Part shown: piece after piece, positions 1-64,000 of the stretch
How the letters are laid out: each line of letters starts with the position of its first letter
Numbering within the stretch: the first letter of the stretch is position 1
Assembly (NCBI RefSeq): GCF_937873725.1
Contig: NZ_CALMYY010000101.1
Span: 49,600-113,599, forward strand
Source of the DNA: an uncultured Dietzia sp.
Lineage (GTDB): Bacteria; Actinomycetota; Actinomycetes; Mycobacteriales; Mycobacteriaceae
Direction of reading: 5' to 3'
Length of the DNA stretch: 64,000 nt
The notes under the pieces: model-generated
Databases searched by the model: none
What the model saw: only the letters and a program-made list of their open reading frames with translations
Told to the model about the DNA's origin: nothing
Position numbers and translations under genes: made by a program

Positions 1-578
1 CCCGCGGCACCAAGTACCCCGACGAGGTGGCCGCCGAGTTCCGCCAGCTCGAGCAGATGCCGGCCCTCATCCAGCAGGTCGTGGACTCCCTGGAGCCGGT
101 CCGCGAGATCGCGCGGGAGCTGGCCGACTCCAAATCCGTGCTGTTCCTCGGTCGTCACGTCGGCTACCCGACGGCGCTCGAGGGCGCGCTCAAGCTCAAG
201 GAGCTCGCGTACATGCACGCGGAGGGTTTCCCCGCCGGCGAGCTCAAGCACGGCCCCATCGCGCTCATCGAGGACGGCCTGCCCGTCTTTGTGGTGATGC
301 CCCCCGTCGAGGGCCGCGGGGTCCTCCACTCCAAGCTGGTGAGCAACATCCAGGAGATCCGGGCCCGCGGCGCGCGGACCATCGTGATCGCCGAGGAGGG
401 TGACGAGGTGGTGCGGCCGCTGGCGGACCACTTCATCCCGATCCCGGCCACGACCACGCTCCTGCAGCCGCTGCTGGCCACGATCCCGTATCAGGCGTTC
501 GCCGCCGAGGTGGCCGCCGCCCGCGGCTACGACGTGGACAAGCCGCGCAACCTGGCCAAGTCCGTCACGGTGGAGTGA
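1..578 (+). CDS. glmS: Glutamine-fructose-6-phosphate aminotransferase, C-terminal part (5' end outside window)
   Basis: This is the C-terminal isomerase half of GlmS, which makes glucosamine-6-phosphate from fructose-6-phosphate and glutamine, the first step toward UDP-GlcNAc and the cell wall. The frame is open from base 3, before the first internal ATG, so the gene continues upstream of the window. Visible are the second SIS (sugar isomerase) domain, with FLGRHVGYPTALEGALKLKE and the ELKHGPIALIE stretch that binds the sugar phosphate, and the family's typical C-terminus DKPRNLAKSVTVE. The glutaminase domain is not in the window. It lies 22 bp before nnr, as part of a conserved glmS-nnr-alr neighbourhood in Mycobacteriales. 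Identification is secure. Confidence 0.96.
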   Translation, partial: RGTKYPDEVAAEFRQLEQMPALIQQVVDSLEPVREIARELADSKSVLFLGRHVGYPTALEGALKLKELAYMHAEGFPAGELKHGPIALIEDGLPVFVVMPPVEGRGVLHSKLVSNIQEIRARGARTIVIAEEGDEVVRPLADHFIPIPATTTLLQPLLATIPYQAFAAEVAAARGYDVDKPRNLAKSVTVE

Positions 579-600
579 CCCGTCCGCGAGACTGACGGTC

Positions 601-2100
601 ATGAGGCGAGCACACCCGGTCGAGGCGATCCGGGCCGCCGAGCGCCCGCTTCTCGAGGCGGCCGAGGCATCCGGTGACCCGGACGCCGTGATGCGTCGCG
701 CGGCCGCGGGCGTCGCCCACCACACCGCCGCGCTGCTGCGCTCGAGGTCCGGCGGCGTGTTCGGCCGGTCGGTCCTGCTGATCGTGGGCAGCGGGGACAA
801 CGGTGGGGACGCCCTGTACGCCGGCGCGATGCTGCGGGCCCGGGGCTGCCGCGTCGAGGCGGTCCTGCTCGACCCGGCCCGGGCGCACGCGCGGGCCCTC
901 GCCGCGTTGCGGCGTGCGGGGGGGCGGGCGGCCGGGTTCCGCGCCGGGCCCGGTGCCGGGGCCACCCCGCCCGACGTGGTGATCGACGGGGTCGTGGGCC
1001 TGGCGGGCAGCGGCCCGCTGCGGGAGCCGGCGGCGGGGATCGTCGCCCACCACGCCGCGGCGGGGGTCCCGTTCGTGTCGGTGGATCTGCCGAGCGGGGT
1101 CGACGCGGACACGGGAACGGTCCACGACCCGCACGTGCCGGCCCACGTCACCGTGACCTTCGGCGCTCTCCGGCGGGCCCACCTGCTGGCCTCCCCGGCG
1201 TGCGGCCGGGTCGAGGTGGTGGACATCGGGATGGGCGGGATCCCCGCCGGACCGCGATCCGTCCGCCGACCGGACCGCGCGGAGGTCGGCCGGTCGTGGC
1301 CGGTGCCCGGGCCGGGCGACGACAAGTACAGCCAGGGCGTGGTGGCGATCCGCGCCGGTTCCGACCGCTTCCCCGGGGCGGCCGTCCTCTGCGCCTCGGC
1401 GGCGGTGGCGGCGACCTCGGGGATGGTGCGCTACGTGGGTTCGGGCTCGGGCGCGGTGCTCGCTGTCCGGCCCGAGGTGGTGTGTCACCCGTCGGTGGCG
1501 GAGGCGGGGACCGCGCAGGCCTGGGTCGTGGGCCCGGGTGCGGGCACCGGCGCCGAGGCCGTGGCCGACATCGACGCCGTCCTCGCGCACGGGCTGCCGA
1601 CGGTGCTCGACGCCGACGCCCTGACCTGCGTCGCCGCCCACCCGGTCCTGCTGCGCGGCGTCGCCGCGTCGGTGCTGCTCCCCCCCCACGCGGGGGAGTT
1701 CGACCGCCTCACCGGCGGGTGGGACCGGGCGGACCGGGCCGGGGCCCTGCGCCGGTACGTCGCCGGTCTACGAGACCGGGGGATCAACGCGACGGTGCTG
1801 CTCAAGGGACGCGTCACGCTTGTCGACGACGGCGAGACGACCTGGTCCGTCGACGCCGGCTGCTCCTGGGCCGCCACGGCAGGCTCCGGGGATGTGCTGT
1901 CCGGGATAGCCGGGGCGTTGCTCGCGGGCGGCAGGGGGGACGGTCGGGCCGCGGCGTGGCCGGCGGTCGCGGCGGCGGTGGAGCGCGCCGGCGCCGCCCG
2001 CGCCGCCGCGGTGCGAACGGGCGGGGCGGGCGCGCCGATCGGTGCCACCGACCTGCTGTCCGCACTCCCGGGGGCGATCTCCTCGCTCCGCGATGAATGA
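601..2100 (+). CDS. nnr: Bifunctional NAD(P)H-hydrate epimerase / ADP-dependent NAD(P)H-hydrate dehydratase
   Basis: This 499-aa two-domain enzyme repairs hydrated NADH and NADPH. The N-terminal YjeF_N-type epimerase domain (about residues 1-210) carries VGSGDNGGDALYAG near residue 62 and the DLPSGVDADTG stretch. The C-terminal ribokinase-like dehydratase domain (about 225-490) carries VLDADALT and the ATAGSGDVLSG signature near residue 428, where the Asp is the expected catalytic base. The ATG at 601 is chosen because the protein then begins right at the epimerase domain; the frame is open further upstream but overlaps glmS. A gene of this kind lies between glmS and alr in M. tuberculosis as well. 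Cytosolic, housekeeping. Confidence 0.93.
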   Translation: MRRAHPVEAIRAAERPLLEAAEASGDPDAVMRRAAAGVAHHTAALLRSRSGGVFGRSVLLIVGSGDNGGDALYAGAMLRARGCRVEAVLLDPARAHARALAALRRAGGRAAGFRAGPGAGATPPDVVIDGVVGLAGSGPLREPAAGIVAHHAAAGVPFVSVDLPSGVDADTGTVHDPHVPAHVTVTFGALRRAHLLASPACGRVEVVDIGMGGIPAGPRSVRRPDRAEVGRSWPVPGPGDDKYSQGVVAIRAGSDRFPGAAVLCASAAVAATSGMVRYVGSGSGAVLAVRPEVVCHPSVAEAGTAQAWVVGPGAGTGAEAVADIDAVLAHGLPTVLDADALTCVAAHPVLLRGVAASVLLPPHAGEFDRLTGGWDRADRAGALRRYVAGLRDRGINATVLLKGRVTLVDDGETTWSVDAGCSWAATAGSGDVLSGIAGALLAGGRGDGRAAAWPAVAAAVERAGAARAAAVRTGGAGAPIGATDLLSALPGAISSLRDE

Positions 2101-2124
2101 ATCGCCACCGTCGCCGCTGTTTGG

Positions 2125-2130
2125 CATAAT
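2125..2130 (+). promoter_or_regulatory. Candidate -10 element of a leaderless alr transcript
   Basis: CATAAT ends 7 nt before the ATG at 2138, the spacing seen before many genes in this window. It would put the transcription start on the start codon. The match to TANNNT is imperfect and I see no clear -35. Confidence 0.4.
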
Positions 2131-2137
2131 GGACAAA

Positions 2138-3334
2138 ATGGGTCTGATTGTCCCGCCGGCGCCGTGCCGCGCCGAGATCGATCTGGACGCGATCGAGCAC
2201 AACGCCCGCGTCCTGCTCCGGTCTGCCCGCGGCGCGCGGGTGATGGCCGTGGTCAAGGCCGACGCCTACGGCCACGGTGCCGTCCCGGTCTCCCTCGCGG
2301 CGCTGCGCGGGGGTGCGGACGCCCTCGGGGTGACCACGATCGGGGAGGCGCTCGAACTGCGCGGGGCGGGGATCGACGCGGAGATCCTGGCCTGGCTCTA
2401 CTCGGCCGGCGACGACGTCCGTTCCGCTCTGGAGGCAGACGTGGACCTCGCGGTCCCCGGGCCCGGTCACCTCGACACCATCCTCGACGCCGCGCGCCGC
2501 ACCGGCCGCCGCGCCCGGGTGACCCCCAAGATCGACACCGGGCTCGCCCGCTCCGGGATCACGCTGGACGACTGGCCCGCCGTCCTCGACAGGCTGGTGG
2601 ACGCCTCGGAGGAGGGGCTCATCGAGGTCACCGGGTTGATGGCGCACTTCGCGCATGCCGACGACCCGGGGAACCCGGTGATCGACCAGCAGGTGGCGCG
2701 GCTGCACGAGTGCGTGGCGCAGGCCCGCGCGCGCGGCCTGGACTGCCCCGTCAACCACCACGCCAACTCGGCCGCGACGCTGACCCGCCCGGAGGACGGC
2801 TTCGAGATGGTCCGGCCCGGGATCGCCCTGTACGGGCTCTCCCCGGTCGACGACCCGGGGGTGGAGCTCATTCCGGCCATGACGTTCTCGGCGGAGGTCC
2901 TGATGACCAAGCGGCTGGCGGCCGGTCAGGGTGTGAGCTACGGGCACACCTGGCACGCGCCCCGCGACACCACGGTCGCGCTCGTGGCGGCGGGGTACGC
3001 CGACGGGGTGTGGCGCCTGCTCTCGGGCAGGCTCGACGTCTCGATCGGTGGCCGTCGGTACCCGAACGTCGGTCGCGTCTGCATGGACCAGTTCGTCGTG
3101 GACCTCGGGCCGGACCCGGGTGACGCGGTGCGGGCGGGCGACACCGCGGTCCTGTTCGGTGCGGGTTCCGACGGGGGCCCCACGGCCGCCGAGTGGGCGC
3201 GGGCCCTGGGGACCATCCACTACGAGGTCGTCACCGCCGTCCGCGGCCGGGCGAGCCGCCAGTACGTTCTCAGGGGGCACCACGTCCCCGGGGGCAACGG
3301 TGTCCCCGGGGGGCACAGGGAGGGTCAACGATGA
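2138..3334 (+). CDS. alr: Alanine racemase
   Basis: PLP-dependent fold-type III racemase that converts L-alanine to D-alanine for peptidoglycan. The PLP lysine lies in VVKADAYGHG near residue 40. The C-terminal beta domain holds the GYADGVWR and RVCMDQ motifs typical of Alr. An in-frame ATG at 2129 is also possible; 2138 is preferred because a CATAAT hexamer lies 7 nt upstream, which suggests a leaderless mRNA. The last 20 or so residues form a Gly/His-rich tail (RGHHVPGGNGVPGG) beyond the usual domain end. The stop overlaps the next start as ATGA, so translation of the hydrolase is probably coupled. Confidence 0.95.
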   Translation: MGLIVPPAPCRAEIDLDAIEHNARVLLRSARGARVMAVVKADAYGHGAVPVSLAALRGGADALGVTTIGEALELRGAGIDAEILAWLYSAGDDVRSALEADVDLAVPGPGHLDTILDAARRTGRRARVTPKIDTGLARSGITLDDWPAVLDRLVDASEEGLIEVTGLMAHFAHADDPGNPVIDQQVARLHECVAQARARGLDCPVNHHANSAATLTRPEDGFEMVRPGIALYGLSPVDDPGVELIPAMTFSAEVLMTKRLAAGQGVSYGHTWHAPRDTTVALVAAGYADGVWRLLSGRLDVSIGGRRYPNVGRVCMDQFVVDLGPDPGDAVRAGDTAVLFGAGSDGGPTAAEWARALGTIHYEVVTAVRGRASRQYVLRGHHVPGGNGVPGGHREGQR

Positions 3335-4584
3335 GCGAGAACCAGGACACCGCGGATCGTCGCGGGGGTAGGCCGCGGATCCGGTTGCCCCGCCGCCCCA
3401 CCCGGACCCCGGGGGAGGAGCCGGTCGAGGTCCGGCCCCCCGAGCTCGTCGGCGGGGATCCGGCTGACGTCGAGGCGGTGGCCGAACAGATCCGCACGCC
3501 CGGCGGCCTGGCCGCGGGGCTCAGCGCACTCGGGGCGGCCACCATCGGATCCGTCGGCACGCTCCTGCCCGGGCGGCGGGCCAACGACCCGTGGGCGGGC
3601 GAGGACATGTGGGAACTGGGCGTGGACCGCGGCTCGATGGTCGCCGCCTCGGACGGCGTCCCGCTGGCCGTGCGCGAGGCCGGGCCGACCGACGCCCCGA
3701 TGACGGTGGTGTTCGCCCACGGCTACACGCTCTCGATGGATTCCTGGCACTTCCAGCGCCGGCACCTGCAGGACCGGTTCGGGTCCGAGGTCCGGATGGT
3801 GTTCTACGACCAGCGCGGTCACGGCCTCAGCGGGAAGAGTTCCCGTGCCAACTCGACCATCGCGCAGCTCGCCTCCGACCTCGACACGGTCGTCTCGGCG
3901 ACGGCCCCGACGGGCCCGATCGTGGTGATCGGTCACTCCATGGGGGGCATGACCGTCATGGGCTACGCCGCCCGCCACCCCGGGTCCGTCCGCGAGCGGG
4001 TCCTGGGGGTGGGGCTGGTCGCCACCGCCATGGCCGAGCTGTCCGAGGCGGGGCTCGGCGCGGTGCTCGACAGCAGGACCGTCGCCAGGGTCGCGGGTCT
4101 CGCCGGACGGACCCCCGGCGTGTTCACCGGCGGGCGACGAGCCCTCGGCGCGCTCATCTCCCCGTTCATCTACGGTGGCTCGTTCGGCGACCCGGCCAGG
4201 ATGAGCCCGACCGTCGCCAGGTTCGTGGACAAGCTCATCGCGTCGACCGACGTGCTGACCATCGCGAACTTCTTCGAGACCCTCACCCAACACGACGAGA
4301 CCGCCGCGATGCCCGTGTTGCGGTCCGTGCGCACCACCGTGCTGTGCGGCGACCGCGACCTGCTCACCCCGCTCGACCGGTCCGTGGACATCGCGGAGGC
4401 GCTGCCGGACGCGGAGTTCGTCGTGGTCCCGGGGTGCGGTCACATGGTGATGATGGAGGAGCCCGCACACGTCTCCGAGGTCCTCGGTGACCTCATCGCG
4501 GACGCGATCGTCGAGTGGCGCACGCGTATCCGCGCCGCCGAGGAGAACGGCGGCCCCCCGGCGGGGCACAGCAAGGCCTCGTGA
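3331..4584 (+). CDS. Alpha/beta-fold hydrolase
   Basis: A 417-aa protein with an alpha/beta hydrolase domain from about residue 110 to 400. The nucleophile elbow is GHSMGG (Ser near residue 203), the acid is likely in CGDRDLLTP (near 340) and the histidine is in GCGHMVMMEEP (near 371), so the triad looks intact. HGYTLSMDSWHF probably forms the oxyanion region. The first 100 residues are basic and Pro-rich, followed by a Gly/Ala-rich stretch that might associate with the membrane; there is no clear signal peptide. The gene sits in an overlapping run (ATGA with alr, GTGA with tsaE), as the homologous hydrolase does in mycobacteria. The substrate cannot be told from the sequence. Confidence 0.85.
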   Translation: MSENQDTADRRGGRPRIRLPRRPTRTPGEEPVEVRPPELVGGDPADVEAVAEQIRTPGGLAAGLSALGAATIGSVGTLLPGRRANDPWAGEDMWELGVDRGSMVAASDGVPLAVREAGPTDAPMTVVFAHGYTLSMDSWHFQRRHLQDRFGSEVRMVFYDQRGHGLSGKSSRANSTIAQLASDLDTVVSATAPTGPIVVIGHSMGGMTVMGYAARHPGSVRERVLGVGLVATAMAELSEAGLGAVLDSRTVARVAGLAGRTPGVFTGGRRALGALISPFIYGGSFGDPARMSPTVARFVDKLIASTDVLTIANFFETLTQHDETAAMPVLRSVRTTVLCGDRDLLTPLDRSVDIAEALPDAEFVVVPGCGHMVMMEEPAHVSEVLGDLIADAIVEWRTRIRAAEENGGPPAGHSKAS

Positions 4585-5093
4585 CGATCGGGGTGCCGGG
4601 GGAACGCGAGTTGCCCTCGGTGGAGCACACCCACGCGCTCGGGGCGGAGCTGGCCGGACTGCTGCGGGCCGGGGACGTGGTGGTGCTCGACGGGCCCCTC
4701 GGCGCGGGCAAGACCGCGCTCGCCTCGGGGATCGCCGCCGGGCTCGGGGTCCGCGGGCGCGTGACGTCGCCGACCTTCGTCATCGCGCGCCGCCACGCGC
4801 CGGGAACCGCGGACGGGCCGGGGCTGGTCCACGTGGACGCGTATCGCCTGCTCGGGGGCGAGGACCCCCACGGCGGTCGGCCCGGCCGGGCGGACCTGGC
4901 CGACCAGCTCGAATCGCTCGACCTGGACTCCGCGCTGGACCGCGACGTGGTGGTGGTCGAATGGGGCGCGGGGTTCGTCGACTCCCTGGTCGCCGACCCG
5001 CTCGTCGTCACGCTGAGCCGCGGCGAGGACACGGACGTGCGCTCGGCGGTCTGGCACCGGGCCGGGGGCGCGCCGGGCCCGGCGGTACCCTGA
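4581..5093 (+). CDS. tsaE: tRNA threonylcarbamoyladenosine biosynthesis ATPase TsaE
   Basis: P-loop ATPase of the TsaBDE complex that installs t6A at position 37 of ANN-decoding tRNAs. The Walker A motif GPLGAGKTAL lies near residues 38-47, followed by the family signatures TSPTFVIAR and VHVDAYRL. WEVG-type residues near the Walker B region appear as VVVEWGAG. The protein has 170 residues, a normal size. The start is the GTG that overlaps the hydrolase stop (GTGA). It is followed 5 bp later by tsaB, and tsaB, rimI and tsaD then follow in one overlapping operon. Confidence 0.92.
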   Translation: MTIGVPGERELPSVEHTHALGAELAGLLRAGDVVVLDGPLGAGKTALASGIAAGLGVRGRVTSPTFVIARRHAPGTADGPGLVHVDAYRLLGGEDPHGGRPGRADLADQLESLDLDSALDRDVVVVEWGAGFVDSLVADPLVVTLSRGEDTDVRSAVWHRAGGAPGPAVP

Positions 5094-5098
5094 CCGGT

Positions 5099-5839
5099 GT
5101 GCTGGTCCTCGCCGTAGACACCTCCACCCCCGCCGTCACCGCGGGGGTCTGCCGCCTCGTGCGCGGCGACGGCCGCCCGGTCGTCACCACCCTCGCCTCG
5201 CGGGTCACCGAGGACGCTCGCGCCCACGCGGAGCTGCTCACCCCCCACATCCTCGACAGCCTCGCCGAGGCGGGACTCGCCCCGGCCGAGCTCGACGCGG
5301 TGGTGGTGGGGGTCGGTCCCGGGCCGTTCACCGGGCTGCGGGTGGGGATGGCCACCGCGGCGGCGTTCGCGGACGCGATCGGGCGACCGGTGTACGGGGT
5401 GGTCTCGCTCGACGGGCTCGCGGAGACCGCGCGCGCCGCCGGGGTGGTCGGCGAGCTCGTCGTCGTCACCGACGCCCGGCGCCGCGAGGCCTACCACGCG
5501 CGCTACTCCGCGGACGGCGCCCGCGTCTCCGGACCGACGGTCGGCCCCGCCGCCGACATCGCGGTGGAGGGCGTCGACCACCTGGTGGGCGACCCCGCCC
5601 GGCTCGCCGAGGTCGTCGGCGCCGCGTCCCCGGCCGCGGCGGGTCTGGTCGCGCCCGGCCCGGTCTCGCCGGACCCCGCCGGGCTCGTCAGGGTCGCGGC
5701 CGGAGACCTGCTGCGCGGCGTGACCCCGGCCCCGCTCGAACCCCTCTACCTCAGGCGGCCGGACGCGGTTCCGCCCCGCAGGGTGGAGCCGTCGCGGGCG
5801 TTGCGGGGCGTCGACCGCAGTGGCGGCCCGCGCCGATGA
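5099..5839 (+). CDS. tsaB: tRNA threonylcarbamoyladenosine biosynthesis protein TsaB
   Basis: An ASKHA-fold partner of TsaD, needed to form the t6A-synthesising complex. It begins with VLVLAVDTSTPAVTAGV, the first ATPase-like strand. It contains HAELLTPHILDSL and the very characteristic VGVGPGPFTGLRVGMATA, then VVTDARRREAYHARY. These are hallmark TsaB segments; it lacks the metal-binding histidines of TsaD, as expected. GTG at 5099 is 5 bp after the tsaE stop and gives 246 residues. The stop overlaps the rimI start (ATGA). Confidence 0.92.
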   Translation: MLVLAVDTSTPAVTAGVCRLVRGDGRPVVTTLASRVTEDARAHAELLTPHILDSLAEAGLAPAELDAVVVGVGPGPFTGLRVGMATAAAFADAIGRPVYGVVSLDGLAETARAAGVVGELVVVTDARRREAYHARYSADGARVSGPTVGPAADIAVEGVDHLVGDPARLAEVVGAASPAAAGLVAPGPVSPDPAGLVRVAAGDLLRGVTPAPLEPLYLRRPDAVPPRRVEPSRALRGVDRSGGPRR

Positions 5840-6354
5840 GCGGGACGGATCCGGACGGGGTGGTCTACGGGCCGCTCACCGCCGAGGACGCGACGGGCTG
5901 CGCCGGCCTCGAGCGGATCCTGTTCGCCGGTGACGGGCCGTGGTCGGCGGCGGCGTTCCTGTCCGAGATCGGGTCCCGCCACACCACGTGCGTGGCGGCC
6001 CGGGCGGGCGAGCGGCTGGTCGGGTACGCGGTGCTCGCGGCGCTCGGGCGACCGGGCGACCGGGAGTTCGAGGTGCACACCATCGGGGTCGACCCCGCGT
6101 ACCAGGGGCGGGGGATCGGGCGCACGATGCTCCGTCGCCTGCTCGACCTGGCGGACGCGGAGTCCGCACCGGTGGTGCTGGACGTGCGCACCGACAACCT
6201 GCCGGCGCGATCGCTGTACCTCGCGCACGGCTTCGAGGTGGCGGGGGTGCGGCCCCGCTACTACCGGCCGAGCATGGCCGATGCCTACCTGATGGTCCGG
6301 TCCGCGGTGCCCCGGGCGGGGCACCGCGACACCGAGGAGGGGAGTGGCCCGTGA
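5836..6354 (+). CDS. rimI: Ribosomal protein S18 alanine N-acetyltransferase
   Basis: GNAT-family acetyltransferase of 172 residues, presumed to acetylate the N-terminal alanine of ribosomal protein S18. The acetyl-CoA binding motif A is clear as [15 protein letters not shown], followed by VLDVRTDN and the [15 protein letters not shown] segment with the C-terminal tyrosines typical of RimI. Placement between tsaB and tsaD is a strong contextual argument for RimI over other GNATs. The start overlaps the tsaB stop, and the stop overlaps the tsaD GTG. Confidence 0.9.
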
Positions 6355-7388
6355 GAACGGTCATGGGGATCGAGAGCTCGTGCGACGAGACGGGGGTGGC
6401 GGTCGCGCGGATCCACGACGACGGTCGGGTCGAACTGCTCTCCGACGTGGTGGCCTCGTCGATGTCCGAGCACGCGCGGTTCGGCGGGGTGGTTCCCGAG
6501 ATCGCCTCCCGGGCACACCTCGAGGCGCTAGTGCCGACGGTCCGGGGGGCGCTCGCCGACGCGGGGGTCGACCGGCCCGACGCCGTCGCCACGACCATCG
6601 GACCCGGGCTGTCCGGAGCGCTGCTGGTGGGCTCGTCGGCGGCCAAGGCCTACGCGGCGGCGTGGGGGACGCCGTTCTACGCCGTCAACCATCTGGTCGG
6701 GCACGTGGCCGTGGCGGGATTTGACGGTGACCCGCTCGGCGAGTGCGTGGCGCTGCTCGTCTCCGGCGGGCACACGCAGCTGCTGCACGTGACGTCGTTG
6801 ACCGAGCCCGTGGTGGAACTCGGCTCGACCGTCGACGACGCGGCGGGGGAGGCCTACGACAAGGTGGCGCGGTTGCTGGGCCTGGGCTACCCGGGCGGTC
6901 CGGCGATCGACAGGCTCGCCGCGTCCGGCGATCCCGCGGCCATCGCGTTCCCGCGCGGCATGACCGGCCCCCGGGACGCGCGTCACGACTTCTCCTTCTC
7001 CGGGCTCAAGACCTCCGTCGCGAGGCGGATCGAGGCCGCGGAGCGGGACGGCGTCCGGGTGGACGTGGCGGACGTCGCGGCCTCGTTCCAGGAGGCCGTC
7101 GCCGACGTGCTCACCATGAAGGCGGTCCGGGCCTGCACCGACCTCGGCGTGGACACGCTCCTAGTGGGCGGAGGGGTGGCGGCCAACTCCAGGCTCCGGG
7201 AGTTGGCCGCGCAGCGGTGCGCCGAGGCGGGCATCACCCTGAGGGTCCCCCGCCCACGCCTGTGCACGGACAACGGGGCGATGGTGGTGGGCGTGGCGTC
7301 GGCGCTGTTCGCCTCGGGGGCCGAGCCCAGCGCCCTCACGGTGGCCGTCGACCCGGGGCTGCCGGTCGGGGTGACGCAGGTGAGGTGA
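6351..7388 (+). CDS. tsaD: tRNA N6-adenosine threonylcarbamoyltransferase TsaD
   Basis: The catalytic subunit that transfers threonylcarbamoyl to A37 of tRNA. It starts [14 protein letters not shown] after a five-residue GTG-initiated extension. It has the metal-binding HLVGHVAV pair of histidines near residue 110, the SGGHTQLL nucleotide-binding motif, and DFSFSGLKT and [13 protein letters not shown] near the C-terminus. Length (345 aa) is normal. The GTG at 6351 overlaps the rimI stop; an ATG at 6363 is a possible alternative. It ends the tsa operon and is followed by a hairpin and the groES promoter region. Confidence 0.95.
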
Positions 7389-7392
7389 GGCC

Positions 7393-7442
7393 TGCCCGGG
7401 TGTTCGCCCTCGGCGAATCGGGCCGATCGGGCACCCGGGGCA
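7393..7442 (+). terminator. Possible terminator after tsaD
   Basis: TGCCCGGGTG (7393-7402) pairs with CACCCGGGGCA (7432-7442) with one bulge. A smaller hairpin, TTCGCC-CTC-GGCGAA (7403-7417), lies inside. There is no T-run, so a factor-independent terminator is only plausible. Confidence 0.45.
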
Positions 7443-7450
7443 CTTGAGTG

Positions 7451-7477
7451 CTGGCACTCGCACATATAGAGTGCCAA
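7451..7477 (+). promoter_or_regulatory. CIRCE element (HrcA operator) of groES-groEL1
   Basis: Inverted repeat CTGGCACTC - 9 nt - GAGTGCCAA, matching the CIRCE consensus TTAGCACTC-N9-GAGTGCTAA closely, with a perfect 8-bp palindromic core. HrcA binding here would repress chaperonin genes without heat stress. It lies 94 bp before the groES start, leaving room for a leader. Confidence 0.92.
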
Positions 7478-7570
7478 TAGGCATGGACCCGGCCGCGTCA
7501 CCCGCGACGACGCCACCCCGGATCCCGCCCCCCAGAACACACATCACCATCTACACACGGAGGATCCATC

Positions 7571-7858
7571 GTGGCGATCAAGCCGCTTGAGGACAAGATT
7601 CTCGTCGAGGCCACCGCTGCCGAGACCACCACGGCGTCCGGCCTCGTCATCCCGGACACCGCCAAGGAGAAGCCCCAGGAGGGCACCGTGGTCGCGGTCG
7701 GCAAGGGCCGCTTCGACGAGGACGGTGACCGCATCCCCATGGACATCAAGGAGGGTGACAAGGTCATCTACTCCAAGTACGGCGGCACCGAGATCAAGTA
7801 CGAGGGCAAGGAGTACCTGATCCTCTCCTCGCGCGACGTTCTCGCGGTCATCGACTGA
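7571..7858 (+). CDS. groES: Co-chaperonin GroES
   Basis: A 95-residue GroES that caps the GroEL folding chamber. It starts at GTG with a good ribosome site (GGAGG about 7 nt upstream) and reads [14 protein letters not shown]. The mobile loop region is [21 protein letters not shown], and the C-terminus is [14 protein letters not shown]. It is controlled by the CIRCE element upstream and followed 122 bp later by groEL1. Essential housekeeping gene. Confidence 0.97.
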
Positions 7859-7874
7859 CGTGAGCTCGTAACCC

Positions 7875-9603
<1,729 letters not shown>

Positions 9604-9617
9604 CATCGGGCGAGACC

Positions 9618-9652
9618 GGGCCCCGGCCACCGCGACAGCGGGGCCGGGGCCC
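9618..9652 (+). terminator. Rho-independent terminator after groEL1
   Basis: GGGCCCCGGCC (9618-9628) and GGCCGGGGCCC (9642-9652) form a perfect 11-bp stem with a 13-nt loop, followed by a pyrimidine tract ending in TTT. Confidence 0.8.
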
Positions 9653-9876
9653 GTTCCCCTTTGTCGGGCGGGCGTGTGGTCTCATGACGGCGTCAACGGT
9701 TACGCTGGACTCTCACGAGATGACCTCCGGCCCAGGGGTCACGCACGTATCCTGTGCCCACGTCCCGAGAGACACCCGCGGGCCGCGCGTGGGACCACGA
9801 CGTCCGGCGTCGTTCACCACGACAGAAAGGCCGTGCCCCGTAACACACCCGTGTAACGAGAGGCCCCCCGAATTCG
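9653..9876 (+). other. Upstream region of sigD, no gene seen
   Basis: About 220 bp without a convincing ORF. TACGCT (9701-9706) and TATCCT (9748-9753) are possible -10 elements for sigD, and CGAGAGG lies about 12 nt before the ATG as a ribosome site. I see no clear operator. Confidence 0.4.
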
Positions 9877-10458
9877 ATGACAGGTATAGCAGACGAGTTG
9901 GAACTCGCCGTCGCAGACGCGGTCAAGGGAGACCGGACCGCAGCGGCGCGGGTGCTCGAACTCGTACGTCCCGGTGTGGTGCGCTATTGCCGCTCCCGCG
10001 TCGGGGGTGCGGAGAGGGTCAACCTGTCTGCTGACGATGTCGCGCAGGAGGTGTTGATCGCGGTGCTCTCGGCGCTGCCGGGATATCGCGATCAGGGACG
10101 TCCCTTCATGGCGTTCGTGTACGGGATCGCAGCCCACAAGGTTGCGGACGCCCACCGGGGAGCCGCACGGAACAAGTCGGATCCCGTGGAGTACCTCCCC
10201 GAGGTGCTCTCGACGGACACGGGGCCGGAGGACCACGTCCTGGACGGCGAGGTGACCAGGGCGATGAGCCGTCTGCTGGGGACCCTGCCGGAGAAGCAGC
10301 GGGAGATCATCCGGCTGCGAGTGGTGGTCGGTCTCTCCGCGGAGGAGACCGCGGAGATCGTGGACAGTACGGCCGGTGCCGTGCGCGTCGCCCAGCACAG
10401 GGCGATGAAGCAGCTCCGGGCACGGCTCGAGAAGGACGGAGAGGAGCGATGGCGATGA
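9877..10458 (+). CDS. sigD: ECF-type RNA polymerase sigma factor SigD
   Basis: A 193-residue group 4 (ECF) sigma factor. Region 2 is seen as ADDVAQEVLIAVLSALPGYRDQGRPFMAFVYGIAAHKVADAHR (about residues 50-90), and region 4 as LPEKQREIIRLRVVVGLSAEETAEIV followed by a recognition helix ending RVAQHRAMKQLRARL. It lies before an anti-sigma factor gene and the guaB cluster, exactly as sigD does in M. tuberculosis, where SigD supports stationary-phase and starvation gene expression. The stop overlaps the anti-sigma gene start (ATGA), so the two are probably made in a fixed ratio. Confidence 0.92.
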   Translation: MTGIADELELAVADAVKGDRTAAARVLELVRPGVVRYCRSRVGGAERVNLSADDVAQEVLIAVLSALPGYRDQGRPFMAFVYGIAAHKVADAHRGAARNKSDPVEYLPEVLSTDTGPEDHVLDGEVTRAMSRLLGTLPEKQREIIRLRVVVGLSAEETAEIVDSTAGAVRVAQHRAMKQLRARLEKDGEERWR

Positions 10459-11467
10459 ACGACGACGAAGTGGATCCCGGCACCCGGGACGACGACGCCT
10501 CGCTCACCGACGAGAGGTGCGAGCCGGGCGAGGTGGAGCGTGACGACGCGCTCCTCGACGCCCTCGCGGCGGGCGACCGGCCCGCGTCCGAGGACCCGCT
10601 TCTCGCCCTGTTGTCGGACTGGCGCGCCGAGGTGGGCGCCGCACCCCTGCCCGGGTTGCCGAGCGCCGAGGAGATCGAGATCGCCCTCGCGCCCAACGTC
10701 TCCCGCCTGTGGCCGCGACGCGGCTGGGCGAAGTCCCACGAACATCACCACGGGCAGCGCCCGGCGCTCTGGCAGGCGGTGACCGGTGCCGCCGCCGTGG
10801 CCGCCGTGATCGTCGGGGGGCTGTCCGTCGCCGCGCACAGCGCGATGCCGGGTGACCCCCTGTGGGGGTCTCCAAGACGATCTTCTCCGATCGCGCCGGC
10901 GAGGTGGAGCTGGTCAGCGACCTGACCGAGCACCTGGCGGCGGCGGACCTGGCCGCCCGCGAAGGTGACCGGGACACGGCCGAGCGACTCCTGGACGAGG
11001 TGACCGACCGGCTGGACGAGGTCGCGGACGCGTCGGAGCGGGTCGAGTTGATGAAGCGTCGCGACGCGATCATGAGGGACCTGAGCCGGGTCACCCCGAG
11101 CGCGGTCCCGTCGCCGGCCCCCGCTCCCGTCCCGGCCCCGGGGCCGGGACCGGGTGTCGCCACGCTCGTCCCGGGGATCCCGGTTCCGCTACCGACGAAC
11201 CTCATCCAGCCGCCCCCGCCCGGTATCCCGGTGATCCCGCTGCCCCTCGACGGGTTGCGGATCCCGACCACGCTGCAGATCCCGATCGACACACAGCGGC
11301 TGCAGGACTTCCTGTCACCCACCACCGGGCTGGAGGAGTCGGATGAGGACGAGTCGGTCACGCCGACCCCGTCCCCCACGCGGACCACCGTGACCCAGGT
11401 CCCGACCCCGTCGACGAGTCCGGCCAGCGACCCTCAGACAGCGCAGTCGAGCCAGCCCGCCAACTGA
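10455..11467 (+). pseudogene. rsdA: Anti-sigma-D factor RsdA, frameshifted in this sequence
   Basis: The membrane-bound partner that should hold SigD inactive. The N-terminal part reads to about 10868: an acidic SigD-binding segment (RDDALLDALAAGDR, DPLLALLSDWRAEV) and one membrane helix (ALWQAVTGAAAVAAVIVGGL). The frame then changes at the G-run near 10863-10867. The expected GDPLWGVSKTIFSDRA is only recovered by adding one G; uncorrected, the first frame stops at 10925. The second frame (to 11467) gives the rest: a helical EHLAAADLAAREGDRDTAE domain and a Pro/Thr-rich tail. Corrected, it would be about 337 residues. A sequencing or assembly error in a homopolymer is more likely than real loss, but a true mutation would leave SigD unrestrained. 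An ATG at 10449 is an alternative start. Confidence 0.85.
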
Positions 11468-11478
11468 GGGCACTCATC

Positions 11479-11526
11479 GACACGGGCCCCGCCCGCACCG
11501 TCGCCGGTGCGGGCGGGGCCCGTGTC
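11479..11526. terminator. Strong bidirectional terminator between rsdA and the DUF5319 gene
   Basis: A perfect 21-bp stem (11479-11499 with 11506-11526, beginning GACACGGGCCCCGCC) with a 6-nt loop sits between two convergent genes, so it can serve both strands. Confidence 0.85.
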
Positions 11527-11550
11527 GTCAGCGGGTCGGCAGGCGCCGGG

Positions 11551-13620
<2,070 letters not shown>

Positions 13621-13626
13621 AGGCGC

Positions 13627-14766
13627 GTGCGAGACGTCGTGGAGATCGGAATGGGCCGCGAGGCCCGTCGGATGTACGGGCTGGGCGATGTGGACATCGT
13701 TCCCTCGCGCCGGACCCGCAGTTCCAAGGAGGTGTCGACGGCCTGGCAGATCGATGCCTACCGGATGGACATCCCCGTGATGACCCACCCGACTGACGCG
13801 GTGGTCTCCCCGGCCTCGGCGGTGGAGTTCTCCAGGCTGGGTGGTCTGGCGGTGCTCAACGGTGAGGGGTTGTGGGCCCGGCACGCGGACCCCGAGGCCG
13901 CGATCGCTCAGTTGCGTGAGATCGCGCTCGAGGACGTGACCGGTCACCGGGCGGTGGCGCGTCTGCAGGAACTGCACCGCGCGCCGATCGACCACGACCT
14001 GCTCGCCGCCGCGGTCACGAGGATCCGGGACGAGGGGGGGACCGTCGCCGTCCGGGTGTCCCCTCAGCATGCCCGCGCCCTCACCCCGGGCCTCGTCGCG
14101 GCCGGCATCGACATGCTGGTCGTCCAGGGCACGATCATCTCCGCCGAGCACGTGAGCGGAGAGGACGAGCCCCTGAACCTCAAGGAGTTCATCGGGGGAC
14201 TCGACGTGCCGGTGATCGCCGGCGGTGTCGTGGACCACAAGACCGCCCTGCACCTCATGCGCACGGGCGCGGCCGGCGTGATCGTCGGCTACGGCGGCGT
14301 CGACGGTGTCACCACCACCGGCCAGGTGCTGGGCATGGAGGTCCACATGGCCACCGCGATCGCCGACGCGGCGGCCGCGCGCCGTGACTACCTCGACGAG
14401 ACCGGTGGGCGCTACGTCCACGTCCTGGCCGACGGTGACATCTACACCTCCGGGGACATCGCCCGCGCGGTGGCCTGCGGCGCCGATGCCGTGGTGCTGG
14501 GCCCGCTCCTGGCCGGCGCTCTCGAGTCGCCCGGTGGCGGCGTCTACTGGAACTCGGTCTCCGCCCACCCCAAGGTCCCCCGCGGCCACGTCGCGGAGAT
14601 CGACGAGGAGACGGCGCTGGCCCCGCTGGCGGAGGTTCTCGAGGGGCCGACGAGCGTCCCGGACGGGACCCGCAACCTCATGGGCGGCCTGCGCCGGGCG
14701 ATGGCCAAGTGCGGGTACTCCGACGTCAAGGGATTCCAGAGGGTGGACCTGTCCGTGCGTCCGTGA
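13627..14766 (+). CDS. guaB3: GuaB3 family IMP dehydrogenase-related protein
   Basis: A 379-residue IMPDH-like TIM barrel without CBS domains, the GuaB3 form found next to guaB in Actinobacteria. It begins at GTG 13627 with VEIGMGREARRMYGLGDVDIVPSRRTRSS. The loop that in GuaB carries the catalytic Cys (GPGSICTT) is here GYGGVDGVTTTGQ, so that Cys is not seen. Phosphate-binding Gly motifs (LADGDIYTSGDIARAVACGAD) are kept. It may be a divergent purine nucleotide enzyme; its reaction is not settled from sequence. Cotranscription with guaB is likely from the 6-bp gap. Confidence 0.9.
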   Translation: MRDVVEIGMGREARRMYGLGDVDIVPSRRTRSSKEVSTAWQIDAYRMDIPVMTHPTDAVVSPASAVEFSRLGGLAVLNGEGLWARHADPEAAIAQLREIALEDVTGHRAVARLQELHRAPIDHDLLAAAVTRIRDEGGTVAVRVSPQHARALTPGLVAAGIDMLVVQGTIISAEHVSGEDEPLNLKEFIGGLDVPVIAGGVVDHKTALHLMRTGAAGVIVGYGGVDGVTTTGQVLGMEVHMATAIADAAAARRDYLDETGGRYVHVLADGDIYTSGDIARAVACGADAVVLGPLLAGALESPGGGVYWNSVSAHPKVPRGHVAEIDEETALAPLAEVLEGPTSVPDGTRNLMGGLRRAMAKCGYSDVKGFQRVDLSVRP

Positions 14767-14885
14767 CCCGCCGGGGCGGCACGCCGGCGCGGAGGCGTCT
14801 GGACAAAACGAACCCTACTGTCGGGTAAGTTCGCGGTTCCTCGGGTAGTGTGATCCACATCCTCGACCACCCAGGGAGTTCCACC

Positions 14886-16655
14886 ATGACGTCACACACG
14901 CCGTCGCCGTCGCCCTCGACCGCCGACCCCGCCGTGAGCACCGATACCGATGTCATCGTGATCGGGTCGGGATTCGGGGGAAGCGTCACGGCGCTCCGCC
15001 TGTCGGAGAAGGGGTACCGGGTCACGGTGCTCGAGGCGGGCCGCCGATTCGAGGACGCGGATTTCCCCAAGACCTCGTGGCGGCTCAACAGGTACGTGTG
15101 GGCGCCCAAGCTCAAGCTCTTCGGGCTCCAGCGCGTGCACATGCTGCGCGACGTGATGATCCTCGCGGGCGCGGGAGTGGGCGGCGGGTCACTGAACTAC
15201 GCCAACACGCTGTACAAGCCGTCCACCCCGTTCTTCAAGGACCGGCAGTGGGGGCACATCACGGACTGGGAGGACGAGCTCACCCCGTTCTACGACCAGG
15301 GTCGCCGCATGCTCGGCGTGGTCACCAACCCCACGCACACGCACTCGGACGAGGTCATGAAGTCGGTCGCCGAGGACATGGGCGCGGGGGACACCTTCGT
15401 CTACACCCCGGTCGGCGTGTTCTTCGGCGAGAAGACCGGTGGCGAGGGCAAGCCGGGGCAGACCGTCAAGGATCCGTACTTCGGCGGGGCGGGGCCGGAC
15501 CGCCCCGCCTGCATCGAGTGCGGAGAGTGCATGACCGGGTGCCGCCACGGCGCCAAGAACACGCTGTTGAAGAACTACCTCGGCCTGGCCGAGCGCGCCG
15601 GTGCCCGGGTGCTCGACCGGACGACCGTCAGCGGCCTGCGCGAGCGCGGCGACGGCACGTGGGAGGTCACGTGCGAGCGCACAGGCGCGTGGACCGCCCG
15701 CGGCAAGCGCACCACCACCATGACGTCCGCCCACGTGGTGGTGGCCGCGGGAACCTGGGGCACCCAGCACCTGCTCCACTACGCCAAGGACGACGGGTCG
15801 CTGCCCAAGCTGTCCGACGCGCTCGGCAATCTCACGCGCACCAACTCGGAGTCGATCCTCGGGGCGATGCGGCCGAACTACATGCCGGAGCAGGACTTCT
15901 CCGAGGGGGTGGCCATCACGTCGTCGTTCCATCCCCGGCCCGACACCCACATCGAACCGGTCCGGTACGGCAAGGGCTCCAACGCCATCGCCATCCTGCA
16001 GACCCTGCTGACCGACGGTGACGGGCCGCTGCCGCGGTGGCGGACCCTGCTGAACGAGGTCCGGCGTGAACCGCGGATGTTCCTCCAGCTCTTCTACCTG
16101 CGGCGCTGGAGCCAGCGGTCGGTGATCGCCCTGGTCATGCAGACCCTGGACAACTCGCTCCAGACCTCGGTCAAGCGCGTCGGTCCGTTCCGGTACGTCA
16201 CCAGCACACAGGGCCACGGCGAGCCCAACCCGACGTGGATCCCCGCCGGCAACGAGGCCACCCGCAGGATGGCCGAGAAGATCGGCGGACTCCCGGGTGG
16301 CACCTGGGGCGAGATCGCGAACATGCCCCTGACCGCCCACTTCCTGGGCGGATGCGCGATCTCGGATTCGCCCGAGGCCGGTGTCGTCGACCCGTACCAC
16401 CGGGTGTGGAACTACCCGACGATGCACATCGTGGACGGTTCCGCGATCTCGGCCAACCTCGGCGTCAACCCGGCCCTGAGCATCACCGCGCAGGCCGAGC
16501 GGGCCATGTCCCTGTGGCCCAACAAGGGCGAGGCCGACCCCCGGCCCGCCCAGGGGGAGCGCTACCGGCGCGTGGCACCCGTGCGGCCCGCGGCCCCGGT
16601 CGTCCCGGAGGCCGCGCCCGGCGCGCTCCGCCTGCCCATCGTCGGGGTCAGCTGA
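14886..16655 (+). CDS. choD: GMC-family oxidoreductase, ChoD-like (putative cholesterol oxidase)
   Basis: A 589-residue FAD enzyme. The N-terminal Rossmann motif is VIVIGSGFGGSVTALRLSEKG, and the GMC segment is ILAGAGVGGGSLNYANTLY. CIECGECMTGCRHGAKNT is a four-Cys cluster like that of M. tuberculosis ChoD, the best named relative, which also lies next to guaB3. The C-terminal HFLGGCAI and VDGSAISANLGVNPALSITAQAER regions hold the FAD and active-site contacts. Despite the name, oxidation of cholesterol by this branch is not firmly shown, so a different sterol or lipid substrate is possible. No signal peptide. ATG 14886 follows AGGGAG at good spacing. Confidence 0.85.
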   Translation: MTSHTPSPSPSTADPAVSTDTDVIVIGSGFGGSVTALRLSEKGYRVTVLEAGRRFEDADFPKTSWRLNRYVWAPKLKLFGLQRVHMLRDVMILAGAGVGGGSLNYANTLYKPSTPFFKDRQWGHITDWEDELTPFYDQGRRMLGVVTNPTHTHSDEVMKSVAEDMGAGDTFVYTPVGVFFGEKTGGEGKPGQTVKDPYFGGAGPDRPACIECGECMTGCRHGAKNTLLKNYLGLAERAGARVLDRTTVSGLRERGDGTWEVTCERTGAWTARGKRTTTMTSAHVVVAAGTWGTQHLLHYAKDDGSLPKLSDALGNLTRTNSESILGAMRPNYMPEQDFSEGVAITSSFHPRPDTHIEPVRYGKGSNAIAILQTLLTDGDGPLPRWRTLLNEVRREPRMFLQLFYLRRWSQRSVIALVMQTLDNSLQTSVKRVGPFRYVTSTQGHGEPNPTWIPAGNEATRRMAEKIGGLPGGTWGEIANMPLTAHFLGGCAISDSPEAGVVDPYHRVWNYPTMHIVDGSAISANLGVNPALSITAQAERAMSLWPNKGEADPRPAQGERYRRVAPVRPAAPVVPEAAPGALRLPIVGVS

Positions 16656-16668
16656 CGGAGCGCGGGCC

Positions 16669-16686
16669 GCTCAGTGGCCGCTGAGC
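16669..16686. terminator. Hairpin between convergent choD-like and WS/DGAT genes
   Basis: GCTCAG-TGGCCG-CTGAGC, a 6-bp stem with a 6-nt loop that overlaps the end of the minus-strand gene. It may terminate both transcripts; short and without a T-run. Confidence 0.4.
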
Positions 16687-18074
16687 TCGACCAGTTCGGC
16701 GAAGGCCGACTCGATCCCCCGCGCCACGACGTCCGGGTCGGGCACGAGGTGTTCGCACGAGATCACGCCCAGGTCGATGCGCCCGTCGATCGACACGCCG
16801 GTCACGGACAGCCCTGCACCGTGCAGGAGCGGACCGAACGGGTGTATGTGGGTGATCCGTGCGCCGAGGAAGTAGAGGGGGGTCCGGGGCCCGGGGACGT
16901 TCGAGATGATGAGGTTGTAGACCACCGGGTGGAGGTCGGCGAGCCGGAGCGACTCGTACGCCCGCATCCCCACGGCGAGGAGTCGGCCGGGACTCATCCG
17001 TCCCCAGTCGTCGAGCAGGGCCGGCCGTAGACTCGCGGCCTGCCGCTTGGCGGTCACGGCCGCGGAGCTGATCCGGTGGTACCGCTCGATCGGGTCGTCC
17101 ACATCCGTAGCGAGCGAGGCGAACATCGCCGACACCTGGTTGGCGCCCGTGGTCACGAGGTCCTCCCGGGTGGACACGGGGACCACCGCCACCAGGGACG
17201 AGGCGGGGACGTCCCCGTTGGCCTCGAGGTAGGACCGGACCGCGCCGCCGATCACGGCGAGCAGGACGTCGTTGACCGTCCCGCCCAGGCGCCTCGTGAC
17301 CGACTTGACGGCGTCGAGGTCGAGCGAGGCGGTGGCCACCGCCCGGTGCGGGGTGAGCGAATGGTTGAAGATCGTCCGCGGCGCGGTGAACGGCGCGGGC
17401 ATCGACTCGCCTCGCCCCGCCCGGCCCCGGGCCCGCGTCATCACCGCGGGCACGGACAGGGTCTCGGGGAGCAGCCGCAGGAACGCCAGCGGTCGCCCGA
17501 GCAGGTCCCGGGCGCCACCCGCGATGAGCTGGAGGGAGTTGGCGCGGCCGACGTGGGTGCGGACGAGGTCGGGGTCCTGCGCGGGCGTGGAGGCGTCGGT
17601 CGCGGCGAGGGTGGCGAGCAACTCCGCCGCGAGTATGCCGTCGATGAGCGAGTGGTGGACCCGGCAGAACGCGGTGACGGTCGGGGCGTCGGGCCCGCCC
17701 CGCTCGATGATCCACACCTGCCACAGGGGGCGGGAGGGGTCGAGCGGGGTGGAGGCGAGCCTGCCGCACGTGGCCAACAGCTCGTCCTCGGCACCGCCCG
17801 GTCCGAGCTCGATCCGGCGGACGTGGTTGCCGATGTCGAAGTCGTAGTCCTCGACCCACGCCGGGTGGCCGAGGTTCCACCGGGAGTCGTGGACCTTGCG
17901 ACGGAACGGGGGGATGGCCTTGACCCGCCGGGCGAGTCCCGAGCGCAGGCGTTCGAACGAGTACCCCTCCTCGATCGTGGAGACGTCGAGGTGGACCACG
18001 CCGTTGATGACCATCATCTGCTCGGCGGTCTCGAGGTAGAGGAAGCTGGCGTCGAGCCCGGTCATCCGTTGCAC
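16671..18074 (-). CDS. Wax ester synthase / acyl-CoA:diacylglycerol acyltransferase (second copy)
   Basis: A 467-residue WS/DGAT-family acyltransferase that makes triacylglycerol or wax esters from acyl-CoA. The catalytic motif is HHSLIDG near residue 139. Family blocks include MTGLDASFLYLETAEQMM at the N-terminus, [23 protein letters not shown], the mid-protein LGGTVNDVLLAVIGGA, and NLIISNVPGPRTPLYFLGA in the C-terminal domain. It starts at GTG 18074, 3 bp after the stop of a close paralogue, and is surely cotranscribed with it. Such storage-lipid enzymes are usual in Mycobacteriales. Confidence 0.92.
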   Translation of the reverse strand: MQRMTGLDASFLYLETAEQMMVINGVVHLDVSTIEEGYSFERLRSGLARRVKAIPPFRRKVHDSRWNLGHPAWVEDYDFDIGNHVRRIELGPGGAEDELLATCGRLASTPLDPSRPLWQVWIIERGGPDAPTVTAFCRVHHSLIDGILAAELLATLAATDASTPAQDPDLVRTHVGRANSLQLIAGGARDLLGRPLAFLRLLPETLSVPAVMTRARGRAGRGESMPAPFTAPRTIFNHSLTPHRAVATASLDLDAVKSVTRRLGGTVNDVLLAVIGGAVRSYLEANGDVPASSLVAVVPVSTREDLVTTGANQVSAMFASLATDVDDPIERYHRISSAAVTAKRQAASLRPALLDDWGRMSPGRLLAVGMRAYESLRLADLHPVVYNLIISNVPGPRTPLYFLGARITHIHPFGPLLHGAGLSVTGVSIDGRIDLGVISCEHLVPDPDVVARGIESAFAELVELSGH

Positions 18075-18077
18075 GGC

Positions 18078-19610
18078 TCACTCCTCCCCGGACATCGTGG
18101 GCTCCGGCGCCGCCTGTCGCTGCCTGGTGAGCGACAGCAACCGGTCCATGGACTCGCGGACCCCGTCGGCGAACAGGTCCGGATCGGGGACGAGGTGCTC
18201 GCACGCGTTGATCCCCACGTCGAGCTGGCCGCCCAGGGACATCGCCGTCACGGACAACCCGGAGCCGTGCATCAGCGGGCCCAGCGGATACATGTGCTTG
18301 ACCCGGGCGCCGAGGAAGTCCAGCTTCCCCCTGGGGCCGGGGAAATTGGAGACGACGAGGTTGTGCACGACCGGGTGCAGGTCGGCCAGGTGGAAGTCGC
18401 CGTACAGGCGCATCAGCAGCGACAGGGGCGCGGCCGGGGCCAGGGTCGCCAGGTCCTGGATGAAGTCCGGGCGCATGCCGCTCCTGGTCTGCTTCTTGCC
18501 GCGGCGGGTCCGTGCGGACACCGCCCGCAGGCGCTCGACCGGGTCCGGGATGTCGGTCCCCAGCGAGGCGAACAGCACGGTCACCCTGTTGTTGCCCTGG
18601 GTGCCGTCGTCGTCGCGCGTCGAGACGGGGACGACGGCGATGAGCGGCTTCTCGGGCAGGTCGTCGTAGAGCCTGAGGTAGCGGCGGAGCCCTCCGCCCA
18701 CCACCGTGAGGAACACGTCGTTGACGGTGACCCCGAAGGCGGACTTGATCTCCTTGATCTCCGTCAGGTCGAGCGTCGTCCCCCAGACCGCCCGGTGCGG
18801 GGTGATGGTCGCGTTGAAGCGGGTCCTCGGGGCGGTGAAGGGCGCGGCCTTGGGCGCCACCTCGTCGTCGGCCTCGACCGCCTCGTGCGTCCCGGTGCCC
18901 GCGCCGGCGTCCGGGTCCCGGACCTCCCGCGGCGCGGTCTTCTTCCCCGCCGCCCTCGTCCCGGCGGCCTTCCGCAGCCGGATCGGCAGCATGGCGGCCT
19001 CGGGCAGTAACCGGGCGATGGTGACCGGGCGGCGGACGTAGAAGTCCCACAGCCCGCCGGTGATCAGCTGGAGCGGGTTGGCACCTCCGGCCTGGGTCCG
19101 GACGAGGTCGAGGTCGCGGGAGGAGGGCTTCTGCCCGGCGGCGCTGAGCTTGCGGAGGACCGCGGCGCTGCTCGTTCCGTCCAGCAGCGCGTGGTGGGCG
19201 CGGAAGAAGACGGCGATGGTGCCGGGAGCGGCCAACCCCTCCAGCACCCACATCTCCCAGAGGGGCCTCGACCGGTCGAGCGGGCGGCTGCTCAGGGTTC
19301 CGCACATCTCGAACACGGCGTCGTCGTCGCCCGGCGCGTCCACCACGACGCGTCGGACGTGCTGGGTCACGTCGAGGTCGTACTCCTCCACCCACGCGGG
19401 GTGGCCGAGGTTGAGGGGCGAGTCGTAGATCTTCCGGCGGAACTCGGGGATCTCCTTGACCCGGCGCGCGAGCTCCGTCCGGACCCGGTCGAAGGTGTAC
19501 TCGAAGTCCAGTGCGGAGACGTCGACGATGAGGATCCCGCCCACCACGAGCATCTGTTGCGAGGTCTCCAGGTACAGCAGGCTCGCGTCGAAACCCGTCA
19601 TCCGCTCCAT
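18078..19610 (-). CDS. Wax ester synthase / acyl-CoA:diacylglycerol acyltransferase (first copy)
   Basis: A 510-residue WS/DGAT family member. The motif reads HHALLDG near residue 138, which keeps the catalytic HHxxxDG pattern. N-terminal [53 protein letters not shown] and [16 protein letters not shown] match its neighbour closely, so the pair arose by tandem duplication. Compared with the neighbour it has an insertion of about 40 residues at 210-250, rich in Ala, Lys and acidic residues ([19 protein letters not shown]), which is likely a linker between the two domains. First gene of a two-gene operon running toward choD. Confidence 0.92.
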
Positions 19611-19724
19611 GGTGACTTCCCCCGTCGGTCGTGGTGGCCGCCAGAGCCCGGCCCCGTGCTGTGGTCCAGTGTGGACGGCTCCACCCGTCGCGTGGGGCGA
19701 GTTCGGTGGACGGGGTCCGACGCC

Positions 19725-19730
19725 TAGACT
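19725..19730 (+). promoter_or_regulatory. -10 element of leaderless guaA
   Basis: TAGACT followed by 7 nt and then the GTG start at 19738. It fits the actinobacterial TANNNT hexamer and would place transcription start on the start codon; no ribosome site is seen. Confidence 0.65.
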
Positions 19731-19737
19731 CTGGTCC

Positions 19738-21351
19738 GTGGCCGAGAACGCGCAGACCGACTCCCAGATCACCGCCGAAGCGGCGGCCCCCCGCCCCGTC
19801 CTGGTCGTCGACTTCGGCGCCCAGTACGCGCAACTCATCGCCCGCCGGGTGCGCGAGGCGAGGATCTACTCCGAGGTGATCCCCTACACCGCGACGGTGG
19901 ACGAGATCCGGGCCAAGGATCCGGTGGCCCTGATCCTGTCCGGGGGCCCCGCCAGCGTCTACGCCGAGGACGCCCCGTCGCTCGATCCGGCCGTGCTGGA
20001 GCTCGGGCTCCCCGTGTTCGGCATCTGCTACGGCTTCCAGACCATGGCCGGCGCGCTGGGTGGGGAGGTCGCGCACACCGGAAGCCGCGAGTACGGGCGC
20101 ACCGACGTGACGGTGTCCGGCGGGCTGCTGCACGCGGGCCTGCCCGAGCACCACCCGGTGTGGATGAGCCACGGCGACGCGGTCACCACCGCGCCCGAGG
20201 GGTTCACGGTCACCGCGACCTCCCCGGGGGCACCGGTGGCGGCGTTCGAATGCGTCGAGCGCCGGATGGCCGGCGTCCAGTACCACCCCGAGGTCCTGCA
20301 CTCGCCGCACGGTCAGCAGGTGCTCACCCGCTTCCTCACCGAGGTGGCGGGCCTGGAGCCCACGTGGACCGCGTCCAACATCGCGGACCAGCTCGTGGAG
20401 GCCGTCCGCGAGCAGGTCGGCGACGGCCGGGCGATCTGCGGCCTGTCCGGTGGCGTCGACTCCGCCGTCGCGGCCGCGCTGGTCCAGAAGGCCATCGGTG
20501 ACCGCCTCACGTGCGTGTTCGTCGACCACGGTCTGCTGCGCGCGGGGGAGCGGGAGCAGGTGGAGAACGACTTCGTGGCCGCCACCGGCGCCCGCCTCAT
20601 CACGCTCGACGACTCCCAGACCTACCTCGGGCACCTGGCCGGCGTGACGGACCCCGAGTCCAAGCGCAAGATCATCGGCCGCGAGTTCATCCGGTCGTTC
20701 GAGCGGGCCGTCACGCAGGCCCTCGAGCTCCAGGGCTCCGACGACGGCCCGGCCTCCTCCGTCGACTTCCTCGTGCAGGGGACCCTGTACCCCGACGTGG
20801 TGGAGTCCGGCGGGGGCGCGGGCACGGCCAACATCAAGAGCCACCACAACGTGGGCGGGCTGCCCGACGACATCGAGTTCTCCCTGGTGGAGCCGCTGCG
20901 CCTGTTGTTCAAGGACGAGGTCCGCGCCGTGGGCCGCGAGCTGGGACTGCCCGAGGCGATCGTCGGCCGGCACCCCTTCCCGGGACCGGGGCTGGCCATC
21001 CGGATCGTCGGCGCCGTGGACCGCGACCGGCTCGAGACCCTGCGCGCGGCGGACGCGATCGTGCGCGAGGAGATGACCGCCGCGGGCCTGGACTCCTCGG
21101 TGTGGCAGTGCCCGGTGGTGCTGCTGGCCGACGTCCGATCGGTGGGCGTCCAGGGCGACGGTCGCACCTACGGTCACCCGATCGTCCTGCGCCCGGTCAG
21201 CTCCGAGGACGCCATGACGGCGGACTGGACCCGCGTGCCGTACGAGACGCTCGCGCTGATCTCGAGCCGCATCACCAACGAGGTCCCGGACGTCAACCGC
21301 GTGGTGCTGGACGTGACCAGCAAGCCGCCGGGCACCATCGAGTGGGAGTGA
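19738..21351 (+). CDS. guaA: GMP synthase (glutamine-hydrolysing)
   Basis: Converts XMP to GMP using glutamine and ATP. The class I amidotransferase domain (about residues 20-215) has GICYGFQTM with nucleophile Cys97 and the His-Glu pair in [10 protein letters not shown]. The ATP pyrophosphatase domain begins with the P-loop [14 protein letters not shown] near residue 238. The dimerisation domain ends with the invariant [11 protein letters not shown]. Length 537 aa is normal. GTG 19738 is chosen because TAGACT lies 7 nt upstream, suggesting a leaderless mRNA. It completes the guaB-guaA route in this region. Confidence 0.97.
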
Positions 21352-21382
21352 CCCGGGCGCGGCCCTGACGCGGCCCCGGGGG

Positions 21383-21691
21383 TCAGCGGCGCACGACCAT
21401 CGCCAGCCCGACCAGCACCAGCAGCACCAGTGCGGCGGAGACCACCACGGTGGAGGTGAGCATGGGCGCGCCCAGGATCGCCCAGACGGCGACACCCAGG
21501 GAGAGCAGCCCCGCCACCGCGAGGACCGGTGACCCGGGCCGTTCGCGCCGCGGCACCGGGGTGGTGCCGGTCCCGTAGGGGAGCGGATCGTGGAGCGGCC
21601 GGTCGGGGACGGTGGTCATGTCGGGGCTCCCGGTGGTGTGGTCGTGGGCGTTCTGGTCGGCGTTCCGGTCGGCACGATCCGCGTCGCTCAT
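21383..21691 (-). CDS. Small membrane protein of the PspC cluster
   Basis: A 102-residue protein. The first 55 residues are charged and Asp/Pro-rich; then come two membrane helices (SPVLAVAGLLSLGVAVWAILGA and TVVVSAALVLLVLVGLAMVV) and a short RR end. Its ATG overlaps the stop of the PspC-domain gene (ATGA), so they are coupled. No family is recognised. Location suggests a helper in the same envelope-stress module. Confidence 0.75.
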   Translation of the reverse strand: MSDADRADRNADQNAHDHTTGSPDMTTVPDRPLHDPLPYGTGTTPVPRRERPGSPVLAVAGLLSLGVAVWAILGAPMLTSTVVVSAALVLLVLVGLAMVVRR

Positions 21692-22881
21692 CGGGTCACC
21701 TCGACGTCGCCGAGATTTGTCGTGACGTCGAGGGTCAACACGGGGCCACCGGCGTCGGGTCCCGCGCTCTCGGGGCACTCCACCCGGCCGATGTCGGTGC
21801 GGCAGGTCGCCTGCACGTCGAGCCCGGCGGGCAGGAGGACCCGCACCTCGCCGACCTCGTTGGTGATGCGGTAGCCGCGGTCGCGGTCCAGGACGAGCCC
21901 GCGCATGTCCACCGTGACGTCGCCGAACTCGTGGGTCACCGGGGTGTCGAGCTGGGCGGGTCCGGTGATCTCGACGCGCAGGTCGCCGGCGCCCTCCCAG
22001 CCGCCCTCGGGGACCTGGATCAGCGACGCGAGCAGCACGAACCCGGCGAGTGGGCCGGCCACCACCAGCAGCCCGTGCCCCGTGCGGGTGACGGCGCCGA
22101 CGAGCAACCCGACCGCGACCACGGCGAGGGCGATCGCGGCGATCCTGGTCGGCTCGAGCCAGGTCACCCCGCCCAGGGTGGTCAGCCCGACGGCGACCGC
22201 CACGGCGATGAGCGCCAGCCCGAGGGTGACCGTGGTCAGTCGGGACCGGGGCGGGGCCGGCGGGGCGTCGGGGAGGGGGGTGTACGCGGGGTCGGGGAGA
22301 TCCCAGGCGAACGGCGCGGCGCCGAGGGGGTCCCACGAGGGTGGGACGGGCGGGCCGAACGGGGCGCCGGGGTCGGCGACGTCGGGGGCTCCGGTGCCCG
22401 CCGAGGGGGGCCGCACGGCGGTCGCCTCCGCCCACCCTGCCGGCGGCGTGGGGGTGCGACGGTGGAGTGCGTACCACCCGACGAGCATGGCCGCGGCCAG
22501 GAGGAACCCGGCGCCGACGAAGAAGGCCTCACCGGAACCGCCGAAGGTGGGGGCGCTGAGGAGGACGACGACGACGAGGACGACGGCGGTCGCCTTGGAT
22601 CCCGATGCCCGGCCCTTCCCGAGCAGCGCCTCCCCCTTCGACACCTCGTCACCGGCCGAGCGCAGGAGCAGCCAGGCCAGGGCGTACAGGAACACCCCGG
22701 CCCCGCCCCAGAGCGCGGCGATCACGAACGCGATGCGGAAGAGGACGGGGTCCACGCCGTAGCGCCGACCGAAGCCTCCGCAGACCCCGGCGATCCTGGA
22801 GTCGTCCGGCGTCCGGACGGGTCGGGTGCGCCACAGGGAGCGGAGCTCGGAGGTGAGGTCGGGACTACTCGTGCTGGACAT
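21688..22881 (-). CDS. PspC domain-containing membrane protein
   Basis: A 397-residue protein with a PspC domain near the N-terminus (IAGVCGGFGRRYGVDPVLFRIAFVIAALWGGAGVFLYALAW in pieces at about residues 29-70). Several more membrane helices follow, then a Pro-rich cytosolic linker (about 160-230). The C-terminal soluble domain (about 300-397) contains VTHEFGDVTVDMRGL and TNLGDVEV, resembling the beta-helical LiaF/DUF1707-type end. It is transcribed away from a histidine kinase that also has a PspC domain. It likely modulates that sensor in envelope-stress signalling; the signal is unknown. Confidence 0.85.
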   Translation of the reverse strand: MSSTSSPDLTSELRSLWRTRPVRTPDDSRIAGVCGGFGRRYGVDPVLFRIAFVIAALWGGAGVFLYALAWLLLRSAGDEVSKGEALLGKGRASGSKATAVVLVVVVLLSAPTFGGSGEAFFVGAGFLLAAAMLVGWYALHRRTPTPPAGWAEATAVRPPSAGTGAPDVADPGAPFGPPVPPSWDPLGAAPFAWDLPDPAYTPLPDAPPAPPRSRLTTVTLGLALIAVAVAVGLTTLGGVTWLEPTRIAAIALAVVAVGLLVGAVTRTGHGLLVVAGPLAGFVLLASLIQVPEGGWEGAGDLRVEITGPAQLDTPVTHEFGDVTVDMRGLVLDRDRGYRITNEVGEVRVLLPAGLDVQATCRTDIGRVECPESAGPDAGGPVLTLDVTTNLGDVEVTR

Positions 22882-22937
22882 GATCCCATCGTGCTCGGCC
22901 GGGCGGGCGGACGCATCGGGGACCGACCCTGAGATCC

Positions 22938-22985
22938 GGACCCCGGGAACCTCGGGGTCGGACCCCGATGCGCCCCCCGGGGTCC
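22938..22985. promoter_or_regulatory. Nested palindromes between the divergent PspC genes (candidate operator)
   Basis: The 123-bp gap holds a perfect 17-bp palindrome, TCGGGGTC-G-GACCCCGA (22952-22968). It lies inside a wider inverted repeat, GGACCCCGGG (22938-22947) and CCCGGGGTCC (22976-22985). The repeated GGACCCC unit makes it a good candidate binding site for the adjacent response regulator, acting on both divergent promoters. GACCAT (22992-22997), 7 nt before the kinase ATG, may be its -10. Confidence 0.5.
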
Positions 22986-23004
22986 GTCTGTGACCATGGC
23001 GTAC

Positions 23005-24231
23005 ATGAGTGAGGATACGGTCGAGCACCCGGCGCGGACCCCGGTCGCGCGGCCGGTCGGGGCCCGGTGGTACCCGACGCTCGACCGGATCCCGGACGGC
23101 GCCGTGGTGGCGGGGGTGTGCGCCGGCCTCGCCGACCATCTGGGGGTGCGGGTCACCTCCGTCCGCCTGGCGATGGTCCTGCTCGCCACGCTGTCCGGCG
23201 CGGGCGTGCTGCTCTACGCCGCGCTGTGGGCCCTCACCCCGTCCGGGGCGGCCCGGGAGGGGGCCGCCGCGCCGGACGGGCGCGAGCGGCGACGCGGAAT
23301 GGCGCTGGCGGCCGTGGGGCTGGCGGGTTCGGTGCTGTCGATCATGCTGACCACCGCGACGGGACTGAACGTCATGGTCCCCGTCCTCGTCGTGGCCCTG
23401 GGAGCCGGGCTGGTCTGGCAGCAGTACGACGGTGGGGGGAGGGTCGCCCCGCGGTCCGTCGTCGACTGGGCCAGGGTCACCGCGGGTGCCACCCTCGTCG
23501 TCGTCGGTCTCGCCGTCGTGGTGCTCGGCCAGGTCGAGTTCGCCGCCCTGCGGTCGTCCCTCCTCGCGGTGCTGGTGACCCTCGTGGGGGTGGTGCTGCT
23601 CAGCATCCCGGTGGGGCTTCGGCTGTGGCGGTCGTTGGAGGAGGAGCGGGCGGCCCGGATCCGCGAGGCCGAGCGCAGCGAGATCGCCTCGCACCTGCAC
23701 GACTCCGTGCTGCAGACGCTGGCGTTGATCCAGAAGCGCTCCGACGAGCCGGGGCAGGTGCTGCGGCTGGCCCGCCGGCAGGAGCGCGAGTTGCGGCAGT
23801 GGCTCTTCGGCGCCGGGTCCCGGATGTCCTCGGGCGCGACCACCGTGGCCGGGGCCGTGGAGGTGATCGCGGGAGACGTCGAGGACGCCTACGGGCTGCG
23901 CGTGGACCAGGTGGTGGTGGGCGGTGACGGGCCGGTGGGCGAGGTCGGGGAGGCCGTACTGGGGGCCGTCCGCGAGGCCCTGGTCAACGTGGCCAAGCAC
24001 GCCGGCGTCGACACCGCCGACGTCTTTGTGGAGAACGACGGCCGGGTGCTCAGCGCCTTCGTCCGCGACCGCGGGTGCGGTTTCGACCCCGAGGCGGTGG
24101 ACGGCGACCGGCACGGGTTGGCCCGGTCCATCCGCCACCGGGTGGAGAGCCGGGGCGGCACCGTGGCGGTGCGCAGTACGCTCGGGCGCGGGACGGAGAT
24201 CCGGATCGAGATGCCGCTGGAGGGCGAATGA
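23005..24231 (+). CDS. PspC-domain sensor histidine kinase
   Basis: A 408-residue NarL/LiaS-type kinase. It begins with a PspC domain (PDGAVVAGVCAGLADHLGVR, about residues 30-80), then four or so membrane helices to about residue 210. The phosphoacceptor region is SEIASHLHDSVLQTLALIQ (HisKA_3 type, His near 232). The ATPase domain has EALVNVAKHAG (N box), DRGCGFD (G1 box) and a final GTEIRIEMP strand. The stop overlaps the regulator start (ATGA). ATG 23005 is preferred over ATGs just upstream since a GACCAT hexamer lies 7 nt before it. Confidence 0.9.
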   Translation: MSEDTVEHPARTPVARPVGARWYPTLDRIPDGAVVAGVCAGLADHLGVRVTSVRLAMVLLATLSGAGVLLYAALWALTPSGAAREGAAAPDGRERRRGMALAAVGLAGSVLSIMLTTATGLNVMVPVLVVALGAGLVWQQYDGGGRVAPRSVVDWARVTAGATLVVVGLAVVVLGQVEFAALRSSLLAVLVTLVGVVLLSIPVGLRLWRSLEEERAARIREAERSEIASHLHDSVLQTLALIQKRSDEPGQVLRLARRQERELRQWLFGAGSRMSSGATTVAGAVEVIAGDVEDAYGLRVDQVVVGGDGPVGEVGEAVLGAVREALVNVAKHAGVDTADVFVENDGRVLSAFVRDRGCGFDPEAVDGDRHGLARSIRHRVESRGGTVAVRSTLGRGTEIRIEMPLEGE

Positions 24232-24947
24232 CGGACGCACCGGAGGTCGACGGCAGGGCCAGCAGGGTCTTCCTCGTGGACGACCACGCGGTGTTCCGCA
24301 GCGGCGTCCGCGCCGAACTCGCCGGCCAGGCCGGGGTCGAGGTGGTGGGGGAGGCGGGCTCGGTGGCCGAGGCGATCGCCGGGATCGGCCGGGTCCGGCC
24401 CGATGTGGTCCTGCTGGACGTCCACATGCCCGACGGCGGCGGCGTGGCCGTGCTCCGCTCGGTGCTCGGGTCCGACCCGGGTCGCGTCGCCGAACCCGCC
24501 CGGGCCCCGGAACCGACCTTCCTCGCGCTGAGCGTCTCGGACGCCGCCGAGGACGTGATCGCCGTGATCCGGGCCGGAGCCCGCGGCTACGTCACCAAGA
24601 CCATCTCCGGCGACGAGCTCGCCGACGCCGTGCGCCGGGTGGCCGACGGCGACGCCGTGTTCTCGCCGCGACTGGCAGGCTTCGTGCTGGACGCGTTCGC
24701 CCGCGCCGCCCCCGGCCCCGAGGATCGCGGCGAGCCCGTCCACGACCCCGAGGTCGACTCCCTCACCCCGCGCGAGAAGGAGGTGCTCCGGCTGCTCGCC
24801 CGCGGCTACACCTACAGGGAGATCGCCGAGGAGCTGTTCATCTCGGTCAAGACGGTGGAGACCCACGCCTCCAACGTGCTGCGGAAGACCCAACAGTCCA
24901 ACCGGCACGCGCTCACCCGCTGGGCGCAGTCCCGCCACCTCGACTGA
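24228..24947 (+). CDS. LuxR/NarL-family response regulator
   Basis: A 239-residue two-component regulator. The receiver domain (about residues 12-140) has VFLVDDHAVFRSGV, the phosphoacceptor Asp in VVLLDVHMPDGGG, and the conserved Lys in GYVTKTISG. The LuxR-type helix-turn-helix is LTPREKEVLRLLARGYTYREIAEELFISVKTVETH (in pieces, about 180-225). A 20-residue insertion (about 85-100, Pro/Ala-rich) sits between receiver strands. It pairs with the overlapping PspC-type kinase. Confidence 0.93.
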   Translation: MTDAPEVDGRASRVFLVDDHAVFRSGVRAELAGQAGVEVVGEAGSVAEAIAGIGRVRPDVVLLDVHMPDGGGVAVLRSVLGSDPGRVAEPARAPEPTFLALSVSDAAEDVIAVIRAGARGYVTKTISGDELADAVRRVADGDAVFSPRLAGFVLDAFARAAPGPEDRGEPVHDPEVDSLTPREKEVLRLLARGYTYREIAEELFISVKTVETHASNVLRKTQQSNRHALTRWAQSRHLD

Positions 24948-24979
24948 GCGTTCCCCGCCGCCCGCCACCGGTGCGCCGC

Positions 24980-24985
24980 TACCGT
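24980..24985 (+). promoter_or_regulatory. -10 element of the leaderless GDSL-esterase gene
   Basis: TACCGT, 7 nt, then the GTG start at 24993. Same layout as guaA. Confidence 0.6.
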
Positions 24986-24992
24986 GGTCCAC

Positions 24993-25592
24993 GTGAGTGG
25001 ACCGCGCGACATCCCGGTGTGCATCATCGGCGACTCGTTCGTCGCCGGCTTCGGCGACGAGACCGGCTGCGGCTGGACGGGGCACCTGGTCGCGGAGGGT
25101 GCCCGGGTGGGCCTGCGGCTCGACGCCACCGTCGCCGGGATCGGCGGGGACACCTCGGAGATGATCCTGGCCCGGTGGGGCGAGGTCGACCGGCGGCTGG
25201 CCTCGTGGCCGGGGACCGCGGTGATCGCGGAGTTCGGGGTGAACGACGTGTTTGTGCACGAGGGAGCGCTCCGCGTCGACGAGGCGGGGACGGTCGCGGC
25301 GTTGCGCGGGATGATCGCCCGGGCTCCCGAGGGGCGGTTGCTGGTGGTGGGCCCGCCGCCGGTGGTGTGGGAGGACGTCAACGAGCGGATCGCCGCCCGG
25401 TCCACCGCGATGGCCGCCGTCTGCGCCGAGACCGGGGTGCCGTACGTGCCGACGTTCGACGCCATCCTGTCCGGGCAGGCGTGGATGCGCGAGGTCGCGG
25501 CCGGTGACGGGGCGCATCCCGGGGCCGGCGGGTACGAGGAGTTCGCGGGGGTCGTCTCCGGCCCGGTGCTCGACTGGCTGCGGGCCCTCTGA
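24993..25592 (+). CDS. GDSL/SGNH-family esterase or lipase
   Basis: A 199-residue SGNH hydrolase. Block I is CIIGDSFVAGFGDETG with the nucleophile Ser, the Gly block is GIGGDTSEMI, block III is EFGVNDV with the oxyanion Asn, and block V is GDGAHPGAGGYEEFA with the Asp-x-x-His. All catalytic features are present. There is no signal peptide, so it acts inside the cell; substrate unknown. GTG 24993 is chosen from the TACCGT -10 seven nt upstream. It converges on ldh with stops only 18 bp apart, across a 17-bp tandem repeat. Confidence 0.88.
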   Translation: MSGPRDIPVCIIGDSFVAGFGDETGCGWTGHLVAEGARVGLRLDATVAGIGGDTSEMILARWGEVDRRLASWPGTAVIAEFGVNDVFVHEGALRVDEAGTVAALRGMIARAPEGRLLVVGPPPVVWEDVNERIAARSTAMAAVCAETGVPYVPTFDAILSGQAWMREVAAGDGAHPGAGGYEEFAGVVSGPVLDWLRAL

Positions 25593-25614
25593 CTCAGCGG
25601 GCCCTCTGACTCAG
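25581..25614. repeat. Tandem 17-bp direct repeat at the GDSL/ldh stop junction
   Basis: Two perfect copies of CGGGCCCTCTGACTCAG (25581-25597, 25598-25614). The first contains the GDSL stop; the second reaches the ldh stop codon on the other strand. It looks like a recent small duplication. Confidence 0.85.
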
Positions 25615-26564
25615 CGCAGTATCTCGAACTGCCCGGACACCGCCCGCAGCGCACCCGCGCTGCGGGCGAACTGTTCCCGTTCGGTGGCGTCGAGCTCCAG
25701 CTCCACCACGCGCTGCACGCCGGTCCGGCCGATCACCGCGGGGACGCCGATGAAGATCCCGTCCTGCCCGTACTCGCCCCGCAGCAGGGTGGAGACCGGC
25801 AGCGACACCTGCTCGTTGCGCAGGACGGCGCGGGTGATGCGGGCCAGGCCCATGCCGATGCCGTAGCTGGTGGAGCCCTTGGAGTCGATGATCCGGTAGG
25901 CGGCGTCCCTGGTCTCGCCGAAGATCTGCGTGAGCCGCTCCCGCTTGGTCGGGTCCCCGTCGAGGTCCCGGCGTAGCGGCACCCCGGAGACGTTGGCGGA
26001 GGAGAAGACCGGCAGCTCGGAGTCCCCGTGCTCGCCGATGATCGAGGCGTGCACGCTCATCGGGGCGACGCCGTAGTACTCGCCGAGCATGAACCGGAAG
26101 CGCGCCGAGTCGAGGATCGTGCCCGAGCCGATCACCTGGGCGGCGGGCAGGCCGGAGTAGCGCCACGTGGCCTGGGCGAGGATGTCCACGGGGTTGGTGG
26201 CCACCAGCAGGATGCCGTCGAAACCGGTGGCCATGACGTCTCCGACGATCGCCTCGAAGATCGTCATGTTCCTGCCCACCAGGTCCAGCCGGGTCTCGCC
26301 GGGCCGCTGGGCCGCGCCGGCGCAGATCACCACCATGGTGGCGTCCGTGCAGTCGGCGTAGGCCCCCTCGGTGACGAGGGTGGGCGAGGGCGCCCACACG
26401 ACGCCGTGGTTGAGGTCCATGACCTCGCCGGCCAGTTTGTCGCGGTCGATGTCGATGATGGCGAGGTGGTCCGCCAGTCCCTGGTTGACGAGCGCGTAGG
26501 CGTAGGCGACGCCCACGTCCCCGGCGCCGATGAGCACGATGCGGTTCCCGATGGAGGCCTTCAT
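25611..26564 (-). CDS. ldh: L-lactate dehydrogenase
   Basis: A 317-residue NAD-dependent LDH of the LDH/MDH family. The Rossmann fold starts [21 protein letters not shown]. The substrate loop has [17 protein letters not shown] (catalytic-loop Gln and Arg favour pyruvate over oxaloacetate), VATNPVDI is present, and the active-site His is in [13 protein letters not shown]. It interconverts pyruvate and L-lactate in the cytosol. ATG 26564 is chosen, with TACCCT 8 nt upstream on the minus strand as a possible -10; an in-frame GTG two codons earlier is possible. Confidence 0.93.
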
Positions 26565-26624
26565 GGTCACCGAGGGTAGGCGCTCGGTGTGAACGAGGGG
26601 CGACGACGACGAGGAAAACCCGTA

Positions 26625-26640
26625 TCGAACAGGTGTTCTT
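26625..26640 (+). promoter_or_regulatory. LexA/SOS box 1 upstream of imuA'
   Basis: TCGAAC-AGGT-GTTCTT, 10 of 12 matches to the mycobacterial SOS box TCGAAC-N4-GTTCGA, about 100 bp before imuA'. Confidence 0.65.
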
Positions 26641-26679
26641 GCGCTGTGTCGTACCCGTGGTGTTCACTGTTCGTGGTAG

Positions 26680-26695
26680 TCGAAAAATAGTTCGA
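26680..26695 (+). promoter_or_regulatory. LexA/SOS box 2 upstream of imuA'
   Basis: TCGAAA-AATA-GTTCGA, 11 of 12 matches to TCGAAC-N4-GTTCGA and almost palindromic, 45 bp before the imuA' ATG. It lies in an unusually AT-rich patch for this window, as expected for a promoter. Confidence 0.8.
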
Positions 26696-26740
26696 TTGGC
26701 GCGCCGGTCGGCGTGTCGTCCGAGGCGGGGGGTTCCGGTG

Positions 26741-27588
26741 ATGGTAGTGAGCGCTTCTGTTGCCGACCCGGCGACTCCGGGCCTGTCTGACCTCGGCACC
26801 GCGGATCGTGTCGCCGAACTGCGTCGGCGTCTCGCCGCGATGCCGGGTGGGGGTCCGCCCGCGGCCACGCGTTCGGGTGCGCCCGTGGAGGCGGTCCCGG
26901 CTGGTCCCGCCGCTCCGGGCGCCGCCCCCGCCGTTCCGGGCGTGGCCGGGGGTGGGGGGGGGGGGGGGGGGCCCCCCCGGCCCCCCGTGGGGGGGGGGCG
27001 GGGGGGGGGGGGGCCGGGTGGGCCCCCGCCGCCCCGGGCGCCGCCCCCGCCGTTCCGGGCGTGGCCGTTCCGCGCGCGGTGGCGTCCCTGCTGCCGGGCG
27101 GGGTGCTGCCCGCCGGCCACGTCACGGTGGTGTCCGGCGGGGCCGGCCTCCGGGTGGGTCTGCTGGCCGCGGCCACGGCGGCCGGGGCCCGGTGCGCGGT
27201 CGTGGGCTGGCCGGAGTTGGGTGTGGCGGCGGTGGCGGAGCAGGGCGGCCGGCTGGACTGCCTGGCGTTGGTCCCGGACGCGGGGCCGGACCCGGCCGCG
27301 GTGGTGTCGGTGCTGCTCGACGGGCTGGACCTGGTCCTGCTGGGGCCCGCCGTCGCGGCCGTCCCCCCGTCCCGGGCCCGCGTGGTCGCGGGTCGGGTGC
27401 GGGCGGCGGGCGCGGTGCTGCTCGTGGGTCCGGGTTGGCCCGGCGCGGAGCTCGTGCTGGCGGGCCGGCACTGCCGCTACGGCGGACTGGGCACGGGCGC
27501 GGGCCGGCTGGCCTCCGTGTCCACCACGGTGCGGTGCTCCGGGCGGGCGGCCCCGTCCCGGACGGCGGAATGGGTGGCGGCGGGATGA
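26741..27588 (+). pseudogene. imuA': ImuA' (SOS mutasome RecA-like accessory protein), disrupted by a 119-bp insertion
   Basis: ImuA' works with ImuB and DnaE2 in damage-induced mutagenesis. The N-terminal frame starts at ATG 26741 (GLSDLGTADRVAELRRRLAAM) and runs into a G-tract at 26949. The C-terminal part (PRAVASLLPGGVLPAGHVTV, then RecA-like VSGGAGLRVGLLAAATAAGA, to 27588) is in another frame. The 37 or so bases ending in GTTCCGGGCGTGGCC occur twice, 119 bp apart, on either side of the G-rich stretch. Deleting exactly 119 bp joins the two halves in frame as APAVPGVAVPRAVASLLPGG. As given, the gene cannot make the full protein. I think this is an assembly artefact. It overlaps imuB by ATGA. 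Confidence 0.82.
26949..27024 (+). repeat. Extreme G-rich low-complexity tract inside imuA'
   Basis: It includes G-runs of 18, 10 and 14 with a C7 and a C6 run between. It is flanked by a direct repeat of about 37 bp offset by 119 bp. Such runs occur nowhere else in the window. Confidence 0.9.
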
Positions 27589-29237
27589 GCCCGCGGGTCA
27601 TGGCGGTGTGGTGCCCGGACTGGCCGGCGGTCGCGGCGGCCCGGGCCGAGGGGCACGGTCTGCATCTGCCGCTCGCGGTGGTCGGCCCCCGCGGGGTGCT
27701 CGCGTGCAACGCCGTCGCGCGGGGTGTCGGGGTGCGGCGCGGGCTGCGCCGGCGCGAGGCGCAGTTCCGGTGCCCGGAACTCGTCGTGGTGGCGGCGGAC
27801 CCGGGGCGGGACGCCGTGTGGTTCGAGCCCGTGGTGCAGGCGCTGGACGCCGTGGTCCCGGGCATCGAGGTGCTGCGGCCCGGGCTGTTCGTGTTCTCGG
27901 CTGCCGGGGCGCTCCGCTTCCACGGCGGTGTCGAGGAGGTCGTCACGCGGGTCGTGGATGCGGTGGCGGCGGCCGGGACGGAGTGCCAGGTGGGGTTGGC
28001 GGACGAGCTGCCCACGGCCGTGCTCGGCGCGCGTGGCTCGGCGCTGCTGGAACCGGGTGGGGACGCCGGCTATCTCTCCGGCCTGCCCGTGGAGGCGCTC
28101 GTGGTGGAGCCGGCGCTGGGGGATCCGGACGAGCTGTCCGAGCTGGTCGGGCTGCTGCGCCGGCTCGGCGTGCGGACGCTCGGGGACTTCGCCGCCCTCC
28201 CGCCGCGGGACGTCGCCACCCGTTTCGGCGGGGCGGGTGCGGTGGCGCACCGCCTCGCGCGCGCCGTGCCGTGGCGGCCCCCGTCGGTGTCCGCGGTGCC
28301 CACGGGCTCGGCGGTCGAGCACCGGTGCGAGCCGCCCCTGGAGCGGGTCGACGAGGCGGCGTTCCTCGGCCGCCGGCTGGCGGGGGAGCTGCACGCCGTC
28401 CTCGCCTCGGCGGGGGTCGCGTGCCTGCGCCTGTCCATCACCGCGCGGATCGAGGGGGGAACGGAGGTCCACCGGGTGTGGCGCTGCTCCGCGCCCCTGA
28501 CCCCGGAGGGCACCGCCGACCGGTTGCGGTGGCAGCTGGAGGGCTGGCTCACGGGTACCGCGATCGCGGGCGGTGCCGGCGGGGCCGTCACCGCCCTCGT
28601 CCTCGAGCCGGTGGAGGTGGTCCCCGCGGGCCGTGTGCAGGAGGGGTTGTGGGGTGAGGCGGGCCTGGCGGAGGCGCGCGTCCACCGCGCGCTCGTCCGG
28701 GTCCAGGGCCTGCTCGGGCCCGAGTCCGTCCGCGTCCCCGTGGCGGTGGGCGGCCGCGGTCCGGGCGATCGCGTGCGGTCCCTGCCGTACGGGGACGCCC
28801 CGGCCGATCCCGTCACCACGGGCCCGTGGCCGGGGGCGCTACCGGCGCCGTCGCCGTCGGTGGTGTGGCCGGGTCCGGGCTACCGGTTGGAGCTGCGGGA
28901 GGGTCGTGACCCCGGGGCCGGGGTCGTGGCGGGCGTCCCCCTCGCCGGGGGAGTCGTGCTGCGTACCGCGGCGGGGGCCGCCGTCGGGGTGGGCCCGCGG
29001 GGCCTTCTCACCGGGCGGCCCGGGTCGATCGAGGTGGGCGGCCACCGGTGCGCGCTGCTCGGGTGGTCCAGGCCGTGGCCCATCGACGAGGCCTGGTGGG
29101 AGCCCGCGCCCGGTGGCGGGCCCCGTCGACCGAGGGCCCGGATGCAGGTCGTCCCCGAGCTGACGGCGGCGTTGCTGCTCTGCTGCCTGCTCGGGGACGA
29201 CCAGGGGCGCTGGACGGTCGAGGGGGTCTACGAATGA
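27585..29237 (+). CDS. imuB: ImuB, Y-family polymerase-like mutasome hub protein
   Basis: A 550-residue relative of Y-family DNA polymerases that bridges DnaE2 to the sliding clamp in mutagenic repair. It starts MSPRVMAVWCPDWPAVAAAR; the usual first catalytic Asp (DxDxF) is replaced by WCPDWP, consistent with ImuB being catalytically dead. The palm and finger remnants are VLACNAVARGVGVRRGLRRREA and FVFSAAGALRFHGG. A likely beta-clamp motif QEGLWG lies at residues 352-357, the place where the M. tuberculosis protein has its own. The C-terminal region is poorly conserved. ATG overlaps the imuA' stop (ATGA). Confidence 0.9.
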   Translation: MSPRVMAVWCPDWPAVAAARAEGHGLHLPLAVVGPRGVLACNAVARGVGVRRGLRRREAQFRCPELVVVAADPGRDAVWFEPVVQALDAVVPGIEVLRPGLFVFSAAGALRFHGGVEEVVTRVVDAVAAAGTECQVGLADELPTAVLGARGSALLEPGGDAGYLSGLPVEALVVEPALGDPDELSELVGLLRRLGVRTLGDFAALPPRDVATRFGGAGAVAHRLARAVPWRPPSVSAVPTGSAVEHRCEPPLERVDEAAFLGRRLAGELHAVLASAGVACLRLSITARIEGGTEVHRVWRCSAPLTPEGTADRLRWQLEGWLTGTAIAGGAGGAVTALVLEPVEVVPAGRVQEGLWGEAGLAEARVHRALVRVQGLLGPESVRVPVAVGGRGPGDRVRSLPYGDAPADPVTTGPWPGALPAPSPSVVWPGPGYRLELREGRDPGAGVVAGVPLAGGVVLRTAAGAAVGVGPRGLLTGRPGSIEVGGHRCALLGWSRPWPIDEAWWEPAPGGGPRRPRARMQVVPELTAALLLCCLLGDDQGRWTVEGVYE

Positions 29238-29272
29238 ACGGGCACGCGGGCCCCCTCGGTCGTCGGGCCGGT

Positions 29273-29899
29273 TCAGCGATCGATGTCCACCACGAGGCGG
29301 GTCGGGTTCTGCAGGAGGAAGGCGGAGAAGGCGCGGTCCGTGCCCTCGAGCCCGATCACGGCCTGGGCCTGACCCTCGAACTGCCCGGCGAAGGCGACCC
29401 CGGCCACCCCGGTCGCCTCGTCGGCGGTGACGGTGCCCACGGCGACCTCCGTCATGTCGGTCTCGGTGGGCAGGACCTGGTCGCGGATCGTCACCTGGAG
29501 GAACGAGTCGCCGGCCACCTCCACGGGGAAGCCGCTGCCCTGCTGCGCGGGGGCGGCGACGTAGTCCACGGAGTACCCCGGAACCCCCTGGCCGTCGAGT
29601 TCAAAGACCACGCGGTCCCTGCCCTGGTAGTCGCCCACGCGGATCTCGGTCACGACGAGCCGGGCGCGCTCGACGCCGTCCTCGCTCTTGGGTGCGGAGT
29701 CCGCGGGCGAGGGGTTGGAGGTCTCGGTCTCGTCCTGTGCCAGGGACCGGGCCAGTGCGGCGGGAGAGGATCCCGCGGTGGTCGTCTGGCTCGTGGCGGG
29801 GGCGTCGGTCGAGGAGTCGGCCCCGCATCCCGCCAGGGCCAGGGACGCGGCGGCGGTGAGGGCGGCGGCCGCGACGAGGCGGCGATGTCGGGTGCGCAT
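29273..29899 (-). CDS. AMIN-like domain lipoprotein
   Basis: A 208-residue predicted lipoprotein. The signal peptide ends in the lipobox LALAGC with Cys25, then comes a Ser/Thr-rich linker to about residue 75. The folded part (VTEIRVGDYQGRDRVVFELDG, VDYVAAPAQQGSGFPVEVAG, and the C-terminal LLQNPTRLVVDIDR) fits the AMIN-like beta-sandwich found in actinobacterial lipoproteins. Likely anchored outside the cytoplasmic membrane; ligand unknown, perhaps peptidoglycan. It is inserted between imuB and dnaE2 on the opposite strand and has no obvious link to DNA repair. Confidence 0.82.
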   Translation of the reverse strand: MRTRHRRLVAAAALTAAASLALAGCGADSSTDAPATSQTTTAGSSPAALARSLAQDETETSNPSPADSAPKSEDGVERARLVVTEIRVGDYQGRDRVVFELDGQGVPGYSVDYVAAPAQQGSGFPVEVAGDSFLQVTIRDQVLPTETDMTEVAVGTVTADEATGVAGVAFAGQFEGQAQAVIGLEGTDRAFSAFLLQNPTRLVVDIDR

Positions 29900-29985
29900 G
29901 CCCCCAGCTTAAGTCCCTCTGGTCACTTTTGTCCCACAAGGTGTCTACAGTTACAGCCTTCTCCCGGGTGGGGCACCATGGGGGC

Positions 29986-30909
29986 GTGTCAGATATCGAT
30001 CCCACCCTCCGCCCGGCCTGGTGTTCCTTCCAGTCGACCGACGAGCCGCCGGCCGGCACCGCCGCCCACGAGCAGTCGTGGGTGCTGCTGGAGGTCCCCG
30101 GACGCTGGGGCCGCGACATCTTCGACGGTGAGGCGTTGGGTGCGGACCTGTCGCAGCGCCTCGAGCAGCACGTCGCGGCCTGCGGATCCCGCATGCTCTT
30201 CATCCGGCGGCCCGGCAGGGAAGGCCAGCAGCTCGACCGGCACCGCTTCTATCTCTGCGACACCCGCCCCGGCCGGCGGAGCATCCGCACCGGCCGCGTC
30301 GACGGCCCCGCGGACATGCTCGGGCTGGACCTCACGCCCGGCGCGCACGTGGCCGGCACCCGCGAGGTCGCCGCGCCGGTCCCGCTCGTGTGTACCCACG
30401 CCAAGCGCGACCAGTGCTGCGCGGTGCGGGGGCGCCCGGTCGCGGCCGGGCTCGAGGCGCTCGTCGGTGGGCGGCTGGCCGCGCTCGATACCGACGCCGC
30501 GGTGTGGGAGTGCTCCCACACCGGGGGGCACCGCTTCGCCCCGGTACTCCTGCTGCCCGGCACCGGGTACACCTACGGGCCCGCAGAGACGGCGGAGGCG
30601 GCCCGGATCGTCGAGGCCGAGCTGGACGGCCGGGTGGTCACCGACAATCTGCGGGGACGCAGCACGTGGCCGCCGGTCGGGCAGGTGGCGGAGGTCGCCG
30701 TCCGGGACTCCGGCGTCGATGCGGGGATCGACGACCTCGTCGTCGTCCTCGACCCCGTCGACCCGGGCGTGGCCGTGGTCCACCACACCGACGGACGCGC
30801 GTGGCGCGTCGAGGCCGGCACGCGCCCGCTCCCGCCGCGCTCCCAGAGCTGCCGCAAACCGCCCACCGACGCCTCGGCGTGGGTCGTGGAGACCCTCACC
30901 CCGCTCTGA
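29986..30909 (+). CDS. Sucrase/ferredoxin-like family protein
   Basis: A 307-residue member of the Suc_Fer-like (thioredoxin-fold ferredoxin) family. The C-terminal half has VCTHAKRDQCCAVRGRPVA and WECSHTGGHRFAPVLLLPG; these cysteines are where related proteins bind a 2Fe-2S cluster. The N-terminal half has PAWCSFQSTDEPPAGTA and WVLLEVPGRWG. Redox role likely, partner unknown. GTG 29986 is preferred because the protein then starts just before the conserved domain. It runs in the same direction as dnaE2, 33 bp before it. Confidence 0.83.
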   Translation: MSDIDPTLRPAWCSFQSTDEPPAGTAAHEQSWVLLEVPGRWGRDIFDGEALGADLSQRLEQHVAACGSRMLFIRRPGREGQQLDRHRFYLCDTRPGRRSIRTGRVDGPADMLGLDLTPGAHVAGTREVAAPVPLVCTHAKRDQCCAVRGRPVAAGLEALVGGRLAALDTDAAVWECSHTGGHRFAPVLLLPGTGYTYGPAETAEAARIVEAELDGRVVTDNLRGRSTWPPVGQVAEVAVRDSGVDAGIDDLVVVLDPVDPGVAVVHHTDGRAWRVEAGTRPLPPRSQSCRKPPTDASAWVVETLTPL

Positions 30910-30942
30910 CCGTCCCCACCGGCACCGGGCGGGTGGGTCCCG

Positions 30943-33900
30943 GTGAACTGGTACCACGGACCCGGGACCTGGTCGGAGCTCGAGCGCGTCCTGTCCGGGC
31001 GGCCCGGCCCGCGCGGGCCGGAGAACCCGCATCCCGGTGACGGCAGCGACGCCCCCGCCTGGTCGCGGAAGCGGGGTGGGTACACGCCGCCGGAGCGGCC
31101 CCGGACGCCGGGGCGCGTGCCCTACGCGGAGTTGCACGCCCACACCGCCTTCAGCTTCCTCGACGGCGCCTCCTCCCCCGAGGCCATGGCGGAAGCCGCC
31201 GCGGAGCTGGGGCTCACGGCGCTCGCGATCACCGACCACGACGGGCTGTACGGGGTCGTCCGCTTCGCCGAGGCGGCCGCCGAGCTCGGGCTGGATACGG
31301 TGTTCGGAGCCGAACTCTCCCTCCAGGGTGGCGAGCACCTGCTGGTCCTGGCCCGCGGCGGGGAGGGGTACCGGCGGCTCTCGCGCGCGATCGCCCGCGC
31401 CCACCTCAGGGGCGGCGCCAAGGGGGAACCGAGATATGAGCTCGCCGAGCTCGCGGAGGCCGCCGGTGGCCACTGGTACGTCCTCACCGGGTGCCGCCGG
31501 GGTCGGGTGCGGCGGGCCCTCGAGCGGAACGGGCCGGGCGCGGCCGGGTTCGACACCGGGGGTGCCCGCGCGGCGCTGGCCCAGCTCGTCGCGCTGTTCG
31601 GTCGGGACAGGGTGGTCGTGGAGCTCACCTGCCACGGAGTCCCCGAGGACACCGAGCGGTGCGATGCGCTGGCCGCGCTCGCCGCGGAGTCGGGGCTGCC
31701 CGTCGTGGCCACCACCGCCGCGCACTGCGCGGGGCCGGAGGATGCGCGTCTGGCCTCCGTCATGGCGGCGCTCGGGGCGCGCAACGCCCTGGAGACCCAC
31801 GCCGCGCACCTGCCCGCGGCCGGCGGGGCGCACCTGCGCTCGGGGGAGGAGATGGCGGAGCTGTTCGACCGCTGGCCCGACGCCGTCGCCGGGGCCGCCA
31901 GGCTGGGCGGGGAGTGCGCGTTCGACCTGAGGCTCATCGCCCCCGAGCTGCCGCCGTTCGACGTCCCCGACGGGTACACCGAGGACACCAGGCTCGCCGA
32001 GCTCACCTACGCCGGGGCCGGACGACGCTACGGGACGCGCGAGGAGGCGCCGGAGGCGTACGCCCAGATCGACCGCGAGCTGCGGGTGGTCGCCGACCTG
32101 GGCTTTCCCGGGTACTTCCTCGTGGTCCACGACATCGTGGAGTTCTGCCGTCGGGAGGGCATCCTCTGCCAGGGCAGGGGCTCGGCCGCCAACTCGGCGG
32201 TCTGTTACTCCCTGGGGATCACCAATGTCGACCCGGTGGGCGCGCACCTGCTGTTCGAGCGGTTCCTGTCCCCGGAACGCGACGGCCCGCCCGACATCGA
32301 CGTGGACATCGAGTCCGGCCGCCGGGAGGAGGCCATCCAGTACGTCTACGCCCGCTACGGGCGGGACCACGCCGCGCAGGTGGCCAACGTCATCACCTAC
32401 CGGGGGCGGTCGGCGGTGCGCGACGTCGCCCGCGCGCTGGGCTACTCCACCGGGCAGCAGGACGCGTGGTCCAAGAGCGTCGACCGGTGGTCGGGACTGA
32501 AGAACAACGAGCGCGAGGCCACCGAACACGCCGTCCCGCCCGACGTCCTCGCGCTGGCCCGGCGGCTCGTCGGTCTGCCCCGGCACCTGGGCATCCACTC
32601 CGGGGGCATGGTGATCTGCGACCGACCGGTGGCCGACGTGGTGCCCGTCGAGTGGGCGCGCATGCCCGGGCGGACCGTCCTGCAGTGGGACAAGGACGAC
32701 TGCGCGGCGGTCGGGCTGGTCAAGTTCGACCTGCTGGGACTCGGCATGCTCACCGCGCTGCACCACGCCATCGACCTCGCGGCCGAGCACAAGGACCTCG
32801 AGGTGGACCTGGCCAGGCTGGACCTGGCGGACCCGGCGATCTACGACATGCTGTGCCGGGGCGACTCGGTGGGCGTGTTCCAGGTGGAGTCCCGTGCGCA
32901 GATGGCCACCCTGCCCAGGCTGCGGCCGCGGACGTTCTACGACCTGGTGGTGGAGGTGGCCCTCATCCGGCCCGGCCCCATCCAGGGCGGGTCCGTGCAC
33001 CCCTACATCCGTCGTCGCAACGGGCGGGAGAAGGTGGTGTTCGACCACCCCGCGCTCGAGACGGCCCTGGGAAGGACGCTGGGCATCCCGCTGTTCCAGG
33101 AGCAGCTCATGCAGATCGCCACCGAGATCGCGGGGTTCTCCGGTGCCGAGGCCGACCAGCTCCGCCGGGCGATGGGGGCCAAGCGCTCGCCCGAGAAGAT
33201 GTCGCGGCTGCGGGAGCGGTTCTTCTCGGGGATGCGGGAACTCCACGGCATCGGCACGAGCCCGCCCGGGACGCCGGAGACGGGCCCGGAGGTGGGGGAG
33301 CGGATCTGGGAGAAGATGTGCGCCTTCGCCAACTACGGCTTCCCCGAGAGCCACTCCCAGTCCTTCGCGGCGATCGTCTACTACTCGGCGTGGTTCAAGT
33401 GCCACCACCCGGCGATCTTCTGCGCGGCCCTGCTGCGCAGCCAACCGATGGGCTTCTACTCGCCGCAGTCGCTCGTGGCCGACGCCCGACGCCACGGCGT
33501 CACCGTGCACCGGCCGTGCGTCAACCGTTCCCTCGGCGGGGCCACCTGCGAGAACCGGGGCACCGAGGTGCGGATCGGCCTGGAGTCCGTGCGGGCGATC
33601 GGCGCGGATCTGGCCACGGCGATCGCGGACGAACGCGACACCCACGGACCCTTCACCTCTGCCGGTGACCTCTCCGGACGCACCGGGCTGACCGTCCGGC
33701 AGATGGAGGCGCTCGCCACGGCCGGGGCGCTCGACTGTCTCGGCACGGGCGGCCGGCGGGGGGCCCTGTGGTCGGCGGCCACCGCGGCCCGCGAGAAGCC
33801 CGGCATGCTGCCCGGACTCAGCCAGGTCGACGCCCCGGCGCTCCCGGGCATGAGCGTCCTCGAGCTCACCTCCGCGGACCTCGCGGCCACCGGCATCAGC

Positions 33901-34266
33901 CCGGAGGAGTACCCGACCGTCCACGCGCGGCCGTGGCTCGACTCCCGCGGCGTGTGCACCACCGCCGGGCTCGCCCACGTCCCCGACGGCAGCCGCGTGG
34001 AGGTCGCCGGGGCGGTCACCCATCGGCAGCGGCCCGCCACCGCGGAGGGCGTGACCTTCCTCAGCCTCGAGGACGAGACCGGGATGACGAACATCGTGTG
34101 CTCGGTCGGGCTGTGGGCGCGCTACCGGCCGATCGTCTCCTCGGCCCCCGCGCTCGTCGTCCGGGGGACCGTGGAGAACCGGTCGGGCGCGGTCAGCGTG
34201 GTGGCGGACAAGATCGAACGGCTCCACCTGGGCATGGCGATCGGGCGCAGCCGTGACTTCCGGTGA
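30943..34266 (+). CDS. dnaE2: Error-prone DNA polymerase DnaE2
   Basis: A 1107-residue C-family polymerase of the DnaE2 (ImuC) branch, the catalytic subunit of the SOS mutasome with ImuA' and ImuB. The PHP domain begins PYAELHAHTAFSFLDGASSP near residue 64. The polymerase active site carries GRGSAANSAVCYSLGIT and PDIDVDIES (the catalytic Asp pair), then GVFQVESRAQM and FANYGFPESHSQSFA. An OB domain near residue 1000 (GVTFLSLEDETGMTNIV) follows. Length suits DnaE2. It starts at GTG 30943. No SOS box is seen directly upstream, so expression may depend on read-through or on a promoter within the preceding gene. Confidence 0.95.
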   Translation: MNWYHGPGTWSELERVLSGRPGPRGPENPHPGDGSDAPAWSRKRGGYTPPERPRTPGRVPYAELHAHTAFSFLDGASSPEAMAEAAAELGLTALAITDHDGLYGVVRFAEAAAELGLDTVFGAELSLQGGEHLLVLARGGEGYRRLSRAIARAHLRGGAKGEPRYELAELAEAAGGHWYVLTGCRRGRVRRALERNGPGAAGFDTGGARAALAQLVALFGRDRVVVELTCHGVPEDTERCDALAALAAESGLPVVATTAAHCAGPEDARLASVMAALGARNALETHAAHLPAAGGAHLRSGEEMAELFDRWPDAVAGAARLGGECAFDLRLIAPELPPFDVPDGYTEDTRLAELTYAGAGRRYGTREEAPEAYAQIDRELRVVADLGFPGYFLVVHDIVEFCRREGILCQGRGSAANSAVCYSLGITNVDPVGAHLLFERFLSPERDGPPDIDVDIESGRREEAIQYVYARYGRDHAAQVANVITYRGRSAVRDVARALGYSTGQQDAWSKSVDRWSGLKNNEREATEHAVPPDVLALARRLVGLPRHLGIHSGGMVICDRPVADVVPVEWARMPGRTVLQWDKDDCAAVGLVKFDLLGLGMLTALHHAIDLAAEHKDLEVDLARLDLADPAIYDMLCRGDSVGVFQVESRAQMATLPRLRPRTFYDLVVEVALIRPGPIQGGSVHPYIRRRNGREKVVFDHPALETALGRTLGIPLFQEQLMQIATEIAGFSGAEADQLRRAMGAKRSPEKMSRLRERFFSGMRELHGIGTSPPGTPETGPEVGERIWEKMCAFANYGFPESHSQSFAAIVYYSAWFKCHHPAIFCAALLRSQPMGFYSPQSLVADARRHGVTVHRPCVNRSLGGATCENRGTEVRIGLESVRAIGADLATAIADERDTHGPFTSAGDLSGRTGLTVRQMEALATAGALDCLGTGGRRGALWSAATAAREKPGMLPGLSQVDAPALPGMSVLELTSADLAATGISPEEYPTVHARPWLDSRGVCTTAGLAHVPDGSRVEVAGAVTHRQRPATAEGVTFLSLEDETGMTNIVCSVGLWARYRPIVSSAPALVVRGTVENRSGAVSVVADKIERLHLGMAIGRSRDFR

Positions 34267-34270
34267 CCGC

Positions 34271-34308
34271 CGCCCGCCCCCACGACGAGCGCCCGCCCCC
34301 ACGACGGG
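34271..34308. repeat. Tandem 19-bp direct repeat between dnaE2 and the ECF S-component gene
   Basis: CGCCCGCCCCCACGACGAG (34271-34289) and the same with a final GGG (34290-34308), one mismatch. GCCCG and CGGGC within the second copy could form a small terminator hairpin between these convergent genes. Confidence 0.8.
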
Positions 34309-34310
34309 CG

Positions 34311-35105
34311 TCAGTCCCCGTCCCCGAACCGCGCGGGCACCCCGAAGGCGGCCCGGCGGGAGGCGCGCCGGAGCGCGCCGAGCACCGCCGTGGCGGTCAC
34401 CGCGATGAGGATCCCGGTGAACACCGCGCGGCCCAGATCCCATCCCATCGAGGTGGAGAGGGTGAACAGGACGAAGCGGTGGAGGTTCTCCGCGACGGGG
34501 GCTCCGGCGACGAAGGACACGGCGGTGTCCGGACCGATCGTGAACGGCCAGAACGACAGGTTCATGAGGAACCCGTAGCCGAACGCCGCCACCGCTCCGT
34601 ACATCACGAGGAGCAGCACCTCGGCGCGCCCGCGGACGCGGGGGAGCAGGCCCGCGCCGAGCCCGACCCAGGACGCGGCGAGCATCTGGAACGGCAGCCA
34701 CGGTCCGACCCCGCCGGTGAGCAACGCCGAGGCGAACAGGGTGGTCGAACCGAGGACGAATCCGAAGGCGGGGCCGAACACGCGCCCGCCGAGGATGAGG
34801 ACGAAGAAGACGGACTCGAAGCCGGCCGTGCCCGCACCGAGAGGGCGGACCGCGGCCCCCACCGCGGTGAGGACGCCGAGCATCGCCACCGCCTTGACGT
34901 CGAGCCCGCCCTCGGCGATCTCGGCGAGCACCACCGCGATGAGCAGCGGCAGGCAGAGGGCGAAGAACAGGGGAGCCGCGGCGTCGCCGGAGAAGGTGGA
35001 CCCCGGCCCGACGAGCAGCGGCCAGAGGAACATCGCCAACCCGGTCAGCGCGACCAGGACCAACGCGACGACCGACCGGGGGCGAAGCGGCACGACGGGC
35101 CTCAT
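34311..35105 (-). CDS. ECF transporter S component (substrate-binding membrane subunit, probably for cobalamin)
   Basis: A 264-residue integral membrane protein with about six helices (VVALVLVALTGLAMFLWPLL, FFALCLPLLIAVVLAEIA, VKAVAMLGVLTAVGAAVRPLG, GTTLFASALLTGGVGPWLPF-like). The LGGRVFGPAFGFVLGSTTLFASALLTGGVGPWLPF region (read in pieces) with FQMLAASWVGLGAGLLP is typical of ECF S components. It is the last gene of a five-gene overlapping operon with T and ATPase components, so it is a dedicated (group I style) system. Specificity for vitamin B12 is inferred from the upstream cobalamin riboswitch and the transcobalamin-like neighbours, not from the protein itself. Its ATG overlaps the ATPase stop (ATGA). 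Confidence 0.85.
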   Translation of the reverse strand: MRPVVPLRPRSVVALVLVALTGLAMFLWPLLVGPGSTFSGDAAAPLFFALCLPLLIAVVLAEIAEGGLDVKAVAMLGVLTAVGAAVRPLGAGTAGFESVFFVLILGGRVFGPAFGFVLGSTTLFASALLTGGVGPWLPFQMLAASWVGLGAGLLPRVRGRAEVLLLVMYGAVAAFGYGFLMNLSFWPFTIGPDTAVSFVAGAPVAENLHRFVLFTLSTSMGWDLGRAVFTGILIAVTATAVLGALRRASRRAAFGVPARFGDGD

Positions 35106-36832
35106 CGCGGACCGCCGGGGAGCGCCGCCTCGACGTCGGCGAGGGTGAGCCACCGGCTGTCGTCCTCCACCCCCGAGGTGATCTTGGCCACCTGGGGAGC
35201 GTAGGCGGGGGAGCCCGCGAGGATGTCCGTGGCGGGACCGTCGGCGACGATCTCGCCCGCGGCCATGACGAGCACCCGGTCCGCGCACGACGCCGCGAAC
35301 TCCACGTCGTGGGTGGCCACCACGACGCAGTGGCCGGTCGCGGCCAGGTGCCGGAGGGCCGAGGACAACGCGGCCTTGGCGGTGTAGTCCAGGCCCCGGG
35401 TGGGCTCGTCGAGGAGGATCACCCCGGGCCGCGCGGTGAGCTGGATCGCCAGCACGAGGGACAGCCGCTGGCCCTCCGAGAGGTCGCGCGGATGGAGCTC
35501 GTCCGGCACCCCCGGGGCGAGGGTGTCCAGGGTCCGCCGGGTGGTCCCCGGGTCGGAGCCGGTCTCGGCGTCGGAGGCGGCGAGCTCCCGGGCGACCGTC
35601 GGGTGGCACAGCAGGTCGGACGGCGACTGAGGGACCAGCCCGACGAGGCGGCGGCGCGTCGGCGCCGGGAGATCACGCGGGTCGGTGGCCCCGGGATCGC
35701 CACCGGGCACCCGCACCCGCCCTCCCGTCCGCCGCCCCGTGCCCTGCAGCGCCCACAGGAGCGTGGACTTGCCGCAGCCGTTGCGTCCCATGAGGGCGCA
35801 GACCCGGCCGGGGTCCAGGCTGAGGTCGACGCGGTCGACGGCGCGCACCTCGCCGAAGTCGACGACGATCCCGTCGGCGCGCAGGGCCGGTGTGCCGGAG
35901 CACCCGCGGCCGGCTCCGGCTCGGGCTCCGGACCCGCTCGGAGCGGGCTCCTCGGAGTCGAAGAGCTCCCGGCGCAGGCCGGTCCCGACTCGGCGGGCGT
36001 CGCGGATGGACAGCGGCAGCGGACTCCATCCGGCCCACCGACCCAGTTGGACCACGGGTGGGGCCACATCGCTCGAGCTCATCACGGTACGGGGATCACC
36101 CACGAGGACCCGGCCGTCCGGGCCGACATGGGCGATCCGGTCGACGTACTGCAGGACGCGCTCGATTCGGTGCTCGGCGATCACCACGGTCACGCCGAGG
36201 TCGTGGGCGAGCCGGGTGACCGTGGACAGGACGTCCTCCGCGCCGTTGGGGTCCAGGGCGGATGTCGGTTCGTCGAGCACGACGAGGCCGGGCCGCGTGG
36301 TGAGGACGGCACCGAGCGCGACGCGCTGCTGCTGGCCACCCGAGAGTTCGGCGAGCGGGACGTCGCGCAGTTCGGCGATGCCGAGCAGGTCGAGGGTCTC
36401 CTCGACCCGCTTGCGCATGAGGGCGCGGCCGAGTCCCAGCTGCTCCATCCCGTAGGCGAGTTCCTCCTCGACGGTGTCGGTGACGAACCCCGAGATCGGG
36501 TCCTGCCCCACCACCCCCACCACGTCGGCCAGCGTGCGGGGCGGATGGGCGCGGGTGTCCCGGCCGAGCACCCGGACGGTCCCGGACAGGCGGCCGCCCG
36601 TGAAGTGCGGGACCGCCCCGGTCATCGCCCCCAGCAGGGTCGACTTGCCGACCCCGGTGCGGCCGATCACGAGCAGGATCTCGCCCTCGTCGAGGCTGAG
36701 GCGGACGTCGCGCAGGACGGGTGGGATGAGCCTGCCGTCGTGCTCGTACTCGACGGTGACCCGGTCCAGCTCGAGGACGGGGTCGGTCGACCACGGGGTC
36801 CGGCCGGTCCGGAATGAGGGGGCGTCAGACAC
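35102..36832 (-). CDS. ECF transporter ATP-binding protein, fused A and A' ATPases
   Basis: A 576-residue fusion of two ABC ATPase domains, the EcfA/EcfA' pair. The first has Walker A GRTGVGKSTLL, signature LSGGQQQR and Walker B LVVLDEPTSALD with switch His in IAEHR. The second (from about residue 340) has Walker A GRNGCGKSTLL, a degenerate signature LSEGQRLSL, Walker B VILLDEPTRGLD and switch His in ATHD. It powers uptake with the T and S components. It starts at GTG 36832, overlapping the T-component gene by 8 nt, and ends overlapping the S gene. Confidence 0.92.
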   Translation of the reverse strand: MSDAPSFRTGRTPWSTDPVLELDRVTVEYEHDGRLIPPVLRDVRLSLDEGEILLVIGRTGVGKSTLLGAMTGAVPHFTGGRLSGTVRVLGRDTRAHPPRTLADVVGVVGQDPISGFVTDTVEEELAYGMEQLGLGRALMRKRVEETLDLLGIAELRDVPLAELSGGQQQRVALGAVLTTRPGLVVLDEPTSALDPNGAEDVLSTVTRLAHDLGVTVVIAEHRIERVLQYVDRIAHVGPDGRVLVGDPRTVMSSSDVAPPVVQLGRWAGWSPLPLSIRDARRVGTGLRRELFDSEEPAPSGSGARAGAGRGCSGTPALRADGIVVDFGEVRAVDRVDLSLDPGRVCALMGRNGCGKSTLLWALQGTGRRTGGRVRVPGGDPGATDPRDLPAPTRRRLVGLVPQSPSDLLCHPTVARELAASDAETGSDPGTTRRTLDTLAPGVPDELHPRDLSEGQRLSLVLAIQLTARPGVILLDEPTRGLDYTAKAALSSALRHLAATGHCVVVATHDVEFAASCADRVLVMAAGEIVADGPATDILAGSPAYAPQVAKITSGVEDDSRWLTLADVEAALPGGPR

Positions 36833-37991
36833 GGTGGGCCTCCTGGCGTTTGGGGGCCCCGCGCGACGGTCGCCTCGAGGCGGTCGGCGGGGGGGGCGGA
36901 GTGAGTAATCCCGGGAGCGCGGCCACGCCGAGACCGGCCAGGACGAGGACCGGCACCCCGGGTGCCGCCAGCGGGTACAGCGGCACGGACAGCGAGGAGG
37001 GATCGAGGTGAGCGGCCACGGCGGTGGCGGCGAGGGCCACCGCCCCGCAGGCGACCGTGACCCACTCGGGCCGGGCCCACGGGTCGCGCCGGTAGGTCGT
37101 GACGGTACGGCGGCGACCGGCCAGCGCGAGCCCCCCGGCGGCGGCGGCGAGTCCGGCACACAGGAGCGGGATCCCCACCTCGGCGGGCAGGGTCCCGTCG
37201 AGGACCACGTAGGTCCCCACGCAGGCGCCGCACAGCCCGGTGAGGGTGAGCGCCGCGGTGAGACGGCGTTCGGCGGCGGGCGTCCGGGCGCGGCGCCCGT
37301 AGCCGCGGGCATCCATGGAGGCGGCCAGTCGGAGCGAACGGTCGAGGGTGTCCTGAAGGACGGGAAGGGCGGTGCGCCCGAACGCGCGGGGGCCCCGCGC
37401 CGGTTCCCCGCGCAGCGCCCGGGCGTGGCGGACCCGGAACACCGACTCGACCAGCTGCGGCGCGACCGACACGGCGATGACCAGGGCGGTACCGACCTCG
37501 CCGAGGGCCGACGGGAGGGACCGGACGAGGCGGCGCGGGTTGGCCAGGGAGTTGGCCGCACCGACCGCCACGAGAATGACGGCGAGACGGGCCCCCGCGA
37601 GAGCCGCCCCGACCAGCCCCTCGAGCATGACGGGCCCGAGGACCGTGATCCCCGCCGCCCAGTCCGGGAGCTCGACCTCGGGCAGCGGGAGGACCAGGAT
37701 CTCCCCGGTCTTGAGTCCCACCAGGACGTGCATGACCACGCGGATGGCGATCACGACGCCGGCCAGGACCAGATAGAGCCGAAACGCCCGCGCCCACGGG
37801 GTGTCGAGGCGGCGGGCCGCCACCACGTAGCCGAGCACCGCGACGATCGTCGCCAGGACGACGGGGTTGGTGGTCATCCCGGCGATCCCGGCCAGGGACA
37901 GAGCCCAGATCCACCAGGCCCAGGGGTGGAGCGCCCGGCGCCGCGAGGTGCGGTGCCGGGCGCCCACGATCCCCGACGGGGTCGCGTTCAC
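36825..37991 (-). CDS. ECF transporter T component (EcfT/CbiQ family)
   Basis: A 388-residue membrane coupling subunit. Early helices are WAWWIWALSLAGIAGMTTN and VVLATIVAVLGYVVAARRL. The two cytosolic coupling-helix motifs that contact the ATPases appear as RHARALRG (near residue 210) and MDARGYGRR (near 240), matching the Ala-Arg-Gly type signatures. It is longer than usual EcfT (about 250-270) because of extra C-terminal helices (from about 260) and a Pro-rich tail. GTG 37991 overlaps the DUF4430 gene stop (GTGA). Confidence 0.88.
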   Translation of the reverse strand: MNATPSGIVGARHRTSRRRALHPWAWWIWALSLAGIAGMTTNPVVLATIVAVLGYVVAARRLDTPWARAFRLYLVLAGVVIAIRVVMHVLVGLKTGEILVLPLPEVELPDWAAGITVLGPVMLEGLVGAALAGARLAVILVAVGAANSLANPRRLVRSLPSALGEVGTALVIAVSVAPQLVESVFRVRHARALRGEPARGPRAFGRTALPVLQDTLDRSLRLAASMDARGYGRRARTPAAERRLTAALTLTGLCGACVGTYVVLDGTLPAEVGIPLLCAGLAAAAGGLALAGRRRTVTTYRRDPWARPEWVTVACGAVALAATAVAAHLDPSSLSVPLYPLAAPGVPVLVLAGLGVAALPGLLTPPPPPTASRRPSRGAPKRQEAHRV

Positions 37992-39013
37992 TGCCGGGAT
38001 CGGCGTGCCGCCACCGCGCCGGCCGCGACCAGCGCCGCCAGGAACCCGGCCGCACCCACGTACGGCCACGGGGAGATCCCGCCGCCGTCCGCGTTCTGCG
38101 CGAGGACCTCCTGGCCGACGGTGTCGGTCCCCGCGCCGGGGGCGGCGGCGAGCGCGTCCCCGCCGGGGGCGCCGCTCTCGTCGGTGACCTCGGCGGCGTC
38201 CGGGGCGGCGGGCAGGTCCGCGGGGACCGGCGTGTCCGGGCCGGCCGGTTGGCCCGGACGGGCAGGTTCGGCCGGGCCGGCCCGGGACCCCGCGTCGGCG
38301 ACCGGCGGCGCGCCGGTGCCCGCGTCGTCGGGGGGAGAGGCCGCGGCCCCGGCGTCCGGTCCTGCCGGCGCGCCTGCGAACCCGGCCCCGGGTCCGGGAC
38401 CGGCCGGGGGGCCGGCGTCCACCGCCGTCGGGGCCGGCGGCCGTGTCGTCGCCCTGGTGACCTGGTTGCCGCCGGACGGCGTGGTGGTCCGCGGCGGCGT
38501 CGACGAGCTGGACGGCCTCGTCGTGGCGACCTGGGTCCTCGGTGCGGTGGGAACGGACCCGGGACGGGCGCCGTCGCCGAACGCCCACCCCTCGACCGTG
38601 CCGGCGGCCGCCGTGCGTGCGGAGGCCCCGAGGGTGCTGTACTGCCAGGTCCCCCCGAGTGGGGCGTGATAATAGGCCCAGTACGAGTCGGCCGGGGGGG
38701 TCGTCACGCACGGGTCGGACGCCGGTGTGCCGTTGATGCGGCAGATGAACCCGGGCTGGGTCTGCACCATCGTCACGGAGAAGCCGGCACGCCGGAGGGT
38801 CGTCAGACCGTCCAGGCCCGCCGGCGCGCAACCCGTGCCCTGACCGGCCACGACCACCGTCACCTCGGTCACCGCGCAGGGGGTGGCCTGCGCCCGCGCC
38901 TGAGGCGCCGGGGCGACCACCCCGCAGAGGACCGCCACGGCGCCCGCCGCGAGCGCGGCGACGGGGACCTGTGAGAGGCGACGACGACGAGCGCCGCCAC
39001 TGCTGACCGTCAT
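37988..39013 (-). CDS. Membrane-anchored DUF4430 (transcobalamin C-terminal-like) protein
   Basis: A 341-residue predicted surface protein. An N-terminal signal peptide (SQVPVAALAAGAVAVLCGVV, cleaved near APQARAQA) leads to a domain at about residues 45-150 with the DUF4430 pattern: GLDGLTTLRRAGFSVTMVQT, GFICRINGTPASDPC, SYWAYYHAPLGGTWQYS and GTVEGWAFGDG. DUF4430 is the fold of the C-terminal half of animal intrinsic factor and transcobalamin. A long Pro/Ala/Gly-rich stalk (about 150-310) ends in one membrane helix (YVGAAGFLAALVAAGAVAA) and RRSRQ, so the domain is tethered outside the membrane. Its ATG overlaps the barrel gene stop (TGATG). I infer it helps capture vitamin B12 and hand it to the ECF transporter. 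Confidence 0.85.
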   Translation of the reverse strand: MTVSSGGARRRRLSQVPVAALAAGAVAVLCGVVAPAPQARAQATPCAVTEVTVVVAGQGTGCAPAGLDGLTTLRRAGFSVTMVQTQPGFICRINGTPASDPCVTTPPADSYWAYYHAPLGGTWQYSTLGASARTAAAGTVEGWAFGDGARPGSVPTAPRTQVATTRPSSSSTPPRTTTPSGGNQVTRATTRPPAPTAVDAGPPAGPGPGAGFAGAPAGPDAGAAASPPDDAGTGAPPVADAGSRAGPAEPARPGQPAGPDTPVPADLPAAPDAAEVTDESGAPGGDALAAAPGAGTDTVGQEVLAQNADGGGISPWPYVGAAGFLAALVAAGAVAARRSRQ

Positions 39014-40143
39014 CACAGACCCAGCGATCCCAGCGAGCCGGTCCCGGACGGGCCGCCCGCGCCCGCGCAGTCCAGCGCACCGGGAGCGGCGGCGTTCCCG
39101 GCCGCCGAGACGGTGACGTACGACTGGCCGGACAGGCCGACGGCGGCCTGCGCGGTGGTGCGCCGGACCTGGTCCGACGACTCGGTGGCGGCCAGGGCGG
39201 CGGCGTCGTAGGCGATCCCGCCCCGCAGCGCGGCGGGGGAGTCGCAGCCGAAGAACAGGGAGCCCAGGAACGAGCGGGCGCGGCCCGCGCGGGCCGTGTC
39301 GCCCGCGGCGGCGAACGCCGCGGCGGCCAGGCCCGTGCTGTTGCCGTTGGGGGCCGAGGTCGGGCCCGCGCCGCCGACGCCGCCGTCGGCGCCCATCCGG
39401 TCGCCGAGGTAGGCGACGGCCTCGGCCACGTCGGGGTCGGTCCGGTCGGACGCGGCGACCAGCGCCTGGACGGCCATGGCGGTGGCGTCCGGATCGGAGA
39501 CACACGGTGTGGTGCCACCGAGGTCCAAGCGGAACCCGCCGTCCTGGCACTGCTGATCGCGCAGGAAGTCGACCGCGGACGCGGCGGGGCCGCGGTCGAC
39601 CCGGCTCAGGCCGATGATCGCCCACGACTGGCCGAGGGTGTTGGAGTAGTCGCCCCACTCGGAGACGTCGCTGAACCTGCCCGACGGGGTGAGGGTCGAG
39701 TCGAGGCGGGCCACCAGGTCCACGCCGCCGAACGAGGTCGGCGGCACGCCCTGCGAGGCGGCCACGACGAGCAGCTTGCCCGTGGCACCGGCGTAGGTCT
39801 CGCCCCCGGCGCCGATGTAGCCGCCGACGTTCTGCTGCAGGTAGGCCGTCGTGGCGTCCGCCTGGGCGCGGCCCGCGCCGATCGCGTTGAGCGCCAGCAC
39901 GGCGTCCGCGGACAACCCGTGATCCGGGTAGTCGATGCCGTCGAAGGTCGTGGAGAAGTGGTCGCCGCCCGAGGCGAGTTGGGCGGAGAGGAACCCGGAG
40001 ACCGAGGAGAGCTCGCCGGCGTCCAGCGGGGCGGCGGCGGAGGTGGCGACGCCGGTCGACAGGGCGACGCCCACGGTGACGAGGACCGCGCTCGTCCGTG
40101 AGAGCAGCGCCCGGCGACGGGGTGCGTGGGTCAGGGTGGTCAT
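39013..40143 (-). CDS. Secreted alpha/alpha-barrel protein with prenyltransferase-like repeats (transcobalamin N-terminal-like)
   Basis: A 376-residue secreted protein. The signal peptide is MTTLTHAPRRRALLSRTSAV followed by a hydrophobic core and ATSAAA. The mature part is built of helical repeats of the squalene-cyclase/prenyltransferase type, for example QSWAIIGLSRVDRGPAASAV, FLRDQQCQDGGFRLD, DATAMAVQALVAASDR and NSTGLAAAAFAAAGD. This alpha6/alpha6 barrel is also the N-terminal domain of intrinsic factor and transcobalamin; no enzyme motif (DCTAE or DDTAV) is seen. With no anchor it should be soluble, held only by a ligand or partner. ATG 40143 is chosen because it gives a clean signal peptide and lies downstream of the riboswitch; an ATG at 40230 would start within the leader RNA. 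Confidence 0.83.
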   Translation of the reverse strand: MTTLTHAPRRRALLSRTSAVLVTVGVALSTGVATSAAAPLDAGELSSVSGFLSAQLASGGDHFSTTFDGIDYPDHGLSADAVLALNAIGAGRAQADATTAYLQQNVGGYIGAGGETYAGATGKLLVVAASQGVPPTSFGGVDLVARLDSTLTPSGRFSDVSEWGDYSNTLGQSWAIIGLSRVDRGPAASAVDFLRDQQCQDGGFRLDLGGTTPCVSDPDATAMAVQALVAASDRTDPDVAEAVAYLGDRMGADGGVGGAGPTSAPNGNSTGLAAAAFAAAGDTARAGRARSFLGSLFFGCDSPAALRGGIAYDAAALAATESSDQVRRTTAQAAVGLSGQSYVTVSAAGNAAAPGALDCAGAGGPSGTGSLGSLGL

Positions 40144-40154
40144 GAGCCGTGAGG

Positions 40155-40168
40155 GCCTTTCGCAAGGC
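40155..40168 (-). promoter_or_regulatory. Hairpin holding the ribosome site of the barrel gene
   Basis: GCCTT-GCGA-AAGGC: a 5-bp stem closed by a GNRA-type tetraloop that buries the AAAGG ribosome site 12 nt before the ATG at 40143. It is a plausible expression platform for the upstream riboswitch. Confidence 0.5.
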
Positions 40169-40239
40169 GGACGCCCACGGCACGACCGATCGCCCCCGAC
40201 GGGGATCCCGGAAGCTCCGTACCGTGTCATCCGACGGTG

Positions 40240-40367
40240 TGGAGCCGAAACGTCGTTCCTCGGGCATTCCGACTCGTCGCGTCGAGCGCGACCTACGGTT
40301 GCGGGCCAGTGCCGGGTTTTGACCGGCTTCCCCCGATGGAGAACGTGCGGCGTGGCCTGATGGCCAC
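40240..40367 (-). promoter_or_regulatory. Cobalamin (adenosylcobalamin) riboswitch
   Basis: On the minus strand the leader contains GGGGGAAGCCGGTC (40334-40321), then AAAACCCGGCACTGG and CCCGCAACCGTAGG (40305-40292), and finally GAGTCGGAATGCCCG (40275-40261). These are the conserved cobalamin-riboswitch core blocks in correct order and spacing, including the actinobacterial form of the B12 box. Flanking bases can close the outer stem (CGTTC near 40345 with GAACG near 40256). It lies between a TACTCT promoter element and the start of the five-gene B12-type uptake operon, which it should shut down when cobalamin is plentiful. Confidence 0.9.
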
Positions 40368-40373
40368 ATCCGG

Positions 40374-40379
40374 AGAGTA
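40374..40379 (-). promoter_or_regulatory. -10 element for the riboswitch-controlled operon
   Basis: TACTCT on the minus strand. With 7 nt spacing, transcription would start near 40366, right before the GTGGCC-ATCA-GGCCAC hairpin and the cobalamin aptamer. Confidence 0.55.
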
Positions 40380-40432
40380 GATCATGGCGGGGCGCGGCGG
40401 CCGGGCAGGTCTCGGCCGCCGGCGATCCGGCG

Positions 40433-40438
40433 TACGTT
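40433..40438 (+). promoter_or_regulatory. -10 element of the leaderless FAD-linked oxidase gene
   Basis: TACGTT, 7 nt, then ATG at 40446. It is divergent from the B12 operon promoter, about 55 bp away. Confidence 0.6.
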
Positions 40439-40445
40439 CGGTGCC

Positions 40446-41834
40446 ATGAGCGACCCCTCCGCCGGAGCGTCCCCGACCGCCCTCGACGACCTGCGCGCCC
40501 GCCTCGGCGGCGCGAGCGTGGTCACCGACCCCGACGTGCTCCAGGGCTACCGCCAGGACTGGGCCAAGGCGCCCGACCCGGGAATGCCGCTGGCGGTGGT
40601 GAGGGCCCGCACCACGGAGGACGTCCAGGAGGTCATGCGCTGGGCGAGCGAGCACGGCGTCCCGGTGGTGCCCCGCGGCGCGGGCTCCGGCCTGTCCGGG
40701 GGCGCAACGGCCGTAGAGAGCGGGATCGTGCTCTCCACCGAGCTCATGCGCGACGTCGTCGTCGACCCCGTCACCCGCACCGCGACCGTCCAGCCTGGGC
40801 TGCTCAACGCCGAGGTCAAGCGCGCCGTCGCCGAGCACGGGCTCTGGTACCCGCCGGATCCGTCGTCGTACGAGATCTGCTCGATCGGCGGCAACATCGC
40901 CACCAACGCCGGCGGCCTGTGCTGCGTGAAATACGGGGTGACCACCGACTACGTGCTCGGGCTGACGGTGGTGCTGGCCGACGGCACCGCGGTCCGGCTC
41001 GGCGGCGCCAGGCTCAAGGACACCGCCGGGCTGAGCCTGACCAAGCTGTTCGTCGGAAGCGAGGGCACGCTCGGCATCGTCACCGAGATCATCCTCCGGC
41101 TCCTGCCGGAGCAGCCCCCGCGCTCCACCGTCGTGGGCATCTTCCCCGACGTGGTGGCGTGCAGCGAGGCGGTGCTCGCGATCACGCGCCGGATCCGCCC
41201 GGCGATGCTCGAGTTCATGGACACCGTCTCCATCCGCGCCGTCGAGGCGGACCTGCGGATGGGCCTGGACACCACCGCCGGGGCGATGCTGCTGGCGCAG
41301 TCCGACCTCACCGGCGCCGACCGGCAGGCAGAGACGGAGTTCATGGCCGAGGCGTTCCGCGCGCACGGCGCCACGGAGGTCGTGTCCACCGACGACCCCG
41401 ACGAGGGCGAGCAGTTCACGGTCGCGCGTCGGGCCGCGTTCACGAGCCTGGGCAAGATCGGCTCGCTGCTGCTCGAGGACGTGGGCGTCCCGCTGCCCGC
41501 CCTGCCGCGGCTGGTCGCGGGCATCGAGGAGATCTCCGCGCGGCTCGACGTCCCGATCGCGCTGGTCGCCCACGCCGGGGACGGCAACACCCACCCCATC
41601 ATCGTGCTGTCCGACGACGACCCCGACCTCGCCGCCCGCGCCCAGCAGGCGTTCGGCGAGGTGATGGACCTGGCCATCTCGATGGGCGGGACGATCACCG
41701 GGGAGCACGGCGTCGGCAGGCTCAAGGCCCCGTGGCTGCCGGCCCAGCTCGGGCAGGACGTCATGGCCCTGAGCCGCCGGATCAAGGACGCGATCGACCC
41801 CCAGGGGATCCTCAACCCCGGCGCGATGTTCTAG
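40446..41834 (+). CDS. FAD-binding oxidase, glycolate oxidase GlcD / D-lactate dehydrogenase family
   Basis: A 462-residue flavoenzyme of the VAO/PCMH superfamily. The FAD domain has VVPRGAGSGLSGGATAVESG near residue 75, CSIGGNIATNAGGLCCVKYG near 145, and LFVGSEGTLGIVTEIIL near 205. The C-terminal cap domain has HAGDGNTHP and the metal/active-site ITGEHGVGRLK near 420, then the final DPQGILNPGAMF. It should oxidise a 2-hydroxy acid such as glycolate or D-lactate; the exact substrate is not resolved. There is no GlcE/GlcF partner next to it. The stop is close to the convergent metal-regulator gene. Confidence 0.9.
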   Translation: MSDPSAGASPTALDDLRARLGGASVVTDPDVLQGYRQDWAKAPDPGMPLAVVRARTTEDVQEVMRWASEHGVPVVPRGAGSGLSGGATAVESGIVLSTELMRDVVVDPVTRTATVQPGLLNAEVKRAVAEHGLWYPPDPSSYEICSIGGNIATNAGGLCCVKYGVTTDYVLGLTVVLADGTAVRLGGARLKDTAGLSLTKLFVGSEGTLGIVTEIILRLLPEQPPRSTVVGIFPDVVACSEAVLAITRRIRPAMLEFMDTVSIRAVEADLRMGLDTTAGAMLLAQSDLTGADRQAETEFMAEAFRAHGATEVVSTDDPDEGEQFTVARRAAFTSLGKIGSLLLEDVGVPLPALPRLVAGIEEISARLDVPIALVAHAGDGNTHPIIVLSDDDPDLAARAQQAFGEVMDLAISMGGTITGEHGVGRLKAPWLPAQLGQDVMALSRRIKDAIDPQGILNPGAMF

Positions 41835-41852
41835 CCCGGGCCCACGGCGGGG

Positions 41853-42560
41853 TCAGGCCACCTCGTCGTCGTCGTCCGCCACCACCCGGACCCGCACCGC
41901 GGCGGCGACCGGCGTCCCCACCTGCACGGTCTCCCCGCCCAGCGACACCGCGATGATCCCGAGCTCGACCTGCCGGGAGACCACCTCGACCCGCGAATCC
42001 GGCCGCAGGCCGATCTCGGCGAGGTGCCGCAGGACGGTGTTGTCGCGGTCGGACACCCGGGTCACCACCCCCGAGGCGCCCTCGGGGACGCGGTCGAGGG
42101 GGACGTCGCCGAGCGGATCGACGCGCCCGTCGCGCGTGGGGATGGGGTCGCCGTGGGGGTCGCGGCGCGGATGGCCGAGGAAGGTGTCGAGCGCGTCGAC
42201 GAACCGATCCGAGACCACGTGCTCGAGGGCGTCGGCCTCGGCGTGGACCTCGTCCCACGGGTAGTCCAGGCAGCGGGCGAGGAACGTCTCGATGATCCGG
42301 TGCCGCCGCACCATCGCCACCGCGAACGACCGCCCCGCCCGGGTGAGCTCCACGGGCGCGTAGGGACGGTGGTCGGCCAGGCCCATCGCCACGAGCTTGC
42401 GGACCCCCTCGGTGACGGAGGAGGGGGACGCGCCGAGGCGGTCGGCCAGGGCGCCGGAGGTGACGGGGTCGCCGCCGGAGCCCAGGGCGTGGGCCGCCAT
42501 GAGGTAGGACTGGATGGTCGGGGTGAGGTCGGCGAGGCCGCGCGGTGGATCGACGGTCAT
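41853..42560 (-). CDS. mntR: DtxR-family metal-dependent transcriptional regulator (MntR-like)
   Basis: A 235-residue DtxR/MntR-type repressor. The winged helix is PVTSGALADRLGASPSSVTEGVRKLVAMGLADH (in pieces, about residues 30-65). The metal-binding and dimer domain has VRRHRIIETFLARCLDYPWDEVHAEADALEHVVSDRF with its His/Glu/Cys ligands. A C-terminal SH3-like FeoA domain (about 155-230) has LAEIGLRPDSRVEVVSRQ. It is the last gene of a manganese-type ABC transporter operon (ATGA overlap with the permease gene), so it most likely senses Mn2+ and represses its own operon. An iron-sensing IdeR role is less likely in this context. Confidence 0.88.
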   Translation of the reverse strand: MTVDPPRGLADLTPTIQSYLMAAHALGSGGDPVTSGALADRLGASPSSVTEGVRKLVAMGLADHRPYAPVELTRAGRSFAVAMVRRHRIIETFLARCLDYPWDEVHAEADALEHVVSDRFVDALDTFLGHPRRDPHGDPIPTRDGRVDPLGDVPLDRVPEGASGVVTRVSDRDNTVLRHLAEIGLRPDSRVEVVSRQVELGIIAVSLGGETVQVGTPVAAAVRVRVVADDDDEVA

Positions 42561-43426
42561 GCCGCCATCATCCCCGCCCGCCGCGCGCGGGCGCTCGCCG
42601 CGGCCCGGGGGAGGACGCCGCGCCGGGGCGCGAACAGCTGCGCGGCCGTGAAGATCGCGGCCTGGGTGAGGACCACCACCGGGCCCGGGGGGAGGTCGGC
42701 GTAGTAGCCGACGTACAGGCCGGTCACGCCCCCGACCAGGGCGACGACGACGGCGAGGACCATCGTCGACCGCATGGTGTCGGCGAGCAGCTGCGCGGTC
42801 GCGCCCGGGATGATGAGCGTGGCCACCACGAGGATCACCCCCACCGACTGCACGCCGGCCACCGTGGCCGTGGCGAGGGTGACCAGCAGGAGCGCGGTCA
42901 GGGCCCGGGTCGGCAGGCCCAGGGTGTGGGCGTGGAGCCGGTCGAAGGCCAGCATGATGAGGTCGCGCCGGAAGGCCAGCAGCACGGTCACGGTGAACGC
43001 CGACACCACCAGGACCTGGACGAGGTCGGAGTCGCGGATGCCGAGCACGCTCCCGAAGAGGATCGAGTGCAGGTCCCGCTGGCTGGGGAACCGTGCGATC
43101 AGGACCAGGCCCAGGGAGAACAGGGCGGTGAACACGATCCCCATCGCCGTGTCCTCACGCACCGTGCCGCCCTCCCGGACCGCCCCTATGAGCGCGACCG
43201 CGACCAGGGCGGCGACGAGCGCCCCGACCGCGAACGGGATGCCGGTCATGGACGCGATCACCACGCCGGGAAGCACGGCGTGGGACACGGCGTCGCCCAT
43301 GAGGGACCACCCCATGTGGACCAGCCAGCAGCTCAGCAGCGCACCCGCCACTCCGGAGGCGGTCACCACCAGCAGGGCCCGGCGCATGAACTCGTAGCCC
43401 ATCGGCTCGACGAGCAGGTCGATCAT
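42557..43426 (-). CDS. mntB: Metal ABC transporter permease (MntB/ZnuB type)
   Basis: A 289-residue permease of the ABC-3 family with about eight helices. It starts MIDLLVEPMGYEFMRRALLV and contains HMGWSLMGDAVSHAVLPGVVIA, the family hallmark where SHAVLPG lines the translocation path. FGSVLGIRDSDL and ILVVATLIIPGATAQLL are also typical. It overlaps both neighbours (ATGA each side). Together with the ATPase and Mn-type binding protein, it should import divalent manganese. Confidence 0.92.
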   Translation of the reverse strand: MIDLLVEPMGYEFMRRALLVVTASGVAGALLSCWLVHMGWSLMGDAVSHAVLPGVVIASMTGIPFAVGALVAALVAVALIGAVREGGTVREDTAMGIVFTALFSLGLVLIARFPSQRDLHSILFGSVLGIRDSDLVQVLVVSAFTVTVLLAFRRDLIMLAFDRLHAHTLGLPTRALTALLLVTLATATVAGVQSVGVILVVATLIIPGATAQLLADTMRSTMVLAVVVALVGGVTGLYVGYYADLPPGPVVVLTQAAIFTAAQLFAPRRGVLPRAAASARARRAGMMAA

Positions 43427-44223
43427 GACAGCGCCCCCTCGGTGGCCGCCGGACGGTCGGCGGGGTCGGGCAGACGCGCCCCGAGGAGCGTCGACAGGAT
43501 CTGCGGGGTGGTGGTCTCGGCGACCGGGCCGTGGGCGATCAGGCACCCGTTGAGCAGGGCCACCGAGTCGGCGAGCCGGTCGACGGTGGCCAGGTGGTGG
43601 GTGGAGACCACCGCGGTCCGCCCGGAGGCGGCCAGCTCGCGCAGGACGTCGACGTAGACCTCCTCGCTGCCGGCGTCCATGCCGTTGAACGGCTCGTCGA
43701 GCAGGAGCAACGCCGCCTCCTGGGCGAGGCAGCGGGCCAGGAGGACGCGTCGCCGTTGCCCGCCGGAGAGCTCGCCGACGCGGCGACCGGCGACGTCGGC
43801 CAGGCCGACCCGGTCCAGGGACTCGTCGACGGCCAGCCGGTCGAGCGCGGAGGGTCGGCGCCAGGGCCCGGTGAAGCGTCGACGCCCCTGCATCACCACC
43901 TCCGCCGCGGTGACGGGGAAGCGCTCGTCCAGGGCATCGGACTGGGGCACCGCGGCCACCAGCCCGGTGCGCAACGCGCGCCGCACGGGCGCGCCGAGGA
44001 CGCGGACCGACCCGGTGGTCGGGGAGACCGTGCCGAGCAGGACGTTCAGCAGGGTCGACTTCCCGGAGCCGTTGGGGCCGAGCAGGACGGTGATCGCGCC
44101 GGTCGGCACGGAGAGCGAGACGGAGTCGAGGGCGCGGACCCGACCGCGGTCGACCGTCAGGTCCGTGACGACGGCGGCGGGTCCGCCCGTGGTCGGCGGG
44201 TGGGGCAGTGGCCGGTCGGTCAT
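43423..44223 (-). CDS. mntA: Metal ABC transporter ATP-binding protein (MntC/ZnuC type)
   Basis: A 266-residue ABC ATPase. Walker A is LLGPNGSGKSTLL near residue 47, the Q-loop is VPQSDALDERFPVTAAEVV, the signature is LSGGQRRRVLLARCL, Walker B is LLLLDEPFNGMD and the switch His is in VSTHHLATV. SDALDERFP and the GMD end of Walker B are common in Mn/Zn importers. The gene overlaps the binding-protein gene and permease by 4 nt each. Gene letters for these systems vary between species, so read the symbol as a role label only. Confidence 0.9.
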   Translation of the reverse strand: MTDRPLPHPPTTGGPAAVVTDLTVDRGRVRALDSVSLSVPTGAITVLLGPNGSGKSTLLNVLLGTVSPTTGSVRVLGAPVRRALRTGLVAAVPQSDALDERFPVTAAEVVMQGRRRFTGPWRRPSALDRLAVDESLDRVGLADVAGRRVGELSGGQRRRVLLARCLAQEAALLLLDEPFNGMDAGSEEVYVDVLRELAASGRTAVVSTHHLATVDRLADSVALLNGCLIAHGPVAETTTPQILSTLLGARLPDPADRPAATEGALS

Positions 44224-45200
44224 GACGTCAGCTCCCGGGTGATGGTCTCGAGGTCGTGGTCGAGCAGGTCCAGATAGGTGGGGACGGGGCCGGTGGGTGT
44301 GGACAGGGAGTCCACGTAGAGGAGGCCGGCGAGCCGGCTGCCGGTCTCGTCGGCGACCTGTTCCATGGCGGCCCCGGAGACGGTCGACTCGCAGAAGAGG
44401 GCGGGGATCCCGCGGTGGCGGACCTGGTCGATCAGGGCGGTGACCTGGCGCGGCAGGCCCTGGTTCTCGCTGTTGACCGGCCACAGGTACAGCTCCTCCA
44501 GGCCGAGGTCCCGGGCCAGGTACGGGAACGCGCCCTCACAGGTGACCAGGACGCGTCGGTCGGCCGGGACGGCCGCGACGGCCGCGCGCGCCCGGGTGGC
44601 CAGGCGCTCCAGGTCGGCGATGTAGCGGTCGGCGCGAGCGGCGTACTCCGGGGCTCCGTCCGGGTCGACCTCGCCGAGGGCGGTGGCGATCGTGCGGATG
44701 TAGACGGCCCCCTCGTGGGGGGACATCCAGGCGTGGGGGTTAGCGCGGCCGGTGTGGTTCCCCGAGCGCACGGGAATCGGGTCGACCTCCGCGCCGGCCA
44801 CGACGTGGCGCGCGTCGGTGCCGTCGATGAACCGCAGCAGCCAGTCGTCGAGGCCGAGCCCGTTGCTCAGGACGAGGTCCGCACCCTCGACCCTCCGGAG
44901 GTCGTCGACCGTCGGTTCGTACTGGTGGACGTCCGCGCCGGGGGTCGTGACGGACTCCACCCGGACCCGCTCGCCCCCGACCCGCCGGGCCATGTCGGCG
45001 AGGATCGTGAAGGTGGTCGCCACCACCACGGGGTCCCCGGCGTGGACGGGGCGAGGCGTGCCACCCGGGTCGCGCACACCCGCGACGTCCGGGGTGCACG
45101 CGGACGCCGCCGTCGTCGTCACGAGGGCGACGGCGAGCGCGGCGGACGACGCGAGGGCACCACGGTGGATACGGGTACCGAACGGCCTAAATTTCGGCAT
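44220..45200 (-). CDS. Metal ABC transporter substrate-binding lipoprotein (manganese type)
   Basis: A 326-residue cluster A-I (TroA/PsaA) binding lipoprotein. The lipobox is AASAC with Cys35. Metal ligands fit the PsaA/MntC pattern: His in GADVHQYEPT, His in NPHAWMSP, Glu in TCEGAFPYLARDLGLEELYLWP, and Asp in LLYVDSLSTP. A Glu instead of a third His favours Mn2+ (or Fe2+) over Zn2+. First gene of the mnt operon. Its start codon lies within a 20-bp palindrome and 6 nt after a TAGAAT -10, so transcription is probably leaderless and directly blocked by the regulator. Confidence 0.92.
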   Translation of the reverse strand: MPKFRPFGTRIHRGALASSAALAVALVTTTAASACTPDVAGVRDPGGTPRPVHAGDPVVVATTFTILADMARRVGGERVRVESVTTPGADVHQYEPTVDDLRRVEGADLVLSNGLGLDDWLLRFIDGTDARHVVAGAEVDPIPVRSGNHTGRANPHAWMSPHEGAVYIRTIATALGEVDPDGAPEYAARADRYIADLERLATRARAAVAAVPADRRVLVTCEGAFPYLARDLGLEELYLWPVNSENQGLPRQVTALIDQVRHRGIPALFCESTVSGAAMEQVADETGSRLAGLLYVDSLSTPTGPVPTYLDLLDHDLETITRELTS

Positions 45201-45212
45201 GCCGAAATTCTA
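45190..45212 (-). promoter_or_regulatory. Operator/promoter of the Mn transporter operon
   Basis: Perfect 20-bp palindrome AATTTCGGCATGCCGAAATT (45190-45209). Its centre is the start codon of the binding-protein gene. On the minus strand TAGAAT (45212-45207) stands 6 nt before the ATG as a leaderless -10. A bound DtxR/MntR-type repressor would cover -10, transcription start and start codon together. Confidence 0.8.
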
Positions 45213-45214
45213 AG

Positions 45215-45706
45215 TCATGAGGCGCCGAATCTCCTCCCGCCGGCGTACCCCTGTTGCCGCCACGCCTCGTAGACCACCACCGCGGCGGCGTTGGACAGGT
45301 TCATGGACCGGCGGCCCGGCAGCATGGGGATCCGCACCCGGGCCGTCACCCGCTCGTCGGCCAGCACCTCCGCCGCGAGGCCGGTGGGCTCGGGGCCGAA
45401 CAACACCACGTCGCCGGGGGCGAACCGCACCTCCGGGAGGTCCAGCTCGGCGTGCGCGGTGAAGGCCCACACCCGCGCCGGGAGCAGCCTGGCGTAGGCG
45501 GCCTCGAGATCCACGTGGACCTCCACGTGGGCGAGATCGTGGTAGTCGAGGCCGGCGCGGCGGAGCTGGGGTTCGGACAGGTCGAAGCCCAGCGGACCCG
45601 CCAGGTGCAGCTCGCATCCCGCGCCCGCCGCCATCCGGATCGCGTTGCCGGTGTTGGGTGGGATGCGGGGACGGTCGAACAGCACTCTCACGCCACTTCC
45701 GGTCAT
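45215..45706 (-). CDS. trmL: tRNA (cytidine/uridine-2'-O-)-methyltransferase TrmL-like
   Basis: A 163-residue SPOUT-class RNA 2'-O-methyltransferase. The motifs are [21 protein letters not shown] at the N-terminus, [10 protein letters not shown] in the middle and [26 protein letters not shown] (in pieces) at the trefoil-knot SAM site. This is a TrmL-type single-domain enzyme, expected to modify the wobble base of tRNA-Leu. It stands 14 bp before the Mn transporter operon on the same strand, but that operon seems to have its own promoter. Divergent from folD. Confidence 0.9.
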
Positions 45707-45765
45707 GGGGCCATTCTCGCAATGCCCTACCGCCGACGCCGAGGGGGAGTGGGATACTGGCGGTC

Positions 45766-46623
45766 GTGACCGCGATCAAGCTGGACGGCAAGCTCACCCG
45801 CGACGAGATCGTCGCCGACCTCACCACCCGCGTGGCAGCGCTGCGGGACAAGGGCATCACCCCGGGACTGGGTACGGTCCTCGTTGGCGACGACCCGGGG
45901 AGCCACTCCTACGTCAAGATGAAGCACCGCGACTGCGAGGAGGTCGGCATCGCCTCGATCCGCCGGGACCTGCCCGCGGACACCACCCAGGCGGAGCTCG
46001 AGGCGGTGATCGACGAGCTCAACGCCGACCCCGCGTGCACCGGCTACATCGTCCAGCTGCCGCTGCCCGCGCACCTGGACGAGAACGCGATCCTCGAACG
46101 GATCGACCCGGCCAAGGACGCCGACGGTCTGCACCCGGTCAACCTCGGCAAGCTGGTGCTCAACGAGCCCGCGCCGCTGCCGTGCACGCCCAACGGGTCC
46201 ATCCACCTGCTCCGCCGCTTCGGGGTGGAGCTCGACGGGGCGCACGTCGTGGTGATCGGCCGGGGACTCACCGTGGGCCGTCCGATCGGGCTGATGCTCA
46301 CCCGACGCAGCGAGAACGCCACCGTCACCCTGTGCCACACCGGCACCCGGGACCTGGCGGCCGAGACCCGGCGCGCCGACGTGATCGTGGCCGCCGCCGG
46401 CGTCGCCCACATGCTCACCCCGGACATGGTCAAGCCCGGCGCCGCCGTGCTCGACGTGGGCGTGTCCCGGGTCGACGGCAAGCTCGCCGGCGACGTCCAC
46501 CCGGACGTGTGGGAGGTCGCGGGGGCGGTCTCGCCCAACCCGGGCGGGGTGGGGCCGCTCACCCGGGCGTTCCTGCTGGCCAACGTGGTCGAGCGCTGCG
46601 AGCGGCTCGCCGCCGACGCCTGA
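45766..46623 (+). CDS. folD: Bifunctional methylenetetrahydrofolate dehydrogenase / cyclohydrolase
   Basis: FolD converts 5,10-methylene-THF to 10-formyl-THF in one-carbon metabolism. Motifs: [15 protein letters not shown] with the catalytic Lys (near residue 50), [27 protein letters not shown] and the NADP-binding [21 protein letters not shown]. The end is [20 protein letters not shown]. Length 285 aa is normal. GTG 45766 stands 7 nt after a GATACT hexamer, fitting a leaderless start. It is followed 7 bp later by the DUF3017 gene, as in mycobacteria. Confidence 0.95.
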
Positions 46624-46630
46624 GGCGCGG

Positions 46631-46978
46631 ATGACCCACCCCGCCCCCGGACGGCCCCTGCCGACCGATCACCGCCCCGGCCGCACGCGACCGGCGCGGT
46701 TGACGTGGGCGCAGATCCGGGCCCAGTGGCCCCTCGCGCTGGTCCTGGCCGGGCTGGCGGTGGCGTTGGGCTTCGTCCTGTTCGAGAGGTGGCGGCGCGG
46801 GGCCTTCCTCCTGGGGCTCGTGGCGTTGGGCGCGGCCGCCCTGCGCGCGGTGGTGCCCGCCGAACGCGCGCGGCTGCTCGGGGTGCGGGGCAAGGGGTTC
46901 GACGTGGCGTTCTACATCGCGGTGGGGGTCGTGGTCCTGTGGCTCGCGACGTCGATCGACGCGCTCGGGACGGGCTGA
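46631..46978 (+). CDS. DUF3017 family membrane protein
   Basis: A 115-residue protein with a basic, Pro-rich N-terminus and three predicted membrane helices (WPLALVLAGLAVALGFVLF, GAFLLGLVALGAAALRAVV, FDVAFYIAVGVVVLWLATSI). The gene is conserved after folD in Actinobacteria and was named DUF3017; no function is known to me. Cotranscribed with folD. Confidence 0.85.
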   Translation: MTHPAPGRPLPTDHRPGRTRPARLTWAQIRAQWPLALVLAGLAVALGFVLFERWRRGAFLLGLVALGAAALRAVVPAERARLLGVRGKGFDVAFYIAVGVVVLWLATSIDALGTG

Positions 46979-46991
46979 GTCGGCCCCGGGC

Positions 46992-47429
46992 TCAGCGCAA
47001 CCGCAGGGGGACGCCCTCCCGGACGTGGTCGCGGACGCCGTCCGACAGGAGCAGCGAGCCCATCGCCACCAGGGCCAGCATCGAGAGCACGGTGCCGACC
47101 ACCGAGAGGAACGAGATGCTGTCCAGCACCATCCGCGCGAGCGAACTCGCCGCGAGCAGGAGGACGGCCACCCCGATGACCACCCGGGCCGCACGGTGGG
47201 CGCGCCACAGCAGCGCGGCACCGACGATGAGCAGGACCCCCAACACGAACGACGACGCGGCGGACACCGCCAGCGGCCCGAACCCGGCGGTGTCGCGGCC
47301 GCCGCTCGCCGTGGCGGTGATCCCGAGGAACGTCGCGAACCCGATGGACACGCCGATGATCCCGAAGCCGACGGACAGCCCCCCCAGTCCGAGCGCCGCC
47401 GGCCGCGGCGTGCGGGCGTCGTCGGTCAC
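46992..47429 (-). CDS. Small four-helix membrane protein after metX
   Basis: A 145-residue hydrophobic protein with four helices ([82 protein letters not shown]). No family is recognised. Its GTG overlaps the metX stop (GTGA), making it the third gene of the metY-metX operon. A role in methionine metabolism is not implied by the protein itself. Confidence 0.7.
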
Positions 47430-48592
47430 GAGTGCCCCCGCGTCCGGTCCGGGGTGCCCTGCGCCGCGAGCTCCAGCGTCCGTTCGAGCATGGGGCCCAC
47501 CACCTCGGACTCGGTGAGGAATCCGTCGTGCCCGGCCGGGCTGTCGATCACGACGAGCGGGTCCGCGGCGGGCAGCAGCGCGGCCAGCTCCTCCTGCTGA
47601 CGCAGCGGGTAGAGCCGGTCCGTGGTGACCCCGCCGATCACGCACGGCACCGGGCAGGACCGCAGGGCCTCGTCCACGCCACCGCGGCCCAGGCCCACGT
47701 CGTGACGGTTGAGGGCGTCGGTGAGCAGGACGTAGGTGCACGCGTCGAAGCGCGAGACGAGCTTGCCCGCCTGGTGGTCGAGGTAGGACTGGACGGCGAA
47801 CCGCCCCGACATGGACAGGTCCTCCCCGCGCGGGTCCTCGCCGGGCTGCGGGCGGTTGGCAAAGCGCTCGTCCAGCTCCCGCTCGCCGCGGTAGGACAGG
47901 TGCGCGATCCGCCGGGCGATGCCCAGTCCGGTCACCGGGGTGCGGCCGGTGCCGTGGTAGCCGCCCTGCTGCCAGTGCGGGTCGGACGTGATGGCCATGA
48001 TCTGCGCCGTCTGGACGCCGATCTGGTCGGCCGAGGCGCGGGCGCCGACCGCGAGGACGCACCCCGCGCCCACGCGGTCCGGATGGGAGACCATCCACTC
48101 GAGCGCCCTGGCCCCGCCCATCGAGCCGCCGATCACCGCGGCCCAGCGCTCGACGCCCAGGAGGTCGGCCAGCACCCGCTCGGCCTCGACCATGTCCCGG
48201 ACGGCGACGGCGGGGAAGCGGGCCCCCCAGTAGTGGCCGTCCGGGTGGAGGGAGCTCGGACCCGTCGACCCCCGGCACCCCCCGAGGGCGGTGACGGGCA
48301 GGATGGAGTAACGATCGGTGTCCAGCGGCAGCCCGGGCCCGACGAGCCCGTTCCACCAGCCGGGGGTCGGGTGCAGCGAGTCGACGGTCCCCACCACGTG
48401 CGAGTCGCCGGTGAGGGCGTGCTCGACCAGCACGATGTTGGACAGGTCGTCCGCGATCCGGCCCCACCTCTGCACCGCGAGGGTCACCCCCGGGAGGACC
48501 ACACCCGTGACCAGCGTGAGATCGCCGAGGGCGACGTGGCCGAGGGTGCCGTCGCCCGGGGGTAACAGCGCGCGCGGATCGGTGGGGCGCAT
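47426..48592 (-). CDS. metX: Homoserine O-acetyltransferase
   Basis: A 388-residue alpha/beta hydrolase-fold transferase that acetylates homoserine, the first committed step of methionine synthesis. The nucleophile elbow is [29 protein letters not shown] and [17 protein letters not shown] are typical MetX blocks, and the catalytic His is in [12 protein letters not shown]-succinyl specificity cannot be excluded from sequence, though pairing with MetY supports acetyl. It is 14 bp after metY, under the same SAM-IV riboswitch. Confidence 0.93.
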
Positions 48593-48606
48593 CAGGCGGA
48601 CCGGCG

Positions 48607-49941
48607 TCAGGAGATCGCGGCGAACCCGAGTTCGAGGTCGCCGATGATGTCGTCGATGGCCTCGATGCCCACGGAGAGGCGGATGGTCGCGCTCGTGACG
48701 CCCGCGATCGCGTTGGCCTCCGGGGTTCCCTGCGAATGGGTGGTGGTGAAGGGGTGGCACACGAGCGAGCGGACGTCGCCGATGTTGACCAGGCAGGAGT
48801 GCAGCTTGAGCGCGTCGATGAACTTCCACGCCTGGGCCTTGATGTCCTCCTCCGACGCGCCCTCCGCCGCGGCGAGGTCGAACGTCACGATCGCGCCGGC
48901 GCCCTTGGGGGACAGCGTCTTCTGCAGCGCGTTGTAAGGCGAGGAGGCCAGGCCGGCGTACTGGACCTTGGCCACGTCCGCGCGGGCCTCCAGCCATTCG
49001 GCGACCGCCTGGGCGTTGGCCACGTGGCGCTCGACCCGCAGGCTCAGCGTGTCGATGCCCTGCGCGAGCGTCCACGCGTTGAACGGCGACGCCGCGGCGC
49101 CCGTGTCCCGCAGGAGGGTGACGCGGGCCTTGAGGGCGAGCGCGGGCGCCCCGAGGTCGGCGTAGACCAGGCCGTGGTACGCGGGGTCGGGGGTGGTGAA
49201 GGACGGGAAGACGTCCTCGCCGTCGCGCTGCACGCGCCAGTCGAACCTGCCGCCGTCGACCAGGACGCCGCCCAGGGAGGACCCGTGGCCGCCGAGGTAC
49301 TTGGTGGCGGAGGACACCACCACGTCGGCACCCAGCTCGAGCGGACGGATGAGGTACGGGGTGGCCACCGTGTTGTCCACCACGAGCGGCACCTGGTTGG
49401 CGTGGGCGACCTCGGCGATGGCCGGGATGTCCAGGATGTCGTTGAGCGGGTTGGAGATGGACTCCGCGTAGAACAGCTTGGTGTTGGGCCGGACCGCGGC
49501 CTGCCAGGAGGCGGGATCGTCCGGGTTCTCCACGAAGGTGGTCTCGATGCCGTACTTGGGCAGGGTGTGCCGGAGGAGGGTGTCGGTACCGCCGTAGAGG
49601 CGGGGGGAGGCCACCACGTGGCCGCCCGACTGGGCGATCGCCTGGATGGCGGCGGTCTCCGCCGCCTGCCCCGACGCGAACAGCAGGCCGGCGACGCCGC
49701 CCTCGAGGGAGGCGATGCGGTCCTCGACCGCCGCGACCGTCGGGTTGGTGATACGGGTGTAGATGGGGCCCATCTCGGCGAGGGCGAACCTCGCGGCGGC
49801 CTGCTCGGCGTCGGCGAAGACGAACGAGGTGGTCTGGTAGATCGGCAGGTTGCGGGCGCCGGTATCGGAGTCGATGGGCTGCCCCGCGTGGATCTGGCGG
49901 GTCTCGAAGGCCCAGTCTGCGTTGCTGTTGTCGTACGTCAT
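48607..49941 (-). CDS. metY: O-acetylhomoserine sulfhydrylase
   Basis: A 444-residue PLP enzyme of the Cys/Met-metabolism family that makes homocysteine directly from O-acetylhomoserine and sulfide. Blocks include [55 protein letters not shown] and the PLP lysine in [14 protein letters not shown]. Length (over 420) separates MetY from MetB/MetC. ATG 49941 has a GAGAGGAGG ribosome site upstream. It is preceded by a SAM-IV riboswitch, so it is repressed when S-adenosylmethionine is abundant. Confidence 0.94.
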
Positions 49942-49994
49942 AGGGGCGGAGCCCCTCCTCTCGTCAGAAGGGTCCGGCCGCATCACGACAGCGG

Positions 49995-50115
49995 ACCCGC
50001 GCTTGCCTGGTCACCCGGACGGGTGTCGGCCAGGTCGTCTCCCGGGGCACCCCACCGCGGTGGAGGGTTGCCGTCCAGCAAGCCGGGGCTTGATGCTGGA
50101 ACTCATGACCTGGGG
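49995..50115 (-). promoter_or_regulatory. SAM-IV riboswitch upstream of metY-metX
   Basis: On the minus strand, CCAGGTCATGAGTTCCAGC (50113-50095) begins the aptamer. TCAAGCCCCGGCTTGCTGG, CGGCAACCCTCCACCGCGG and TGGGGTGCCCCGGG follow, and ACGACCTGG closes the P1 stem. This block order is the actinobacterial SAM-IV motif, also found before methionine genes in mycobacteria. Binding of SAM should reduce metYX expression. Confidence 0.88.
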
Positions 50116-50122
50116 AGAGGTT

Positions 50123-50128
50123 AGCCTA
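50123..50128 (-). promoter_or_regulatory. -10 element of metY operon
   Basis: TAGGCT on the minus strand; transcription would start near 50115, just before the SAM-IV P1 stem. It overlaps a 12-bp match (50118-50129) to the core of IdeR/DtxR boxes, which may be chance. Confidence 0.5.
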
Positions 50129-50194
50129 AGTCCTCGGGCCGCTGCAACGAGGGGTGTCGGGGCGCAGCGGCCTCGTCCGGGCCGCCCGTGTCAG

Positions 50195-50200
50195 TAAGAT
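50195..50200 (+). promoter_or_regulatory. Candidate -10 element of icd
   Basis: TAAGAT, about 69 bp before the icd ATG; the leader would be about 60 nt. The 327-bp gap between metY and icd is otherwise filled by the SAM-IV riboswitch and metY promoter. Confidence 0.5.
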
Positions 50201-50268
50201 GAGACCCACGTCACGATGCGCTGCCGACAACGCCGACCCGACGAGGGTGCGCGCGGGAAGAGGGTCCG

Positions 50269-51486
50269 ATGTCGAAGATCAAGGTCGAGGGGACCGTCGT
50301 CGAGCTCGACGGCGACGAGATGACCCGCATCATCTGGAAGTTCATCAAGGACGAGCTCATCAACCCGTACCTCGACGTGGACCTCGAGTACTACGACCTG
50401 GGCATCGAGAACCGGGACGCGACCGACGACCAGGTCACCGTCGACGCGGCGGAGGCCATCAAGAAGCACGGCGTGGGCGTCAAGTGCGCCACCATCACCC
50501 CGGACGAGGCCCGCATGGAGGAGTTCGGGCTCAAGCGGATGTACCGCTCGCCCAACGGCACCATCCGCAACATCCTCGGCGGGACGATCTTCCGGGCGCC
50601 GATCATCATCTCCACCGTCCCGCGTCTCGTGCCGGGCTGGACCAAGCCGATCATCGTCGGCCGCCACGCCTTCGGCGACCAGTACCGGGCCACGGACTTC
50701 AAGGTCCCCGGGGCGGGCAGGGTCACCATCACCTACACGCCGGCCGACGGGTCCGAGCCGATCGAGCACGAGGTGGTGGAGTTGCCGGAGGACGGCGGCG
50801 TGGTGATGGGCATGTACAACTTCACCAAGTCCATCGAGGACTTCGCGCGCGCCTCGTTCAACTACGGGCTGGACCGCGACTACCCGGTGTACCTGTCCAC
50901 CAAGAACACGATCCTCAAGGCCTACGACGGAGCGTTCAAGGACATCTTCCAGGACGTCTACGACCGCGAGTTCAAGGAGCGGTTCGAGACGGCGGGGATC
51001 AGCTACGAGCACCGCCTCATCGACGACATGGTGGCCTCCGCGCTCAAGTGGGAGGGTGGGTATGTCTGGGCCTGCAAGAACTACGACGGGGACGTGCAGT
51101 CCGACACCGTGGCCCAGGGCTTCGGCTCGCTCGGCCTCATGACCTCCGTCCTGCTCACCCCGGACGGGAAGACCTGCGAGGCCGAGGCCGCCCACGGCAC
51201 CGTGACCCGCCACTTCCGCCAGCACCAGGCCGGCAAGCCCACCTCCACCAACCCGATCGCCTCGATCTTCGCGTGGACCCGCGGCCTCGAGCACCGCGGC
51301 AAGCTCGACGGCACCCCGGAGGTCATCGAGTTCGCGCACCAGCTCGAGGACGTGGTGATCAAGACCGTCGAGGACGGGCAGATGACCAAGGACCTCGCCG
51401 GCCTCGTCGGCGACGAGCAGGCCTACCTCACCACCGAGGAGTTCCTCGCGGCGCTGGACCAGAACCTGCAGAAGGCGCGCGCCTGA
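50269..51486 (+). CDS. icd: NADP-dependent isocitrate dehydrogenase (dimeric, eukaryote-like type)
   Basis: A 405-residue TCA-cycle enzyme that oxidises isocitrate to 2-oxoglutarate with NADPH production. It begins [25 protein letters not shown] and has [19 protein letters not shown] (isocitrate site), the metal-binding Asp residues in [12 protein letters not shown] and the NADP region [16 protein letters not shown]. These are typical of the homodimeric eukaryote-like family, as in M. tuberculosis Icd1, which also neighbours metX/metY. Divergent from metY. A ribosome site (GGGAAGAGGG) precedes the ATG. Confidence 0.96.
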
Positions 51487-51528
51487 CCCGACGCCACCAC
51501 GAACCGTCCGCGCCGGTGCGAGGTGGGC

Positions 51529-51534
51529 TACCGT
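51529..51534 (+). promoter_or_regulatory. Candidate -10 element of the BASS-family transporter gene
   Basis: TACCGT; gives a leader of about 60 nt before the GTG at 51602. Confidence 0.4.
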
Positions 51535-51601
51535 GCGTGGACAGTGGTCCACAACACTCGCGGACCGGCCGAACGACCGACCGAGCACCCGAGGAGCCCC
51601 C

Positions 51602-52474
51602 GTGGACCAGAGCCCACTGATCGAGATCGGCCTGCCCGTCGCGCTGGCGATCATCATGGTCGGGATCGGACTCAGCCTCACCAGGTCGGATTTCGAGGTC
51701 CAGGCCCGGTCGCCCTGGGCGACGATCGTCGGCCTGGTCGGGCAGCTCGTCCTGGTGCCGTTGGTCGGCATCGGCGTGGCCCTGCTCTTCGACCTGACGC
51801 CGCTGCTGGCCCTCGGGGTGGTGCTGGTGGCAGCCTCGCCCGGCGGCGCGACCTCGAACCTCATCACCTACCTGGCCCGGGGCAACGTCGCGCTGTCGAT
51901 CATCCTCACCGCCATCGCCTCGGTCGCGGTCATCCTCACCCTGCCGCTGTGGTTCGACGTCGGCGCCCGCGTCATCCCCGGCGCCGCGGAGTTCGAGGTC
52001 TCGGTCCCGCTGGCCCAGACCTTCGGGCTGCTGCTCGGGGTGATCCTCATCCCGGTCGTCCTGGGCATGATCCTCAGGGCGAGGAGGCCCGCGCTGGCCG
52101 ACCGCATCGAGCGCTTCGTGGGCCTCGTCGGACTCGTCGTGCTGGTCCTGCTGATCGTGGGCATCGTGCTCGGGGAGCGGGACCGGATCGTCGACCTCAT
52201 CGTCTCCGTGGGCCCGGCGGTGATCGTGCTCAACCTCGCCCTGATCGCCGTCGGCGGGCTCGCGGCCTGGGTGTGCAGGCTCGGCCGGGCCGAGCAGATC
52301 GCGATCGCCGTGGAGATGGGCATCAAGAACACCACCCTGACCATGCTCATCGCGTTCACCGTCATCGGGATCGAGGAGGTCGGGCTCGCGGCGGCCGTGT
52401 ACAGCATCGTCATGTACGTCACCACCTTCGGGTTGGTCTACGGTGGCCGTCGTCTCATGCGCACGGCAACCTGA
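51602..52474 (+). CDS. Bile acid:sodium symporter (BASS) family transporter
   Basis: A 290-residue membrane protein with nine or ten helices. VLVAASPGGATSNLITYLARGNVALS (in pieces, near residue 85) and EMGIKNTTLTMLIAFTVIG near 240 are the two discontinuous, sodium-site type repeats of this family. It should move an organic anion with Na+; bacterial members carry bile acids, pantoate or other acids, so the substrate is open. GTG 51602 follows GAGGAGCC; an upstream GTG at 51533 is possible but adds a polar tail. Confidence 0.85.
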   Translation: MDQSPLIEIGLPVALAIIMVGIGLSLTRSDFEVQARSPWATIVGLVGQLVLVPLVGIGVALLFDLTPLLALGVVLVAASPGGATSNLITYLARGNVALSIILTAIASVAVILTLPLWFDVGARVIPGAAEFEVSVPLAQTFGLLLGVILIPVVLGMILRARRPALADRIERFVGLVGLVVLVLLIVGIVLGERDRIVDLIVSVGPAVIVLNLALIAVGGLAAWVCRLGRAEQIAIAVEMGIKNTTLTMLIAFTVIGIEEVGLAAAVYSIVMYVTTFGLVYGGRRLMRTAT

Positions 52475-52554
52475 GCCGACCGGGCCGGCGGGCGGAGCCT
52501 GCCCCCGGGGCCACGAACCCCGCCGCCGCCGCCGCCGCGCTCTCCCCGCGCCGC

Positions 52555-53709
52555 GTGCAGGTGGCGATCCTCGCCCTGGCGCTCGGCGGGTTCGGCATCG
52601 GCGTCACCGAGTTCGCGGCGATGGGCCTGCTACGTTCGATCGCCGATGACTTCGGGCTCACCGAGCCCCGGGCAGGACAGGTGATCACCGCCTACGCGCT
52701 CGGCGTGGTGGTGGGGGCGCCACTGCTCACGGTGTGGACGTCCCGGTGGCGGCGGCGCACCCTGCTGCTGGTGCTCATGGCCCTGTTCACCGTGGGCAAC
52801 GTCGTCGCCGCCTTCGCCCCCACCGCGGGGACACTCGTCGCGGCCCGGTTCGTCGCGGGCATCCCGCACGGCGCCTACTTCGGGGTCGCCTCGCTGGTCG
52901 CGGCCTCCCTGGCCGGGCCGGGTAGACAGGCGCGGGCGGTCTCCATGGTGCTGCTCGGCCTGTCGGTCGCGAACGTGATCGGTGTCCCCGCCGCGACCTG
53001 GCTCGGGGAGGCGATGGGGTGGCAGGCCGCCTTCCTCGCAGTCGGGGTGATCGGCGCACTGACCGTGGCGGCCATCCTCGTCGTCGTCCCCGAACCCACC
53101 GGGACGGTGGTCGTGCGCGCCCGCGAGGAGCTCGCCGCGCTGGCGCGGCCCCAGGTCCTGGCCACGCTCGCCGTGGGGGCGGTGGGGTTCGGCGGCATGT
53201 TCGCGGTCTACACCTACATCCAGTGGACGATGGTCGACGTGGCCGGGATCGACCGCGCGTGGATGCCCGCGGTGCTGGCCGTCTACGGGCTCGGCATGGT
53301 GGCGGGGAACCTGGCGGGCGGGGTGGTTGCCGACCGTGACCTCGACCGGGGGCTGCTCGCGATCGCCGCGGCCATGACCGTGATCCTCGCCCTGTTCTCG
53401 GTGGCCGCGCACCACCCCGTCACCGCCGTGGTGGGCCTGTTCCTGGTGGGGAGCACCGGGTCGGCGATGGTGCCCGGGCTGCAGGCCCGGCTCATGCGCC
53501 ACGCCGGCCGCGGTCAGACGCTCGCCGCCTCGCTCAACCACTCGGCGCTCAACGCGGCCAACGCGCTGGGGGCGTGGCTCGGCGGCGCGGTGATCGCCCT
53601 GGGGTTCGGGTACACCTCCCCGGCGCTCGCGGGCGCGGGCCTGGCGGCGGTCGGCCTGGGGATCCTGGTGGCGGCGGTGTCAGGGCCACGCCGGCACCGT
53701 CATCCCTAG
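52555..53709 (+). CDS. MFS transporter (DHA1/AraJ-like)
   Basis: A 12-helix major facilitator of about 384 residues. The first helix holds LALALGGFGIGVTEFAAMGLL, and the A-motif region is VVVGAPLLTVWTSRWRRRTLL. RFVAGIPHGAYFGVASLVAA and LNHSALNAANALGAWLGG are typical of the DHA1 sugar/drug efflux branch (AraJ, YdhP). The start is uncertain: the frame is open back through the previous gene, but no ATG or GTG lies between 52474 and 52555. I chose GTG 52555, just before helix 1; GTG 52561 or a non-standard start further up is possible. Substrate unknown. Confidence 0.82.
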   Translation: MQVAILALALGGFGIGVTEFAAMGLLRSIADDFGLTEPRAGQVITAYALGVVVGAPLLTVWTSRWRRRTLLLVLMALFTVGNVVAAFAPTAGTLVAARFVAGIPHGAYFGVASLVAASLAGPGRQARAVSMVLLGLSVANVIGVPAATWLGEAMGWQAAFLAVGVIGALTVAAILVVVPEPTGTVVVRAREELAALARPQVLATLAVGAVGFGGMFAVYTYIQWTMVDVAGIDRAWMPAVLAVYGLGMVAGNLAGGVVADRDLDRGLLAIAAAMTVILALFSVAAHHPVTAVVGLFLVGSTGSAMVPGLQARLMRHAGRGQTLAASLNHSALNAANALGAWLGGAVIALGFGYTSPALAGAGLAAVGLGILVAAVSGPRRHRHP

Positions 53710-54032
53710 TCCGCCATGCCGAGGAAGACGATCATGCTTCGTTCCAACGCCCGGAGATGCTCCGGCTCCAGCGTGCCGATCCGTTCCCGCACCCGATCTC
53801 GAGGGGCGGCGGTGAGCTTGTCCACCATGAGCCTCGACGTCTGGACGAGACCGTTGTGCGGGGACGGCTCGACCACGGGCCGGAAGAGCGGCGCCTCGGT
53901 CGGATCAGTCGTCAACGGACACACCACCACCGAGGCCGTGGCGTCGAATCGGTCATCCTGCACGATGACCACCGGGCGGGGTTTGCCCGCGTAACCGGGT
54001 CCCGACGCGACCCAGATCTCTCCTCGCCGCAC
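53706..54032 (-). CDS. MazF/PemK-family endoribonuclease toxin
   Basis: A 108-residue toxin of the PemK/MazF family. It starts VRRGEIWVASGPGYAGKPRPVVIVQDDRF, with the Arg-Gly-Glu-Ile-Trp opening and the RPVVIVQ strand typical of these RNases. VVVCPLTTDPTEAPLFRP and SRLMVDKLTAAPRDRV follow. It is expected to cut mRNA when free from antitoxin. GTG 54032 is 3 bp after the antitoxin gene stop, on the same strand, making a classic antitoxin-first operon. Its own stop overlaps the convergent MFS gene by a few bases. Confidence 0.9.
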   Translation of the reverse strand: MRRGEIWVASGPGYAGKPRPVVIVQDDRFDATASVVVCPLTTDPTEAPLFRPVVEPSPHNGLVQTSRLMVDKLTAAPRDRVRERIGTLEPEHLRALERSMIVFLGMAD

Positions 54033-54035
54033 CTG

Positions 54036-54251
54036 TCAGTCGTCGTCCCAGTCCGAGGCCAGCGACTCGATGAAGCTCTGATCCGAGGACTCCTGTGCAC
54101 TCGCCGCGACCGCTGCCGACTGCTTGTGGGCCTCGGCGCTGAAGCCCGGCCACGTCACGTCGGGGACCCAGATCTGAATCGGCCGTAGTCCCTGCGCGCG
54201 GAGGCGCTCGCGGTGTCGACGAACCCGGTCCGTGGTACTCACGGTGGTCAT
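54036..54251 (-). CDS. MazE-type antitoxin (DUF3018 family)
   Basis: A 71-residue protein with RVRRHRERLRAQGLRPIQIW at the N-terminus (likely DNA-binding, ribbon-helix-helix-like), VPDVTWPGFSAEAHKQSAAV, and an acidic tail ending LASDWDDD that probably occupies the toxin's RNA site. This matches the DUF3018 MazE-like antitoxins that pair with PemK-type toxins. The start ATG 54251 directly follows a GTTACATGTAAC palindrome, which is likely its own operator. Confidence 0.86.
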   Translation of the reverse strand: MTTVSTTDRVRRHRERLRAQGLRPIQIWVPDVTWPGFSAEAHKQSAAVAASAQESSDQSFIESLASDWDDD

Positions 54252-54263
54252 GTTACATGTAAC
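54252..54263. promoter_or_regulatory. Palindrome at the antitoxin start, candidate autoregulatory operator
   Basis: GTTACATGTAAC, a perfect 12-bp palindrome abutting the antitoxin start codon, as expected for conditional autorepression by the toxin-antitoxin complex. Confidence 0.55.
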
Positions 54264-54316
54264 GGTCATCGGCGCGGGGGTGCTGCTCCGAGGCCGTCTC
54301 CGGAGGTCGCGGTGGC

Positions 54317-54322
54317 TACGAT
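54317..54322 (+). promoter_or_regulatory. -10 element of leaderless xthA
   Basis: TACGAT, 7 nt, GTG start at 54330. Confidence 0.6.
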
Positions 54323-54329
54323 GACGGCC

Positions 54330-55175
54330 GTGAGCCTCACCGTCAGCACCGTCAACGTCAACGGGATCCGCGCCGCCGTCAAGCAGCGCTCGGAGACCAA
54401 CCTGGGGTTCCTGCCCTGGCTGGAGAGCAGCGGGGCGGACGTGGTCGCCCTCCAGGAGGTCCGCGCCGACGAGGACCAGGCCCGCGCGGCGCTGGCCCCC
54501 GCGCTCGACTCCGGGTGGCATCTCATCGGTTCGGCCTCGTCGCTCAAGGGGCGGGCCGGCGTGGCGATCCTGTCCCGGCACGAGCCGGCGGAGGTCCGCA
54601 TCGGCCACGGCGACCCGGAGTTCGACGAGTCCGGCCGCTACATCGAGGCCGTCTACCCGGGCGCGATCGAGGGGGAGACCGTCACCGTCGCCAGCCTCTA
54701 CCTGCCCTCGGGCACCGCGGACACGCCCAAGCAGGACGAGAAGGACCGCTTCCTGGCGAGCTTCCGGGAGCACCTGGCCGAGGCCGCGGCGGTCGTCGGC
54801 GCCCGGGCCGGCCACGAGATGATCATCTGCGGCGACTGGAACATCGCTCACCGCGAGGCCGACCTGAAGAACCACAAGGGCAACCACAAGACCTCCGGCT
54901 TCCTGCCCCACGAGCGCGACTGGATGACCGACGTGCTCTCGGGGGACAGCGGCTGGCACGACGTCGTCCGCCACCGCCGCCCCGACGAGGTCGGCCCGTA
55001 CTCGTGGTGGTCCCAGCGCGGCAAGGCCTTCGACAACGACGCCGGCTGGCGGATCGACTACCACGTGGTGTCCGACGGCCTGGTCCATCGCGCGGTCCAC
55101 GACCGGGTGGACCGCGCGGGCGCCTACGACCTGCGGTGGTCCGACCACGCGCCGGTCACGGTCGTCTACGAGTGA
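54330..55175 (+). CDS. xthA: Exodeoxyribonuclease III
   Basis: A 281-residue Mg-dependent AP endonuclease and 3'-5' exonuclease for base-excision repair. Motifs: VNVNGIRAAVKQ, the metal Glu in VVALQEVRADEDQA, ICGDWNIAHREADLKN with the catalytic Asp and Asn, RIDYHVVSDGL and the terminal LRWSDHAPVTV with the catalytic Asp-His. All active-site residues are present. GTG 54330 is preferred because TACGAT stands 7 nt upstream. It is divergent from the mazEF pair. Confidence 0.94.
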   Translation: MSLTVSTVNVNGIRAAVKQRSETNLGFLPWLESSGADVVALQEVRADEDQARAALAPALDSGWHLIGSASSLKGRAGVAILSRHEPAEVRIGHGDPEFDESGRYIEAVYPGAIEGETVTVASLYLPSGTADTPKQDEKDRFLASFREHLAEAAAVVGARAGHEMIICGDWNIAHREADLKNHKGNHKTSGFLPHERDWMTDVLSGDSGWHDVVRHRRPDEVGPYSWWSQRGKAFDNDAGWRIDYHVVSDGLVHRAVHDRVDRAGAYDLRWSDHAPVTVVYE

Positions 55176-55199
55176 GGCGGCCGTCGTGAGGAGACGTCG

Positions 55200-55682
55200 A
55201 TGAGCGGCGCCGTGAAGGCGGTCCTGGCCCTGGTCGCGGGGGTGATCCTGACCTTCGCTGTGGTCTCGTACACCGGCGGCGGGACCGGGGACGCCGGACC
55301 CGGGAGCGTGGGGGACGGGGGGACGACGACGAGCTCGGCGACCTCGTCCGGCCCCGCTCGGGACGAGTCGTCCGATCCGCCGGACACGGCCTGGTCGGCG
55401 GCCGTTCCGGCGCACGTCCTGGACACGCTCGCCCTGATCGACGCAGGGGACTGGCCCGACGCCGCCGACGCCCCCGGCACCCGGGGAGGCGACCGCTTCG
55501 GCAACCGCGAGCGCCTGCTCCCGCGGGCGGCCGCGGACGGATCTCCCGTGGCCTACCGCGAGTGGGACGTCAACCCCAAGCCGCGGGGCGGCGGCCGGGA
55601 CGCCGAGCGGATCGTCACCGGCAGCGACGGGTCGGCCTGGTACACCGCCGACCACTACTCCTCGTTCGTCCGGATCCGGTGA
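55200..55682 (+). CDS. Secreted barnase/RNase Sa-like guanyl-specific ribonuclease
   Basis: A 160-residue protein with an N-terminal membrane helix or signal (VKAVLALVAGVILTFAVVSY), a Gly/Ser/Thr-rich linker and a ribonuclease N1/T1 domain at about residues 68-160. Against RNase Sa the active site is complete: Glu in AYREWDVNP, Arg in RGGGRDAERIVTG and His in YTADHYSSFVRI; NRERLLPRA also matches. It lacks a lipobox, so it is secreted or anchored by its helix. A barstar-like inhibitor gene follows directly, as for barnase. Likely a toxin for competitors or an extracellular RNase. Confidence 0.88.
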   Translation: MSGAVKAVLALVAGVILTFAVVSYTGGGTGDAGPGSVGDGGTTTSSATSSGPARDESSDPPDTAWSAAVPAHVLDTLALIDAGDWPDAADAPGTRGGDRFGNRERLLPRAAADGSPVAYREWDVNPKPRGGGRDAERIVTGSDGSAWYTADHYSSFVRIR

Positions 55683-55705
55683 ACCCGGCCAGGGAAGGAT
55701 TCCCG

Positions 55706-56152
55706 ATGCTCGACTTCCACGCGCTCGCCTCCGAGGCCCGCACCGCGGCGTCCTCCGCCTTCGAGGTCACCGGTCCGCTGCCCGAGGTGCCCGCCGACCT
55801 CGCGCCGGTGGCCGGAGTCCGACGGCTGAGCGGCACCAGGATGGCGGACCTGGACGCGCTGTACGACGAGACGTCGGCGGCGCTGCAGTTCCCCGACTAC
55901 TTCGGCCGCAACCTCGACGCGCTTGACGAGTGTCTCCGTGACCTCGACCTCCCCGAGTCGCCAGGCGGAACCGTGATCCTCGTGGTGACCGACGCCGCCG
56001 CCATGCTGGAGGCCGAACCGGGTCGTCGGGAGTGGTTCGGTGAGGCCGTCGCCGACGCGAACGAGGTCCGCGCCGGGCGGGGGACGGGTCCCCTCGTCGT
56101 CGTCTACTCCGTTCCTCCCGGCACCGACCCCGGGGACCGCTGGTGGCGCTGA
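55706..56152 (+). CDS. Barstar-family ribonuclease inhibitor
   Basis: A 148-residue cytosolic protein with the barstar signature: LSGTRMADLDALYDETSAAL, then FPDYFGRNLDALDECLRDLD. The YFGRNLDALDECL helix is the part that plugs the barnase active site. It has an N-terminal extension of about 25 residues compared with barstar. ATG 55706 follows AGGGAAGG at 7 nt; a GTG at 55679 overlapping the RNase stop is the alternative. It presumably protects the cell from the RNase encoded just upstream. Confidence 0.9.
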   Translation: MLDFHALASEARTAASSAFEVTGPLPEVPADLAPVAGVRRLSGTRMADLDALYDETSAALQFPDYFGRNLDALDECLRDLDLPESPGGTVILVVTDAAAMLEAEPGRREWFGEAVADANEVRAGRGTGPLVVVYSVPPGTDPGDRWWR

Positions 56153-56191
56153 GCCGACGCCCGTGTGCCGAGCCGGATCGATTCCGGGCCG

Positions 56192-56197
56192 TACCCT
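56192..56197 (+). promoter_or_regulatory. -10 element of the leaderless PPOX-family gene
   Basis: TACCCT, 7 nt, ATG at 56205. Confidence 0.6.
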
Positions 56198-56204
56198 CGG
56201 GCCC

Positions 56205-56678
56205 ATGACCACGTTCGCCACCGCCGACCGTCCCGACCGCGCCGGGCTCGAGGAGTTCCTCCGCCCCCGCCACCGCGCCGTGCTGATCACCCGGCGGGGG
56301 TCCGGTGGGCTCCAGAGCTCGCCCGTGACCTGCGGGATCGACGAGGCGGGCCGCCTGGTGGTGGCGACCTATCCGCAGCGGGCGAAGGTGGCCAACATCC
56401 GCCGCGACCCGGCCGTGAGCGTGTGCGTGCTCTCCGACGAGTTCACCGGCCCGTACGTGCACCTGGACGGCGCGGCGGAGATCGTGGACCTGCCCGAGGC
56501 GGTCGAGCCGCTGGTCGAGTACTTCCGCTCGGTGGCGGGCGAGCACAGTGACTGGGACGAGTACCGCGCGGCGATGGTCCGGCAGGGCAAGTGCCTCATC
56601 CGGGTGACGATCGACCGCTGGGGCCCGGTCGCCACCGGCGGCTTCCCGCCGGAGCAGGGCCGGCCCGACCGCGGATGA
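56205..56678 (+). CDS. PPOX-class (split beta-barrel) flavin/F420-dependent oxidoreductase
   Basis: A 157-residue split-barrel protein of the pyridoxamine-phosphate-oxidase-like superfamily. HRAVLITRRGSGGLQSSPVTCGIDEAGRLVVATYPQRAKVANIRRDPAVSVCV (in pieces) is the nucleotide-binding barrel, with the KVANIRRDP phosphate-contact motif of the F420-binding FDOR-B group. It probably uses F420 or FMN; the substrate is unknown. Stands alone, 44 bp before trpS. Confidence 0.82.
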   Translation: MTTFATADRPDRAGLEEFLRPRHRAVLITRRGSGGLQSSPVTCGIDEAGRLVVATYPQRAKVANIRRDPAVSVCVLSDEFTGPYVHLDGAAEIVDLPEAVEPLVEYFRSVAGEHSDWDEYRAAMVRQGKCLIRVTIDRWGPVATGGFPPEQGRPDRG

Positions 56679-56686
56679 GGTGGTGA

Positions 56687-57769
<1,083 letters not shown>

Positions 57770-57782
57770 GGCGCCGCGCGCC

Positions 57783-58751
57783 TCAGGGCTCGCGGGTGCC
57801 CTGTTGGAAGGTCTGGCGCCACGATCCGCCGGAGCGGACCCACACCGAGCTGCGCAGGATCGAGCCGCCGTCGGCGCGCTCCCGCCACACCAGCAGGACG
57901 GCGTCGGCGCCCACCTCGCGCGCCTCGATGATGTCCATCGTCCGCTCAGCGTGAACCACGTCGGGTGAGTCGGCGGAGTCCAGACGCTCCTGCCGCGTCC
58001 GGACCTCGCCGCGGGCGCACACGTGACTCCACGACGGGTCCAGGAGGGCGGAGAGTGCCGCGCGGTCGCCGCGGACCGCGTCGGTGAGCAGCGACCGCTC
58101 GAGCCCCACCACCTGGTCCACGGCGGAGCCGGACGGGCGGGCCGGGCCCGGATCGGCGGGGCCGTCCATCGAGAACAGATCCGGTTCGGCCGCCGCGGCC
58201 GCCGCGGGTCGACGACCTCCGTCGGCGGCCGGGGGAGCGGCGGGATCGTCACCGGCGCCGACGCCCCTGGAGTCGGGGAAACCGGGGCCCGCCTCGGGAG
58301 CCTGCTTGGAGGCGTGGGCCCGCGCCGCCGCGTTGGCCAGCGCGTCTGCCTTCTCGTTGAGCTCGTGACCCGCGTGGCCCTTGACCCACTCGAACGTGAC
58401 CTGCCGCCCGCGCATGGCCTCGTCGAGGGCCTTCATCACCTCGACGTTGAGCACGGTCTTGCCGTCGGCCTTCTTCCAGCCCTTGCGCTTCCACCCGGCC
58501 ATCCACTTGGTGATGGAGTTGATGACGTACTGCGAATCGCACAGGATGTGGAGCGGCTCCGGGGAGTGCGCGGTCTGACGCAGGAGGTCCAGGACGGCGG
58601 TGAGCTCGCCCTGGTTGTTGGTGCCGCGGGACCAGCCGCCGCTGCGCCACCGGTCGTCGTCGATGTACCAGGCCCACCCGGCCGGGCCGGGGTTTCCGAG
58701 AGCGGAGCCGTCCGCGGCGGCGATGATCGTCACGACATGCGATCCTGCCAT
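57783..58751 (-). CDS. rnhA: Ribonuclease HI fused to a C-terminal SnoaL/DUF4440-like domain
   Basis: A 322-residue fusion. The N-terminal RNase HI domain (about residues 1-150) has all four carboxylates: Asp in AAADGSALGNPGPAGW, Glu in TNNQGELTAVL, Asp in LCDSQYVINS and Asp in NEKADALANAAA. It degrades the RNA strand of RNA:DNA hybrids. A Pro/Ala-rich linker (about 155-215) leads to a domain with VVGLERSLLTDAVRGDRAAL, LLDPSWSHVCARGEVRTRQE and VWVRSGGSWRQTFQQ, which looks like an NTF2-fold DUF4440 domain. Why these are joined is not clear. ATG 58751 is preferred; a GTG two codons earlier is possible. Confidence 0.88.
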   Translation of the reverse strand: MAGSHVVTIIAAADGSALGNPGPAGWAWYIDDDRWRSGGWSRGTNNQGELTAVLDLLRQTAHSPEPLHILCDSQYVINSITKWMAGWKRKGWKKADGKTVLNVEVMKALDEAMRGRQVTFEWVKGHAGHELNEKADALANAAARAHASKQAPEAGPGFPDSRGVGAGDDPAAPPAADGGRRPAAAAAAEPDLFSMDGPADPGPARPSGSAVDQVVGLERSLLTDAVRGDRAALSALLDPSWSHVCARGEVRTRQERLDSADSPDVVHAERTMDIIEAREVGADAVLLVWRERADGGSILRSSVWVRSGGSWRQTFQQGTREP

Positions 58752-58821
58752 CGACACGAGCGCGGCCGCCCACCGGACCCGCGCCGTGGCGGGGGATCGG
58801 TGGGCGGCCGGAGCCGGTCGA

Positions 58822-59064
58822 CTATCCGTACAGTTCGTCGGGCCCGATGTCGTCGAGCTCGATCTCCGGGGACCGCGTGGCCTCGTCGAGGCGCGCGGCC
58901 CGGGCGGCCTCCCGCATCTCGATGGCGTCGGTGACGAAGTCGCCGACCTCCTTGACGACCGAACCGATCGCGTCGGTGATGATCACGGCGATGCGGCCGA
59001 CGAGCGAGGCGCCCGCCTGGATGCCCGCCTGGACCTGGTCCTTGTTGCGTTCGAAGTCGCCCAT
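58822..59064 (-). CDS. Small hypothetical protein
   Basis: An 80-residue protein, MGDFERNKDQVQAGIQAGAS then LVGRIAVIITDAIGSVVKEVGDFVTDAI and a charged, acidic C-terminus (SPEIELDDIGPDELYG). The middle is an amphipathic or weakly hydrophobic helix; it could lie on the membrane surface. It uses a TAG stop and codon usage is normal for the window. No family is recognised. It lies 44 bp downstream of the desaturase gene on the same strand. Confidence 0.7.
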   Translation of the reverse strand: MGDFERNKDQVQAGIQAGASLVGRIAVIITDAIGSVVKEVGDFVTDAIEMREAARAARLDEATRSPEIELDDIGPDELYG

Positions 59065-59108
59065 GGGGCTGCTCCCCTCGTCGGTGGTGTCCACGAAGGT
59101 ACCCCGGC

Positions 59109-60290
59109 TCAGGCGGCCGGTGTGATCTTCCTGCGCTCGATGATCACGGCCGGGGTGTCCGCCGCGGTGGGAGGAAGCGGGAGCGCCAGGCGGAACATCT
59201 TGGACCACACGTTGGCGACCTGCTTCCACATCGGGCCGGTCGTGTAGGGCAGGCCGTATTCCTGGCAGAGTGCCCGCACCTCCTCGGCGATCTCCGGGTA
59301 GCGGTGCGCGGGCAGGTCGGGGAAGAGGTGGTGCTCGATCTGGTGCGACAGGTTGCCGGTGGCCAGGTGCATGAGCGGGCTGCCCGAGATGTTGGCCGAG
59401 CCGAGCATCTGACGCACGTACCACTCGCCGCGGGTCTCCTCGGCCGTCTCCTCCTGGGTGAACACCTGCGCCCCGGAGGGGAAGTGGCCGCAGAAGATCA
59501 CCGAGAACGTCCACACGTTGCGGACGACGTTGGCCGTGAGGTTGCCGGCAAAGGTGAGCGGGAACAGCGGGCCGGTCAACGCCGGGTGGACGATGTAGTC
59601 CTTGGCCACCTGCCCGCGGATCTTGCGCACCCAGCCGCCGATGAGGCTCTTGACGTCCGACCACTTGCGCTTGCCCTTGAGCACGTTGTCGTACTCCAGG
59701 TCGTGCGCCATCACGCCCCACTCGAAGAGCATCATCAGGGCGAACGCGTACACGGGGTTGCCCAGCCGCAGCGGGTTCCACGGCTGCTCGTACTCCATGC
59801 GCAGCAGGCCGTACCCGATGTCGCGGTCCAGGTCGAGGATGTTGGTGTGCGTGTGGTGCATGTAGTTGTGCGAGTGGCGCCACTGGTCCGACGGGCAGAC
59901 GTTGTCCCACTCGAAGCTGGAGGAGTGGAGCATGTCGTCCTGCATCCAGTCGTACTGGCCGTGCATGACGTTGTGGCCGATCTCCATGTTGTCGAGGATC
60001 TTCGACGCGCTCAGCGCGGCCACCCCGGCGAGCCAGGCCGGCGGCAGGAAGCCGAGGAACATCAACCCGCGGCCGGTCAGCTCGAGCCGGCGCTGGAGGC
60101 GGACCACGCGCAGGATGTAGTCGCGGTCGGCGGTGCCGAGGTCGGCCGCCACGCGGTCGCGGATCGCGTCGAGCTCGCGGCCGATGATCTCGACCGACTC
60201 GGCGGACAGGACGACGGGCTCGGGGGCCGAGGGGTCGGCGACCTCCGTCGGTTTCTTGGAACGGATGGCGGGGAGCTGCAGGAGAGTCAT
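59109..60290 (-). CDS. Membrane fatty acid desaturase (DesA3-like acyl-CoA desaturase)
   Basis: A 393-residue integral membrane di-iron desaturase. The three histidine boxes are present: GHNVMHGQYDWM, HSHNYMHHTHTN and HQIEHHLFPDLP. Helices lie near residues 75-100 and 190-260. By family it should introduce a double bond into acyl chains, as the mycobacterial DesA3 stearoyl-CoA desaturase does. The ferredoxin reductase gene 48 bp upstream on the same strand probably supplies its electrons, as in M. tuberculosis where an oxidoreductase gene accompanies desA3. Confidence 0.92.
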   Translation of the reverse strand: MTLLQLPAIRSKKPTEVADPSAPEPVVLSAESVEIIGRELDAIRDRVAADLGTADRDYILRVVRLQRRLELTGRGLMFLGFLPPAWLAGVAALSASKILDNMEIGHNVMHGQYDWMQDDMLHSSSFEWDNVCPSDQWRHSHNYMHHTHTNILDLDRDIGYGLLRMEYEQPWNPLRLGNPVYAFALMMLFEWGVMAHDLEYDNVLKGKRKWSDVKSLIGGWVRKIRGQVAKDYIVHPALTGPLFPLTFAGNLTANVVRNVWTFSVIFCGHFPSGAQVFTQEETAEETRGEWYVRQMLGSANISGSPLMHLATGNLSHQIEHHLFPDLPAHRYPEIAEEVRALCQEYGLPYTTGPMWKQVANVWSKMFRLALPLPPTAADTPAVIIERRKITPAA

Positions 60291-60338
60291 GGGGAAGGTC
60301 CTTCCGGGTGGTCCGAATGGTGCTGGGGTCAGGGCGGT

Positions 60339-61424
60339 CTAGAGCTCGATCTCGACGTCGCCGACGGGTGCGGAGACGCAGATCTGGACGTGGCACCCCG
60401 GTTCGGTGTCGACCACGCCGGTCCGCAGGTCCCGGGTGGCCCCGGAGACGCGGACGGCGGTGCAGGTGTGGCAGATGCCCATGCGGCATCCGTGCTTGGG
60501 GCGCAGGCCCGCGGCCTCGGCGCCCTCGAGGAGGGTGGTGCCGGCGTTGGGGGCGGAGACGCCGCTGAGGAGGTGGGTCACGGTGCCGCCGTCGCCCTCG
60601 GGGACGGGGCCGGTGGTGGCGGAGAACCGCTCGCGGAGGACGTCGGAATAGCGGTCGGCGCCGAGCGCCTCCCGCAGCCCCTCGGCGAGGCCCTCGGGTC
60701 CGCAGAGGAACACGGTCGCGTCGGCGTGCCAGGGTGCCACGGACTCGAGATGCCCGGGGGTGAGGTGCCCGGACAGGCCCGCCGGGGACGCCTCCCCGGC
60801 GGTCTCGACCACCTGCACGTCGACCCCGGCGCGCGAGAGTTCCTCGATCCGGTCGGCAAACGGGACGTCCCCGGCTCGACGGGCGTAGTGGAGCCAGGCC
60901 ACGCGGCCCGGGTGCCGCTCGGCCGCGAGGGTCGAGGCGATGGAGAGCATCGGGGTGATCCCGCTCCCTCCGCTCACCAGGAGGACGTCGGCCGGCCGCT
61001 CCTCGGGCAACGCGATCTCGCCGACCGGGTCGCCCAGGAGCAGGCGCATCCCGGGGGCGGCCTCCGCCCACAGGTGCTCGGAGACGACGCCGCCCGGGTG
61101 GCGTCGGACGGCGATGGTCGCCAGCCGGTCCTCGCGGGACGCCGGGTCGACGGGCGAGTAGTGGCGGCGATGGATGACGCCGTTCACCACCACGCCGATC
61201 TGGAGCGCGGCGCCGGGCGCGGGCCGGTCGACCCCGGCGGGCAGGCGGAGCGTGAGGACGGTGACGTCCGGCACCGGCCGGTCGACCGAGACGACGGTGG
61301 CGCCGGTCGAGTCATCGGACCAGGTCACGCCCAGCGAACGGATGTAGTGCTCGACCGGGTGCGGGGTGAGCAGGGTGCGCGTGATCCTGCGCGAGAAGAG
61401 ACGGTTGATGGTCGGGGCGGTCAT
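60339..61424 (-). CDS. Ferredoxin reductase, electron donor for the desaturase
   Basis: A 361-residue three-domain protein. The FAD-binding barrel (RRHYSPVDPASRED), the NAD(P)-binding domain (LLVSGGSGITPMLSIASTLA, then FLCGPEGLAEGLREA) and a C-terminal plant-type 2Fe-2S domain with PKHGCRMGICHTCTAVRV and the fourth Cys in DTEPGCHVQICV. It passes electrons from NAD(P)H via FAD and the cluster to the desaturase. The first 35 residues (RLFSRRITRTLLTPHPVEHY) are typical of this desaturase-linked group. First gene of the two- or three-gene operon, divergent from a TetR gene. Confidence 0.92.
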   Translation of the reverse strand: MTAPTINRLFSRRITRTLLTPHPVEHYIRSLGVTWSDDSTGATVVSVDRPVPDVTVLTLRLPAGVDRPAPGAALQIGVVVNGVIHRRHYSPVDPASREDRLATIAVRRHPGGVVSEHLWAEAAPGMRLLLGDPVGEIALPEERPADVLLVSGGSGITPMLSIASTLAAERHPGRVAWLHYARRAGDVPFADRIEELSRAGVDVQVVETAGEASPAGLSGHLTPGHLESVAPWHADATVFLCGPEGLAEGLREALGADRYSDVLRERFSATTGPVPEGDGGTVTHLLSGVSAPNAGTTLLEGAEAAGLRPKHGCRMGICHTCTAVRVSGATRDLRTGVVDTEPGCHVQICVSAPVGDVEIEL

Positions 61425-61559
61425 GGGGACCTCCGGAAGGTGATGGTCGGTGTGGTCGGGCGCCGTCGGACGCGACCTCCTGCCGTGATGCGCGAACCGC
61501 GTCCGGGAAGGAGCGGCCGCGCTACGGGGGCGCGTCCATCCGGGTCGACCACCGGACGG

Positions 61560-61585
61560 TTTGAGTGTACATACGTTCTCTCAAA
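61560..61585. promoter_or_regulatory. Imperfect palindrome between the divergent reductase and TetR genes
   Basis: TTTGAG - 14 nt - CTCAAA with an inner GTA-CA-TAC. It is the only AT-rich symmetric site in the 252-bp gap and a candidate operator for the adjacent TetR regulator. Nothing else notable is seen in the gap apart from the TetR -10. Confidence 0.5.
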
Positions 61586-61663
61586 TGGAAAGGGGTCTGC
61601 AGTGTCGCCCGGGCCACTGGGCGGCGGCGGGGGCGTCGACGTGCGAGGATGCGCGAAGAGCGA

Positions 61664-61669
61664 TAGCAT
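61664..61669 (+). promoter_or_regulatory. -10 element of the leaderless TetR gene
   Basis: TAGCAT, 7 nt, GTG at 61677. Confidence 0.6.
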
Positions 61670-61676
61670 TACCGGC

Positions 61677-62276
61677 GTGTCGGCGCCCAGATCGCGAGCG
61701 GAGCAGAAGCAGCACACGCGTGCACTCATCGTGGCCGCCGGCCGGGAGGCGGTGGCCACCCGTGGGTTCGCCGGGCTCGTGGTCCGCGAGCTCGCGCGCG
61801 AGGCCGGCATCGTGCCCACCGCGTTCTACCGGCACTTCGATTCCGTGGACGCCCTGGCCTCCGAGCTCGCCGCCGGGGCCGCCGAGGCCCTCGGGATCTT
61901 CGTCGACGACCTCGCCTCCTCGACGAGCCCGGACCCCGTCACCGACTGGCCCGCCCGGGCGACCGCGGCCGCGACCCGCGACCCCCAGACCTGGTCGGTG
62001 CTCGCCCGCGGGCTGGTCGACACCGCCCACCCCGACCACCGGGTCCTCGCGGCCGCCGTCGATTCCGCCCGCCGCCGGCTGGGGATCACCCTGGGCCGGC
62101 TCGAGACGCTCTCCGGTGCGGACGGCGTGGCCGTCGACATCGCGGCCGACCTCGTCGTCGTGGTCCTCCTCAGGCTTCTCGTGGAGGTGTCTGTGGGCCA
62201 CGACGCCCGCGCGGCCGCCGACGACTGCTCCGGACGCCTGCGGGTGATCCTCGCGGGCGCCGGCACCGTCTCCTGA
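61677..62276 (+). CDS. TetR-family transcriptional regulator
   Basis: A 199-residue regulator. The helix-turn-helix is at about residues 10-55: EQKQHTRALIVAAGREAVATRGFAGLVVRELAREAGIVPTAFYRHFDS (in pieces). The C-terminal ligand domain is helical and not recognisable to a ligand class; acyl-CoA would fit the context. It is divergent from the ferredoxin reductase and desaturase genes and is probably their regulator. GTG 61677 is chosen from the TAGCAT hexamer 7 nt upstream. Confidence 0.88.
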   Translation: MSAPRSRAEQKQHTRALIVAAGREAVATRGFAGLVVRELAREAGIVPTAFYRHFDSVDALASELAAGAAEALGIFVDDLASSTSPDPVTDWPARATAAATRDPQTWSVLARGLVDTAHPDHRVLAAAVDSARRRLGITLGRLETLSGADGVAVDIAADLVVVVLLRLLVEVSVGHDARAAADDCSGRLRVILAGAGTVS

Positions 62277-62318
62277 GCCGTCCCGTCCCGCCCCGGCCCG
62301 CCGCGGGGGGACGGGCGG

Positions 62319-63785
62319 TCAGCGCCGCGAGCGGACCGCCAGCGCGGCACCGGCCAGCACGACCAGCCCGGCCACCCCGACCGCCGTCCACGGGCCGACG
62401 CGCTCGAGCGCCGAGGCGCCCGCGACGGTCGCGGAGCCCTGCCCGGCCGAGCCCTGACCGACAGAGCCCTGACCGACAGAGCCCTGACCGACCGAGCCCT
62501 GACCGACCGAGCCCAGCGGGCCGGAGGCGAGGTTCTCGGTCGCGTCCTCGGGGGAGGCCGGCCCGCCGGTCCCCAACCGCCCCACCGAGTCGTCCGTGGC
62601 GAATCCCGCGTCGAGGAGCGCCGCCGCCTGCTGCCACGGCGCCTCGGGCACGCGCGTGCCGTCGAGTAACACCACCGCGAGCCGACGCCCGTCGCGCTCG
62701 GCCGCCCCGATGAACGTGTGCCGGGCGTCGTCCGTGAAACCGGTTTTGCCGCCGATCGCGCCCGGATAGTTGTAGAGCAGCTGATTGTCGTTGGACACCA
62801 CGAATCCGGGGTTGACCACCACGCCGTCCGGCCGGACGGTCGGGCCCGTGTACGCGGACGCCGCCGCGGGATCCGGGGCCCCCGCGCCCTCGCCCGCGGG
62901 ATAACCGGGGAACCCGGACTGCTCCGTGCCCACGATCCGGGCGAACTCCGGTCGGCTCATCGCATCGCGGAAGATCAGGGACATGTCGTATGCCGAGGAC
63001 ATCATGCCCGGCGCGTCGAGCCCGTTCACCGAGGCCGCGTACGTGCCCTGGGCCCCGAGCGCGGCGGCGTGGGCGTTCATCGCCTCGAGCGTCGCGTCGA
63101 TCCCGCCCATCCGGTGCGCCAACACCACGGCCGCGTCGTTCCCCGAGGACATGAGCAGCCCCCGGAGCAGCCTGTCGACCGAGTATTTGCCCCCCGGGCC
63201 GATGCCCACCAGGCTGCCCTCGGCACCCTCGAGGTCCGCGTCGGTGACCTCGATGATCCGGTCCGCGTCGAGGGTGTCCAGCGCGACCGAGGCGAGCAGC
63301 GTCTTGATCAGGCTGGCCGGGCGGTAGCGCCCGTGCGGATCGCGGGCCGCCACGATCTCGCCGGTGTCCAGGTCGGAGATCATCCACGCGCTCGCGGTGA
63401 CGGCGGGTGGGACGTCGAAGCCGTCGGGGGCCACGACCTCGCACCCGTCCAGCCCGTCGCCGCCCGCGAGGGACTCCGGAACGGGCGGAGGGGCGGGTGA
63501 GGTCCGCCCGGGGAGCGGGACCTCGGACTCGTCGACGGGCGCCGGTGGGGCGGTGCGGTACGGGCATCCGGAGAGGTCGCGGGGGGTGTCGAAGTACGAC
63601 GACGAGGTGGTCGACGGCAGCACCGCGGCCGGCGGCGGCCCGCTCGACGGGAGGACGGTCGCGGGCTCGGCGGCCGCGACGGGTCCGGTGAGACCCGGTG
63701 CCGCCAGCCCGACGAGCGCGGCCACGGCCAGGCCGGCGGCGCGGTGGGCGGTCGGCGTTCCGAGCCGTCGGCGTGTGCTGGTCAC
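62319..63785 (-). CDS. dacB: D-alanyl-D-alanine carboxypeptidase (DacB/PBP5 family)
   Basis: A 488-residue S11 peptidase that trims D-Ala from peptidoglycan stem peptides. It has a signal peptide (AGLAVAALVGLAAPGLTGPVAA), a Pro-rich linker, and the catalytic domain with SxxK in RPASLIKTLLAS, SxN in MSSGNDAAVVL and KTG in IGGKTGFTDDA. The C-terminus has five GSVGQ-type pentapeptide repeats, then one membrane anchor helix (AVGVAGLVVLAGAALAV) and RSRR. So it sits outside the membrane. GTG 63785 stands 8 nt after TAGACT (63799-63794), a likely leaderless promoter. Confidence 0.93.
   Translation of the reverse strand: MTSTRRRLGTPTAHRAAGLAVAALVGLAAPGLTGPVAAAEPATVLPSSGPPPAAVLPSTTSSSYFDTPRDLSGCPYRTAPPAPVDESEVPLPGRTSPAPPPVPESLAGGDGLDGCEVVAPDGFDVPPAVTASAWMISDLDTGEIVAARDPHGRYRPASLIKTLLASVALDTLDADRIIEVTDADLEGAEGSLVGIGPGGKYSVDRLLRGLLMSSGNDAAVVLAHRMGGIDATLEAMNAHAAALGAQGTYAASVNGLDAPGMMSSAYDMSLIFRDAMSRPEFARIVGTEQSGFPGYPAGEGAGAPDPAAASAYTGPTVRPDGVVVNPGFVVSNDNQLLYNYPGAIGGKTGFTDDARHTFIGAAERDGRRLAVVLLDGTRVPEAPWQQAAALLDAGFATDDSVGRLGTGGPASPEDATENLASGPLGSVGQGSVGQGSVGQGSVGQGSAGQGSATVAGASALERVGPWTAVGVAGLVVLAGAALAVRSRR
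62452..62516 (-). repeat. 15-bp tandem repeat coding for GSVGQ in dacB
   Basis: About four near-perfect copies of a 15-bp unit (plus strand CTGACCGACAGAGCC or CTGACCGACCGAGCC) plus a degenerate copy. Each adds one pentapeptide to the stalk before the membrane anchor. Confidence 0.85.
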
Positions 63786-63834
63786 GGGTCCGGAGTCTAC
63801 GACCGCCCGGCCGCGCCCCGAGCGGGACCCGCCG

Positions 63835-63906
63835 ACGTGCGCTGCCCCTCCGTCTTACGCTGCACCTCCGTCTTACGCTGCACCTCCGGCTTACGCTGCA
63901 CCTATG
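63835..63906 (+). repeat. 18-bp tandem repeat carrying a promoter-like hexamer
   Basis: Unit TCTTACGCTGCACCTCCG at 63853-63870 and 63871-63888, with degenerate copies before (63835-63852) and after (63889-63906). Each good copy contains TACGCT, a TANNNT -10 candidate; the last one stands 6 nt before an ATG at 63904. Confidence 0.8.
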
Positions 63907-64000
63907 GTCCACGGCACCAGCGCACCTCGGGCAAACGCGTACCTTCAGGCAGCGCAGGTCGAGCAGGCAGCGCAGGTCGAGCAGGCAGCGCAGGTCGAGC
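63904..64000 (+). CDS. Possible start of a repeat-containing protein (cut by window end)
   Basis: From ATG 63904 the frame is open to the window edge and reads MVHGTSAPRANAYLQ and then a hexapeptide AAQVEQ three times. TACGCT lies 6 nt before the ATG, as in other leaderless genes here. With only 32 codons seen, no family can be named. The repeats could equally be non-coding; the evidence is the open frame, the promoter spacing and the 18-bp (in-frame) unit length. Confidence 0.4.
   Translation, partial: MVHGTSAPRANAYLQAAQVEQAAQVEQAAQVE
63946..64000 (+). repeat. 18-bp perfect tandem repeat at window end
   Basis: Three perfect copies of CAGGCAGCGCAGGTCGAG (63946-63963, 63964-63981, 63982-63999), continuing beyond the window. 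The unit length is a multiple of three. Confidence 0.9.

Follow-up and report, generated by a model that had tools for sequence, protein, structure and literature searches.

A five-gene operon of an uncultured Dietzia sp. probably couples an ECF importer, likely for vitamin B12 or a close corrinoid, to a surface receptor that is likely made of two chains, a tethered beta chain and a predicted barrel. It lies on the minus strand of the window, by which we mean the whole stretch of 64,000 nt that was analysed (GCF_937873725.1, NZ_CALMYY010000101.1, 49,600 to 113,599, forward strand). A more specific reading, to which we give somewhat less than even chances, is that the importer works with a genuine substrate-binding partner outside the cell. 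This partner would be a homologue of intrinsic factor in two pieces: the membrane-tethered beta chain would serve for docking and the separate barrel would close over B12 on it, such that capture and delivery to the S component become one event. The same folds are fused in animals.

Organization of the operon and its importer

The five minus-strand genes overlap at every junction, exactly as the sequence-only reading had described. The barrel chain (39013-40143) meets the beta chain (37988-39013) in a TGATG with a 1-nt overlap (39015-39011), and the latter shares the 4 nt of a GTGA (37991-37988) with the ECF T component of the CbiQ family (36825-37991, GTG start). The fused ECF ATPases A-A' (35102-36832, GTG start) overlap the T gene by 8 nt (36832-36825), and an ATGA (35105-35102) joins them to the ECF S component (34311-35105), whose subfamily is tied to the beta chain phylum-wide.

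The ECF transporter had been described as complete. Its T component exceeds the cut-off of CbiQ (PF02361; 35.5 bits, cut-off 25) and A-A' contains two stretches that match ABC_tran, which is the combination of CbiQ-family T component and ABC ATPases found in ECF transporters and also the CbiO-like and CbiQ-like operon content of the transcobalamin-like SLBB clade. The S component matches ECF_trnsprt below the cut-off (PF12822; 24.8 bits, E 2.5e-5, cut-off 30.7), and its profile finds no sequence match at E<=1 among solved chains.

This absence of a solved relative detectable by sequence would also suit a related ligand in place of B12 itself, such as cobinamide, another corrinoid precursor or cobalt. 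Transporters of cobalt and of precursors are likewise found under cobalamin riboswitches (PMC3766115), and CbrUVT, listed among B12 uptake systems, is annotated for cobyrinate diamide uptake (PMC8123684). We nevertheless regard such a ligand as quite improbable: the fold predicted for the beta chain is that of B12-binding beta domains, and CbiC, the one pathway gene that was searched for, is absent from Dietzia's own genome, so that de novo synthesis could probably not proceed from cobalt or early precursors alone. Vitamin B12 or a close corrinoid is retained as the likely substrate.

Riboswitch-like aptamer and leader

An AdoCbl riboswitch-like aptamer is located upstream of the operon (40210..40358, minus strand). 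The cobalamin riboswitch that had been proposed here is supported by a full-length match to RF01482 (40.3 bits, E 3.9e-6), the sole match in an E-value scan of 40100-40500, but this score lies below the gathering score of 50, and no cobalamin riboswitch reaches Rfam gathering in the whole window. A whole-genome scan places RF00174 at the same position (C101:89861-89932), again below its gathering score (26.1 bits, gathering score 31.5). Between the aptamer and the start codon, the leader (40141..40209, minus strand) is predicted to form a stem over a ribosome-binding-like GAAAGG stretch, which is suggestive only, since its energy is ordinary and not significant against shuffles (MFE -39.7 kcal/mol, z -1.08). 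The one riboswitch that the window has at Rfam gathering level is a SAM-IV element elsewhere. A second B12-binding protein is MetH.

The beta chain and the barrel chain

Comparison of the predicted structure supports the claim that the second protein carries the beta-domain fold of transcobalamin and intrinsic factor. The beta chain combines a signal-like N-terminus, a beta-grasp domain, a long Pro/Ala-rich linker and a C-terminal hydrophobic stretch with an RRSRQ tail; the part that was folded and compared is the beta-grasp domain (38519..38890, minus strand, residues 42-165). Its predicted structure shows the extra beta-hairpin after the helix of the beta-grasp that is a trait of the transcobalamin-like SLBB clade (in the model, helix 28-34 and strands 39-41 and 49-52, then strand 71-77). 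The label under which this protein had been introduced, DUF4430, fared less well than the fold behind it: the window's beta chain matches neither PF14478 nor any other Pfam model at E<=1, and PF14478 has no match in Dietzia's own genome and matches only 2 of 50 relatives (best E 0.063). The beta chain is instead related to NCBIfam SCO2322, although with 21.4 bits for the whole protein and 25 bits for the domain it misses the curated cut-off of 85; matches at E<=0.01 were obtained in 45 of 50 beta domains. Transcobalamin was not found in PDB sequence searches, whether the query was the beta domain or a profile made from it; one such search was swamped by the low-complexity linker.

The barrel chain has a signal-like N-terminus, an alpha/alpha toroid and the C-terminus GTGSLGSLGL. 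Here "secreted" and "membrane-anchored" refer to a reading of N-termini and a hydrophobicity scan, and not to a signal-peptide predictor; by these means no membrane anchor was seen in the window's barrel, while some relatives carry membrane, S-layer or cell-wall domains. The toroid model is confident, but a specifically transcobalamin-like identity of this domain, as initially put forward, does not follow from it, because squalene-hopene cyclases come first in the fold ranking and rat transcobalamin appears at rank 46. Transcobalamin is absent among the 50 VIA matches listed for the barrel. The eukaryotic cobalamin-binding family PF01122 has no match in the window's barrel and matches weakly in 3 of 35 barrels (best E 2.1e-4), and SCO2321 is matched with 121 bits, short of its curated cut-off of 300. 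Conserved residues are only mildly enriched around the barrel mouth and were thus discarded as evidence.

Squalene-hopene cyclases lead both the sequence and the fold matches of the barrel, which raises the idea that the barrel is a secreted toroid enzyme, terpene-cyclase-like or of another kind, that is unrelated to B12 capture and shares the operon by chance. We consider this very improbable. DxDD is the acid motif of class II terpene cyclases of the squalene-hopene type; in its place the window's barrel has DPDAT, and many relatives show DxDT or NTT variants. The signal-like N-terminus, the occurrence in cobalamin-riboswitch operons and the fusions with the beta domain argue against such an enzyme as well.

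Relatives across the phylum

The survey covered 396 genomes of Dietzia's phylum. The beta-chain search listed 75 of these, with many rows covering only the linker (query about 153-298); such rows were dropped and loci were taken only with the domain itself, 47 in all, drawn from 46 genomes. Rows with a short or partial domain that were left out include some from genomes outside the 73 that possess the S subfamily (G122, G293) and some from genomes among them (G107, G161, the second copy of G171, G182, G193, G334, G352, G369, G374). These 73 genomes were identified by whole-genome search with an alignment of 26 of the loci as query. Across the phylum, the beta domain and the S-component subfamily closely co-occur, as judged by Fisher tests on genome lists tallied by hand.

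The same ECF transporter adjoins the homologues in 40 of the 47 loci, where the T and S scan profiles were built from the same loci and their scores are thereby flattered. Cobalamin riboswitch matches at clan level were detected in 29 of 38 leaders, with those of L035 and L043 (140 and 78 nt, at contig ends) outside the scan. Taken together, these two counts speak against homologues being mostly under unrelated regulation, the outcome that the sequence-only reading had named as damaging to its own proposal.

The barrel is a less constant companion. Of the first 40 loci, 32 have a barrel no more than 3 kb away from the beta domain, and both are fused in one chain in several cases (P0148, L036, L040, L042, L044); proximity and fusions point to joint action. 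Nine loci nonetheless combine beta chain and ECF transporter with no barrel alongside: for L066, L068, L069 and L072 none was found anywhere in the genome, and for L128, L129, L133, L078 and L079 none within the locus stretch examined. Five of the nine have a cobalamin riboswitch match upstream of the beta gene (four at E<=0.0027, one at 0.035). A clamp of barrel and beta chain can therefore not be obligatory.

These nine loci, and the five riboswitch matches among them, are what one would expect if the tethered beta chain alone were the corrinoid receptor of the ECF transporter, with the barrel as an accessory for storage, wall-anchored pre-capture or ligand processing and without a joint clamp. 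The barrels of L036, L040 and L042 point in the same direction, as they are fused to a beta domain of their own and stand beside a separate tethered beta chain. We find this alternative unlikely in view of the frequent proximity and the several fusions just described, and of transcobalamin, where B12 is sandwiched by both domains (PMC1796856). A receptor of two chains, of which the barrel may be dispensable, remains our preferred interpretation.

A possible route for corrinoid capture

We propose that scarcity of corrinoid would lead the leader to permit expression of the operon. Outside the cell, barrel and beta chain would close over one corrinoid, and the loaded pair would hand the ligand to the S component, because the beta chain would be anchored beside the importer; ATP hydrolysis by A-A' would then carry it inward. 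Tethered beta chain and ECF transporter form the conserved core, and the barrel is a frequent but optional partner that may be free, membrane-anchored, wall-anchored or fused to a beta domain. The notion of a soluble barrel recruited to the tethered chain by its ligand does not stand in its initial form: some barrels are anchored, and such recruitment would be at most one version of the system. In the window the two folds are separate chains; the natural fusions of both domains in one chain count in favor of the sequence-only reading.

ECF transporters are described as binding their substrate through the S component itself (PMC5997447). If true, a conserved, B12-regulated ECF transporter with a dedicated surface receptor made of the intrinsic-factor folds would revise this picture. 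The actinobacterial pair of SCO2321/SCO2322 type, so far without a stated function, would gain a testable one, and the architecture of animal B12 carriers would be seen in three states: split, fused and without a barrel. Culturable actinobacteria would also allow a direct test of the scavengers of transcobalamin type that were proposed for bacteria in 2007.

Relation to known systems

A transcobalamin-like partner of this kind is not without precedent. Bacterial toroid+SLBB proteins and CbiO/CbiQ operons were proposed to serve the scavenging of B12 or its precursors, with low-GC Gram-positives and planctomycetes, and more rarely euryarchaea, as hosts of the clade (Burroughs et al., 2007; PMC1796856). 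The Dietzia operon resembles those systems, as accessible in that account, in its extracellular toroid and beta-grasp modules and in the CbiO-like ATPase and CbiQ-like membrane protein. It differs in that the one-chain fusions are split into two chains, and further in its phylum, a divergence too large for the DUF4430 model, the tied S subfamily and the riboswitch leaders. Searches of the open-licence literature found, in the titles and passages listed, neither a description of a two-chain actinobacterial system nor anything on transcobalamin contact residues. The names of the NCBIfam families SCO2321 and SCO2322 state no function.

Among ECF transporters, ECF-CbrT of Lactobacillus delbrueckii shares the architecture and, putatively, the import of cobalamin (PMC5997447), whereas the Dietzia operon adds two surface proteins and an S profile that matches no solved chain. 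The ECF modules of acI actinobacteria were predicted to transport cobalamin from their cobalamin riboswitches (PMC5301498) and thus offer a parallel of an actinobacterial ECF transporter behind such an element; the accessible part of that account makes no mention of barrel or beta chains. Compared with transcobalamin, haptocorrin and intrinsic factor of animals, whose solved proteins share no detectable sequence similarity with the Dietzia beta domain, the single chain is replaced in the window by two separate genes, one of them for a membrane-tethered chain, and the putative receptor of the pair is an ECF importer.

Predicted structure of the two chains

The five minus-strand genes, each of which ends within the start of the next, proved to be exactly as the sequence-only reading had described them. 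They lie in a genome of 3.1 Mb, and the barrel gene is found with 100% identity in a public Dietzia contig. The beta chain had no match in Pfam. The top fold matches of its modeled domain are nevertheless transcobalamin, haptocorrin and intrinsic factor, with scores falling clearly after the bacterial protein 3u7z, and the predicted structure includes the hairpin by which the transcobalamin clade is defined; Foldseek matches of the same model all fell short of E 0.001. Beyond the domain, the chain continues with a linker rich in Pro and Ala and then a hydrophobic C-terminal stretch that carries a basic tail.

The barrel chain is confidently predicted to form an alpha/alpha toroid. Since the squalene-hopene cyclases are the nearest solved folds to this model and rat transcobalamin appears only at Foldseek rank 46, the toroid proposed earlier holds as a prediction, but its kinship to transcobalamin is not confirmed. 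A C-terminal GSLG-type tail (39013-39045 in the window) is common to the barrel chains of close relatives and to those of their beta chains that lack an anchor (P0007, P0009, P0131-P0133).

Association with the S component

A search of 396 genomes of the phylum with the beta-chain profile, from which linker-only and some partial rows were dropped, led to 47 fetched loci in 46 genomes, the own genome being counted separately. The S component is present within the fetched stretch at 40 of the 47 loci, and barrel, beta chain, T and S occur together at 32. The seven loci lacking S comprise three at which the contig runs out (L039, L053, L074), a beta gene standing alone (L063), and three with barrel and beta chain whose S component lies elsewhere in the same genome (L067, L070, L071). 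Searching in the opposite direction, from the S component, recovered 73 genomes at E<=1.1e-56, the next match reaching only 5.9e-34. This set includes all 47 genomes with a confirmed beta domain; G122 and G293, each with only short partial rows and no fetched locus, fall outside it. For the other 26 genomes, a beta domain adjoins S in 17 and a contig end cuts nine. In nine of these 17, the stretch with the highest score spans just the profile's C-terminal portion (about 74-120 of 122), and the beta domain has therefore diverged in them.

Variation in architecture and anchoring

Barrel and beta domain are fused in that order in P0148 and in single ORFs of L036, L040, L042 and L044. Compared with the animal proteins, the domain order is reversed in L002, an Intrasporangiaceae MAG locus whose single ORF is cut by the contig end. 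Anchoring was examined in L033-L072. In this set, 30 loci have T as a gene of its own, and in all of them but L033 (29 of 30) the adjoining beta chain carries a hydrophobic stretch at its C-terminus (score at least 1.39). The barrel is variously free, as in the window, membrane-anchored or domain-bearing, with S-layer domains in L034 and the fused L044, and cell-wall-binding domains on the fused barrels of L036, L040 and L042.

Nine loci encode a beta chain and ECF genes with no adjoining barrel (five with a cobalamin riboswitch match, four with none found); a barrel was also not seen at L063 or at L074, which is cut on the ECF side. An obligatory clamp, as first proposed, was thus an overstatement. 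The simplest reading of these variants is that the tethered beta chain would serve the importer, while the barrel would improve capture.

At L066, L068, L069 and L072, a single ORF of about 1000-1200 residues comprises T, both ATPases and S. The lipoprotein-like beta chain alongside has a lipobox in place of the C-terminal hydrophobic stretch, and these loci show neither a barrel in the genome nor a riboswitch match. They could represent a one-polypeptide ECF transporter with a different ligand.

Regulation and B12 routes

Upstream, a cobalamin-riboswitch-like element separates the operon from a divergent gene (40446-41834) that reads as oxidase-like. The riboswitch assigned here earlier is a full-length AdoCbl match (E 3.9e-6), the only one given by the E-value scan, but it scores below the Rfam gathering score. 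Elsewhere in the window lies a strong SAM-IV riboswitch (49994-50110, minus strand, 109.9 bits).

Across 38 scanned leaders, of which two were short stubs at contig ends, a match to the cobalamin clan at E<=0.01 lay on the operon strand in 29, and L089 had one at E 0.28; none was found in L088, the two stubs, the leader of the beta gene that stands alone (L108) and those of the four fused-ECF loci. All matches at E<=0.5 in these leader scans belonged to the cobalamin clan. Whole-locus scans of twelve loci found the operon preceded by a cobalamin match in seven (six at E<=0.0027, L079 at 0.035) and gave none in L141 or the four fused-ECF loci. A norovirus-model match in these scans, far under the cut-off, was attributed to chance.

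The own genome encodes methionine synthase MetH and methylmalonyl-CoA mutase; CbiC was not found in it. A second, stronger cobalamin riboswitch match (C77:51498-51557, L121) adjoins BtuF-like and BtuC-like genes, so that two B12 routes are likely in this organism. Within the genus, CbiC occurs in 17 of 23 genomes and the beta domain in two, both of one species. As both beta-domain genomes lack CbiC (one being only 83% complete), the uptake operon goes with the missing synthesis marker in this species; the four remaining CbiC-less genomes are 64-85% complete. The window barrel is nearer to same-class L050 and L049 (47 and 42%) than to same-order L033 (38-39%). This closeness, and the restriction of the beta domain to one Dietzia species, may reflect lateral gain of the system.

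Relation to known systems

In the open-licence literature, we found no description of the actinobacterial two-chain form, the tie to an S subfamily or the barrel-less state. B12 binding, pairing of the chains and hand-over to the importer are proposed functions of the system. Earlier work describes a demonstrated B12 ECF transporter, ECF-CbrT (PMC5997447), and cobalamin-riboswitch ECF modules of acI actinobacteria predicted to be B12 transporters (PMC5301498). The initial interpretation was right in kind, but its novelty was overstated, as bacterial proteins combining a toroid with an SLBB domain, in operons with CbiO and CbiQ, had already been proposed to act in B12 scavenging (Burroughs et al., 2007; PMC1796856).
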